A DNA stretch of 45,121 nucleotides, taken from contig JABLXG010000027.1 of assembly GCA_013178165.1 (NCBI GenBank), positions 1 through 45,121 of the forward strand. Reading direction: 5' to 3'. The translations under genes were made by a program, and so were the position numbers. Below, piece after piece: positions 1 to 45,121 of the stretch; positions within the stretch are counted from its first letter, which is position 1; each line of letters opens with the position of its first letter. The notes beneath the pieces are model-generated. The model was not told where the DNA came from. It was given only the letters and a program-made list of their open reading frames with translations, and searched no databases. The stretch is from Anaerolineae bacterium (GTDB lineage: Bacteria > Chloroflexota > Anaerolineae > Aggregatilineales > Ch27).

Positions 1-127
1 CAGAATGAAGTCGCGTGTCATTTTGAGAGAAAATACACATGCGATTTGGTGCTTAGATGGGCAACCTTCAACCGGCATCTGAATTTCAACCGCGAAAGAT
101 ACACTACCGGACTTTGCAACAGCCGTG
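1..127 (-). mobile_element. End of a probable insertion sequence, cut by the window edge
   Basis: Bases 111-127 carry ACTTTGCAACAGCCGTG, whose exact reverse complement sits at 44995-45011. The core CTGTTGCAAAG resembles terminal repeats of IS6-type elements such as IS26, but I cannot fix the family. On the minus strand a reading frame is open from an ATG at 78 to the window edge (a second ATG is at 21), which would fit the 5' end of a transposase gene, but I recognise no motif in it. The element would extend off the left edge. Confidence 0.45.
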
Positions 128-333
128 TCCGGTGCGGTGCGGCGGTGCAGCATCTCAGGTAGCCCCCTGCCCCCTGATCTGTCGTCTCACCTTTACCTCA
201 CAGCCCTGCCACAGGCGGGTATAGCGCTACCGGGACAGAACGTCTATCGCAACCGGCGGCAAAGTATGCTACAGTAGCGTTCTGGTGCTTCTTGGACTGG
301 ATCACCTGGAACTGGTTGATAAGGAGTTTCTGC

Positions 334-1290
334 ATGAATATTGTGCAGAGGGTAGCAGAGCAAATCATCAACAACGTCAGCAATGTGATTATCGGCAAGC
401 GCAACGAGATCCGTCTGACCACGCTCGGCCTGCTCTGCAATGGTCACATTCTCATCGAAGATGTTCCCGGTGTGGGCAAAACGATGATGGCCCGCGCACT
501 GGCAAAGTCAATCGGGTGTACCTTCAGCCGTATTCAGTTCACGCCGGACATGCTCCCCACCGATGTCACGGGCGTCTCGGTGTACAACCAGAAGACAATG
601 GAGTTTGAGTTTCGCCCCGGACCGATCATGGCGCAGATCGTGCTCTCCGACGAAATTAACCGCGCTACGCCGAAAACCCAGGCTGCCCTCCTGGAGGCGA
701 TGGAAGAGCACCAGATCACAGTTGATGGTCGAACCTATCGTCTGGGGCCTCCCTTCTTGGTGTTGGCGACTCAGAATCCCATCGAGTACGAAGGGACGTT
801 TCCCCTCCCTGAGGCACAGCTGGATCGTTTTCTACTGCGCATCGAGCTGGGCTACCCGTCTCCTCAGGAAGAGATCGCCATGCTGGATTCGCAGCAGTAC
901 GAACATCCGGTGAATCTCATCCAGCAGGTTGTCAGTGTGCAGGAGCTTCTGGCTGCCCAGCAGGCCATCCGTGATGTGTATCTTGCGCCAGAAATCAAGC
1001 AGTACATCATTGATCTGGTCACGGCTACCCGTCGCCACCCGGATGTCTATCTGGGCGCCAGCCCGCGCGGTGCTCTGGCTCTCTACCGTACCGCGCAGGC
1101 CCGGGCGGCCAGTGTTGGCCACGACTACGTCCAGCCTGATGACATCAAAGCTCTGGCGGAAGCTACCCTTGCTCACCGGATCATTGTTGGCCCTACAGCG
1201 CGGATTCGAGATATCTCCGCTCAGGCGATTGTCCGGGACATCCTTGCCACAGTGCCGGTGCCAGGCGCGACCATCGGGGCGCGGCGCTGA
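334..1290 (+). CDS. MoxR-family AAA+ ATPase
   Basis: A cytoplasmic AAA+ ATPase of the MoxR class, thought to act as a chaperone for assembly of partner complexes. The 318-residue product has a Walker A motif PGVGKT at residues 45-50, a Walker B with D106-E107 (VLSDEINR) and the later TQNP sensor segment, all at normal spacing, and its length fits the family. I chose ATG 334 over the in-frame ATG at 292 because AAGGAG lies seven bases before it. It is followed after 14 bases by a DUF58 protein, the classic MoxR partner, which supports a two-gene unit. The substrate is not identifiable from sequence. The 333 bases upstream hold the IS end (1-127) and a weak TATGCT box near 265 with no convincing -35. 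Confidence 0.93.
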
Positions 1291-1304
1291 GATGCCCCTG
1301 AGCT

Positions 1305-2558
1305 ATGAGTAACCGACGTATCGCGATCTACATCCTGCTGATAGCTGTACTGCTGGCAGGTCTGCTGAGCGGTCGTCCGATCATGTTCACGATCGCGTAT
1401 GTACTCGGCGGACTGTTGCTGGCGTCGTTTGTGCTTTCATGGGCAGGTGTGTCGTGGGTGCGGATCAGGCGGCGTACAGTTGCGCGGCGTGCTCAGGTTG
1501 GCAACGAGTTTGGTGAGCGTTTTGAAGTTATGAACACTGGTCTCCTGCCCAAACTATGGCTGGAGGTCCTGGATCACTCGACTTTGCCGGGCTACCATGC
1601 CAGTCAGGTGGTACCGGCATTGCTTCCAAAGGCGCGTTACCGGTGGGAGACCAGGACTATCTGCACAGTGCGCGGAGAATATCAACTGGGGCCGGTGACG
1701 GTGGCCAGCGGTGATCCGTTCGGGTTGTTCCGTCTTACGCGTACTGTTGCTGCAACCTCAAAGATCATTGTCTACCCGGCTACGATTCCTATTGATGATT
1801 TCGCCTTGCCTAGCGGCCTTCTTTCCGGCGGTGATGCTCAGCGGCGGCGGACACACTTTGTAACTACCAATGCGGCTGGGGTTCGCGACTATGCACCCGG
1901 TGATAGTTTCAACCGGATTCACTGGCGTAGCACAGCTCGTAAGAGCCGCCTGCTGGTCAAGGAATTTGAGCTGGATCCACTGGCGGATGTGTGGATCTTT
2001 CTCGATCTCTCAGCTAGTTCGCTGGTCGAGTTGCCTGGCGCTCGCGCTTATAGTGCCGGTTTTGACTACGCGGTGACTCCTTTCTATCTCCCTCCATCTA
2101 CGGAGGAGTATGGTGTTATTATTGCAGCTTCGATTGCCCGGCATTTTCTTGATAAGGGGCGTAATCTGGGTCTGGTCACGTATGGGCCGCACCGCGAAGT
2201 GCTGCATGCTGATCGCAGCCAGCGCCAACTTGGTCAGATTCTGGAACTGCTGGCAGTGGTCAAGAGTGGTAGCGACTTCGATCTGGAGCACATGCTCAGT
2301 CTCAATACAGAGTATCTGGGACGCGGGACGACCGTCATCCTGATTACCGCTGATCAGACCGAAGGTTGGGTGCGAGAGGCACATACGCTTTCCCGGCGTG
2401 GCATTCGCCTGGTTGCTGTCCTGCTTGATCCGGTTAGCTTTGGCGGTACTGTGGATACTACTGCTACGCAGGCTCGCCTGGCGACGTTTCATGTGCCTAC
2501 TTATGTTGTACGTGCAGGAGACGATCTCTCCGCTGTGTTGAGTCAGCCTCTGTACTAG
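1305..2558 (+). CDS. DUF58 domain protein, MoxR partner
   Basis: Two hydrophobic helices at about residues 7-22 and 27-46 anchor a cytoplasmic or peripheral domain. The DUF58 signature is clear: RDYAPGD at 194-200 followed by HWRSTAR at 206-212, then a von Willebrand-like strand ending in FLDLSAS near 230-239. DUF58 proteins are usually encoded next to MoxR ATPases and are thought to be assembled or remodelled by them; in some lineages they affect the envelope or cell shape. The 417-residue length is normal. The start ATG lies 14 bases after the MoxR stop codon with only a weak purine run, suggesting translational linkage. The precise function is unknown. Confidence 0.9.
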   Translation: MSNRRIAIYILLIAVLLAGLLSGRPIMFTIAYVLGGLLLASFVLSWAGVSWVRIRRRTVARRAQVGNEFGERFEVMNTGLLPKLWLEVLDHSTLPGYHASQVVPALLPKARYRWETRTICTVRGEYQLGPVTVASGDPFGLFRLTRTVAATSKIIVYPATIPIDDFALPSGLLSGGDAQRRRTHFVTTNAAGVRDYAPGDSFNRIHWRSTARKSRLLVKEFELDPLADVWIFLDLSASSLVELPGARAYSAGFDYAVTPFYLPPSTEEYGVIIAASIARHFLDKGRNLGLVTYGPHREVLHADRSQRQLGQILELLAVVKSGSDFDLEHMLSLNTEYLGRGTTVILITADQTEGWVREAHTLSRRGIRLVAVLLDPVSFGGTVDTTATQARLATFHVPTYVVRAGDDLSAVLSQPLY

Positions 2559-2594
2559 CTTGCATGGCCAGGTTGGTCTAATTCTGGAACTCTG

Positions 2595-3281
2595 ATGGGT
2601 GTTGTGTCTTCTCGATTCTCTACTTTCTTGCTCTTTCTGACGGTGCTGCTCAGTGGAGTGGTGACGCTGGGTATAGAACTCTCAGCGTCCCGATTGCTGG
2701 GGAGTGCCTTTGGCACTGGCAATCTGGTGTGGGCAAGTGTGATTGGTCTGGTTCTGCTGTATCTGGCAGCAGGCTACTTTTATGGGGGGCGTCTGGCTGA
2801 TCGTTCTCCGGCTCCGCTTCAATTATATGGGCTTGTGGCTTGGGCGGGGCTGTTGAGCGGACTTGTGCCGTATATGGCGCGGGTCATTGTGCCGGCTGTT
2901 GGTGGGCTGTCTCTGCCGCTGGTGGTTGCGGTCCCTTCAGTGGTGATGGTGTTGTTTGCTGTTCCTGTGTCGGTGTTGGGCTGTGTACCGCTATATGCGA
3001 TTCGGCTTGTTCTTGTGGATGCTGGGCAGGCGGGTCGTTATGCGGGTCAGGTCTATGCATGGTCTACAGTGGGAAGTGTGCTGGGAGCGTTGGTTCCTGT
3101 GCTCTATATGCTGCCTGTTCTTGGTGTAACAGCGACATTTGGTGTTCTGGGTGGGTTATTGTTGGCTGTTGCCATTTTGGGTGTGTGGGTGCACGGCGGT
3201 AGCCGATCGCTTGGGCGTGTTGCTTGGATGCCGGTGTTGCTTTTGTTGGTATGGGGAATTTCGGTGTTGGGAGGGCTGTGA
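2595..3281 (+). CDS. Membrane domain of a split MFS/spermidine-synthase-type protein
   Basis: A 228-residue, very hydrophobic protein with about six to seven membrane segments. The pattern TLGIELSASRLLGSAFG near residues 24-40, then GYFYGGRLADRSP and GQVYAWSTVGSVLGAL, matches the N-terminal membrane half of bacterial fused MFS/spermidine-synthase proteins. The C-terminal methyltransferase-like half of those proteins is missing: the frame ends at a TGA that overlaps the next gene's ATG by one base (TGATG), and the next gene belongs to another family. It is therefore a natural stand-alone membrane domain or an old truncation. Codons here are strongly G/T-rich compared with neighbours. Substrate unknown. 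Confidence 0.72.
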   Translation: MGVVSSRFSTFLLFLTVLLSGVVTLGIELSASRLLGSAFGTGNLVWASVIGLVLLYLAAGYFYGGRLADRSPAPLQLYGLVAWAGLLSGLVPYMARVIVPAVGGLSLPLVVAVPSVVMVLFAVPVSVLGCVPLYAIRLVLVDAGQAGRYAGQVYAWSTVGSVLGALVPVLYMLPVLGVTATFGVLGGLLLAVAILGVWVHGGSRSLGRVAWMPVLLLLVWGISVLGGL

Positions 3282-3991
3282 TGGTGCCTGTGGTGCGGTA
3301 TCTGGCGCTGGGTGTTGTTGTTGCGGTGCCGGTGGGGTTGCTTGTTGTCGGAGTTCAACTGGCGCTGACTGAGGGGTATATGGCTTTGGAGTATGGTCGG
3401 TCGGATTTTCCGCCGGATGGCTATGGGTTTACGTTTGAGGAGCGCTTGGCTTATGCTGTGGAAACTGTTGGGTGTCTTCGTGCTGGTGGGTGGAGTTCTG
3501 CGTGTTTGATGGCTATGAGTTTTTCTGGTGGTGTGGCGCTGTATAATGCGCGGGAGTTGCGTCATTTGGAGGATGTGGTGTTGGCTTTGAGGGGTGTTTT
3601 TGGTGTTGGTGTTGTGTTGTTTGTGTTTTCTGTGGTGTGTGTTGTGGTGTTTGTGTTTGGGGATATGACTACACGAATTGTGTTACTCAAGGCCATTAGC
3701 CAGGGTGGCATTCTAATGCTCAGCGTCCTGGCTGTACTGCTTGGTTTGGCTGTCCTTCGCTGGGATCAGTTCTTCGAGGGATTTCACCACCTCTTCTTTG
3801 CCGATGGCACGTGGCGCTTCGAGTATTCAGACACACTTATTCGCCTCTTCCCGGAGAAGTTCTGGTTCGATACGGCTCTCAATCTTGGCCTGTTTACCGC
3901 GGCAGGAGCGATCGCATTGATCGCAATCAGTTCCTGGGCACTACGGAGAATCAGCCGACAGCATCCTGACGGCCAGGACGCTGCCGGCTGA
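3281..3991 (+). CDS. TIGR01906/DUF1461-type integral membrane protein
   Basis: A 236-residue membrane protein of the family called TIGR01906 (DUF1461). Visible family marks are the N-terminal anchor, FTFEERL in the first external loop, the segment YNARELRHLEDVV before the second helix, and the late stretch WDQFFEGFHHLFFADGTW followed by DTLIRLFPEKFW. Two more helices lie between and one follows. I start it at ATG 3281, which overlaps the preceding stop codon as TGATG and implies translational coupling; the in-frame ATG at 3224 lies inside the upstream gene. The first 385 bases are strikingly poor in C, while the rest has ordinary composition. Family function is unknown. Confidence 0.8.
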   Translation: MVPVVRYLALGVVVAVPVGLLVVGVQLALTEGYMALEYGRSDFPPDGYGFTFEERLAYAVETVGCLRAGGWSSACLMAMSFSGGVALYNARELRHLEDVVLALRGVFGVGVVLFVFSVVCVVVFVFGDMTTRIVLLKAISQGGILMLSVLAVLLGLAVLRWDQFFEGFHHLFFADGTWRFEYSDTLIRLFPEKFWFDTALNLGLFTAAGAIALIAISSWALRRISRQHPDGQDAAG

Positions 3992-4018
3992 ACGGTTGAG
4001 AAGCCCCGATCTTTCCCC

Positions 4019-5233
4019 TTAGGCCCCAAACTTCTCCAGCCGCCGGGCATGAGCCAGCGCCAGCGGCATTAGATCGGTCGCGGGGAACTGCCCCAGGCCC
4101 CCTACCAGACACTCCCGCTCCCCGAACGCCTGAGCGCGATCGGGCAGAATCACCCCCGGCGCCCATAGCAGTGTTGGCACAGGATGCCAGCTATGTGCTT
4201 TATAGCTTGCCGGTGTCGAATGGTCGCCGGTGATAATCAGCACATCCGGTTTGAGATCAAGCAGAATAGGCAGCGCCGCATCGACCCCCTCGATCACCTT
4301 CACCTTGGCGTCGAAGTTGCCGTCCTCACCCCGGCTATCTGTGTACTTGATATGGCAGAACACGAAGTCATACTGATCCCAGATCTCGGCGGCCTTGCGA
4401 AATTCATCTTCTGTGCTGTCGTGATCTCCTGTCTGGATCACGTCCATCCCGACCAGTTTGCTCACGCCCTTGTACATGGGATAGACCGCTACACACGCTG
4501 GCTTGAGCTTGAAGACATCCTGCATCTTGGGCAGGTTTGGGTCCATGGCAAAGCCGCGGAGCGTAAGCATGTTCGCGGGATGTTGATCCTTGAGCACTTC
4601 CCTGGCCCGGTCGATCCACTGGTTGATCAGGTCAGCCGTAGAGGCGGCTTCTGGCCGCAATGCTCTGGCGGGCAACGGCGCCACGCCGGTAGCCTGCGGA
4701 TCGGTGTCACTAACCGCCGCGTTCAGCCCTTCACCCCGCAGCACGAAAACAAATCGGTATTCCTTCTCAACACTCAGTTCGATCTCCACACCGGGCAGCT
4801 TGATACCGCGCAGCAATGCGATCATTTGCTCACCGACCTCGGTCGGGATACGCCCGGCCCGGCGATCGGTGATCAAGCCATTGGCATCAACCGTACAGAA
4901 ATTGCCGCGTGCCGCAACATCCGTCGGCCCAAGCTCCAACCCCACGCCAAAAGCGGACAGAACCCCCCGCCCCACTTCAAACTCAACCGGATCATAGCCA
5001 AAGAGCGCCAGATGCGCCGGGCCACTCCCCGGAGAGATTCCTCTCGCCACAGGAATGCTCAGGCCCACCGCCCCTTCCTGCGCCAGGCGATCCATGTTGG
5101 GCGTATGGGCTGCTTCCAGTTCAGTCGGCCCGCCCTGTTCGCGCGGCAAACCGCCCAGGCCATCCATGACAAGCAGCAGGATCTTCCCGCCGTTGCTCTT
5201 GGCCAGACGACGTATCAATTCAAAACTAGCCAT
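4019..5233 (-). CDS. apgM: 2,3-bisphosphoglycerate-independent phosphoglycerate mutase, archaeal type
   Basis: Interconverts 3- and 2-phosphoglycerate in lower glycolysis and gluconeogenesis in the cytoplasm. The 404-residue product opens with the alkaline-phosphatase-superfamily segment LLLVMDGLGGLP, continues with EAAHTPNMDRLA and PGSGPAHLALFGYDP, and has the metal-binding ITGDHSTP near the C-terminus, all typical of the ApgM family. I chose ATG 5233 because AGGAAGG precedes it by eight bases; the longer frame from 5305 adds an unrelated 24-residue leader. It is convergent with the preceding membrane gene and divergent from yvcK. Glycolytic genes gap, pgk and tpiA follow 1.6 kb away, so the region is enriched in triose-phosphate metabolism. 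Confidence 0.93.
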   Translation of the reverse strand: MASFELIRRLAKSNGGKILLLVMDGLGGLPREQGGPTELEAAHTPNMDRLAQEGAVGLSIPVARGISPGSGPAHLALFGYDPVEFEVGRGVLSAFGVGLELGPTDVAARGNFCTVDANGLITDRRAGRIPTEVGEQMIALLRGIKLPGVEIELSVEKEYRFVFVLRGEGLNAAVSDTDPQATGVAPLPARALRPEAASTADLINQWIDRAREVLKDQHPANMLTLRGFAMDPNLPKMQDVFKLKPACVAVYPMYKGVSKLVGMDVIQTGDHDSTEDEFRKAAEIWDQYDFVFCHIKYTDSRGEDGNFDAKVKVIEGVDAALPILLDLKPDVLIITGDHSTPASYKAHSWHPVPTLLWAPGVILPDRAQAFGERECLVGGLGQFPATDLMPLALAHARRLEKFGA

Positions 5234-5438
5234 CGCTGCAACCTTCCTTTCCGCACAGGCGTCCAGCCCTCTTTTTAACATGGCCGAGGGTCTGTCACAA
5301 GCCACCGGTGAGGTCTTCTGCTTTTAGGCAGGCCAAATCAGGACAAGAATCAGCCTGCAAGCTTTGACAGGCACTGCAGCCTCATGTTACTCTACACTCT
5401 GGATTGTCTGCGGTCATTGACAGGGTTTCGCTGGCGAT

Positions 5439-6740
5439 ATGCACAGCAGATTCAGGGGTGTCAGGCATTGGCTAGTCCCCTTGCTCGAACGACCACGCTG
5501 GTTGTTCCTGCTTGGAATGGGGGTGATCTTCCTGATCATCGCGCTGGCAGAGCCACTTGGCGCGCTTTATCAGGTACAGCCAGCCACTGACATCGTCTCG
5601 GTTATTCTACTGAGACCTCTTCCTGCTGTGTTCCGTATGCTGCTGGCCAGCGCAATTGGGGTCATATTGCTTGGAGCAGCGATAGTGATGCTGCGTCGCA
5701 CCATGGAGACGGCGGCTTTGCAGCCGCAGACGCACCTGGAACCGACCGGAGAGCGCGACCACGTACAACGCGGCTTGAAGGTGGTGGCAATCGGCGGCGG
5801 AACAGGGCTGCCCAGCGTGCTCAGAGGCATGAAACACCTGACCGGCAATCTTACCGCCATCGTCACAGTAGCCGATAACGGTGGGAGTTCCGGTCGGCTT
5901 CGCCGCGCGATGGGCATCCTGCCGCCGGGCGACCTGCGCAACAACATTGCAGCGTTGGCTGATGATGAGGATCTAATGACGCAGCTCTTTCAGTATCGCT
6001 TCAGTTCAGGCGACCTGGATGGCCATAGCTTTGGCAATCTCTTCATCACCGCCCTGTCCGACATCACCGGCAGTATGGAACAGGCCCTGCAGGAAACCGA
6101 GCGCGTGCTGGCCGTTCAGGGGAGTGTCCTGCCTGCAACCCTGGATGACATCACACTCTGTGGCGAGATCTGGCATCCGCAGGATAACACGCTGCACCAG
6201 ATTACCGGCGAATCCCAGATCACCGAACTTGGTGGTCGCATCGAGCGGGTCTACCTGCAGCCGCCCCATGCCCGCGCCTATCCAAAGAGCGTGCAGGCCA
6301 TTCTTGCCGCTGACCTTGTCGTCATTGGGCCGGGTAGTCTGTTCACCAGTATTCTGCCCACACTCTTGATCGACGGGATTGCTGAGGCGATCCGGGCCAG
6401 CAATGCGCTGCGTGTGTACGTCTGCAATGTTGCAACCCAGCCCGGCGAGACCGACGGTTTCACAGTTGCGGAGCACGTGTTGGCACTGGAGAGGCACGTT
6501 GGGCCGCGCCTGTTCCATCTTGTCGTGGCTAACAACCACTTCCCGCAGGAAAATGCGGGCGAGAATACCCATTACGTGTTGCCAGCAGATGCTCATCACG
6601 AAATCGTCCATCGCTACGGCATTGTCTATGCAGACCTTACCGACACGCTCTATCCCTGGCGGCACGATCCAACCAAGCTGGCAAATGTACTATCCGCCGC
6701 CTATGCCAACTACCAGGCCACCCGGCAAGGGGTCGCCTGA
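5439..6740 (+). CDS. yvcK: YvcK-type gluconeogenesis factor with an N-terminal membrane anchor
   Basis: The conserved YvcK/CofD-like Rossmann domain starts at about residue 113 with VVAIGGGTGLPSVLRG (GGGTG at 119-123), followed by TVADNGGSSGRLRR and PPGDLRNNIAAL and a late IGPGSLFTSILP. YvcK proteins bind UDP-sugars and are needed for growth on gluconeogenic carbon and for envelope synthesis in Bacillus; whether this one does so is inferred. The 433-residue length exceeds the usual 310-330 because of a roughly 110-residue N-terminal extension holding two membrane helices (about 20-40 and 65-86). CofD shares the fold, but CofD's own signature is not evident and the F420 genes lie 22 kb away. 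Confidence 0.9.
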   Translation: MHSRFRGVRHWLVPLLERPRWLFLLGMGVIFLIIALAEPLGALYQVQPATDIVSVILLRPLPAVFRMLLASAIGVILLGAAIVMLRRTMETAALQPQTHLEPTGERDHVQRGLKVVAIGGGTGLPSVLRGMKHLTGNLTAIVTVADNGGSSGRLRRAMGILPPGDLRNNIAALADDEDLMTQLFQYRFSSGDLDGHSFGNLFITALSDITGSMEQALQETERVLAVQGSVLPATLDDITLCGEIWHPQDNTLHQITGESQITELGGRIERVYLQPPHARAYPKSVQAILAADLVVIGPGSLFTSILPTLLIDGIAEAIRASNALRVYVCNVATQPGETDGFTVAEHVLALERHVGPRLFHLVVANNHFPQENAGENTHYVLPADAHHEIVHRYGIVYADLTDTLYPWRHDPTKLANVLSAAYANYQATRQGVA

Positions 6741-6757
6741 TAATTGGAGCCTTGTGA

Positions 6758-7834
<1,077 letters not shown>

Positions 7835-7857
7835 CTGGCCTGCTTGTGCTTTGACAG

Positions 7858-7881
7858 GGGGCGGGGCTAAAGCCCCGCCCC
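7858..7881 (+). promoter_or_regulatory. GC-rich hairpin between gap and pgk
   Basis: An 11-bp perfect inverted repeat, GGGGCGGGGCT at 7858-7868 and its complement at 7871-7881, leaves almost no loop. It is extended outward by ACAGGG and CCCTGT with a bulge. No U-tract follows, so it is not a classic intrinsic terminator. It may protect the gap mRNA 3' end or attenuate pgk. Confidence 0.5.
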
Positions 7882-7911
7882 ACCCTGTTAGCGACATAAG
7901 GGGATTTCGAC

Positions 7912-9105
7912 ATGAACAAGAAGACTATCCGCGATGTCGACCTGAAGGGCAAGCGTGTCCTCGTACGGGTCGATTTCAACGTCCCGCTTCAGGACGGTGA
8001 AGTCACCGATGACACGCGCATCCGTGCGGCCATCCCCACCCTGAAATACATCCTCGACCAGAAGCCGCGTTCCGTGATTCTGATGTCCCACCTGGGCCGG
8101 CCCAAGGACGCCCCCGATCCTGCCTACACCCTGCGCCCGGTGGTTCCGGTCCTCAGCAAGTTGCTGGGCGTTCAGGTGTTCTTTGCCGAAGACTGTGTCG
8201 GACCAAAGGCCATCGAAGCCGCCAATGCCCTGCCGGAAGGCGGCGTACTCATGCTGGAAAACACCCGCTTTCACGTCGAGGAAAAGAAGAACAACCTTGA
8301 CTTCGCCAAAGAACTGGCCAAACTCGGCGACATCTACGTCAATGACGCCTTCGGCAGCGCCCACCGCGCCCATGCCTCAACTGAGGGTGTGACCCATTTC
8401 CTGCCCGCTGTTGCCGGCTTCCTGCTGGAAAAGGAAATCGAGTTCCTCAGCAATGCCATCGCCAACCCGGTTCGGCCTTTTGTCGCTATCCTCGGCGGGG
8501 CTAAGGTGGGCGACAAGATCGGCGTCATCGAGGCCCTGCTGGGCAAAGTCGACACGCTGATCATCGGTGGCGGTATGGCCAACACCTTCCGCAAGGCGCA
8601 GGGCTATCCGATGGGCAACTCGCTGGTCGACGAAGAGGCGCTTGACCTGGCTAAGGGCCTGCTGGCTAAGGGCGGCTCCAAACTCCGCTTCCCGGTGGAC
8701 GTTGTTGTGGCCGACGCGTTCGATAACAACGCCAATACCAAGATCGTCAAGATCGAAGAGGAAGGCGGCGTGCCGGAAGGCTGGGAAGTCCTGGACATCG
8801 GCCCCGAATCGATCAAGAACTTCGAGCAAATTCTCCGTACTGCCAAGACCGTCGTCTGGAACGGGCCGGTAGGCGTCTTTGAGATGGAGAACTTTGCCCG
8901 CGGTACCCGCGAGATTGCGCGTATCCTCAGTGAAATCACCGCAACCGGCGCCAAGACGATTATCGGCGGCGGCGACTCTGCCGCGGCTGTCGCCCAGGCT
9001 GGCTATGAAGATCGCATGACCCACATCTCAACCGGCGGCGGTGCTAGCCTGGAGATGCTGGAAGGTAAAGTCCTGCCTGGCGTTGCCGCTCTGCTGGACC
9101 GCTAA
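7912..9105 (+). CDS. pgk: Phosphoglycerate kinase
   Basis: Transfers the acyl phosphate of 1,3-bisphosphoglycerate to ADP in the cytoplasm. The 397-residue protein starts with the substrate-binding RVDFNVPL at 19-26, contains HLGRPK and LENTRFH, and ends with the nucleotide-site GGGDSAAAV near residue 360. Length is normal. An AAGGGG tract precedes the ATG. It lies 77 bases after gap with a strong hairpin between them, and 223 bases before tpiA, again with a long hairpin. Order and orientation suggest a glycolytic operon. Confidence 0.98.
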
Positions 9106-9113
9106 TAGCAAAC

Positions 9114-9164
9114 CGGCTTACAGGGGCCAGCGTGACCATGCACCTGTAAGGCCCCTGTAAGCCG
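9114..9164 (+). promoter_or_regulatory. 15-bp perfect stem after pgk
   Basis: CGGCTTACAGGGGCC at 9114-9128 pairs with its exact complement at 9150-9164 around a 21-base loop. The loop ends in CCTGTAA (9143-9149), a second copy of part of the right arm, so the left arm could form an alternative shorter stem. No T-run follows. The remaining 164 bases before tpiA include a smaller AGGGC/GCCCT stem near 9270-9285 but no gene. Function unknown; an mRNA-end or attenuation element is plausible. Confidence 0.5.
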
Positions 9165-9328
9165 CCAGGTCTGCCACGTGCAGGCGTGACAACCCGCCTC
9201 GCCCGTGCCAACAGGTTCCCGACGCAGATCAATGTTCGACTGGCGCGGTCATCCCACATCAGGCGTCAGGGCCTTCTGCCCTCAGGCGCCAGTTCCAGAG
9301 GCTATCCTGAAATCGCATAAGGAGTTGT

Positions 9329-10102
9329 ATGAGTATGCGCATTCCGATCATTGCGGGCAACTGGAAGATGTACAAGACTCCCGCTGAAGCTGAGGCATTT
9401 GTGCGGGAGCTTGCGCCGAAACTGGCGCCGTATTCCAACGTGGAGCGGGTAGTCTGCCCACCCTACCTAGCTATCCCTGCCGTGCGGTCCGCCCTGCAGG
9501 GCACAGCCATCAAAGTTGGCGCCCAAGACGTACATTGGGAGAACGAAGGAGCATACACAGGCCGCGTGTCGCCGCTAATGCTTAAGAATTGGGTGGAGTA
9601 TGTCATCATCGGTCACTCTGAATGTCGGCGCGATCTTGGCGACACCGATGAGATCGTTAACAAGAAGGTCAAGGCCGCCCTCGCCCACGGCCTGACCCCA
9701 ATCATCGCCTGTGGTGAAAGCCTCCAGCAAAATGAAGCCGGAGAAACAAGAGCCTTCGTAAGCCAGCAAATCCATGGCGCTTACGCTGGCCTCAGCGCTG
9801 AGCAGGCCCTGAAGACTGTTGTCGCCTATGAGCCAATCTGGGCCATCGGTACAGGCCGCAATGCCACCGCCAGCCAGGCCAACGACATCATTGGCGGCGT
9901 TGTCCGCAGGACATTAGCCGACCTGTATGGAAACGAGATTGCCCAGCAGATTCGCATACAGTACGGCGGGAGCGTCAAACCGGATAACATGGCCGAGTAT
10001 ATCGCCCAATCAGACATTGACGGCGCTCTCGTGGGCGGCGCCTCGCTCAAGGTAGACTCATTTGTTGAGCTTATCCGCATCACAGCGGAAACGGTCAAAT
10101 AG
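9329..10102 (+). CDS. tpiA: Triose-phosphate isomerase
   Basis: Interconverts dihydroxyacetone phosphate and glyceraldehyde 3-phosphate. Active-site residues are all visible in the 257-residue product: N11 and K13 in AGNWKM, H96 in IGHSE, E168 in AYEPIWAIGTG, and the late phosphate-binding YGGSV. AAGGAG ends four bases before ATG 9329 and ten bases before a second in-frame ATG at 9335, so the true start could be either; the second gives the more family-like beginning MRIPIIAGNWKM. It closes the gap-pgk-tpiA group and is followed after 15 bases by a membrane protein gene. Confidence 0.97.
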   Translation: MSMRIPIIAGNWKMYKTPAEAEAFVRELAPKLAPYSNVERVVCPPYLAIPAVRSALQGTAIKVGAQDVHWENEGAYTGRVSPLMLKNWVEYVIIGHSECRRDLGDTDEIVNKKVKAALAHGLTPIIACGESLQQNEAGETRAFVSQQIHGAYAGLSAEQALKTVVAYEPIWAIGTGRNATASQANDIIGGVVRRTLADLYGNEIAQQIRIQYGGSVKPDNMAEYIAQSDIDGALVGGASLKVDSFVELIRITAETVK

Positions 10103-10117
10103 CGCGGCAGCCGCCCC

Positions 10118-11287
10118 ATGCCACACCTGGACCTGCTAAAGCCCTGGCTGACCTTTGTCGTTGTCCTCCTGCCCCTGTTGCACCTGGAGCGCTGGATACA
10201 TCGACATCTGTATGGCCTGGGGTGGCTGCTCACTCAGGACAAAGAACGCGCTACCATTCTGTACTACCTCATTTTGCTGCCGGGTGTTTTCCTGCACGAA
10301 TTCACCCAATGGCTTGTAGCCGGGGCGCTCAAGCTCAAACTCGGCAAGATCAGAGTCTGGCCCAGGCCGCAGGCTGACGGCGCTCTGCGCCTTGACTTTG
10401 TGCGGCTCAGCCGCACCACTGGCCGCGCAGGTCGGGCTGTTTTCGAGTTCGCACCCATCGTTGCCGCTATCAGCGTTGTGCTATTCATCAGCCGAAATGT
10501 TTTCAACGTCGGCGGGCTTTCGATCGCGCTATCTACCGGTGAATTGCCGATCATTCAGGCAGAAATCGGGCGATTACTTGGCACGCCGGATTTCTGGCTG
10601 TGGCTGTATCTGCTCTTTGCCGTGGGCAACGCGATGTTGCCCACCACGCCGGTTGAAGAACAGGATTGGTCAGCCAGGGTTGCGGTCTTTGCTGGTGTGA
10701 CTGCTATACTCATCGCCGCGGCTTTCCTGGGGGAGAGCGTCCAAACAACGCTGGAGCCAATTCTACATAGTGGTCTGGACACGCTGGCCACCGCGTTTGG
10801 CACAATCCTTGTGCTGGATCTTCTCGTTATCCTGGTGCTCATGACAACGGAAAGGTTGCTGGAACGGCTCACCGGCCGGCGAGCCAACTACCCCCACCCC
10901 CGTCGAGAGCGCCCCGCGCGACCGGAGCCCGGCGGCGAAACACCGCTTTCGGCCAGCGAAGCGCCATTGCGCATCACGGAGCGTCGACTGCCAATCCCAC
11001 CTCCTCCTGACAGAGAGCAGCGCGCTGCTCTCCTCCCGCAATCAGCTCCTGCCCTGCCACAACCGGCTGCATTCATGACTCCTGCACAAGACACACCGGG
11101 TAATCACGATTATCGTGCGACACAGAGCATATTCAGCATGTCCGATATGGAAGCCGACGCGCCGCCAACTGAGCAGGAAGATGTCCAGACAATGGGGGGT
11201 GAGACAACCGAAGATTCAGCAACTGCAGCTTCGGAACCGCAGGAATATGAATATACTGATGACGAAGACCTTGAGGAAATCCCCTGA
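10118..11287 (+). CDS. Membrane protein with a HEFTQW motif and acidic tail
   Basis: I do not recognise a named family. The 389-residue protein has an N-terminal hydrophobic helix, a helix with LPGVFLHEFTQWLVAG near residues 53-68, and about four more helices ending near residue 245. A proline- and arginine-rich linker and a highly acidic tail with many Glu, Asp and Thr residues follow. HEFTQ recalls the HExxH zinc motif of M50-type intramembrane proteases, but the second His is absent and no NPDG-like partner motif is seen, so protease activity is doubtful. It starts 15 bases after tpiA, probably as a distal operon gene. It is followed by a convergent gene. Confidence 0.65.
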   Translation: MPHLDLLKPWLTFVVVLLPLLHLERWIHRHLYGLGWLLTQDKERATILYYLILLPGVFLHEFTQWLVAGALKLKLGKIRVWPRPQADGALRLDFVRLSRTTGRAGRAVFEFAPIVAAISVVLFISRNVFNVGGLSIALSTGELPIIQAEIGRLLGTPDFWLWLYLLFAVGNAMLPTTPVEEQDWSARVAVFAGVTAILIAAAFLGESVQTTLEPILHSGLDTLATAFGTILVLDLLVILVLMTTERLLERLTGRRANYPHPRRERPARPEPGGETPLSASEAPLRITERRLPIPPPPDREQRAALLPQSAPALPQPAAFMTPAQDTPGNHDYRATQSIFSMSDMEADAPPTEQEDVQTMGGETTEDSATAASEPQEYEYTDDEDLEEIP

Positions 11288-11288
11288 C

Positions 11289-11311
11289 CGTCAGAGTTCA
11301 CGGTTCTGACG
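11289..11311. other. Inverted repeat between convergent genes
   Basis: CGTCAGA at 11289-11295 and TCTGACG at 11305-11311 form a 7-bp stem with a nine-base loop, overlapping the stop codon of the minus-strand transferase gene. There is no T-run on either side, so it is at best a weak bidirectional terminator. Confidence 0.3.
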
Positions 11312-12359
11312 ATTGCCGGGAATGCCGGGTCAGCATCAGAAACCCCACACTGACCAGCAGCGCCATCACCACCAGCGCCACAAACTTGAAGAAACGGCTG
11401 GTTGTCACCAGGGCCAGGCCGCCGAAGAACGCACAGAAAGCGTAGTATCCCAGCACAATCACACGGGGGTTGAGACCTGCATCGATCAGGCGGAAATGGA
11501 GATGCCCGCGATCACCCAGCCCCGGATTCTTGCCCTTCACTACACGATTCACAATCTGCCATGCCACATCAAGCAGGGGCAGTCCCATCACCAGCAGAAT
11601 CGTTGCCACCTTGGCCCCACCGATGATGCTCAATGCCCCAACTGTGTAGCCCAGGAAAAATGCCCCATTGGACCCCATAAAGACTTTGGCCGGCGGGAAA
11701 TTGAACACCAGGAATCCAGCCACACTGCCCATCAGCGCCAACGGCAGGAGACTCACGCTTAACTGTGGCGGGTCGAGTCTGAATACCGAGTTAGCGAAGA
11801 GCACCAGCGCGGCGATGAACACCACCCCGCCCGCCAGACCGTCTACACCATCCAGCCAGTTGACGGTGTTCATCATCAGGCCAAGCCAGAACAGACTCAG
11901 CGTAACCGTCACCCAGAATGGCCAGGGATCGGTCTGCTGTCCCGTGAACGGGTTGTTAAACGTCTCAATAAAAATCCGGAAGAATACCGCGATGGCTGCT
12001 GCAGCAAGCTGGGCGAAATACTGCGGCAACGGGCCAAACTCAAAAAGATCATCCAGCAGCCCGAAGACGAAGATAAATAGCCCACCCAGCAACAACCCGG
12101 CCAGCCGGATCCACTCCCAGGAGTCAAACCGTGGCACTGGCAGAACCTGAGCTAGGATAATCGCCAGCGTGAAACTGACATATAGCGATAGGCCGCCCAG
12201 CTTGGGTGTGGGTCGACGATGCTGGTGTCTCCCGCGCGGTCGATCGACGACGTTCCACCGGAACGATAGCCACTTGGCTGCAGGCACTACCGCCACCGAC
12301 AGGACAAAGGCGCACACAAAGACAACGCAGGCGACAATCACATAGGTCCTGTCGGGCAC
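11298..12359 (-). CDS. WecA/MraY-family undecaprenyl-phosphate sugar-phosphate transferase
   Basis: An 11-helix-type membrane enzyme expected to transfer a sugar 1-phosphate from a UDP-sugar to undecaprenyl phosphate and start synthesis of a cell-surface glycan. The 353-residue protein shows PTPKLGGL at 50-57, the cytoplasmic Asp pair D103-D104 in FGLLDD, NWLDGVDGLAGG at 167-178 and GDRGHLHFRLID near the end. The expected FMGDxGS motif, whose Asp is part of the metal/catalytic site in MraY, reads FMGSNGA with Ser at 230; the DNA is unambiguous (TCC AAT). Start is GTG with a GGGGGG tract six bases upstream. It lies 54 bases after upp on the same strand. Confidence 0.85.
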   Translation of the reverse strand: MPDRTYVIVACVVFVCAFVLSVAVVPAAKWLSFRWNVVDRPRGRHQHRRPTPKLGGLSLYVSFTLAIILAQVLPVPRFDSWEWIRLAGLLLGGLFIFVFGLLDDLFEFGPLPQYFAQLAAAAIAVFFRIFIETFNNPFTGQQTDPWPFWVTVTLSLFWLGLMMNTVNWLDGVDGLAGGVVFIAALVLFANSVFRLDPPQLSVSLLPLALMGSVAGFLVFNFPPAKVFMGSNGAFFLGYTVGALSIIGGAKVATILLVMGLPLLDVAWQIVNRVVKGKNPGLGDRGHLHFRLIDAGLNPRVIVLGYYAFCAFFGGLALVTTSRFFKFVALVVMALLVSVGFLMLTRHSRQSSEP

Positions 12360-12413
12360 GTCGTTCCCCCCTGACCCGGAAAACCCCGGCGCTTCCGACT
12401 ACAGTACTTCCCC

Positions 12414-13088
12414 TCAGGCCGTTCCAAATTGGCGGTCACCGGCGTCGCCAAGACCCGGCACAATGAAGCCCACCTCATTGAGATGATCATCCACGGCAGC
12501 CACATGGATCGGGACATCCGGATGTCGACCTGAAAGATGGGCAATCCCCTCCGGCGCGGCAATCAGCCCCACAAACTTAATGCGCCGCACCCCCCAGTTC
12601 TTCAGCACATCAACCGCCGCTGAAGCTGATCCACCGGTCGCCAGCATCGGATCAAGAACAAGGCAAAGCTGCACAGTTGGCTCAACTGGGAGCCTGTTGT
12701 AATACTCAACAGGACGCAGGGTCTTCTCATCGCGATAAATACCCAGGTGCCATACCTGAGCGCCCGGAACCATCTCCCACACGCCATCCACCATGCCCAG
12801 GCCAGCCCGCAGGATCGGTACCAGGCCAACATCTTCCTGCACGGAAAACCCTGTGGTCTCCGCCAGCGGTGTCCGGACTGTTCTTGTCACCAGCGTGAGA
12901 TCGCGCGTTGCTTCGTAGCAGAGCATAATAGCGATCTCGCGAACCAACTCGCGGAATTTGCGGTGATCTGTACGCTCATCCCGTAGCAAAGTCAGTTTGT
13001 GCTTGACCAGAGGATGATCGGAAACAAATACCTGCGGGTGTGTCACGGAGTACTCCTTCACCTGATGGCGGGTTAGCCGGGTCTGCAT
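12414..13088 (-). CDS. upp: Uracil phosphoribosyltransferase
   Basis: Salvages uracil to UMP with PRPP in the cytoplasm. The 224-residue product has [23 protein letters not shown], the PRPP loop [13 protein letters not shown] around residues 131-143 and the C-terminal uracil-binding [14 protein letters not shown], all typical. I prefer ATG 13088; a GTG three codons earlier (13097) is possible and has no better ribosome site. A near-consensus promoter lies just upstream at 13151-13179. The downstream WecA-like gene may be cotranscribed. Upp is pyrimidine salvage and is not part of the minus-strand purine island. Confidence 0.96.
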
Positions 13089-13150
13089 CGCTTCCACGCG
13101 GCAGACGATAACAAGAATAGGATTCCCTGCCGCCCGATAAGACTGGGCCG

Positions 13151-13179
13151 ATTGTACGAAGCCAGATGAACGCTGTCAA
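13151..13179 (-). promoter_or_regulatory. Strong sigma70-type promoter of upp
   Basis: Read on the minus strand, TTGACA (13174-13179) is a perfect -35 and TACAAT (13151-13156) matches five of six -10 bases, with exactly 17 bases between them. Transcription would start near 13144, about 55 bases before the upp ATG. Confidence 0.75.
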
Positions 13180-13183
13180 CGTA

Positions 13184-13211
13184 TTGCACTGCCCTGTAGG
13201 GCCGCTATACT
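13184..13211 (+). promoter_or_regulatory. Possible ruvB promoter
   Basis: TATACT at 13206-13211 matches five of six -10 bases. The best -35, TTGCAC at 13184-13189, is weak with a 16-base spacer. It lies back to back with the upp promoter, the two -35 boxes being four bases apart. Confidence 0.4.
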
Positions 13212-13247
13212 CTGGGTACCTGCTGCAGGAGAGAAACGTGTAAGCTT

Positions 13248-14273
13248 ATGGAACCGACAGAGCGTTTGACCAGCGCCAAGCCCCGTCCCGATGACCGCCG
13301 CAATGCAGCGCTACGCCCTCATTTTCTGAACGAAGTCATTGGGCAGCGTCTGGTCATCGAGAATTTATCTATTTTGATCGATGCTGCCAAACAGCGCAAA
13401 GAGGCACTGGATCATACGTTGCTGTACGGCCCGCCGGGACTGGGAAAGACAACCCTGGCTCATGTCATCGCTAATGAACTGGGCGTCAATATCCGCATTA
13501 CCGCCGGCCCGGCCATTGAGCGAGCCGGAGACCTGGCCGCCATTCTCACCCACCTTAAACAGAACGATGTCCTCTTTATCGATGAGATTCACCGTCTGGG
13601 GCGCGCTGTTGAGGAAGTTCTCTATCCGGCGATGGAAGACTTTGCCCTGGACATTGTGATCGGCAAAGGGCCTGCCGCCAAGAATGTGCGGCTCAGATTG
13701 CCCCGGTTCACCGTCATCGGGGCAACCACGCGCCTGGCCCTGCTGACTGCCCCCCTGCGTGCCCGCTTTGGGGCCGTCTACCGGTTGGATTTCTACACGC
13801 TTGAGGATATGGTGGTTATCGTCAATCGGGCGGCAGCCATGCTCAATACACCCATTGATGAAGCAGGCGCCCTGGCGATCGCGCAGCGCGCTCGCGGCAC
13901 GCCACGGGTTGGCCTGCGTCTGCTCCGGCGTGTCCGCGATTTCGCGGAGGTCCGCGCACAGGGTCGAATCACCGCTGAGATCGCCGATGCTGCGCTCTCC
14001 CTGCTCAATATCGATCCGCTTGGGCTGGATGACATCGATCGACGGGTGTTGCGGACCATCATCGAGAAATTTGACGGCGGTCCGGTTGGTCTGGAAACCA
14101 TCGCGGCAGCCATCAGCGAGGAGCCGGACACGATCATGGATGTCTACGAACCCTATCTCCTTCAGCTTGGCTTTCTAGAGCGTACGCCACGCGGGCGGGT
14201 TGCTACGCGGGCTGCCTACGAACATCTTGGACTGATGTTTCCAGATCACCCTGAGCAACCAACCCTGTTCTAA
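13248..14273 (+). CDS. ruvB: Holliday junction branch migration helicase RuvB
   Basis: Hexameric motor that drives branch migration with RuvA during recombination and repair. The 341-residue protein has Walker A GPPGLGKT at 61-68, Walker B with DEIHRLG at 112-118, sensor [18 protein letters not shown] with its arginine finger, and the C-terminal winged-helix DNA-binding part with [24 protein letters not shown] tract lies about 16 bases before the ATG, longer than ideal. It is followed by a DUF2905-like gene and queA; the ruvB-queA order is common in bacteria. RuvA and RuvC are not in the window. Confidence 0.98.
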
Positions 14274-14281
14274 GTTTTGGA

Positions 14282-14536
14282 ATGGAGAAGTCAAAGCAGG
14301 TGATGGAAAGTCTCGGTCGTGCCCTGCTGGGGCTGGGAATTGTGCTGGCAATCACGGGAGGCGTGCTGCTCCTGCTCAGCCGCCTGCCGTTTCTGGGCAA
14401 TCTTGGCCATCTTCCAGGCGATATCCGTATCGAAGGCCAGGGCTTTTCCTGCTTCATCCCGCTGACCAGTATGCTGCTGATCAGTGCAATATTGACAGTT
14501 CTGCTGAATGTGATCCTGCGAATACTCAGGCGTTGA
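14282..14536 (+). CDS. DUF2905-type small membrane protein
   Basis: An 84-residue protein with two hydrophobic helices (about residues 15-34 and 58-79) joined by a short loop carrying LGHLPGDIRIEGQGFSCFIPL. The LPGDI stretch between two helices is the mark of the DUF2905 family, often found beside ruvB and queA as here. It starts eight bases after ruvB and ends close to the queA start, so the three are probably one transcript. Function unknown. Confidence 0.82.
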   Translation: MEKSKQVMESLGRALLGLGIVLAITGGVLLLLSRLPFLGNLGHLPGDIRIEGQGFSCFIPLTSMLLISAILTVLLNVILRILRR

Positions 14537-14567
14537 TCCATTGACCCATCAAGATAGCCTTGAATTC

Positions 14568-15644
14568 ATGAGACTCAGCGATTTCGACTACGAACTGCCC
14601 CCTGAACTCATTGCACAGACGCCCATCGAGCCGCGGGATGCTTCCCGTTTGCTGGTAGTGCCCAGGGACGGCGGCCCAATAGAACACCGGCGGTTTGCCG
14701 ATCTGGGGGAGTACCTGCGTCCCGGCGATCTGCTGGTCTTCAACCAGACTCGCGTTATTCCTGCCCGCCTGAAAGGACACAAACATCCCAGCGGCGGAGC
14801 CGTGGAGCTACTGCTTCTCCGCCAGATTGACAGTCATACCTGGGCTGTACTCGCTGGCGGCAAGAACATCAGGGAAGGGACACGTATCCGCCTGGAGAAG
14901 GAGGGTGTGCAGGTAGACGCTGAGGTGATTCGCGTTCTGGAGGGGGCGGAACGGTTAGTGCGCTTTGAGCGCCCGATCAACCACGATCTCAGCGAACTGG
15001 GTGAGACTCCCCTGCCTCCTTACATCCACGAGCCACTGGCCGATCCTGAGCGCTACCAGACCATCTATGCGCGCCACGAGGGGTCAGCAGCTGCGCCAAC
15101 AGCCGGGTTGCACTTCACAGCCGATCTGCTTCTGGCGCTCAAGGAGATGGGTGTGGAGTTCGCTTATTGCACGCTCAACATTGGCCTGGGAACCTTCCAG
15201 CCAGTCAAGGAAGATGAGATCGCCAATCACAGGATGCACAGCGAGTGGGCGTCACTGTCCGCGGCAGATGCCCAGCGCATCAACGAAGCCCGGCTTTCCG
15301 GAAGGCGAGTGATTGCCGTCGGGACTACTGTCGTCCGCACGCTGGAAAGCGCGGCCATCCTCAGCGCCGGTGGTGACCCGGCCACCGGTCAGATGCCCCC
15401 TGATGATTACTGTCCCTGGCGGCCTGTCATCGCCTTTGACGGGGAAACCCGCCTGTTCATTCGTCCGGGCTACCGATTCCGCGTGATCGACGGCCTGATC
15501 ACCAACTTCCATCTGCCTCGTTCAACCCTGCTGATGCTGGTCAGCGCTTTCCTGGACCGCGAGCGTACGCTGGAAGCATACGCGATTGCCAGAGACAATC
15601 GCTATCGGTTCTACAGCTTCGGGGATGCCATGCTGATTCTGTAG
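14568..15644 (+). CDS. queA: tRNA preQ1 ribosyltransferase-isomerase QueA
   Basis: Adds the ribosyl part of S-adenosylmethionine to preQ1 in tRNA to make epoxyqueuosine. The 358-residue product begins MRLSDFDYELPPELIAQ, as most QueA proteins do, and contains RDASRLLV, FNQTRVIPARL, PTAGLHFT, the GTFQPVK segment and the late NFHLPRSTLLMLVSAF. I start at ATG 14568; a TTG at 14541 would add nine unrelated residues, and neither site has a clear ribosome-binding sequence, consistent with coupling to the gene before. Other queuosine genes are not in the window. Confidence 0.96.
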   Translation: MRLSDFDYELPPELIAQTPIEPRDASRLLVVPRDGGPIEHRRFADLGEYLRPGDLLVFNQTRVIPARLKGHKHPSGGAVELLLLRQIDSHTWAVLAGGKNIREGTRIRLEKEGVQVDAEVIRVLEGAERLVRFERPINHDLSELGETPLPPYIHEPLADPERYQTIYARHEGSAAAPTAGLHFTADLLLALKEMGVEFAYCTLNIGLGTFQPVKEDEIANHRMHSEWASLSAADAQRINEARLSGRRVIAVGTTVVRTLESAAILSAGGDPATGQMPPDDYCPWRPVIAFDGETRLFIRPGYRFRVIDGLITNFHLPRSTLLMLVSAFLDRERTLEAYAIARDNRYRFYSFGDAMLIL

Positions 15645-15670
15645 GCTGGCAGCGCCTTGTTGTAGCAGCA

Positions 15671-15955
15671 TCAGTGACTGCGCAGCCAGGCCACCAGTCG
15701 CTTGACGACATTGCGCTTCTGGGCAATCGTCTGGCGGTACCGGCTCTGCATCTGGTCGGTCAGCTTCTCCAGCTCCGAAACACGCATCCGGGCGCCATTG
15801 ACAACCACCCAGCCCGTTCCCAGATCGCGCAACTCACGCGGATCCTGCAAGTATAGCTTGCGGTACAGTTGCCGGTAACGCCCAATGATCGCTGACACCG
15901 AAGATGCCAGATTGCCTGCGGATACAGTGTCCGAACTATAGTCGCTGATCTGCAT
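15671..15955 (-). CDS. Small unknown protein with basic helical C-terminus
   Basis: I do not recognise it. The 94-residue frame has a mixed-charge, mostly helical pattern with tyrosine- and arginine-rich segments (IIGRYRQLYRKLYLQD) and a basic end (KRNVVKRLVAWLRSH). No signal peptide or membrane helix is seen. It is the only plausible gene between queA and the purine nucleoside phosphorylase and points away from both. Its ATG overlaps no better frame, and a plus-strand shadow frame over the same bases looks worse. Moderately likely to be real because its amino-acid make-up is protein-like. Confidence 0.45.
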   Translation of the reverse strand: MQISDYSSDTVSAGNLASSVSAIIGRYRQLYRKLYLQDPRELRDLGTGWVVVNGARMRVSELEKLTDQMQSRYRQTIAQKRNVVKRLVAWLRSH

Positions 15956-16303
15956 GACAGGAACATGACACAGTCAGGTGATCATTCACTATTCCGATTC
16001 TACGGGATTCTGCTCGACCCCCAATGTGACCAGAGAACCATTGGGCTACAACGGGACATGTTGACCTGCCTGATCACACGCAGCGGATTCAGTCAAGAGA
16101 TGTCAGTGAATGAGCCGCCTGTGCACTGTAGGCGCTGCCTGCTGTTCCCGGCAGCTGGAGGCAAATCCAAATGGCAGCAGCGCCGTCAGACGAAGGGATG
16201 CAACGTCCCATGTGATCTCCCGGTGGCTTCTTTGGCTCGCTGCCGGCCATTCTGCCGCCAGGATTGCTGAAAGGTCTGGCCTGTGCCTCATCTAGATTCA
16301 ATC
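15956..16303. other. Intergenic spacer without a recognised gene
   Basis: I see no convincing coding frame, tRNA or repeat here. A plus-strand frame at 15965-16270 (101 codons) is rich in Cys, Arg and Pro in a random-looking order and lacks a ribosome site. A short GCTG/CAGC stem occurs near 16141-16155. The promoter of the next gene follows. Confidence 0.5.
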
Positions 16304-16332
16304 TGGCAGCCACGCGGTTCTGGCTTATAATC
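16304..16332 (+). promoter_or_regulatory. Promoter of the purine nucleoside phosphorylase gene
   Basis: A perfect -10 TATAAT at 16327-16332 and a -35 CTGGCA at 16304-16309 (four of six) are separated by 17 bases. The predicted start near 16339 leaves a leader of about 45 bases that contains a 12-bp palindrome. Confidence 0.65.
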
Positions 16333-16346
16333 TCCCACATGCGTAA

Positions 16347-16358
16347 CCGGTACCGGTG
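16347..16358. promoter_or_regulatory. 12-bp palindrome, candidate operator
   Basis: ACCGGTACCGGT is its own reverse complement and lies about eight to twenty bases after the predicted transcription start, where a repressor would block initiation. It also contains two ACCGGT hexamers in tandem. No cognate regulator is encoded nearby. Confidence 0.35.
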
Positions 16359-16383
16359 TTTATTTTAGAACCAGGACAAAACT

Positions 16384-17244
16384 ATGACGGTCCCCCCACA
16401 ATCAGAATTTACTATCGCGGATTATGACCGCACTGCTGCCTTTATCACTGCCAGGACTACACATCGTCCCTCTGTCGCCATCATCCTTGGCTCCGGCCTC
16501 GGCGCTCTGGCCGACAGCGTAACCAATGCCGCCAGTATCCCCTACGCGGAACTTCCCAACTGGCCTCATTCCACTGTCGCAGGTCACAGCGGGCAGCTGG
16601 TAATCGGCCACCTAGAAGGCCACACAGTCATGGTGATGCAGGGGCGTAGCCATTTCTACGAAGGCCAGGGTATGGCGCGGGTAACTTACCCCATCCGCGT
16701 CATGCAGCGCCTGGGTATTCGTGCGCTCATCGTGACCAATGCTGCTGGAGGGCTTGATCCAGCTTACCGGCCCGGCGATCTGATGCTGATCAAGGATCAC
16801 ATCAATATACCCGGCCTGGCTGGCCACAACCCGCTGCTAGGACCCAATAGTGATGAGCTTGGCCCGCGCTTCCCCAGCCTAACCAACGCCTACAACCGCG
16901 ATCTGCGACGGCTGGCGCGCGCAGTAGCGAACGACCTCAACCTGCTCCTGCATGAAGGCGTGTATGTCTACCTGTCAGGCCCGGCATTTGAGACGCCCGC
17001 AGAGATTCGTATGCTGCGCACGCTGGGCGCTCATGCCGTCGGCATGTCCACTGTTCCAGAAGTCGTTGTCGCCAACCATGCCGGTATGCGCGTCTTGGGC
17101 ATCTCCGGCATTTCCAACAGCGCCATCGATGATCCCGATGCAGATTTGCAACCTAACCATGATGAAGTCTTGGAAGCCGGTAAGACTATCGCCCCCAAAC
17201 TAACCGCGCTGGTTCGAGGTGTGCTCAGGCGTCTGGAGGCATAA
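16384..17244 (+). CDS. punA: Purine nucleoside phosphorylase, trimeric type
   Basis: Phosphorolyses purine nucleosides to free bases and (deoxy)ribose 1-phosphate. The 286-residue protein has phosphate-binding GSGLG at 36-40 and GRSHFYEG around 87-94, NAAGGLDPAYRPGD, the family stretch GPAFETPAEIR near residue 200, VGMSTVPE, and an Asn in the base-binding SNSA segment, which favours 6-oxopurines (inosine, guanosine) in trimeric enzymes. Length is normal. AGGA lies nine bases before the ATG. It has its own promoter and palindrome and could feed hypoxanthine and guanine into the purine island that starts 1 kb downstream on the other strand. Confidence 0.95.
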   Translation: MTVPPQSEFTIADYDRTAAFITARTTHRPSVAIILGSGLGALADSVTNAASIPYAELPNWPHSTVAGHSGQLVIGHLEGHTVMVMQGRSHFYEGQGMARVTYPIRVMQRLGIRALIVTNAAGGLDPAYRPGDLMLIKDHINIPGLAGHNPLLGPNSDELGPRFPSLTNAYNRDLRRLARAVANDLNLLLHEGVYVYLSGPAFETPAEIRMLRTLGAHAVGMSTVPEVVVANHAGMRVLGISGISNSAIDDPDADLQPNHDEVLEAGKTIAPKLTALVRGVLRRLEA

Positions 17245-17257
17245 TGCGACGCCATCC

Positions 17258-18067
17258 ATGATTAACCTGGCCTTCTTCATCGAGCAGATCGCTCCCGGTC
17301 TGTACATCCTGTGCGGTGTCGGGATTGTCATCGGCCTGCGGGCAGTGCTGCTGGCACGGCGGCAGCTGCAAAGCGCCCAGTTCGAGCTGGAGAAAGAACT
17401 GGCACGCTTCCGCGTTGACAACGCCGTGACCGCTGTGGTGCTGCTGATTCAGGTGGCGCTGGCGGTGATGGCCATTTCGCTGGTGGTCGCCCCGACGCTG
17501 CGTGCACAGCCACCGCAGGCCGGCGCAGCGATTGTCGCAGCCGTTGAGACACCATTTACCACGGCCATTCCCGGTAGCATTCTGGCCGGCACGCCACCGC
17601 CGGATTTCGCGCAGGGCGTACAGATTCCCGGCCTGGAAGACGAGTTAAACCTGGCGCCTTTTGCCACACCAACCCTGACCCCAACCCCGGTTGGCACCAT
17701 TGTGCCGGATGCTCCACCGGCCATTGGATGCGATTCGCCGGAAGCGCAGATGCGCATCCCGGCAAATGGCATGATCGTTTTCGAGGCCATCAACATTGTC
17801 GGCAGCGCCAACACAGCCAATTTTGCGTTCTACCGCTTTGAGCTAAACGGCCCACAGACCAACAACGTATGGGCCAAGCTCAGCGAATATACGGTTCCTG
17901 TTGTCGACGGCGTTCTGGGCCAGCTCATTCCTTCACAGCTGACACCCGGGGAGTACAAGTTCCGCCTGAACGTCTTTGACATCACCAACACCCCCCGAGC
18001 ATCCTGCACCCATACCATCTTCATCAGTGCGCCGATTCCGACCGCCACCCCCATCCGCAGCCCTTAG
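17258..18067 (+). CDS. Membrane-anchored surface protein with Pro/Thr-rich linker
   Basis: I do not recognise a named family. The 269-residue product has an N-terminal helix (about residues 9-27), a short charged cytoplasmic segment, and a second helix (about 47-68). A linker rich in Pro, Thr and Ala (TPTLTPTPVGT) is followed by a C-terminal extracellular domain of roughly 110 residues with beta-rich pattern and two cysteines, ending in another Pro/Thr run. Such linkers are common on Anaerolineae-type surface proteins. ATG 17258 lies just after the phosphorylase stop codon; a longer frame from 17219 would overlap that gene. Probably cotranscribed with it. Confidence 0.7.
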   Translation: MINLAFFIEQIAPGLYILCGVGIVIGLRAVLLARRQLQSAQFELEKELARFRVDNAVTAVVLLIQVALAVMAISLVVAPTLRAQPPQAGAAIVAAVETPFTTAIPGSILAGTPPPDFAQGVQIPGLEDELNLAPFATPTLTPTPVGTIVPDAPPAIGCDSPEAQMRIPANGMIVFEAINIVGSANTANFAFYRFELNGPQTNNVWAKLSEYTVPVVDGVLGQLIPSQLTPGEYKFRLNVFDITNTPRASCTHTIFISAPIPTATPIRSP

Positions 18068-18076
18068 ATCAGCCGT

Positions 18077-19435
18077 TCAACGTAGACCCGCCCGCCGCAG
18101 GGCCCGCTCGTAATCCTCGGGCGTGTCAATGTCCTGCAGAATGCTGTCTGTGGCAACATTCACATAAGCGATGTCATCCACATTAGCGTTCACCAAGTCG
18201 CGCGGCGCACTACCGGCTGGCAACTCCAGCAGGCCCTGCCAGTGCCGCCGTCCGAACAGCACCGGATGCCCCCGCCGCAGATCAAAACTTGGAATGACAA
18301 TCCCTTTGCCGCCGTGGGCATACGCTTCCAGCACCCGCGCTACCACATAGCTTTGCAACTGCGGTTGATCGCCCAGGACAACCAGCGCTCCGTCATACCG
18401 CCCGCCCAGAACACGCAGCCCTGTCTGCAACGACGAGAGCATCTCACCGCACTCATAGTCGGGGTTGTGAACCACCTGGACCCCGTACCGTTCTGCGATT
18501 GCTGTAATACGGTCGGCGTCATGCCCGGTAACTACCACAATGTGCTCCAGCCGGGCCGCATAGAGCTGCCGGATGATCGCTTCCAGAACCGTCTCACGTC
18601 CCCACGGCAGCAACGCTTTGGTCTGCCCCATCCGGCTGGACTTCCCGGCTGCCAGCACTATCGCCGCTACCGGACGACGCACCTCATAGACCGGATCATC
18701 TTGGTTTTGCATGTCCCCCACAATAACACCATCAATCCGTGAGGAGCGCAGCAGGAGGCTAGCTGCAAGCTGGGCCTGCCGCCGCACCGTGCCAGCCATG
18801 GGCGTTTTGTTGAGCAATACCGTCACCGGTATGGTGACCGGCAGGTTCAGCAAACCCAGTTGCTCATCACGCAGAACAGAAGCCACCCATGGCCAGATCA
18901 CCGGCGCACCAACCGGATAGCCAAAGCGCCGGATCATCGCCTCCGGGTTATAGACATGCGTGTGGTCCAGCGGCTGACCGAGAACATCCATACTAGCGCT
19001 CAACACAATCCGTGTGGTCTCAAAAGGCACAACCGGCTCATGGGCATAGGGAGCCTTGAACGGTAAGCGGCGCGCGCCATCGGCTTCGACCAGGACAACA
19101 TCACTACTAACCCGATCCAGCAGGATATGCACATACTCAGGAGGAATGCCCTTGACTTTGCCATCACGAACATGGCTATAAAGAAAGACAAAGCGCGTCT
19201 TGTTAAGCGCAGCCGTCAACGTGGCCAGGTTGCCCTCAACGCGATCCAGCGACAGAGCGCTCGGCGCCAGTGCCAGTTCATCAACTGCAACGCGGGTCGT
19301 CGTCGTAGCCAGCACTCGCCAGCCCTCTGCCACCAGCTCATACGCCAGACGAAAAAGGGCTGAGGTTTTGCCGCCAGCCCCGACAAAGGCGATGACATCG
19401 CCCTGCTGTACCCGTAATGCGAACTTAAGTCGCAT
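18077..19435 (-). CDS. yqeC: YqeC-MocA fusion, Mo-hydroxylase cofactor maturation protein
   Basis: The 452-residue product joins two maturation factors. Residues 1 to about 245 match YqeC, a selenium-dependent hydroxylase accessory protein, with P-loop GAGGKTS at 19-25 and VLVEADGARRLPFKAP near 114-129. Residues from about 255 form a nucleotidyltransferase of the MocA type, beginning IVLAAGKSSRMG at 259-270, with LPW after it and VVLGDQPQL later, expected to attach CMP to molybdopterin. E. coli encodes these as separate genes. I chose ATG 19435, with GGGAG seven bases before it, overlapping yqeB by 11 bases. It is the last gene of the island. Confidence 0.9.
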   Translation of the reverse strand: MRLKFALRVQQGDVIAFVGAGGKTSALFRLAYELVAEGWRVLATTTTRVAVDELALAPSALSLDRVEGNLATLTAALNKTRFVFLYSHVRDGKVKGIPPEYVHILLDRVSSDVVLVEADGARRLPFKAPYAHEPVVPFETTRIVLSASMDVLGQPLDHTHVYNPEAMIRRFGYPVGAPVIWPWVASVLRDEQLGLLNLPVTIPVTVLLNKTPMAGTVRRQAQLAASLLLRSSRIDGVIVGDMQNQDDPVYEVRRPVAAIVLAAGKSSRMGQTKALLPWGRETVLEAIIRQLYAARLEHIVVVTGHDADRITAIAERYGVQVVHNPDYECGEMLSSLQTGLRVLGGRYDGALVVLGDQPQLQSYVVARVLEAYAHGGKGIVIPSFDLRRGHPVLFGRRHWQGLLELPAGSAPRDLVNANVDDIAYVNVATDSILQDIDTPEDYERALRRAGLR

Positions 19436-20279
19436 TCGCCACTCCCGGCAGTAATCCCAGACGGTGGCGAACAGCAGGCGAAACGAGCACCGCTTCCAGA
19501 ACCCCACCGCCTACAGCCAGCGATTTCTCCGAAATGGTGAAGCAATGATCGACCTTCGCCCGCGGATCGATATCGCCAATCTTCAGCCCGGCGGATACTG
19601 CCACGGTTGGGTGAATCAGGCCGCGTACCACCCCATCAAACTTGGCGGTGACTGGCTGGCCATTTACCTCGGCGACAATATCGCCTGCACGAACAGTATC
19701 ACCAATAGACCGCAGCGGACGCACAAACCCATCCTCCGGCGCTCGTAGCACTCGCAGCGCCGCTACGCCATTCATCTGCCCGGGGATACCGGTATCTGGC
19801 TCTGCATGTCCCTGCCAGTAGACCCTGCCCAGGTAGTGCCCCCGGTTAGTCTCCACAACTGCATGGCAGTGAACACCTGCTTCAAAGCCCGGCCCAAGCG
19901 CCACGACCAGCGGAGCCTCATCCAGTCGTGTATCAAGCGGACGCTTGGCCATACGGGCGTCGACGATCACCGTTGGCTGCCATTCGGCCAGCGGAGCTCC
20001 TGCTGGATCAATCAGAACAGGCACCTCGCCAGCCATCCAGACATCGCCGGCTGCTTCTATTCGGTCCACCAGCCGGGCCGTTATGCCGTCAACGGTGACG
20101 GAGCCTTCGTAGACCGCCGCACCATAGGCCACCCCACGCCGGACAAACAGGGGTTGCGCCAGTTCCAGCACCGCAACCGGAAACCCGGCCCGCTGCAGCC
20201 GGTAGACAACTCCGGAACCGAGGTCCCCGCCGCCGCGGACGACTATCCGCACCTGCCTAAAGATCGGCGCCAAGGCCAT
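19425..20279 (-). CDS. yqeB: YqeB/EF2563-family selenium-dependent Mo-hydroxylase protein
   Basis: YqeB proteins occur with selenium-dependent molybdenum hydroxylases; their biochemical role is unsettled. The roughly 284-residue product has a Rossmann-like start IVVRGGGDLGSGVVYRLQRAGF, DARMAKRPLDTR, and LGPGFEAGVHCHAVVET, all YqeB hallmarks, followed by a short biotinyl-lipoyl-like segment (DTVRAGDIVAEV). I start at ATG 20279, which overlaps the hydroxylase gene by 23 bases; a TTG at 20300 and a GTG at 20252 are alternatives because no start has an ideal ribosome site. Tight packing with its neighbours suggests one translational unit. Confidence 0.9.
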   Translation of the reverse strand: MALAPIFRQVRIVVRGGGDLGSGVVYRLQRAGFPVAVLELAQPLFVRRGVAYGAAVYEGSVTVDGITARLVDRIEAAGDVWMAGEVPVLIDPAGAPLAEWQPTVIVDARMAKRPLDTRLDEAPLVVALGPGFEAGVHCHAVVETNRGHYLGRVYWQGHAEPDTGIPGQMNGVAALRVLRAPEDGFVRPLRSIGDTVRAGDIVAEVNGQPVTAKFDGVVRGLIHPTVAVSAGLKIGDIDPRAKVDHCFTISEKSLAVGGGVLEAVLVSPAVRHRLGLLPGVANAT

Positions 20280-22488
20280 GCTCCCGCAGCCGTTGAACAA
20301 CCCGCTGAGGAGTCAGCGGAATCTCATCGAACCAGATACCAGTAGCGTCTTTCACTGCCGCGGCTACCGCCGCCGCCAGTGGCAGGTACGGCATCTCGCC
20401 CATCCCCCGTGCTCCCCATGGCCCAAGGGGATCCGGGTATTCCAGAATGATCGACTCCACGCGCTCCGGCACATCCAGAACCGTCGGGATCAGGTAAGTG
20501 GACAGAGTCGGGTTCAAAATCCGGCCATCCTTGACCACGAGTTCTTCCAGGATGGCATACCCCATCGCCTGTACGACGGCTCCCTCAACCTGTCCCTGCA
20601 CCTGCACAGGGTTCACGGCGCGCCCGACATCATCAGCGCAGTGAACACTAACCAGGGAAATCTGGCCAGTTTCCAGGTCGACTTCAACCTCAACCGCCTC
20701 GCTGACATAGCCATAGGCGAAATTGGGTTCGCTGCGACCAGTCTGGGGATCATAGGGTGTGGTCCTGGGTGGCCGGTAGACATACGTACCAACCGCCGGC
20801 CGTTCCTCCGCCTGCCATTGTTTGAGCGCTTCTTCCGCTGCCCCACGAATCGCATTGCCGGACATGAAGGTCATGCGCGAAGCCGATACGCTGCCCGAAT
20901 TGCGGGTGGAACTGGTATCAGACGCCACCAGGCGAACCTTCTCCAGCGACACACCGACCGCCTCCGCAGCCATCTGTTGCATGACGGTGTGCACGCCCTG
21001 TCCGACTTCCGCCGCCGCGTGATAGAGAATGACTTCCTCGATCTCGGTGTCACCCCGAAGCTCGATGATTGCCCAGCATGCTTCCGGCGCGCCAAAGCTA
21101 AATCCCACATTCTTAAAGGCGCAGGCAATACCACGCCCTCGCCTTCTAGCGGGATCAGCCGGCTGTTCCACTGGTTGGTGCTGCCACCGATCGCCATCCT
21201 GCCGCCAGAAGCTGCGCTCTGCGCATGCCGTGAGCACGGCCTCAATGGAGACTCCTTTAGGCACCGGCGTACCTACGGTAAGCAGACTTCCTTCCCGTAA
21301 GACATTCTTCTGGCGCAGCGTCACCGGATCCATGCCGAGTGCTTCCGCCAGTTTGTTCATCTGCATCTCGGCGGCAAAGGCACCCTGTGGCCCGCCAAAC
21401 CCGCGAAAAGCGCCCGTCGGGATGTTATTGGTGTAGACAGCGTAGGTGTCGATATGGGCATTGGGAATTTCATAAGGGCCGGTGACCATTAGATTGGTAT
21501 TTCCCAGCACCTTAGTCGAGGTATAGGCATACGCCCCGGCATCCCCCACAACCTCAGCCTCTACCGCGACGATCTTCCCCTCGCGGGTAGCTCCCCAGCG
21601 CGTCTTGATAGTAACCGGGTGTCGCTTGTGATGGCCCAGTATAGACTCTTCCCGGCTCCAGATGATTTTGACCGGCCGGCGCAGTTTGTATGCCGCGAGC
21701 GCCAGCACAATCTGAACCGACATATCCTCGCGTCCACCGAAAGCACCACCGATGGCCGGATAAACCACGCGCACCGATTCCTCCGGCAGACCAAGCGCAT
21801 GGGCGATCTGCTCGCGATCCTCATGTGTCCACTGGCCCGCCACCACTACGGTCACACGCCCTTGCTCGTCGATGTAGCCCAGCCCTGCTTCCGGCTGCAG
21901 GTAGGCGTGTTCCTGCCAGCTTGTTCGGTATGTTCCCTCAACGATCACCTCAGCGGCGGCCCACCCTGCCTGCATATCACCTTTGCGAATGCGATAGTGC
22001 GTCAGGATGTTGTTCGGCGTATTGGCATGCAAACGCGGCGCATCGTCGCGCATAGCAGCAAAAGGGTCGGTGACGACCGGCAAATCCTCATACGTGATTT
22101 CAATCAAATCGCGCGCCGTGGCCGCTGCCTCTTCAGTCTCTGCAATCACCAGGGCAATGTTGTCCATATAACAGCGGACAATATCCGCGTCAGGCCGCGT
22201 CCCGCCAGGTCCGCACAGCACAGGCTGGTCCGGCATGATTAGCCCATATTCATTGACCGGCACGTCTTTGGCCGTTAGAACCGCCACAACGCCCGGATAT
22301 TGTTCAGCGGCCGAGGTATCAAGGCGGGTGATACGGGCATGGGCGCGATCGGAGAAACGGATCTTCATGTACAATTGACCGGGCATATTGATGTCGCCCG
22401 GATACAGCGCATCTCCCGTCACCTTGCCAAGGGCGTCGGTACGTACCACACTCTGGCCGACTACCGCAAGCTTCTCGCCTTCGGTCAT
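20257..22488 (-). CDS. Molybdenum hydroxylase large subunit (xanthine dehydrogenase family)
   Basis: Binds the molybdopterin cofactor and hydroxylates a purine or related heterocycle. The 743-residue subunit has the usual N-terminal a/b hammerhead domain (GKVTGDALYPGDI), GGAFGGRED near residue 250, GAFRGFGGPQG near 360, AAAEVGQGVHTVMQQ and the catalytic-site GARGMGE ending with Glu698. Length fits stand-alone large subunits. Neighbouring yqeB and yqeC point to a selenium-containing active site rather than the ordinary sulfido form. The FAD/2Fe-2S partner is encoded at 24699-26129, separated by two unrelated genes. Substrate cannot be read from sequence; context suggests xanthine, hypoxanthine or urate-level purines. 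Confidence 0.93.
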   Translation of the reverse strand: MTEGEKLAVVGQSVVRTDALGKVTGDALYPGDINMPGQLYMKIRFSDRAHARITRLDTSAAEQYPGVVAVLTAKDVPVNEYGLIMPDQPVLCGPGGTRPDADIVRCYMDNIALVIAETEEAAATARDLIEITYEDLPVVTDPFAAMRDDAPRLHANTPNNILTHYRIRKGDMQAGWAAAEVIVEGTYRTSWQEHAYLQPEAGLGYIDEQGRVTVVVAGQWTHEDREQIAHALGLPEESVRVVYPAIGGAFGGREDMSVQIVLALAAYKLRRPVKIIWSREESILGHHKRHPVTIKTRWGATREGKIVAVEAEVVGDAGAYAYTSTKVLGNTNLMVTGPYEIPNAHIDTYAVYTNNIPTGAFRGFGGPQGAFAAEMQMNKLAEALGMDPVTLRQKNVLREGSLLTVGTPVPKGVSIEAVLTACAERSFWRQDGDRWQHQPVEQPADPARRRGRGIACAFKNVGFSFGAPEACWAIIELRGDTEIEEVILYHAAAEVGQGVHTVMQQMAAEAVGVSLEKVRLVASDTSSTRNSGSVSASRMTFMSGNAIRGAAEEALKQWQAEERPAVGTYVYRPPRTTPYDPQTGRSEPNFAYGYVSEAVEVEVDLETGQISLVSVHCADDVGRAVNPVQVQGQVEGAVVQAMGYAILEELVVKDGRILNPTLSTYLIPTVLDVPERVESIILEYPDPLGPWGARGMGEMPYLPLAAAVAAAVKDATGIWFDEIPLTPQRVVQRLREHGLGADL

Positions 22489-22494
22489 GCCTCT

Positions 22495-24267
22495 TCACCC
22501 TCCCACAACGTCACCGGCCTCCACAGGCAGAAGAGCGCCACCACTAATCCGCCTGATCTCTTGCTGGAAGATCCGCCGGAGAATGGCGATTGCCGCAGCG
22601 TACGTCGGTTCCACGCCACCATAGCTCAGGCTTCCGGCCCCCAGATTCTTGCCTTTGGTCAGCGGCGTATCCGAGACGTAATGCAGAAAGCCGACGTCAA
22701 AGGGCGTACCATACAGGGTCACGATCTCATTGTAAGGATGCCGTTTGGGGCGGACGGCCTCGTAGATCGCGGAAAGGTATGGCCCGGCCTCCATCTCAAT
22801 GTCGGTGTAGCCTTCCCGGTAGAATACATCCATATAGCGCGGATTCTGCAGGAAAGTCCCCCGTGCGCTGATCGCCTTCTGGTTGTCCAGCACCGAGCCG
22901 TAGGTGATGTATGGCGCAACGTCATCAGCATTGAAACAGTTGACCAGCAGGTAGGTGTTCTGAGAATGCTCGTCGTGGACAACATTGGGCAACACCACGT
23001 CGCCAATCCGGCTGTTGAGCGTCGCCGATTTGCCCATCACATATACGCCCAGCAATTCACCAACCTGAAAAGCCACCTCATTCAGCAACTCGTAGGCAGC
23101 CATACCAAGTGGATAATCAATGTTGAGCAGCACGGCATCGCTTTCTGCCAGCAACGCGATCCCGTCGACCGCTGCAACGCGCTGATCCAGGAACTCCGGG
23201 CGCACGTGCCGTAACTCCATAACCTGAGCCTCAACATCAAACCCCCGTTCGCTGGGCACGCGCAATAGCCCGATGGCCTGTTCCGCCTCCAACACCGCCC
23301 GGCGCACCTCTTCCCCGCAGTCCTGCAGGTACTTTTTCAGGACATAGTACAACAGGTTGTTATGATTTTGAGGAGATTGCCGGGATTGAATCGCCTGGTA
23401 TTCGGCCAGTAGATACTGCTGATCGGAGTCATGCAGGTAAGCCAGCAGGTCCTGCTCATGTCGCCAGGCATATCCATGTAGCAAGTTAGGCAATGCATGG
23501 GGATTACTGGATACAAAGTATACCGGTCGGCGTCCAAGCTCAATGCCATGATCGCGCGCCCGATCCGCCAGATTGGTCCACCAGCGGCTGGTAGCCTTAC
23601 GATAATGCGCCAGCGAACCGGAGAGCAGTTGCAGGCGGATGTTCTTGGGGCGTTCAGCCATCGCCGCCAGCGTTGGCGAAAAGTCCGCCCCCCACACTGC
23701 CTGCAGGCGTTGCAGGTCCTCCAGAGAGATTCGCAGTCCTGCCGCCAGCTGGGTCATATCACCCTCAGACATTTCCGGTTCACCGCTATACCGCCCTATC
23801 AGGCGACGGAGATTGCCTCCCTGCAACAGGCTATGAATCTTGTTCCACTCAATCTGATAGGCTGTCAGAGTCGGGATCAGGTCATCGATATCTGACCGGC
23901 TGGCGATATACACCGCCAGGACATCCTGGCCGTTAAAATGCATCCGCCGCCGCCGCCCCCTGGCGCTCACCCGTTGCCACATTTCGACATCGATGTAGCC
24001 GGCATTGATGAACACTTCTTCAGACTGGCCCAGCACAACCAGCGAAACCCGGTCAATGCACAGCGGCAGACGTAGACTGGCATAGATCAGGGCAGAAACA
24101 TCCGGTTCTGGATCTCGCGCCTTGGTGTGGAGCGAGGAATCCATGCCCATGTGCGCCTCAGTTAGGGTCAGAATCTGTATGGGATGCGTCGAGCGCAGCA
24201 GCGAATAGTACGTCCGTATATACAGCTCGATCTCTTCGCTACCGGTCTTGGGCACTGTCCGATCCAT
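22495..24267 (-). CDS. Unknown 590-aa protein with nucleosidase-like C-terminal half
   Basis: I cannot name this family with confidence. The N-terminal half (to about 380) is helical and soluble, with no membrane segment. The C-terminal half has features that recall the nucleoside phosphorylase/AMP nucleosidase fold: MGKSATLNSRIGDVVLP near 410, DIEMEAGPYLSAIYE with a Met-Glu pair at about 492-493, and FLHYVSDTP near 527-535 followed by SYGGVEPTY. In that fold the Met-Glu pair binds ribose and a late Asp the base. It sits between the Mo subunit (six bases away) and the FAD/FeS subunit, so a role in purine handling is inferred, not shown. ATG 24267 is the best start. Confidence 0.8.
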   Translation of the reverse strand: MDRTVPKTGSEEIELYIRTYYSLLRSTHPIQILTLTEAHMGMDSSLHTKARDPEPDVSALIYASLRLPLCIDRVSLVVLGQSEEVFINAGYIDVEMWQRVSARGRRRRMHFNGQDVLAVYIASRSDIDDLIPTLTAYQIEWNKIHSLLQGGNLRRLIGRYSGEPEMSEGDMTQLAAGLRISLEDLQRLQAVWGADFSPTLAAMAERPKNIRLQLLSGSLAHYRKATSRWWTNLADRARDHGIELGRRPVYFVSSNPHALPNLLHGYAWRHEQDLLAYLHDSDQQYLLAEYQAIQSRQSPQNHNNLLYYVLKKYLQDCGEEVRRAVLEAEQAIGLLRVPSERGFDVEAQVMELRHVRPEFLDQRVAAVDGIALLAESDAVLLNIDYPLGMAAYELLNEVAFQVGELLGVYVMGKSATLNSRIGDVVLPNVVHDEHSQNTYLLVNCFNADDVAPYITYGSVLDNQKAISARGTFLQNPRYMDVFYREGYTDIEMEAGPYLSAIYEAVRPKRHPYNEIVTLYGTPFDVGFLHYVSDTPLTKGKNLGAGSLSYGGVEPTYAAAIAILRRIFQQEIRRISGGALLPVEAGDVVGG

Positions 24268-24299
24268 GCCGCTTCACCTGCTCATAGTACTGGAGTCAA

Positions 24300-24686
24300 T
24301 CAAAAGCGTCTTGAGTGCTCGCGGCTTTCTCGCTGCAATTTGCGCTTAAGCTGTTGCTTGCGCTCCTTTTCGGCTCGCTGCCGCTCGCGATACCTGGCAG
24401 ACTCTTTGGTGAAGGAGAGTGCTACGTCTTCGTCGTAGTCTCGACCGGCCAATATCGCCACGATAAACATCGACACGCCAAACATCACCAGCCACAACAC
24501 TGCCCCGACCAGCAGATCACTTGCCAGCGGGCTGAGCGTCCCAAAGGAAATGCCCTGTGTGCGAAGATATCGCTGTACATAGGGAAGAAGGACATAAGCG
24601 ATCACACCGAATGCAATCGCCAGGATGGCGCCAAAAATCGGCAGCAAGGGATTACGTCTACGCTTGTATTCCACGCGCTTGACCAT
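24300..24686 (-). CDS. Small membrane protein with charged tail
   Basis: A 128-residue protein with a basic N-terminus, two clear membrane helices (about residues 13-34 and 56-79), and a C-terminal cytoplasmic tail packed with Arg, Lys and Glu (AEKERKQQLKRKL) likely to be helical or coiled coil. I know no function. The upstream gene's stop codon TAG is part of its ribosome site TAGGAG, so the two are coupled. Its place within the hydroxylase genes may be incidental. Confidence 0.65.
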   Translation of the reverse strand: MVKRVEYKRRRNPLLPIFGAILAIAFGVIAYVLLPYVQRYLRTQGISFGTLSPLASDLLVGAVLWLVMFGVSMFIVAILAGRDYDEDVALSFTKESARYRERQRAEKERKQQLKRKLQRESREHSRRF

Positions 24687-24698
24687 GAGTACACGCTC

Positions 24699-26129
24699 CT
24701 ATGAATCGGCTTCCTGTACGATCTCAACTGCACGATGAACAGCCTCAACGATCTTGTAGTAGCCTGTGCACCGGCACAGATTGCCGGTCAGGCCCTGTCT
24801 GATCTGTTCGTCGGTGGGTTGCGGATTCTCCTCCAGCAGTTTTACCCCGGACATCAGGAAGCCTGGTGTGCAGTAGCCACACTGCACGGCCCCTTTTTCC
24901 ACAAACGCCTGCTGCACCGGGTGGAGCTTGCCATCCTGGGCCAGCCCTTCAACAGTCACAATCTGGGCGCTATGCGCGCGCGGCGCGGGCACTAGGCAAG
25001 CCATGACTGCCATGCCATCCAGAAACACTTCACACGCCCCACACTCCCCCTCCGCGCAGCCTTCTTTCGTGCCCGTCAGACCAATGTCTTCCCGTAGGAA
25101 CCGCAACAGTGTCTTGTCCTGGCCAACCGGCACGGTATACCGTCGGCCATTGACGATCGTCTCAATGGGCGTATCCCCAGGACGATGACGGACACTGACA
25201 GGTAGCCTGTAGCTCACCCGCCCGTTCGACTTTCCCCACAGCAACGGCGGGCGCACCGGCTGATCGCTACGCTCAGTTCCCGCCGCCAGGGCGCGCAACG
25301 CTCTCCGGACTAGCACACCGACCATCTCGCGTCGATAGGCGGCGCTCCCCCGGATATCATCGATTGGCCTTGCCGCCTGCATGGCCATCTCCGCTGCCGC
25401 CCCGATCGTTTCACGGTTCAGTCGCCTGCCACGCAAATACGTCTGCGCCTCCGGTACGGGGATGATGGTCGGCGCTACGCTGCCAAGCGTAATCCGGGCA
25501 TCAGTCACTACATCCCCGTCAAAGCCAGCGACAACAGCGACATTGACCACGGCAATTGCCTGTGCCCGCCGTAACCCTAGCTTCAGGAAGATGCCACGTT
25601 CATGCGGACGCAACAATGGCACGCGGATGTCAAGCAGCATCTCGTCCGGGCGCAACACTGTCCGCCGCACACCTTGATAGAACGCCCTCAGAGGCACGAC
25701 GCGCTCACCGTGCGGCGAGACCAACTTCACCGTGGCGTCCATCGCCCACAATGGTGTAATCGTATCGTTGGCCGGACTGGCTGTGATCAGGTTACCGGCA
25801 ATCGTGCCGCGATTGCGGATTTGAGGCGCGCCAACCGACCAGCACGCCTGGGCCAGCGGTAACGCGCGCTCCCAGAGCAACGCTGACGCAACCACCTGGT
25901 TATGCGTCACCAGCGCCCCCAGAACTGCCTCATCCTCGGTCACCGTGATGGAATCCAGGTCCGGCAGGCGTGAGATGTCAATCAGCGCCTCAACACCGGG
26001 CCTTTGCCCGCGCTCCATTTCGAGGATGATATCGGTTCCACCGGCGATCAGCCGCGCCCGCTCGCCATACTGGCTTAGCAGTTCCAGCGCCTCACGGATG
26101 GAAGTCACGCTGTAGTAATCCTGCCACAT
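24699..26129 (-). CDS. Fused FAD-binding and 2Fe-2S subunit of a Mo hydroxylase
   Basis: Electron-transfer subunit for the molybdenum hydroxylase. Residues 1-290 form the CoxM-type FAD domain with AGGTDI at 29-34 and RNRGTIAGNL at 105-114. Residues about 322-476 form the CoxS-type ferredoxin with Cys358, 363, 366 and 378 for the plant-type cluster and Cys417, 420, 452 and 454 for the second cluster. The FAD-then-FeS order in one chain is the reverse of eukaryotic xanthine dehydrogenase (FeS-FAD-Mo) and differs from E. coli, where YgfM (FAD) is separate and FeS is fused to Mo in XdhD. All eight cysteines are intact, so it should be functional. Confidence 0.93.
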   Translation of the reverse strand: MWQDYYSVTSIREALELLSQYGERARLIAGGTDIILEMERGQRPGVEALIDISRLPDLDSITVTEDEAVLGALVTHNQVVASALLWERALPLAQACWSVGAPQIRNRGTIAGNLITASPANDTITPLWAMDATVKLVSPHGERVVPLRAFYQGVRRTVLRPDEMLLDIRVPLLRPHERGIFLKLGLRRAQAIAVVNVAVVAGFDGDVVTDARITLGSVAPTIIPVPEAQTYLRGRRLNRETIGAAAEMAMQAARPIDDIRGSAAYRREMVGVLVRRALRALAAGTERSDQPVRPPLLWGKSNGRVSYRLPVSVRHRPGDTPIETIVNGRRYTVPVGQDKTLLRFLREDIGLTGTKEGCAEGECGACEVFLDGMAVMACLVPAPRAHSAQIVTVEGLAQDGKLHPVQQAFVEKGAVQCGYCTPGFLMSGVKLLEENPQPTDEQIRQGLTGNLCRCTGYYKIVEAVHRAVEIVQEADS

Positions 26130-26146
26130 CGTTGCACCATCCCCTG

Positions 26147-26821
26147 TCAGGGCCGCACAGCCTTTGAACGCTCAGTCTGCAAAGAGTCGTCAAGTGTTAA
26201 CAGATAAACCGGATTAATGTTGATGATCTGGGTGCCCAGATAGGTCGTTGACGTCACGTCCCGGCGATCCCATACATCCACATGGCCATGGATAAAATAG
26301 CGTGGCCGATACCACCGGATCAAGAGTAAAAAGGACCTAAACCCCTGGTGCGGCAGATCGTCACGGTCATGTATGCCATACGGAGCAGCATGGGTCACCA
26401 TCAGATCCACGCCGTTGTGCCAGCGCATCCGCCGCCATAACATCCAGGGAGCAAGCTTGAGCACATTCGCCAGCATCTGGGTCTCGTCATATTGAATCGG
26501 CCCCTTGTTGTACCGCCGGCAGCCCTCCAGGCCAGCTATCCACAGATGGCGAAACCTGACTATCCGCCCGTGCAGATCATCGCCGCCGGGTGGATGTAGA
26601 GCATAACCTGTATCGTGATTTCCCCTGACATAGTAAACCGGCACGTTGAGCACACTGGCGACAAACTCAATATACCCCGCCGAAAGATCGCCACAACTGA
26701 TCAGAACATCAACATCGTGATACTTGCGGCGCAGGTAAGGGACATTCTGCATGTGTGGCAGTTCTGTGTCACTGATTGCCAGAACCTTCACCGCCGCCTG
26801 ATGCCCGCGCATACCATTCAC
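26147..26821 (-). CDS. Metallophosphoesterase
   Basis: A calcineurin-like phosphoesterase of 224 residues. Metal-site motifs in order are SDTELPH (D18), SCGDLSAG (D45), RGNHD (67-70), THAAPYG and IHGHVD. The first motif is DTE where most family members have DxH, as in a subset of bacterial phosphoesterases. It overlaps xdhC by four bases (GTGA), with GTG 26821 as the coupled start; an ATG at 26812 is the alternative. Substrate unknown; proximity to purine genes suggests, but does not show, a nucleotide or phosphate-ester substrate. Confidence 0.87.
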   Translation of the reverse strand: MNGMRGHQAAVKVLAISDTELPHMQNVPYLRRKYHDVDVLISCGDLSAGYIEFVASVLNVPVYYVRGNHDTGYALHPPGGDDLHGRIVRFRHLWIAGLEGCRRYNKGPIQYDETQMLANVLKLAPWMLWRRMRWHNGVDLMVTHAAPYGIHDRDDLPHQGFRSFLLLIRWYRPRYFIHGHVDVWDRRDVTSTTYLGTQIININPVYLLTLDDSLQTERSKAVRP

Positions 26822-27657
26822 GATCCCCGATCCTGCCCTGCAGCAGGCTCCTGGGTATCAAGCCAGCGCATCGAACGCCCATCACCGCCGTGCTGAACCA
26901 TGATAATCTCGGCAACTACGCTTACCGCGATCTCGCGGGGAGTCTCCGCCCTCAACTCAAGCCCTACCGGCGCGTGAACGCGGGCGAGTTGCTCGTCGCT
27001 AAACCCTGCCTGGCGCATGGCCTCAGCGGTCAAAGCCCAGCGCCGACGACTGCCAATCAGACCAATGTAACGCGCAGGAGACGCCAGAAGCACGGGCAGC
27101 AACTCCACATCAACAGTCTGCCCCCTCGTCATTGCCGCCACATAAGTCTGGCTGGTAATCGGGATATGCTTGGCCAGTTCTGCGGCAGGCGTGACGTAAT
27201 AGCCATCCATGTCCGGTATATGCGACGGCGTACACAGATCAGCCCGGTCATCACTAACCAGCACCCGGTACCCAACCCACTTCGCCAGAGCAGCCACTTC
27301 TTTGCCCACATGTCCGCATCCGATGACCAGCACCGTTGGTGGCGGCAACATCGGCTCGATAAAAACCTCCACCGTTCCTCCACAGACCCCTACATCGCCG
27401 GCAGCCATATCATTCATGCGATAAGTCAGCAAATCAGGTCGCGCAGTAGCAATAACCTGCTGCGCCGCCTCGATGACCTTCGACTCCAGCATGCCGCCGC
27501 CCACTGTACCGGCAATACGGCCGCCAAGCCATACGATCATCTTACTCCCTGCATGGCGCGGCACCGACCCTTGAGTGCGCACAACCGTCGCCAGGGCTAC
27601 GTCCTCGCCTTTCTCCTGTGCCTGCTGCAGCAACTTGAATAGGTCGTAATCGTTCAT
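26818..27657 (-). CDS. xdhC: XdhC/CoxI-family Mo-cofactor insertion protein
   Basis: XdhC-type proteins bind the molybdenum cofactor, protect it and deliver it, after sulfuration or an equivalent step, to hydroxylases. The 279-residue protein has the N-terminal XdhC/CoxI domain (ATVVRTQGSVPRHAGSKM, GTVGGGMLE, CGGTVEVFIEP) and the C-terminal Rossmann part (VIGCGHVGKEVAALA, SDDRADLC, IGLIGSRRR). Length is standard. I start at ATG 27657; a TTG at 27666 is in frame but less likely. It is coupled by GTGA to the phosphoesterase. Name follows R. capsulatus XdhC, not the E. coli FeS subunit of that name. Confidence 0.92.
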   Translation of the reverse strand: MNDYDLFKLLQQAQEKGEDVALATVVRTQGSVPRHAGSKMIVWLGGRIAGTVGGGMLESKVIEAAQQVIATARPDLLTYRMNDMAAGDVGVCGGTVEVFIEPMLPPPTVLVIGCGHVGKEVAALAKWVGYRVLVSDDRADLCTPSHIPDMDGYYVTPAAELAKHIPITSQTYVAAMTRGQTVDVELLPVLLASPARYIGLIGSRRRWALTAEAMRQAGFSDEQLARVHAPVGLELRAETPREIAVSVVAEIIMVQHGGDGRSMRWLDTQEPAAGQDRGS

Positions 27658-27707
27658 GGCTCCCAAGGGTGTTCCAGCGCCACAGGTCAGTTCAGCAAGC
27701 GGCTACC

Positions 27708-28715
27708 CTAAGCAGAATAGCCGTCTGCAAATGTGTCAATCATCAACCGTACGTCCTCACCAAGGGGGTAAAGCACCGGGCAGGTGCAACCGGCAGCAAC
27801 ATATTCCCGCACCTTAGCGCGCACTTCTTCCGGCGTTCCAGAGGCGGTCACCTGCTGGACCACATCGTCCGGTACGAGCACCATAGCGTTCTCGATCTGC
27901 TCTTCTGTGGCCGGCCAGGTCAACACCTGGTGGATTTCATCGAGCAATTCCTGGCTAACACCGCTCGCTTTCATGATGTGCGGCTGTTGCCCCAGATATT
28001 GGGTGACCAGTTTCCGCGCTGCATCCAGCGCCTTCTTACGGTCGCGATCTACCGAGGCAACGACCAGTTGTGGCCGGTCAATATCGTCTATCCGCCTGCC
28101 GCTGAGCTTCAGGCCCTTTTCGAGCTGCGCCAGGGCTTCCTCGTTGTACTTCGGCGACACAAGATAGTTGAGCAATACCCCATCAGCTATCTCACCGGTC
28201 AACGCCAGCATGTTTGGACCGGTCGCCCCAATATAAATCGGCACATTGCGCGGTTCCCGGCGACCATGCACCACATCCAGCTCCACGCCATGCATCTTTA
28301 CGAACTCACCCTCGTACGTCACGTTCTTCATGGCCAGCAGGGCGCGCACCACCTCAACCGTCTCGCGCATCGCCTTGAGCGGCTTCTGGCGGTCAATGCC
28401 TACGTTCCTGGCCAACGGGTCCCACCAGGCGCCAATTCCCAAGATGATCCGGTTCGGAGCTAGGTCGTCCAGCGTCAGGAACGTTGAGGCAATCAGCGCC
28501 GCATTGCGCGTCCAGTTGTTGATCACACCGGAGCCAATCTTGATCCTGGTGGTTGTTGCGGCAAAGGCCGCCATTGGCACAATGGCATCCCGTACCAGCC
28601 GGCTCTCGGCCTGCCAGACCGCTTCAAAACCTTTGCTTTCCGCGTATCGAACATACTCGATTGCCGCGCTCAGTTCATGGGCGTCCTGCAAATAGAGGGC
28701 TACTCGGTCAGCCAT
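27708..28715 (-). CDS. LLM-class flavin/F420-dependent oxidoreductase
   Basis: A TIM-barrel oxidoreductase of the luciferase-like monooxygenase class, 335 residues. Seen motifs include [54 protein letters not shown] and the late VLYPLGEDV. Members closest in pattern to methylenetetrahydromethanopterin reductase use coenzyme F420 rather than FMN. Its ATG overlaps the cofC stop as TGATG, so it is translationally coupled to an F420 biosynthesis gene, which argues strongly that F420 is the cofactor. The substrate is unknown; the surrounding island suggests a purine-derived heterocycle, a speculation from context only. Confidence 0.88.
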
Positions 28716-29395
28716 CAGGGTTTCTCCTTTTGCGACACCGCCAGGATCGATTGCACTGCGTCAGAGGTGATCCCTGCCAAAGGCTCAACCCTATACCGCA
28801 GGCACAGGTTCAGGTACAACTGCAGATCATCGGGCGTATCCAGGTCGAGCATCAGTCGTTCAGAGCGAAAGATGTGCACGGTAGCCCTCATTGACTCTCC
28901 GCTGGAGATATACTGATGGAAGCTACCGTTGCCCAGCTGTGCAGGGAGCAAATTCGGTGGACGCATCAGCACAGCGTTTGTCCCATATTCGTGACGATCC
29001 GGGGTGACCACAAGCGATTGGTGGTAACGGCCCAGATCAACCAGCGTCCGCAGGTCTTCTTCAGCCAGCAGGGGCAAATCCGCTGGCAAAATGAGCACAG
29101 CCTGGGCATTCCAGCTGGCAATCATCTGTGTGGCCCGTTCCAGCGAAGCGCTCAGGGCTGGTGTGCCACTTTCCTGCACTGTTCGTGCGCCGTGCCTGCG
29201 GGCTACGACAAGTGCACGGCTGTCCCGGCTGATCACCAGAATACCGCTCACCGCCGCACTCCGTTCCAGCACCGCCACTGTATGGCTCAGCATCTCGGTC
29301 GCCAGCTGTTCGCGCACTTCTGCGGCCAGTACTGGCGCCAGCCGACTCTTGGCCCGGTTCAGCGGCTTGACCGGAACGATCGCCCAGACACTCAC
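28715..29395 (-). CDS. cofC: 2-phospholactate/phosphoenolpyruvate guanylyltransferase of F420 synthesis
   Basis: CofC (FbiD) makes the guanylylated three-carbon acid used by CofD to build F420-0. The 226-residue product has the nucleotide-binding [17 protein letters not shown] at 7-23, LPADLPLL in the middle and [10 protein letters not shown] later, matching the family. Start is GTG with GGAGG nine bases before it. A 132-base gap without a gene separates it from cofE upstream. CofD, CofG and CofH are not in the window, so F420 synthesis needs genes elsewhere. Confidence 0.9.
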
Positions 29396-29527
29396 GTAAA
29401 GTCGTCCTCCACCCTACCCTTCCAACGAAGCATACCCATCGTCCTACAACTACCTCAATTGTAACGCAGATGCTCCAGCCATGTCCGTTTAGTACAGCAA
29501 AAACGGTGTGCGTACGATCTGCAGCGG

Positions 29528-30298
29528 TTACTGATACAGATCAAACTCCGGATCGCGGTTCAAATCGGCGCTGCAACCCTGAGCTTCCGGCAACACCAAT
29601 CCGCGCACCAGAACCACCGGGCGACCCTCGTCTGCTTCCCCGCTGACCAGTCCCGCCGCCGCAGCAATGGCATCCGCCACAGCCACGATAGTCGATTTCA
29701 ACTCGCGGCCAAAAAGGTCCGCATGTCCTCGCAGGTCCAGCAAGGCGGGAATCCCGGCAATGCCGATCGCCGTGCCAACATTGCCAACCCGGAAGGGCCG
29801 TCCGTGGGTATCGCTCAGAATCACTCCAACCGCCACACCCGTCCGCGCCAGAAGACCTTCGCGGATACGCCGGGCAGACTGATCCGGGTCCTGAGGTAGC
29901 AGCAACACCCGGTCTTCATCTTTGGGGCCGATATTCGAACGGTCAATCCCGGCATTAGCCGATATAAATCCTAGGCGATGCCGGACGATCAACACGCCCT
30001 GCCGGTAACGTGACACAGTCTGCGACTCTTGCAGAATCGCTTCCACTAGTCGCGGATCCTTGCCGGTAACTTCGCCCAGGCGTCGAGCCTCGTCCGATGG
30101 CATAACCGTTCGCAAATCCAGCCAGCGATTCTCGGCCTTGGCGACAATCTTGGAGGTTACCACCACAACATCATGCGGTTGGAGTTCCAATTCGGCGCTG
30201 CGCAGGCCATCAATGATGAAGCTAACCAGATCATCACCCGGTTTCACCAGAGGTATCCCTGGCAAAGCCACCAGCATCAAGCGATCACCGGTATTCAC
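29528..30298 (-). CDS. cofE: Coenzyme F420-0:L-glutamate ligase
   Basis: Adds glutamate residues to F420-0 with GTP. The 256-residue protein has PGIPLVKPGDDL near residues 14-25, DVVVVTSKIVAKAE, LGFISANAGIDRSN and LSDTHGRPFRVGNVGTAIG, all CofE landmarks, and is of normal length for stand-alone CofE without the FbiB nitroreductase-like extension. Start is GTG overlapping the npdG stop by four bases (GTGA), so it is coupled to the reductase gene. After it, a gap of 132 bases leads to cofC with no gene seen. Confidence 0.93.
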   Translation of the reverse strand: MNTGDRLMLVALPGIPLVKPGDDLVSFIIDGLRSAELELQPHDVVVVTSKIVAKAENRWLDLRTVMPSDEARRLGEVTGKDPRLVEAILQESQTVSRYRQGVLIVRHRLGFISANAGIDRSNIGPKDEDRVLLLPQDPDQSARRIREGLLARTGVAVGVILSDTHGRPFRVGNVGTAIGIAGIPALLDLRGHADLFGRELKSTIVAVADAIAAAAGLVSGEADEGRPVVLVRGLVLPEAQGCSADLNRDPEFDLYQ

Positions 30299-30948
30299 GC
30301 GTCCAGTCCTGTAATCCGAATGCCCGCGCGTTTGCTTTTGTAACGGCTGTTGAGGCTGATCAACACCGGCGTCAGCGACTCCACAGCAATGGCATTTTGC
30401 AGTACTCCGGCGTCATATCCGCGCATACCGGCGGCTTCCACCAGTCTCAACACCTGTTCCTTAGCTTCCCGATCATTGCCACAAACCAGCACATCGCAAT
30501 CGATCAGTCCCTGCGGATCAGCCAGATGTTCAGCGCTCACATTCTGGAAAGCCGCCACAACCCGTACTTCCTCCCCTAGTAAGGCCTGCGCCTCCAGCGC
30601 CGCCGATTGGCCCGGCGGAAGGTGCACAGTTCGCACCTTGGGCGGCTGCAAGGGTACAGTTACGTCAATCAGGATTTTGCCCCGCAGAGCATCCCGCACA
30701 GCTTCCAGGGTATCCTTGTGTGCGCTATATGGAACAGTCAGCACCACCAGATCGGCCTGCGTTGCCGCGTCAAAGTTGCCCATCCCGGAGATCACCTCAG
30801 CGCCAATGATGGCATTCAGTTCCTTCGCCCGCATCTCGGCCCGTTCCGGACTTCTGGAACCGATGATGACCTTGTACCCGCTGGCGGCCCAGCGCACTGC
30901 CAACCCGGAGCCTTCGCTGCCGGTCCCTCCCAGTACGGCGATTGTCAT
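30295..30948 (-). CDS. npdG: NADPH-dependent F420 reductase
   Basis: Transfers hydride between NADP(H) and coenzyme F420 in the cytoplasm. The 217-residue product has the Rossmann start IAVLGGTGSEGSGLAVRWA, the NADP-binding GSRSPERA at 30-37 and the later VLTVPYSAHKD and AFQNVSAEHL, all typical of the NpdG/Fno family. ATG 30948 begins the recognised domain; the longer frame to 31086 adds an unrelated stretch overlapping the ssnA-like gene. The 92-base space before it holds no clear promoter. It is the first of the F420 genes in the transcript. Confidence 0.92.
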   Translation of the reverse strand: MTIAVLGGTGSEGSGLAVRWAASGYKVIIGSRSPERAEMRAKELNAIIGAEVISGMGNFDAATQADLVVLTVPYSAHKDTLEAVRDALRGKILIDVTVPLQPPKVRTVHLPPGQSAALEAQALLGEEVRVVAAFQNVSAEHLADPQGLIDCDVLVCGNDREAKEQVLRLVEAAGMRGYDAGVLQNAIAVESLTPVLISLNSRYKSKRAGIRITGLDA

Positions 30949-31040
30949 GACAGTCTTTGGTTCTGGCACAGAACACTTATCCTTCGCACCGCACAAGCCC
31001 AGACAAAACCGCAAATATGCCGACCCCCAGCCAGCCCATC

Positions 31041-32396
31041 CTACTGGCCGAGCACAGCACGGACATTCTGCTCGTAACGCTGCCATACCGCTGGTGCCAG
31101 CGCCAGCGCGGCCCTGGCGATTGCCGCCTCATTAAGCGTCACCAATTGGCGATCACGCATCAGCCAGCGCCCGGCCACCATCGTCGCTGTCACCATCGAA
31201 GCTTCAAAGCCAAAAATGATGTGCCAGGGCAAATTCCCCTCCGTCAGCGGCGTGTAGGGGTGGTAGTCCACCAGTATCAGGTCAGCCGCCGCACCTGTCT
31301 CAAGCGCACCGAATCGCTGCCCCGGAAAGAAGGTCTCCACGAGGCGAGCGTTATTGTGAACGGCCATATGGGCAATCCCATCGCCCGGTGCGCGCCTCGG
31401 GTCTCGGTTAGCCACCTTGTGCAACAGGTAGGCAGCCTTCCATTCCGCCCACATGTTATTGGAAAAACCATCGTTGCCCAGCACAACCCGCATCTGGCCG
31501 CGCAGCAGCGTATCCAGGGGCGCCGCCCCCACGCCATTGTTCATGTTGGAGCGCGGCTGGTGGGAGACCCACGTGCCCGTCCGGCGCAAAGTCTCCAGCT
31601 CCCAGGCGTCAGTATGCACGCAATGCGCCACGATCGTCCGCGGCCCGAGGATTCCTGCCCGCTCAAGCCGATCTACAACGCGCACCCCATACTGCCGCAG
31701 GCTGTGATCCTGGTCGGCCTCGTGCTCGGCGACATGAATGTGAAAACCCGTCCCCAGGCCAGCCGCAGCCGCCGTACACTTTGCCAGCGTCTCATCGCTA
31801 ACCGTCAGCCCCGCATGCAGACCAAAAGTCGCCCTGACGAGTGGCCGCGCCTGACATGACTTCAGAAAACGCACATTCTCAGCGATCCCGGCTTCGGCCT
31901 TCTCCGGGCCATCCCGATCGGTTACCTCGTAACAGAGAACAGCCCGCAGTCCTGCCTCTTCCACGGCATCCGCAATGACATCCAGGCTGCCATCGATGCA
32001 GTTCGGGCTGGCATGGTGATCGATGAGGGTAGTCGTGCCATGTTTGATGGCATCAACCAGGCTCACCAGAGCACTCAGGCGCACAGCCTCATGGTCCAGC
32101 GCTTTGTCCAGCGGCCACCATAACCGCTCCAGAATCTCCGGGAAGTTCTTAGGGGCCGGGCCGGGAATGGCCAGCCCGCGCGCATAGGCGCCATAAAAGT
32201 GCGTATGGGCGCAAATGTTGCCGGGCATCACCAGTTGGCCCCCGGCATCGACCCGTTCATCATCCGGATACCGCGTCATCAGATCACGAGTGACACCGAT
32301 ATCCGTAATGACGCCACTGTCGATCCGCAGCGCGCCGCCGGCAATGATGCGCGGCATTTCCCCCCAGGTCACCAGTGTTCCATTGATGATCAGCAT
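31041..32396 (-). CDS. ssnA: SsnA-like aminohydrolase of the purine island
   Basis: An amidohydrolase-superfamily enzyme, 451 residues, resembling SsnA and chlorohydrolase/guanine-deaminase-type proteins. Metal-site residues are H64 and H66 (ICAHTHFY), HVAEHEAD, HCVHTD and the Asp in GNDGFSNN. SsnA of E. coli lies in the corresponding xdh-yge-yqe region and is implicated in purine ring-fragment hydrolysis. Start is ATG 32396 with GAGG five bases before it, eight bases after the preceding gene. Substrate is uncertain: guanine, a ring-opening intermediate or another amino-heterocycle are possible. Confidence 0.85.
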   Translation of the reverse strand: MLIINGTLVTWGEMPRIIAGGALRIDSGVITDIGVTRDLMTRYPDDERVDAGGQLVMPGNICAHTHFYGAYARGLAIPGPAPKNFPEILERLWWPLDKALDHEAVRLSALVSLVDAIKHGTTTLIDHHASPNCIDGSLDVIADAVEEAGLRAVLCYEVTDRDGPEKAEAGIAENVRFLKSCQARPLVRATFGLHAGLTVSDETLAKCTAAAAGLGTGFHIHVAEHEADQDHSLRQYGVRVVDRLERAGILGPRTIVAHCVHTDAWELETLRRTGTWVSHQPRSNMNNGVGAAPLDTLLRGQMRVVLGNDGFSNNMWAEWKAAYLLHKVANRDPRRAPGDGIAHMAVHNNARLVETFFPGQRFGALETGAAADLILVDYHPYTPLTEGNLPWHIIFGFEASMVTATMVAGRWLMRDRQLVTLNEAAIARAALALAPAVWQRYEQNVRAVLGQ

Positions 32397-32403
32397 AGCA
32401 GCC

Positions 32404-33096
32404 TCAATCAATATCAAGTAGCCCACCCGCCGGGAGCGAACCGCCCATCGCCTGCGTTCTGGCGCGTACATCGGCGACCACCCGCGCAATGGCCTCCGGG
32501 CTGTTCTCAAGGGGTAACTGCACCCTGTCGGTCGAGATCACAGGAGCTGTGGTGGCAACCAACTCCCCTTCCCGGCAGGATACCTTCAGCTGCGCGCCCC
32601 CGTCATCGGAAATCTGCTCTGCCTCCCAGATCCGCTCTGCGGGGATGCCGGCATTACGCAGGGCATAGTACACCCGATCCACAAAGCAATCCGCCGTGCT
32701 GTAAAGATCGCTGATCTGTTTGGCAGCCATGAAGCGGTCCCACGTCGTGTAGATGAATGTGATCGGTCGTCGCGTTGGATTCGCGATGGGAGGAATCCTT
32801 TCCCGCAGTTCGCCCAGCTGGACTTTGTAGTAGAGATGCCCGGCGCGAGGATGGCCTGCCTCATCCGGCAGGAGATCACGCCGGCGTACCAGCTCATGGC
32901 CGGTACGCCGCGCGTAGAAATGAATCCCGCCGTTACGTTCGCCGAACGCGCGGCTTAGAAAGAATGCCAGATACTCCGCATGTATCCCGCCGCTGATCCG
33001 CCCCTGGGGGATGCGGTACCAGTGATCATACCGCACATGATCCAGATCCCTGACGCGGTTGACCACGCCAACCAGGACACGGTCTTCAGGATACAT
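32404..33096 (-). CDS. Unknown 230-aa protein with WYRIP motif
   Basis: I cannot assign a function. The soluble 230-residue product begins YPEDRVLVGVVNRVRDLD, has HWYRIPQGRI near residues 25-34, IHFYARRTGHE, a His-Pro-Arg-Ala stretch before LYYKVQLGEL, and RRPITFIYTTWDRFMAA near 109-125, then a C-terminal mixed domain. The motifs look like a conserved family seen in Chloroflexota as I recall, but I cannot name it. Start ATG 33096 follows the PLP gene by 10 bases. Lying between the PLP enzyme and SsnA it is probably cotranscribed. Confidence 0.7.
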   Translation of the reverse strand: MYPEDRVLVGVVNRVRDLDHVRYDHWYRIPQGRISGGIHAEYLAFFLSRAFGERNGGIHFYARRTGHELVRRRDLLPDEAGHPRAGHLYYKVQLGELRERIPPIANPTRRPITFIYTTWDRFMAAKQISDLYSTADCFVDRVYYALRNAGIPAERIWEAEQISDDGGAQLKVSCREGELVATTAPVISTDRVQLPLENSPEAIARVVADVRARTQAMGGSLPAGGLLDID

Positions 33097-33106
33097 GCGG
33101 CAGACC

Positions 33107-34507
33107 CTATACGACCGGGTGTTCCTTCCGCCACGCCAGCAGCCGCGAATCGATCTCGCCAACAAGTTGCTGGTGGTCGATCCACCACTGCTGACTCAGC
33201 TGAACGTTGAGTTCCTCGACGGTCTTGCCCTGTTGTTCTACCCAGGTGTAGTACTTGAGATTGTGCCACTGGCGGCGATTCTCGGGTGTGCCGCGCTTGA
33301 TCCAGTCGGTCTTCTGCCACTGTAGAAGGCCCCGAATGGCGGCGGTAGCCTCTGCCTCATCCATCGGCCCGTACTTACGGGCCATATCGGCCATGACGCT
33401 GTGATAGCGATCCATGCCATCGGTGGCGATGGTCACGATGACATCATCCGCGCCCATCGCATAGTACTTAGCCGTTTTGATCGCGCCAATGATGTTGCAG
33501 ATGCTGCTGATACCCAGGATACGCCCGAGTTTTTCAACCAGCTCTTCATCCAACCCGAACCGTTTGACCAGAGTTTCCCGCCCGGCTTCCTCAGCGAAGA
33601 CTTGCAGCACACGCTTGGTCTCAATGTCATCAATGCACATGATCGCGTCCATATTCATCACATTGTGGATCCACGTCACATGCTTGTCGCCAATACCCTG
33701 AATGTCATGCCCGCCATAGCCGTTGTTGTATAGAGTCGGGCACTGGATCGGTTCCAGACCCACGATCTTGTGATCAGGCCAGAGCTGCTTGAGCCGGTCA
33801 CCGGCGGCAATAGTCCCGGCGCTGCCCATCGCGGATACATAGGCGCTAACAGAACCTTTACCAATTCCCTGTGCTGCCAGTTCGCCGGCAAGTTCTGCAA
33901 TCGTGTTGCCGGTCACATAGTAATGAAACCGGTAGTTGCCCATCACTTCGAACTGGTTGAGGATGCGGACGTTCGGGTCCGCCCGTCGCAGTTCCCAGGT
34001 CTTGTCGTAGATCTCCTTGACATTGCTTTCGCAACCGGGGGTCTTGATGACCTGAGCGCCATAAGCTTCGATCAGATCAAACCGTTCCTGGCTCATCTCT
34101 TCGGGCAGGATCACGATACCCCGGTATCCCATACGCCCGCCAATCCAGGCCCCGCCAATCCCATAATTGCCGGTGGACGGCCAGACCAGCGTGTGCCGGT
34201 CGGTGTCAACCTCGTTGAACAGCGTCTTCTCAGCCAGAACGGAATAGGCCGCGCCCACCTTATGGCTTCCGCTGGGAAAGTCAGCGCCATACAGCACCAC
34301 AATGTTGGCTTCGATACCGGTCAATGCCTTGGGCAGAACAACATGGTAAACCTCATTGCGCTCGTTCCGCCAGGTTACGTTGAACAGGTTGATCGGCGCA
34401 AGAGGGTCTTCCCGTCTGGCTTTCACAGCGCGAGCACGTACATCAGGGTCAATCCGGGAAGGATGCAGCATTTCCTCAAATGTTGGACCTAGATAAGCTG
34501 GGCACAT
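33107..34507 (-). CDS. PLP-dependent fold-type II enzyme (TrpB/cysteine-synthase-like)
   Basis: A 466-residue pyridoxal-phosphate enzyme. The cofactor lysine is probably K83 in PSGSHKVGAAYS, a pattern closer to TrpB-type SHK motifs than to E. coli diaminopropionate ammonia-lyase (NAFK). Other visible parts are WPSTGNYGIGGAWIG (the Ser/Thr-Gly-Asn substrate loop), SAMGSAGTIAAG and VTIATDGMDRY. In purine islands an ammonia-lyase (YgeX) finishes the pathway, and this enzyme could play that role, but the sequence does not prove it. ATG 34507 has GGAGGAG about eight bases before it. Substrate unknown. Confidence 0.83.
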   Translation of the reverse strand: MCPAYLGPTFEEMLHPSRIDPDVRARAVKARREDPLAPINLFNVTWRNERNEVYHVVLPKALTGIEANIVVLYGADFPSGSHKVGAAYSVLAEKTLFNEVDTDRHTLVWPSTGNYGIGGAWIGGRMGYRGIVILPEEMSQERFDLIEAYGAQVIKTPGCESNVKEIYDKTWELRRADPNVRILNQFEVMGNYRFHYYVTGNTIAELAGELAAQGIGKGSVSAYVSAMGSAGTIAAGDRLKQLWPDHKIVGLEPIQCPTLYNNGYGGHDIQGIGDKHVTWIHNVMNMDAIMCIDDIETKRVLQVFAEEAGRETLVKRFGLDEELVEKLGRILGISSICNIIGAIKTAKYYAMGADDVIVTIATDGMDRYHSVMADMARKYGPMDEAEATAAIRGLLQWQKTDWIKRGTPENRRQWHNLKYYTWVEQQGKTVEELNVQLSQQWWIDHQQLVGEIDSRLLAWRKEHPVV

Positions 34508-34538
34508 GCCCGTTTCTCCTCCGTGAATGGTAGCGAGA

Positions 34539-34784
34539 TCAGCCTGCGTCTTCGCCCAGCAACCGGACTTCCAGACGCTTGAGCATGTCATACAGGACAT
34601 CGCGCCGGTGAGCCATATCGCGGTACAGCAGGTAATCCTCGTCGCTCATCTTGACCGTACCGCCGTCATTAGCTTCCAGCAGCGCCGCGATTTCCTTCGT
34701 GATCTTCTCGTATGCCAGCACAACCTCACGATACTTTTCGATCAGCGTGGATGTGGAGTCTTGCCCCTGCAGATTGTCGCTCAC
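34539..34784 (-). CDS. Small coiled-coil protein
   Basis: An 81-residue acidic, almost wholly helical protein with heptad-like leucines (LIEKYREVVLAYEKITKEI; LYDMLKRLEVRLLG). No membrane segment, no cysteine. Start is GTG with GGGAGG about seven bases before it. It lies between the glycosyltransferase and the PLP enzyme on the same strand. I know no function; a small partner or regulator of the PLP enzyme is conceivable. Confidence 0.6.
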   Translation of the reverse strand: MSDNLQGQDSTSTLIEKYREVVLAYEKITKEIAALLEANDGGTVKMSDEDYLLYRDMAHRRDVLYDMLKRLEVRLLGEDAG

Positions 34785-34815
34785 GGTTTCCCTCCCTCAA
34801 CAGCATGATTCCCCG

Positions 34816-35889
34816 CTAATCCTCGCCTGTCACCTTCTCCAACACCTCATTTGCCACATCGTTGCCCTGCGCTTTTTTATTCAGCGGCATGACTCCATGG
34901 CGTGGCGCTGCAGCACTTTCCTGACTTCTGGCCGGCTCAAAACCGTACGCCTCCGCAATGACGTAGAGAGGGCGCCGGCGCACCTCGTCATAGATACGGG
35001 CGATGTACTGCCCCATGATGTAGAAGAAAAACAGCTGGAACGAACTCAGCAACAGCAACACAATCAGCGTGGTTGCCTGCCCCTCGAAGATCAGCTGTCC
35101 TGTTGCCAGCCGCAGGAGGGCAACTACCGGTATAGCCAGCACAGCGATGACCGCCAGCGCCAGGCTGACGTGCATCGCCACCTGCAGAGGGAAAAACGAA
35201 AAACCCGTGATCGCATCCAGCGCAAAGCGGAACATCTTCCCCAGCGGATAGTGCGTCTCACCCCAGCGGCGCTGTTCCCGCACATAGGTTACGCCAGTCT
35301 GGCGGAACCCAACCCAGCTGGTCATTCCCCGGATGTATGGGTTGTGTTCGGGCATATGCCGCAGAGCAATAACCACTCGCCGATCCATGAGGCGAAAATC
35401 ACCGGTATCCAGCGGAATTTCAATCTCAGCGATCCGGTAGACCAGCCGGTAGAACAGCCGTGCCGTTTGCAGTTTGAACCAGCTTTCGCCTTCGCGTCTC
35501 TCGCGAACAGCATAGACGACGTCGTAGCCCTCTTTCCATCGCTCGATCATCTGGGGGATGATCTCCGGCGGATCCTGCAAATCAGCGTCGATCAGGATAA
35601 TCGCCTGTCCATCCGCATAGTCCAGGCCAGCCGTCACCGCGATCTGGTGGCCGAAGTTGCGGGAAAAGCTCAGGACACGCACCTGTGGGGCGCGGGCCTG
35701 CAATTCGCGCATCAACTGCAATGAATTATCCCGACTGCCATCATTGACCAGGATCAGTTCCCATGGTTCCCCTAGACTTTCCATAACAGCACTGATCCGG
35801 TCAAAGAGCGGGAAGATATTCCCTTCTTCGTTGTAGACCGGTGCAACTATCGAATAGACAGGCCCGCTCTTCATACCGTCACCCGCCAT
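34816..35889 (-). CDS. Family 2 glycosyltransferase with C-terminal membrane helices
   Basis: A polyprenyl-phosphate glycosyltransferase of the GtrB/DPM type, 357 residues. The GT2 domain has SIVAPVYNEEGN near the start, LVNDGSRDNS, the DXD-like IDADLQDPPE, and LMDRRVV. Two long C-terminal helices (about 235-265 and 275-300) anchor it. Such enzymes transfer a sugar to undecaprenyl phosphate for envelope glycans. It seems out of place inside purine genes, although the strand and spacing fit one transcript. ATG 35889 is used; ATG 35874 is an alternative. Confidence 0.87.
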   Translation of the reverse strand: MAGDGMKSGPVYSIVAPVYNEEGNIFPLFDRISAVMESLGEPWELILVNDGSRDNSLQLMRELQARAPQVRVLSFSRNFGHQIAVTAGLDYADGQAIILIDADLQDPPEIIPQMIERWKEGYDVVYAVRERREGESWFKLQTARLFYRLVYRIAEIEIPLDTGDFRLMDRRVVIALRHMPEHNPYIRGMTSWVGFRQTGVTYVREQRRWGETHYPLGKMFRFALDAITGFSFFPLQVAMHVSLALAVIAVLAIPVVALLRLATGQLIFEGQATTLIVLLLLSSFQLFFFYIMGQYIARIYDEVRRRPLYVIAEAYGFEPARSQESAAAPRHGVMPLNKKAQGNDVANEVLEKVTGED

Positions 35890-35934
35890 AACCGCAGCAA
35901 TTGATCTGCTGCGCTACCTCCCGCCAGACCGACC

Positions 35935-37194
35935 TTACCGGTTAACCACCACCCGGACAGCTTCAAGACTGGGGGCCACCCGGACCACGCTACCCACCGA
36001 CTTCATCGCACTGCGGATGTCCTTCAGGCCGCTCCCTGTCACCAGCACCGCCACACTCTCGGACGAACGCACCCATCCTTCGGCAACAGCTTGCTTTAGC
36101 CCGGCATAAGCTGCTGCTCCAGCAGGTTCAGCAAAGACCCCCGTCGCCTGGGCCAGTTCCGGGATGGCCTGAATGATCTGATCGTCACTCACCCTGACAA
36201 ACGCTCCACCGGTCTCCCGCACCGCGCGCAGGGCCTTGGCACGGTCGCGGGGCAGGCCGCTGCTGATGCTGTCAGCAATGGTATGGGCGTCAACGGGCTT
36301 CATCTCCTGAGCCGTCAGGCCATGCTGCCAGGCCTCCACCAGCGGGGAACTGCCTTCAGCCTGCACGCCGATCAGTCGTGGTATGCGCTCGATCCAGCCC
36401 ATCGCCAGCATGTCAACAAAGCCCTTATGCACGCCGCCGATAATGCTCCCATCCCCTACACTGACCACTACCACATCCGGCGTCCGCCAGCCAAGTTGCT
36501 CGGCCAGCTCAAACGACACGGTTTTCTTACCTTCCGTGGTGAACGGATTGATACCTGTACTACGATTGTACCAGCCAAATTCCTCACAAACATCCCAGCA
36601 CAGGTCAAAGGCATCATCATACGTACCCTCAACCAGCAGGACACGGGCGCCATAGACTAGCAACTGGGCGATCTTGGCTTCCGGGGCTGCGGCTGGCACG
36701 AAGATCGTGGCGCTGATCCCCGGCGTGGCCGCACAGACTCCTGCCAGCGCCGCTGCCGCATTGCCGGTACTGGCGGTCGCCACTGTCGAAATTCCCAACT
36801 CCAGGGCGTGCGCCACGACCATCGCGCTGGCCCGGTCCTTGAAAGACGCCGTAGGGTTACGGCCATCGTCTTTGACCCACACGCGTGCCAAACCAAGCAT
36901 CCCCGCCAGACGTGGCGCATCGTACAGGGGCGTGCCGCCAATGTTCAGCGCAGGCAGCTGCGCTTCAGCGGAAAGGGGGGCAAGCTGCCGATACCACATC
37001 GACCGTGCCCCCCCGTCCGGGCGCGCCGCGGGAATCCGATCGTAAGCGTAGACCACGTCCAGCACGCCGACCGGCCCGCAGGCAGGGCAGACGTAGGTCA
37101 CCTGATCGAGGCCGTATTCCGCGCCACAGACGACGCACCGGAAACCCTCTACATGTGGCAATCTGCTGGCGAGACTTACTCGCGAGTGATCCAC
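35935..37194 (-). CDS. Threonine-synthase-like PLP enzyme
   Basis: A fold-type II PLP enzyme of 419 residues with an N-terminal zinc-ribbon-like Cys set (C20, C23, C36, C39), as in class I-like threonine synthases. The cofactor lysine is K119 in NPTASFKDRAS, with STGNAAAAL and VSVGDGSIIGG as cofactor loops. Threonine synthase is the family name, but its gene overlaps carbamate kinase by 19 bases and lies within nitrogen-catabolism genes, so another beta-replacement or beta-elimination activity such as a diaminopropionate- or threonine-type lyase is possible. Start is GTG. No hom or thrB is nearby to support threonine synthesis. Confidence 0.82.
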   Translation of the reverse strand: MDHSRVSLASRLPHVEGFRCVVCGAEYGLDQVTYVCPACGPVGVLDVVYAYDRIPAARPDGGARSMWYRQLAPLSAEAQLPALNIGGTPLYDAPRLAGMLGLARVWVKDDGRNPTASFKDRASAMVVAHALELGISTVATASTGNAAAALAGVCAATPGISATIFVPAAAPEAKIAQLLVYGARVLLVEGTYDDAFDLCWDVCEEFGWYNRSTGINPFTTEGKKTVSFELAEQLGWRTPDVVVVSVGDGSIIGGVHKGFVDMLAMGWIERIPRLIGVQAEGSSPLVEAWQHGLTAQEMKPVDAHTIADSISSGLPRDRAKALRAVRETGGAFVRVSDDQIIQAIPELAQATGVFAEPAGAAAYAGLKQAVAEGWVRSSESVAVLVTGSGLKDIRSAMKSVGSVVRVAPSLEAVRVVVNR

Positions 37195-38117
37195 GTCCCT
37201 GTCTCCCCGCGCAATGCCCGTACAATGTTCGGTGGATCGGTAATCAACGCCTCCTGGCCGCCTTTTTCCAAGAAGCTGATGATCGCTTCAATCTTGGGCA
37301 GCATGCTTCCCGGCTTGAAGTGCCCTTCCGCCGCGTAACGTCTGGCTTCTTCCAGCGTCATACGGTCCAGCCATACCTGGTTGGGCGTATTGAAGTGTAG
37401 GGCGACCTTCTCCACCGCCGTCGAGATCAGCAACAGGTCGGCTTTGATCTCACTGGCCAGTAGCGCCGTCGCCCGATCCTTGTCAATGACCGCAATCGCG
37501 CCATGCAGATCGCCGTGCTCATCCTCATAGACAGGGATGCCGCCACCACCGACAGCAATGACAACCACGCCCTTCTCCAGCAAGTCCTGGATCGCCCGCT
37601 GTTCGACGATCCGCAGCGGCTCAGGCGAGGCGATCAGCCGCCGCCAGCCACGACCGGCATCTTCAGCAACAGTCCAGCCCTGCGCCTCAAAGGTACGGGC
37701 AGTGGCCTCATCCATGAACCCGCCAATCCCTTTGACTGGATTCTGGAAGGCAGGGTCATTCCGATCGACCACAGTCTGGGTGATCACCGCAACGATGGTT
37801 TTCTCAATGCCAACCTTGCGGAAAGCGTTGCCCAGGGCTTGTTGCAGCATGTAACCAATCGAACCCTGCGTATCAGCGCCGATCAAATCGATCGGAGTCG
37901 GGTGTACTTCGTGGGCTGCCAGCTCGTTGCGGCGCAGGATGAACCCGACCTGTGGCCCATTGCCATGGGTGACCACTACATTCCATCCCTGCACCACCAT
38001 ATCCGCAATATGTTTTGCCGTCTCGCGAACAGCTTCCCACTGATGTTCGACAGCTGTCTTGGTCTTGTCAGTAATGAGGGCGTTGCCGCCAACGGCAACA
38101 ACCGCAGTCTTGGCCAT
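37176..38117 (-). CDS. arcC: Carbamate kinase
   Basis: Uses carbamoyl phosphate and ADP to make ATP, CO2 and ammonia; the energy-yielding step of the pathway. The 313-residue product has AVGGNAL at 8-14, THGNGPQVG at about 50-58, QTVVDRNDPAF, GGGGIPVY and GSMLPKIEA, matching ArcC/YqeA. Length is standard. GGGAG lies ten bases before the ATG. It follows the YgeW-like carbamoyltransferase after a 93-base gap with a long hairpin, as E. coli yqeA lies near ygeW. This is probably the functional equivalent of YqeA. Confidence 0.96.
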   Translation of the reverse strand: MAKTAVVAVGGNALITDKTKTAVEHQWEAVRETAKHIADMVVQGWNVVVTHGNGPQVGFILRRNELAAHEVHPTPIDLIGADTQGSIGYMLQQALGNAFRKVGIEKTIVAVITQTVVDRNDPAFQNPVKGIGGFMDEATARTFEAQGWTVAEDAGRGWRRLIASPEPLRIVEQRAIQDLLEKGVVVIAVGGGGIPVYEDEHGDLHGAIAVIDKDRATALLASEIKADLLLISTAVEKVALHFNTPNQVWLDRMTLEEARRYAAEGHFKPGSMLPKIEAIISFLEKGGQEALITDPPNIVRALRGETGTWITRE

Positions 38118-38137
38118 AGATTCTTAGCTCCCTTACT

Positions 38138-38178
38138 GGTGGGCAGAGGCAGGACACCCGCCCTGCCGCCTGCCCACC
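38138..38178 (-). other. Long hairpin between ygeW-like gene and arcC
   Basis: GGTGGGCAG at 38138-38146 pairs with 38170-38178 (9 bp), and inside it GGCAGG at 38148-38153 pairs with 38162-38167 (6 bp), with a small internal loop. No U-tract follows on the minus strand, so transcript processing or partial attenuation is more likely than full termination. Confidence 0.45.
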
Positions 38179-38210
38179 CTCTATTTGGCGAGATGAAGTA
38201 AAGGTCAGCA

Positions 38211-39191
38211 TCAGCGCATGGTCAGCGCCATCACTGCCTTCTGGGCATGGAGACGGTTTTCCGCCTGGTCCCAGACCCGGCTCTGTGGGCCATCGATCAC
38301 AGCGTCGGTGACTTCAATGTTGCGATCGGCAGGCAGCGGATGCATGTAGATGGCATGTTCAGCCGCCAGCGCCATGCGCCGTTCGTCTGCAATCCAATTC
38401 TGATACTTATTGGTGATACGCGTCGTCTCATCAGGATCGAGCGTGGTCATCATCGGTCCCCAACTCTTGGGGAGTACAATATCCGCGCCCCTGAAGCCAG
38501 CGTCAAAGTCATCCAGCAGTTCCAGGCTACCGCCGGCGCGTCTGGCATTCTCTTTGGCCTGCTCCACGATATCCGGCATCAACTTGAACTCCGGCGGATG
38601 GGTGAGGCGTACGTTCATCCCGAAACGAGTCATGAGCAGGATCAGGCTGTGCGGCACCGACATCGGCTTGGAATAACTGGCGGCATACGCCCAGCTCACG
38701 TTGATCGTCCGTCCCTTGAGATTGCGGCCAAAGTTCTCGATAATCGTCATGGCATCGGCCAGAATCTGGAAGGGGTGATAGATCTCGCACTGCATGTTCA
38801 GCACCGGCACGCGGCTGGCTTTGGCAATCTCACGAATGTACTTATTGCCCTCACCCCACTCGACATGGCGCACGGCAATCCCATCGCAATAACGCCCAAT
38901 GATCTCGCCAAGTTCCTTGGGCGTATCGCCATGCTTGATCTGCGTGGTTCGGCTCTCAATGAACTGCGCATGCCCGCCAAGCTGAGCCATGCCCGCCTCA
39001 AAGCTGACCCGCGTGCGTGTACTGCTGAAGAAGAACAGCATCGCCAACACTTTGTCCCTCAGCAGCGCATGCGGCTCGCCGACTGCGCGCTTGCGCTTGA
39101 GGTCAAACGCCACATCCAGAATCGTCCAGATTTCGTCGTCAGTGAATTCCTGGGTCGTGATCATGTCGCGACCGCGAAGATCCGTCTGCAT
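38211..39191 (-). CDS. ygeW: YgeW-like carbamoyltransferase
   Basis: A member of the aspartate/ornithine carbamoyltransferase superfamily, 326 residues, with a start MQTDLRGRDMITTQEFTDDE like YgeW. Carbamoyl-phosphate motif is FFSSTRTR (residues 54-61) with Ser where catalytic transferases have Pro or Lys; HPFQ at 139-142 replaces HPTQ/HPCQ; MHPLPADRN at 283-291 is the second-substrate region. The substrate amine is unknown; with carbamate kinase next door, it probably works backwards, phosphorolysing an N-carbamoyl (ureido) compound. AGGAG about ten bases before the ATG. Shorter than E. coli YgeW (about 396). Confidence 0.88.
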   Translation of the reverse strand: MQTDLRGRDMITTQEFTDDEIWTILDVAFDLKRKRAVGEPHALLRDKVLAMLFFFSSTRTRVSFEAGMAQLGGHAQFIESRTTQIKHGDTPKELGEIIGRYCDGIAVRHVEWGEGNKYIREIAKASRVPVLNMQCEIYHPFQILADAMTIIENFGRNLKGRTINVSWAYAASYSKPMSVPHSLILLMTRFGMNVRLTHPPEFKLMPDIVEQAKENARRAGGSLELLDDFDAGFRGADIVLPKSWGPMMTTLDPDETTRITNKYQNWIADERRMALAAEHAIYMHPLPADRNIEVTDAVIDGPQSRVWDQAENRLHAQKAVMALTMR

Positions 39192-39241
39192 CGCTGCCAG
39201 TCTCCTGTCTGTGTGTCATCCCTTTGACTTACAGAAGATGG

Positions 39242-39261
39242 TGCCCGGCACACGCCGGGCA
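39242..39261 (-). other. 8-bp hairpin between the two carbamoyltransferase genes
   Basis: TGCCCGGC at 39242-39249 and GCCGGGCA at 39254-39261 pair around a four-base loop. The stem can extend by a G-T wobble and one more pair. It lies in the 109-base gap between the PyrB-like gene and the YgeW-like gene. On the minus strand a pyrimidine-rich run follows, but it is not a clear U-tract. Confidence 0.4.
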
Positions 39262-39300
39262 TCCGTATTCGCCTACCACTCGTAAACCCCGATCGGCGGC

Positions 39301-40254
39301 TTACTCCATCGCGCCGAGAATCAGCGCCAGCAACGCCATGCGCATCACCACACCGTTGAAGGCTTCCACCCAGTAACGGGCAAACCTCGTGTCATCCACA
39401 TCAACGGTCAGCTCGTCCTGGCGCGGCAGGGAATGCAGCACAATAGCATCCTGGCGCGCTTTCTTGAGCAGGATTTCCTTGGTGATCTTGTACTCCAGCG
39501 GCGTGAGGCCCTTATCCGCAGTCGCTTCCTGCCGGGCTTTGGTATAGTCCGGCTGCACCACCGGCTCCATGTAGATCACATCCACATCGCCGATGACGTC
39601 GTGCACGGAATTGACCACCTCGAATTGCGTCCCCATCTCGGTGATTTCCTTCTTGAATTCCTCGGTCAGGGCCATCTCCGGCGGGGAAACCACATACGCT
39701 TTGACATCGAACTGCGACAGGGCATACAGCATCGAATGCATGGTGCGCATCCGCATATCGCCCACCAGCAGAAAATCAAGACCGTCCAGCGTGCCTTTCT
39801 CCTCCAGAATCGTGTAGAGGTCTGTCAGCACCTGGGTCGGATGCTCACCCCAGCCATCGCCCGCGTTGATCACCGGGACGCTGGCCCAGCGCGCCGCCTC
39901 ATGAGGAGCGCCTTGCTGGAAGTGGCGCATGACGATCACATCGCCATAGTACTCCAGCATGTGCACGGTATCTTTGATCGACTCCTGGTAGAAATCCCCA
40001 GCGCGGGTCATCTTGGCGTCGGCAAAGCCGGTGACCTTGCCACCCAGGCGCAGCATCGCGGCTTCATGCGCCAGCCGCGTGCGCGTGCTGGGCTGGTAGA
40101 AAGCTGTGACCAGAATCTTATCCGCCAGCAGATCCGTATTCTGTCGATTGCGGGCGAACAGAGCCAGTTCATCGGCCACTTCAAAGACGCGCTCAAACTC
40201 GTTGCGCTCGAAACCCTTAAGAGAGAGAATGTCCCGACCGGCAAAGCTCCTCAT
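39301..40254 (-). CDS. Aspartate-carbamoyltransferase-like protein, divergent
   Basis: A 317-residue carbamoyltransferase with PSTRTR at 55-60, HPTQ at 138-141 and a C-terminal end like PyrB. Yet two sites differ from catalytic ATCase: the 80s loop reads RAGDFYQESIKDT, without the usual Lys-Gly-Glu, and the HPLPR motif is HSLPR (274-278). The gene is in the purine island, not with pyrimidine genes. It may act on another ureido compound, or be a true PyrB with drift; I favour the first. ATG 40254 has AAGGAG about 11 bases before it. Confidence 0.82.
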   Translation of the reverse strand: MRSFAGRDILSLKGFERNEFERVFEVADELALFARNRQNTDLLADKILVTAFYQPSTRTRLAHEAAMLRLGGKVTGFADAKMTRAGDFYQESIKDTVHMLEYYGDVIVMRHFQQGAPHEAARWASVPVINAGDGWGEHPTQVLTDLYTILEEKGTLDGLDFLLVGDMRMRTMHSMLYALSQFDVKAYVVSPPEMALTEEFKKEITEMGTQFEVVNSVHDVIGDVDVIYMEPVVQPDYTKARQEATADKGLTPLEYKITKEILLKKARQDAIVLHSLPRQDELTVDVDDTRFARYWVEAFNGVVMRMALLALILGAME

Positions 40255-40319
40255 GACTGTGCTTTCTCCTTGGATAGGTAATGGTAGCCGACCATGGCGA
40301 TAATGAACACACAGGCTAT

Positions 40320-40341
40320 CAGCAGGGATGGTGCCCTGCTG
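40320..40341 (-). other. 8-bp hairpin between ade and the carbamoyltransferase
   Basis: CAGCAGGG at 40320-40327 and CCCTGCTG at 40334-40341 form a perfect stem with a six-base loop in the 133-base gap after ade. No U-tract follows. The rest of the gap has a short minus-strand reading frame (40251-40310) but no recognised gene. Confidence 0.4.
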
Positions 40342-40387
40342 CCCCTTCCGGGCGCCTGTGTAGTGTAACCCGTCCCGCAGTGGCTGG

Positions 40388-42106
40388 CTAGTCTGCCCAC
40401 AGACTTACCTGCTCGAATCGATCAACATCGATCAACCCGGCATCGGTCAGTTTCAGATGCGGAATGACCTCCAGCGCCATAAAGCTCATAGCCATAAACG
40501 GATCATGCAGCGTAGAACCAAGCGCATGGCCGGCAGCGATCAGCGCATCGATCGCCTGCCGCACCCTGCCAATCGGCTGATCGCTCATCAGGCCGCCGAT
40601 CGGCAGGGCCAGCTCAGCCAGGACACGCTCCCCGTGGACAGCTACCAGCCCGCCGCCAAGTTCGCCGACTCGCCTGGCAGCGGCCATCATACTGGCGTCA
40701 TCCACCCCGATGACCACCAGATTATGATGATCATGCGCTACCGTCCCGGCGATAGCGCCATGCTGGAGGCCAAACCCCTGGATGAATCCCTTGCCCATAT
40801 TGCCGCTGGCGTGGTGGCGCTCAATCACTGCCATCTTCAGAATGTCCCGCCCCGGATCACTGACAGCATAGCCATCAACCAGCAGCGCGTCCTCAACGCG
40901 GTGCTCGGTCACCAGTTGATCGCGAATGATGCCAATCACCCGGATGCGTTTCCCTTCCGCCGGGACGGCGAAATTCACGGCTTCCCAGCGCACATTCATG
41001 GAGTGGCGCAACTGCACCGGCCTGTGATCCGGCAGGCTAACAATCACTCTGCCATCCCGAGCCACCAGTTCCCCGCCACGGTAGACACTCTCGGCCTCAG
41101 GATGCCGCAGATCGCTGAACACCAGCAGGTCCGCCCGGCTGCCCGGAACAACTGCGCCCCGATCCCGCAGGCCAAAGTATTCCGCCGGGTTAAGCGTGGC
41201 CATGCGTATGGCTGTGACCGGATCGATGCCTTCTGCAATGGCCAAGCGCACCATATAGTCAACCGATCCCTGGTCAAGCAGATCGGCGGGCTGTCGATCG
41301 TCTGTACAGAACGATATCCGGCGGCTGTTCTCCGGCGTAACCATCGGCAAGAGCGCCAGTAGATTATGGGCATTGGTCGCTTCCCGGATGAAAATGTGCA
41401 TACCCAGCCGGAGCTTTTCTAGTGCCTCCTCAACTTTGGTGGATTCATGCTCGCTCTGGATGCCGGCAGCAACGTAGGCGTTTAGCGCCTTGCCCGTCAG
41501 ACCGGGACAATGACCATCAAGGACACGATCGGCAAAGATTTCGATCTTCCGCAGCACCGAGTCATCGCCGCGAATCACCCCCGGATAGTTCATCATCTCC
41601 GCCAGTCCCAGTACCCAGGGGTTGCCGGCCAGTGTTTGCAGGTCGTGCGCTTCCAGCCGCGCCCCGCTTGTCTCCATCCGCGTCGCCGGCACGCAGCTTG
41701 ACGCCATCACGTACATGCTGACCGGGCTGTATTTGGCCGCATCCAGCATAAAACGGATACCTTCAAGGCCAAGCACATTGGCGATCTCGTGCGGGTCTGT
41801 TACGACCGTTGTCACCCCGCGGGCCAGCACCGCCCGGAAGAATTCCGGCGGTGTGCACAGACTGCTCTCAATATGCACATGAGCATCAATGAAGCCGGGG
41901 CATACATAGCGCCCCCCCAGATCGACAGTCTGAGCAGCCTCATATCCTCTACCCAACGCTGCCACGCGACTCCGCTTGATTACGATATCCGTGTCCTGGA
42001 TTTCCCCGGAGCATACATTCACCAGACGGGCATTACGGAGGATGAGATCAGCCGGAGAATCCCCGCGGGCGACAGCAATCAGGGCCTGCTTCTCTTCCAG
42101 CGTCAA
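40388..42106 (-). CDS. ade: Adenine deaminase
   Basis: Converts adenine to hypoxanthine and ammonia. The 572-residue product has the amidohydrolase metal motif HVH at 76 and 78 (GFIDAHVHIESS), VTDPHEIANVLG, and the adenine-deaminase-specific C-terminal domain with GAIAGTVAHDHHNLVVIG and the late LGSTLHDPFMAMSFMALEVIPHLKLTD. I start at TTG 42106, where AGGAGG lies five bases upstream; the longer frame begins at a TTG at 42142 without a site. It shares the transcript with two other amidohydrolases at the head of the array. Confidence 0.94.
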   Translation of the reverse strand: MTLEEKQALIAVARGDSPADLILRNARLVNVCSGEIQDTDIVIKRSRVAALGRGYEAAQTVDLGGRYVCPGFIDAHVHIESSLCTPPEFFRAVLARGVTTVVTDPHEIANVLGLEGIRFMLDAAKYSPVSMYVMASSCVPATRMETSGARLEAHDLQTLAGNPWVLGLAEMMNYPGVIRGDDSVLRKIEIFADRVLDGHCPGLTGKALNAYVAAGIQSEHESTKVEEALEKLRLGMHIFIREATNAHNLLALLPMVTPENSRRISFCTDDRQPADLLDQGSVDYMVRLAIAEGIDPVTAIRMATLNPAEYFGLRDRGAVVPGSRADLLVFSDLRHPEAESVYRGGELVARDGRVIVSLPDHRPVQLRHSMNVRWEAVNFAVPAEGKRIRVIGIIRDQLVTEHRVEDALLVDGYAVSDPGRDILKMAVIERHHASGNMGKGFIQGFGLQHGAIAGTVAHDHHNLVVIGVDDASMMAAARRVGELGGGLVAVHGERVLAELALPIGGLMSDQPIGRVRQAIDALIAAGHALGSTLHDPFMAMSFMALEVIPHLKLTDAGLIDVDRFEQVSLWAD

Positions 42107-42159
42107 GGCAACCTCCTCTCTCCCGGCCAGATCACGCGCCAATACTCAACCCGGCACAC

Positions 42160-43560
42160 CTAACATGGGTCCAGCGACCGGCCTCCCGGCAGGAACTGGC
42201 CGCGCCCCGCCTTTCCCTTAAACACCCCCTCTTCCACAATAACCTCGCCACGGCTCAACACCGTCCGCACCCTGCCTCGCACAGGTATCCCCTCAAAGGG
42301 GGTATAGCCAGCCAGGTAATGCAGGTTCTGGTGACGAATCACGCTTTGCGGCGCGGAATCATAGATCACCACATCTGCGTCGCTACCGGGCAGGATCGCC
42401 CCCTTGCGCGGGTATAGACCAAACAACCGCGCCGGATTCTCCGCCAGCATCGCCATGAGGCGCGGCAACCCCACATGGTCGACAAACTGGGTGAACATCA
42501 GCGGTAACAGCGTCTCCACCCCCGGCAACCCGCCCGGCGTGCGGGTGAAGTCGCGTCTGGCCTGTTTCTGCGCCAGCGTGTAATCGCAACTATCGGTGGA
42601 GAGTACGTCAATCATCCCGGCCTTGACGAAATCAGCCAGCCCCTCCATGTGATGAGATGAGCGAAGCGGCGGCTGTAGAATGTAACGCTCAGGATGCTCA
42701 CCAGCATAGACGCCATCATGCAGCAGCACATACTGAGGACAGGTTTCGCAGAAGAACCTGCCCCGGCGCCCATCCTCTGTCTGTGAGCACATGCGGTTAA
42801 CCAGCCTGGCCGCTGTGACCGTGGAGTTGTGCACGATATACACCCGCGCCCCGGCCAGGGAAGCCAGATAAAGAATACGGTTGACTGCTTCAGCCTCGGC
42901 CTCCGCCGGACGAGCCTCGGCATGATACCGCCAGTCAGTCTTGCCCTGCTCCACCAGCGCCTGAGTTGCCGCAGTGACTATGCTGTCGTTTTCGCAATGA
43001 ACCATCGCAATCATGCCATCTGGCATAGCCTGCAACACCCGCAGGATCGCCGCATCATCCAGGTAATAGTTCGGGCGATACGTCGTGAACAGCTTGATAC
43101 TGGGAACGCCCAGCGCAATCAACGCGCTCAGGCTTGCCTGTAGAGCATTCCGGTCAGCTTCCGGACGCAACACCACCATGTGCAGCGCATAATCAATGAC
43201 CGTATCAGCTGCTTCAGCCTGCCGCGCGGCAAGCGCTTCCATGTATGGCTTACCCGGAATCTGGTTCGCAAAGTCAATGACGGTGGTCACGCCGCCAAAC
43301 GCCGCCGCCCTCGAACCGGTCTCCCAGTCATCAGCCGTCTGATAGATGCCGGTGTCCAGCCTGATGTGGGTGTGAGCATCCACAACTCCGGGGATGACAA
43401 AGCACCCCGCCGCACTGATCACGCGATCGGCATCACGGACTGCACCGGGTGAGAGGATGGCAGCGATACGCTCGCCTTCGATGAGAACATCAGCAGGTAA
43501 CACCGTGTGGCCGGTCACAACCTGGCCACCAGTGATCAGTAGCCGCTGGACTTCGCTCAC
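42160..43560 (-). CDS. Hydantoinase/dihydropyrimidinase-family cyclic amidohydrolase
   Basis: Opens cyclic ureides such as hydantoins, dihydropyrimidines or allantoin. The 466-residue enzyme has the metal-binding HTH at 63 and 65 (DAHTHIRLD), the probable carbamylated lysine K156 in SIKLFTTY, HCENDS, HNSTV and the Asp in STDSCDY. I start at GTG 43560, preceded by AGGAG six bases away, one base after the stop codon of the upstream gene. In the island it corresponds to E. coli hyuA. Exact substrate unknown; a reduced purine ring fragment is a likely candidate from context. Confidence 0.92.
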   Translation of the reverse strand: MSEVQRLLITGGQVVTGHTVLPADVLIEGERIAAILSPGAVRDADRVISAAGCFVIPGVVDAHTHIRLDTGIYQTADDWETGSRAAAFGGVTTVIDFANQIPGKPYMEALAARQAEAADTVIDYALHMVVLRPEADRNALQASLSALIALGVPSIKLFTTYRPNYYLDDAAILRVLQAMPDGMIAMVHCENDSIVTAATQALVEQGKTDWRYHAEARPAEAEAEAVNRILYLASLAGARVYIVHNSTVTAARLVNRMCSQTEDGRRGRFFCETCPQYVLLHDGVYAGEHPERYILQPPLRSSHHMEGLADFVKAGMIDVLSTDSCDYTLAQKQARRDFTRTPGGLPGVETLLPLMFTQFVDHVGLPRLMAMLAENPARLFGLYPRKGAILPGSDADVVIYDSAPQSVIRHQNLHYLAGYTPFEGIPVRGRVRTVLSRGEVIVEEGVFKGKAGRGQFLPGGRSLDPC

Positions 43561-43561
43561 C

Positions 43562-44917
43562 TCAGACTCCTTCCACCAGCGCCTTCGCCAGCCGGTTATG
43601 CCGTTCCAGAACAACCGGCAGATCGATCGTTTCCAGCTGCTCGTGCCGCACTACCACGCGCCCGTTGATGACAGTGTAGTCTGCATTGACCGGCATACAG
43701 AACAGCAGCGCAGCAACTGGATCGTGCAGGGCGCCGGCAAAGCCTGCCTGCGCCAGATCATAGGCAGCAAAATCCGCTGCCATACCGGGCGCAAGAGCGC
43801 CGATATCATCCCGCCCCAGCACCTTTGCCCCACCGCGCGTCGCCAGTTCCAGCGCTTCCCGCGCCGAAAGCGCTGCCGGATCGCCAGCCAGACGCTGTAG
43901 CAGCAACGCCTGCCGCGCCTCAGCCAGCAAATGCCCGCTGTCATTGGACGCCGAACCATCCACCCCCAGCCCTACTGACACGCCCGCGTCAATCATGGCC
44001 CGGACAGGCGCTATGCCGGAAGCCAGCCGTGCATTGGAGCTTGGGCAGTGCGCCACACCCGTCCCCGTGTGACTGAACAGCGCAATCTCGGCAGCATCGA
44101 GCTTGACGCAATGCGCGTGCCAAACATCCTCGCCGACCCATCCCACGCTCTGGATATAATCGCCAGGACGCATTCCGAACACTTCCTGGCTATAGTCGAT
44201 GTCGTTCTGGTTCTCCGCCAGGTGCGTGTGCAAGCGCACGCCATAGCTGCGGGCCATCACCGCCGATTCGTGCATCAGTGTGGGAGTCACGCTGAACGGC
44301 GAACAGGGGGCCAGACCAATCCGCAACATCGCATAGCGCTGGGCATCATGGTAGGTCTCGATCAAACGTTGCGAGTCAGCCAGAATCGCCCGCTCATCCT
44401 CCACAACCCGGTCCGGCGGTAACCCGCCCTTGCTTTCCCCGAGACTCATACTGCCGCGCATGGCGTGAAAACGAATCCCGATCTCCTGGGCGGCGCGGAT
44501 TTCATCGTCCAGCCTGCAGTCGTTGGGGAAGATATACAGGTGATCGCTGCTGGTTGTGCAACCCGAAAGAATCAGTTCCGCCATAGCGGTAAGCGCCGAA
44601 ACATACACGTGCTCAGCCCGCAACCCGGCCCAGATCGGATATAGGCTCTTGAGCCAGCCAAACAATTCCGAATTCTGGCAGGCAGGGATGACTCGTGTCA
44701 GTGTCTGATACATGTGGTGATGCGTGTTGACCAGACCCGGAAGAACCACATGCGTCCTCAGGTCAAGCACCTCATCAGCGCTGGCAGGCAACGAGTCAGT
44801 CTCGCCCACGGCTTCGATCACACCATCCCGGATAAACAACGCGCCGTTTTCAATCTCGCGGCGCGCCTCATCCATGGTGACCAGCCTGTAGATATGCCGT
44901 ACCAGAAGTGTTGTCAT
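43562..44917 (-). CDS. 8-oxoguanine-deaminase-like amidohydrolase
   Basis: A 451-residue amidohydrolase. The metal motif is LPGLVNTHHHMYQTLTR (HHH at 66-68), followed by THLAENQND, HAHCVKLD and GLGVDGSASND, matching the 8-oxoguanine deaminase group (which yields urate from 8-oxoguanine); ATZ/TRZ relatives are the main alternative. I start at ATG 44917, where GGAGG lies nine bases upstream; a GTG at 44926 overlaps that site. It is the first gene of the minus-strand island and has a good promoter just upstream. Confidence 0.88.
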   Translation of the reverse strand: MTTLLVRHIYRLVTMDEARREIENGALFIRDGVIEAVGETDSLPASADEVLDLRTHVVLPGLVNTHHHMYQTLTRVIPACQNSELFGWLKSLYPIWAGLRAEHVYVSALTAMAELILSGCTTSSDHLYIFPNDCRLDDEIRAAQEIGIRFHAMRGSMSLGESKGGLPPDRVVEDERAILADSQRLIETYHDAQRYAMLRIGLAPCSPFSVTPTLMHESAVMARSYGVRLHTHLAENQNDIDYSQEVFGMRPGDYIQSVGWVGEDVWHAHCVKLDAAEIALFSHTGTGVAHCPSSNARLASGIAPVRAMIDAGVSVGLGVDGSASNDSGHLLAEARQALLLQRLAGDPAALSAREALELATRGGAKVLGRDDIGALAPGMAADFAAYDLAQAGFAGALHDPVAALLFCMPVNADYTVINGRVVVRHEQLETIDLPVVLERHNRLAKALVEGV

Positions 44918-44947
44918 ACGGATCACCCTCCGGGGTATGTTCCGGAC

Positions 44948-44976
44948 ACTATACTATGGTGCGCCGTACTGGACAA
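44948..44976 (-). promoter_or_regulatory. Promoter at the head of the minus-strand purine array
   Basis: On the minus strand TTGTCC (44971-44976, four of six) and TATAGT (44948-44953, five of six) have a 17-base spacer. The predicted start near 44941 gives a leader of about 24 bases that includes the GGAGG site of the first gene. No other equally good promoter was seen within the array. Confidence 0.6.
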
Positions 44977-44994
44977 CACTCTCCGGCATGACGT

Positions 44995-45121
44995 CACGGC
45001 TGTTGCAAAGTTGTCAGGGAGGAGCCAGAAGCAGGTCAAGCGCCAGGTCGAGCCGAGCATTGAAGAAGCGGCGTGCTTGGGGAATGAAGTCGAACTTCAA
45101 CAACCGGATGAGCCCCAGGGT
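44995..45121 (-). mobile_element. End of a probable insertion sequence, cut by the window edge
   Basis: CACGGCTGTTGCAAAGT at 44995-45011 is the exact inverted copy of 111-127. Two bases inside it a minus-strand reading frame ends with TGA at 45014-45016, a layout typical of a transposase gene reaching its terminal repeat. The element runs off the right edge. Confidence 0.5.
45014..45121 (-). CDS. C-terminal fragment of a probable transposase
   Basis: The last 35 codons of a gene that enters from beyond the right edge. The frame is open from the edge to TGA 45014-45016 and reads as mostly helical, with LGLIRLLKFDFIPQARRFF and a leucine-rich end. I do not recognise a family from so short a piece; its position next to the inverted repeat is the reason for the call. 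Confidence 0.4.
   Translation of the reverse strand, partial: TLGLIRLLKFDFIPQARRFFNARLDLALDLLLAPP

Follow-up and report, generated by a model that had tools for sequence, protein, structure and literature searches.

Gene content and organization of the locus

The stretch of DNA analysed here, a 45,121-nucleotide contig from an Anaerolineae bacterium (hereafter the window), carries a gene for a 590-aa protein of the Pfam family DUF6909 (PF21850) among genes of a xanthine dehydrogenase-family molybdenum hydroxylase. The genes that bear on its interpretation are the following, in order of position:

16384..17244, plus strand: ordinary purine nucleoside phosphorylase (PNP), a separate gene (NF006054 and TIGR01700, both over cut-off)
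18077..19507, minus strand: YqeC fused to a MocA-like cytidylyltransferase (TIGR03172, 140 bits against a cut-off of 73)
19425..20300, minus strand: YqeB, a marker of selenium-dependent Mo hydroxylases (TIGR03309, 344 bits against a cut-off of 220)
20257..22488, minus strand: Mo subunit of the xanthine dehydrogenase-family molybdenum hydroxylase (PF02738, PF20256, PF01315)
22495..24267, minus strand: DUF6909 gene, a 590-aa ORF with an ATG start (PF21850, E 5.6e-219; AlphaFold2 model)
24300..24686, minus strand: small membrane-protein-like ORF of 128 aa (from the ORF list)
24699..26129, minus strand: fused FAD and [2Fe-2S] hydroxylase subunit (PF00941, PF03450, PF00111, PF01799)
26147..26821, minus strand: metallophosphoesterase (PF00149)
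26818..27666, minus strand: XdhC-family maturation factor (PF13478, PF02625)
27708..28715, minus strand: luciferase-family oxidoreductase, probably F420-dependent (PF00296; role suggested in PMC12507026)
31041..32510, minus strand: SsnA, the amidohydrolase of reductive purine degradation (507 bits against a cut-off of 444)

The 590-aa gene first proposed at 22495-24267 is borne out by an ORF on the minus strand, a DUF6909 family match, and full-length relatives at 52-63% identity; the plus strand of the same interval contains seven stops. The PF21850 match spans residues 34-568 and scores 728 bits against a curated cut-off of 27, making the protein a full-length member of the family. The description of the protein as unknown still applies to its function, as Pfam assigns the family none, but not to its membership in a named family. 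The profiles PF01048 (PNP_UDP_1) and PF10423 (AMNp_N) gave no match at E values up to 1, so that DUF6909 is the sole Pfam family reported, and no NCBIfam profile matched the protein. A sequence search of the PDB returned nothing better than E 1.2, and DUF6909 is unmentioned in the literature searched.

DUF6909 is present in single copy in the source genome, in 124 of 346 genomes of the same class, and in 140 of 400 Chloroflexota genomes, as compared to none of 14 controls. A plasmid search recovered only two homologues, both from Persicobacter and 23-27% identical, and the one that was tested matches the same Pfam model.

Six bases separate the end of the DUF6909 ORF from the start of the Mo-subunit ORF at 22488, as originally noted. 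The gene is also flanked by both hydroxylase subunit genes between which it had been placed, but the 128-aa ORF intervenes on the FAD/FeS side. ORFs similar to this small ORF form two clusters, which take the position just before DUF6909 in 26 and 13 other loci, respectively. From the XdhC gene through the metallophosphoesterase, FAD/FeS subunit, small ORF, DUF6909, Mo subunit and YqeB genes to YqeC-MocA, neighbouring genes overlap or lie less than 35 bp apart, and it is thus likely that they form one transcription unit.

The Mo subunit falls under every NCBIfam equivalog cut-off. Loci of selenium-dependent Mo hydroxylases are marked by YqeB, YqeC and SsnA (PMC2276186); YqeB and YqeC are both encoded in the window, and SelD is encoded in the genome (372 bits against a cut-off of 125). 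The SelD frame (L139, G000:C32:61473-62408) contains one in-frame TGA, like selenocysteine-containing SelD.

In Chloroflexota SsnA clusters, as described in PMC12507026, a luciferase-family F420 enzyme replaces YgfK/UacX. The same reductive uric acid set of SsnA, luciferase-family F420 enzyme and xanthine dehydrogenase-type hydroxylase is present in the window, and the likeness to the published cluster extends to a hydantoinase, a PALP enzyme, a carbamoyltransferase and carbamate kinase. The window differs in that no YgeY-type peptidase was identified, and in the presence of DUF6909: neither it nor a nucleosidase is described in the main text of that paper, where the string 'nucleosid' has no occurrences. 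Between 37176 and 44926, a run of genes for a carbamate kinase, two carbamoyltransferases, an adenine deaminase, a D-hydantoinase and an enzyme of the 8-oxoguanine deaminase type makes up a broad purine-catabolic set.

Predicted fold of the DUF6909 protein

The protein divides into two regions, within which four putative active-site elements can be placed:

23638..24267, minus strand: N-terminal domain, residues 1-210 (model of residues 1-226, conservation)
22543..23637, minus strand: catalytic region with predicted nucleoside phosphorylase-I (NP-I) fold, residues ~211-575 (VIA-align and model secondary structure)
23497..23511, minus strand: loop S253-S254-N255-P256-H257, which follows the first core strand (S253, N255 and H257 conserved in Chloroflexota and Bacteroidota)
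23029..23031, minus strand: Lys413, invariant (conservation; position from strand order)
22774..22803, minus strand: DIEMEAGPYL, residues 489-498, with the putative ribose-binding motif E491-M492-E493 (model and conservation)
22669..22674, minus strand: S532-D533, with the putative catalytic Asp at a core-strand end (model and conservation)

An AlphaFold2 model of the protein, built from a 56-sequence alignment, has a pLDDT of 87.7 and a pTM of 0.88. When residues 227-568 of the model are compared to known structures with VIA-align, all 50 of the matches listed are NP-I enzymes, the best being hexameric purine nucleoside phosphorylases (top Z 17.3, rmsd 2.6 over 214 residues). Foldseek against the PDB ranks uridine phosphorylases, MTA/SAH nucleosidases and MTA phosphorylases highest, from E 2.4e-6, with AMP nucleosidases at E 1.2e-5 and 1.6e-5. 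An NP-I fold is therefore predicted for residues ~226-571, with much more certainty than attaches to any reaction. The original prediction of a nucleoside phosphorylase-like C-terminal half agrees with the model and with both structural searches, none of which indicated an unrelated fold; the NP-I part of the model is larger than the range proposed for it, residues 380-590, and begins near residue 226. In the secondary structure of the model, a helical insertion (~266-331) splits the NP-I region. DUF6909 thus resembles hexameric PNPs of the E. coli DeoD type in its core (Z about 17 over 214-218 residues) and in its E-M-E and S-D motifs, and differs from them in its large N-terminal domain, the insertion, and the apparent lack of the phosphate-site arginines.

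The N-terminal domain is modelled with similar quality when residues 1-226 are taken alone (pLDDT 89.1), and its residues R66, R105-R107, D129, E140 and K143 are conserved in the family. No confident match to residues 1-226 was found in the PDB (best Foldseek E 0.21, best VIA Z 3.7). The claim that this half is new is consequently not refuted at the level of structure, although the domain is a conserved part of a family that Pfam has named. Weak structural matches to residues ~33-226 (23590-24171) are mostly NP-I chains, uridine phosphorylases among them, with Z up to 3.7. These hinted that the domain might be a degenerate half copy of the NP-I fold, an idea that was not adopted because an internal profile comparison gave nothing clear (22.8 over 13 columns, as compared to 16.3 for the reversed profile).

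The putative active site

Enzymes of the NP-I fold keep a ribose-binding Glu and a catalytic Asp at the ends of core strands. The same arrangement is found in the DUF6909 model, where E491-M492-E493 and S532-D533 lie at core-strand ends, the equivalence being by motif and strand order and not by coordinate superposition. Both motifs, together with N255, H257 and K413, are kept in ~98-100% of 153 proteins, including both Bacteroidota homologues. The Met-Glu pair that had drawn attention to DIEMEAGPYL is universally conserved.

Phosphate in E. coli PNP is bound by three arginines, R24, R43 and R87. By motif alignment, without superposition, the corresponding positions in DUF6909 are A258, a non-conserved site and V410, whereas K413 would, by strand order, lie in the strand that carries R87 and S90 of the E. 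coli phosphate site. The phosphate-site arginines thus appear to be missing, with Lys413 near the site they occupy in PNPs, an arrangement that, in so far as motif and strand order identify equivalent positions, favours hydrolysis or a nucleotide substrate. The protein could nonetheless be a phosphate-dependent nucleoside phosphorylase, with an unusual phosphate site formed by K413, N255 and H257. Hexameric PNPs are after all its best structural matches, and K413 is invariant in the strand of the PNP phosphate-site residues; given the three arginines for which motif and strand order show no counterpart, and the normal PNP already encoded in the window, a phosphorylase is unlikely.

A possible functional parallel is AMP nucleosidase (Amn, EC 3.2.2.4), which also has an extra N-terminal domain before its NP-I core. 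The base and sugar are contacted in Amn by N205, W383, M404, E405 and D428, and the phosphate by R381 and K436 and by H188 and Y189, while distant Amn homologues keep only M404, E405 and D428 (PMC9584410; numbering confirmed on the E. coli Amn sequence). By motif, DUF6909 keeps likely equivalents of M404-E405 (in E491-M492-E493) and of D428 (D533). By eye, the SDxPL stretch can be matched as well, as can an Asn that follows the first strand, which would place N255 opposite Amn N205. On the other hand, DUF6909 is not matched by PF10423, has an extra helical insertion, and shows no recognisable, conserved counterpart of R381, W383 or K436 in the motif alignment, the sequence alignment itself not being significant. 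Profile-profile comparison of DUF6909 with Amn (10 sequences) gave a score of 15.7, which is not above the 20-21 of reversed controls, and comparisons with E. coli DeoD and Mtn were likewise at noise. The resemblance to Amn seen by eye is thus a lead only.

Association with molybdenum hydroxylase genes

A hydroxylase subunit gene lies near DUF6909 in 36 of 46 homologous loci with adequate flanks, a set skewed to close relatives (the best 80 of 157) that was later widened with loci from sampled genomes. Of the 153 loci in the widened set, 63 have the FAD/FeS subunit nearby and 60 the Mo subunit, and there are 53 instances of a Mo subunit that follows DUF6909 directly on the same strand. In a tree of 152 DUF6909 proteins (FastTree, rooted on the Persicobacter pair, with local support only), the 67 hydroxylase-linked genes all fall within one clade of 100 members (support 97), outside of which no member is linked, and the linkage state changes 8 times as compared to 49.8 in shuffles. 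Such a distribution points to one recruitment that has been held across many families, and to a linkage that is neither due to chance nor universal; the unlinked members within the clade look like later losses.

The gene content of the flanks follows the same division. Of the 39 linked loci whose flanks are long, 25 have YqeC-MocA, 19 CofC, 17 an F420 oxidoreductase, 13 YqeB, 10 PNP and 7 SsnA, whereas 58 unlinked loci have a single F420 oxidoreductase and none of the others. The proposed link to the hydroxylase therefore holds for one large clade, where it comes with purine-catabolism markers, but other lineages carry DUF6909 elsewhere; homologues with no link to purine genes, named beforehand as the outcome that would speak against a base-handling role, make up the unlinked part of the family. 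In 18 loci, for instance at L105:5930-7273, the hydroxylase genes are preceded by one for a pyrophosphatase-like protein with DHH, CBS and DHHA2 domains.

DUF6909 as a universal component of the hydroxylase was considered and rejected, because only a few genomes in an even sample of the phylum have the fused FAD/FeS orthologue close to DUF6909, and linkage is confined to one clade. A role as an accessory or maturation protein, or as a bound subunit, with the NP-I fold serving the molybdopterin dinucleotide cofactor or selenium insertion, is suggested by the position of the gene between the subunit genes, by its placement directly before the Mo subunit in the 53 cases above, and by the nearby XdhC, YqeB and YqeC-MocA genes. 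It is quite unlikely, since no hydroxylase small-subunit match was found in five DUF6909 genomes (G004, which is 98% complete, G009, G032, G045 and G063), many genomes have the fused hydroxylase subunit and no DUF6909, and the conserved residues are identical in linked and unlinked members. Identity of these residues means that the reaction is probably the same in both groups and not specific to the hydroxylase. General cleavage of nucleosides or nucleotides would fit this pattern of conservation, and a hydroxylase-specific maturation role would fit it less well.

DUF6909 in other genomic contexts

In seven of eight Ktedonobacteria loci, DUF6909 immediately follows a short gene for a PF01555 N6/N4 DNA methylase, and in the eighth it lies two genes away from it; in Persicobacter a PF10672 methyltransferase lies 20 bp upstream. 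In seven loci of another clade, a gene for a TIR-domain protein of ~180 aa sits just upstream (PF13676, TIR_2, in the two that were tested). In the TIR-bearing loci, DUF6909 is often followed by a nitroreductase gene and preceded, at a greater distance than the TIR gene, by one for an M2/M3-type peptidase.

The methyltransferase neighbours, in conjunction with the MTA/SAH nucleosidases among the Foldseek matches, are suggestive of an enzyme resembling S-adenosylhomocysteine/methylthioadenosine nucleosidase that serves methyltransferases, with the hydroxylase link secondary. This is very unlikely: most homologues have no methyltransferase nearby, and AhcY is encoded by 319 of the class's 346 genomes and by the majority of those with DUF6909, leaving no gap for an SAH nucleosidase to fill. 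DUF6909 as a replacement for SAH hydrolase likewise finds no support, given the near-universal presence of AhcY, and this reading was rejected. Finally, the TIR-domain gene in one clade and the adjoining DNA methylase in another might be taken to indicate an effector in nucleotide sensing or defence, or else a regulator with no catalytic role, but this is extremely improbable for a protein that has the profile of a metabolic enzyme (single copy, about 55% identity across the phylum, intact predicted catalytic residues and a metabolic operon) and for which a phage search found no homologues.

Proposed function

The reading preferred here, for which the chances are judged to be about even, is that DUF6909 is a divergent purine N-glycosidase of the NP-I fold that was recruited once, in one Chloroflexota clade, to feed or salvage bases for the hydroxylase pathway. 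The predicted substrate is a purine nucleoside or 5'-nucleotide, whose N-glycosidic bond the enzyme would cleave, probably hydrolytically like AMP nucleosidase, with E493 acting on the ribose, D533 on the leaving base, and N255, H257 and K413 arranged around the sugar-phosphate or water side. Following its single recruitment into an operon of the selenium-type molybdenum hydroxylase, it would supply or salvage a purine base that the hydroxylase degrades, with the F420 and SsnA steps acting downstream. Counted against a purine N-glycosidase are the lack of any sequence profile that joins DUF6909 to NP-I, the Amn residues R381, K436 and W383, which are not recognisable in DUF6909, the missing purine link in most members beyond the clade, and the three PF01048 proteins, one of them a PNP, that the source genome already encodes.

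In a stronger form, which is put forward tentatively and is rather doubtful, DUF6909 would be an N-glycosidase of nucleotides or nucleosides that forms a new class within NP-I and has an N-terminal domain of its own. Within the one clade, it would be the dedicated entry enzyme of F420-linked, selenium-molybdenum purine degradation, possibly coupled to the hydroxylase such that the base is passed directly.

The Chloroflexota version of the reductive purine pathway, in which an F420 enzyme takes the place of YgfK/UacX, has so far been recognised through gene neighbourhoods alone. The present analysis proposes a base-supplying step for this recently described pathway, and provides a testable fold and active site for a Pfam family that has no assigned function and occurs in roughly one in three of the Chloroflexota genomes sampled.
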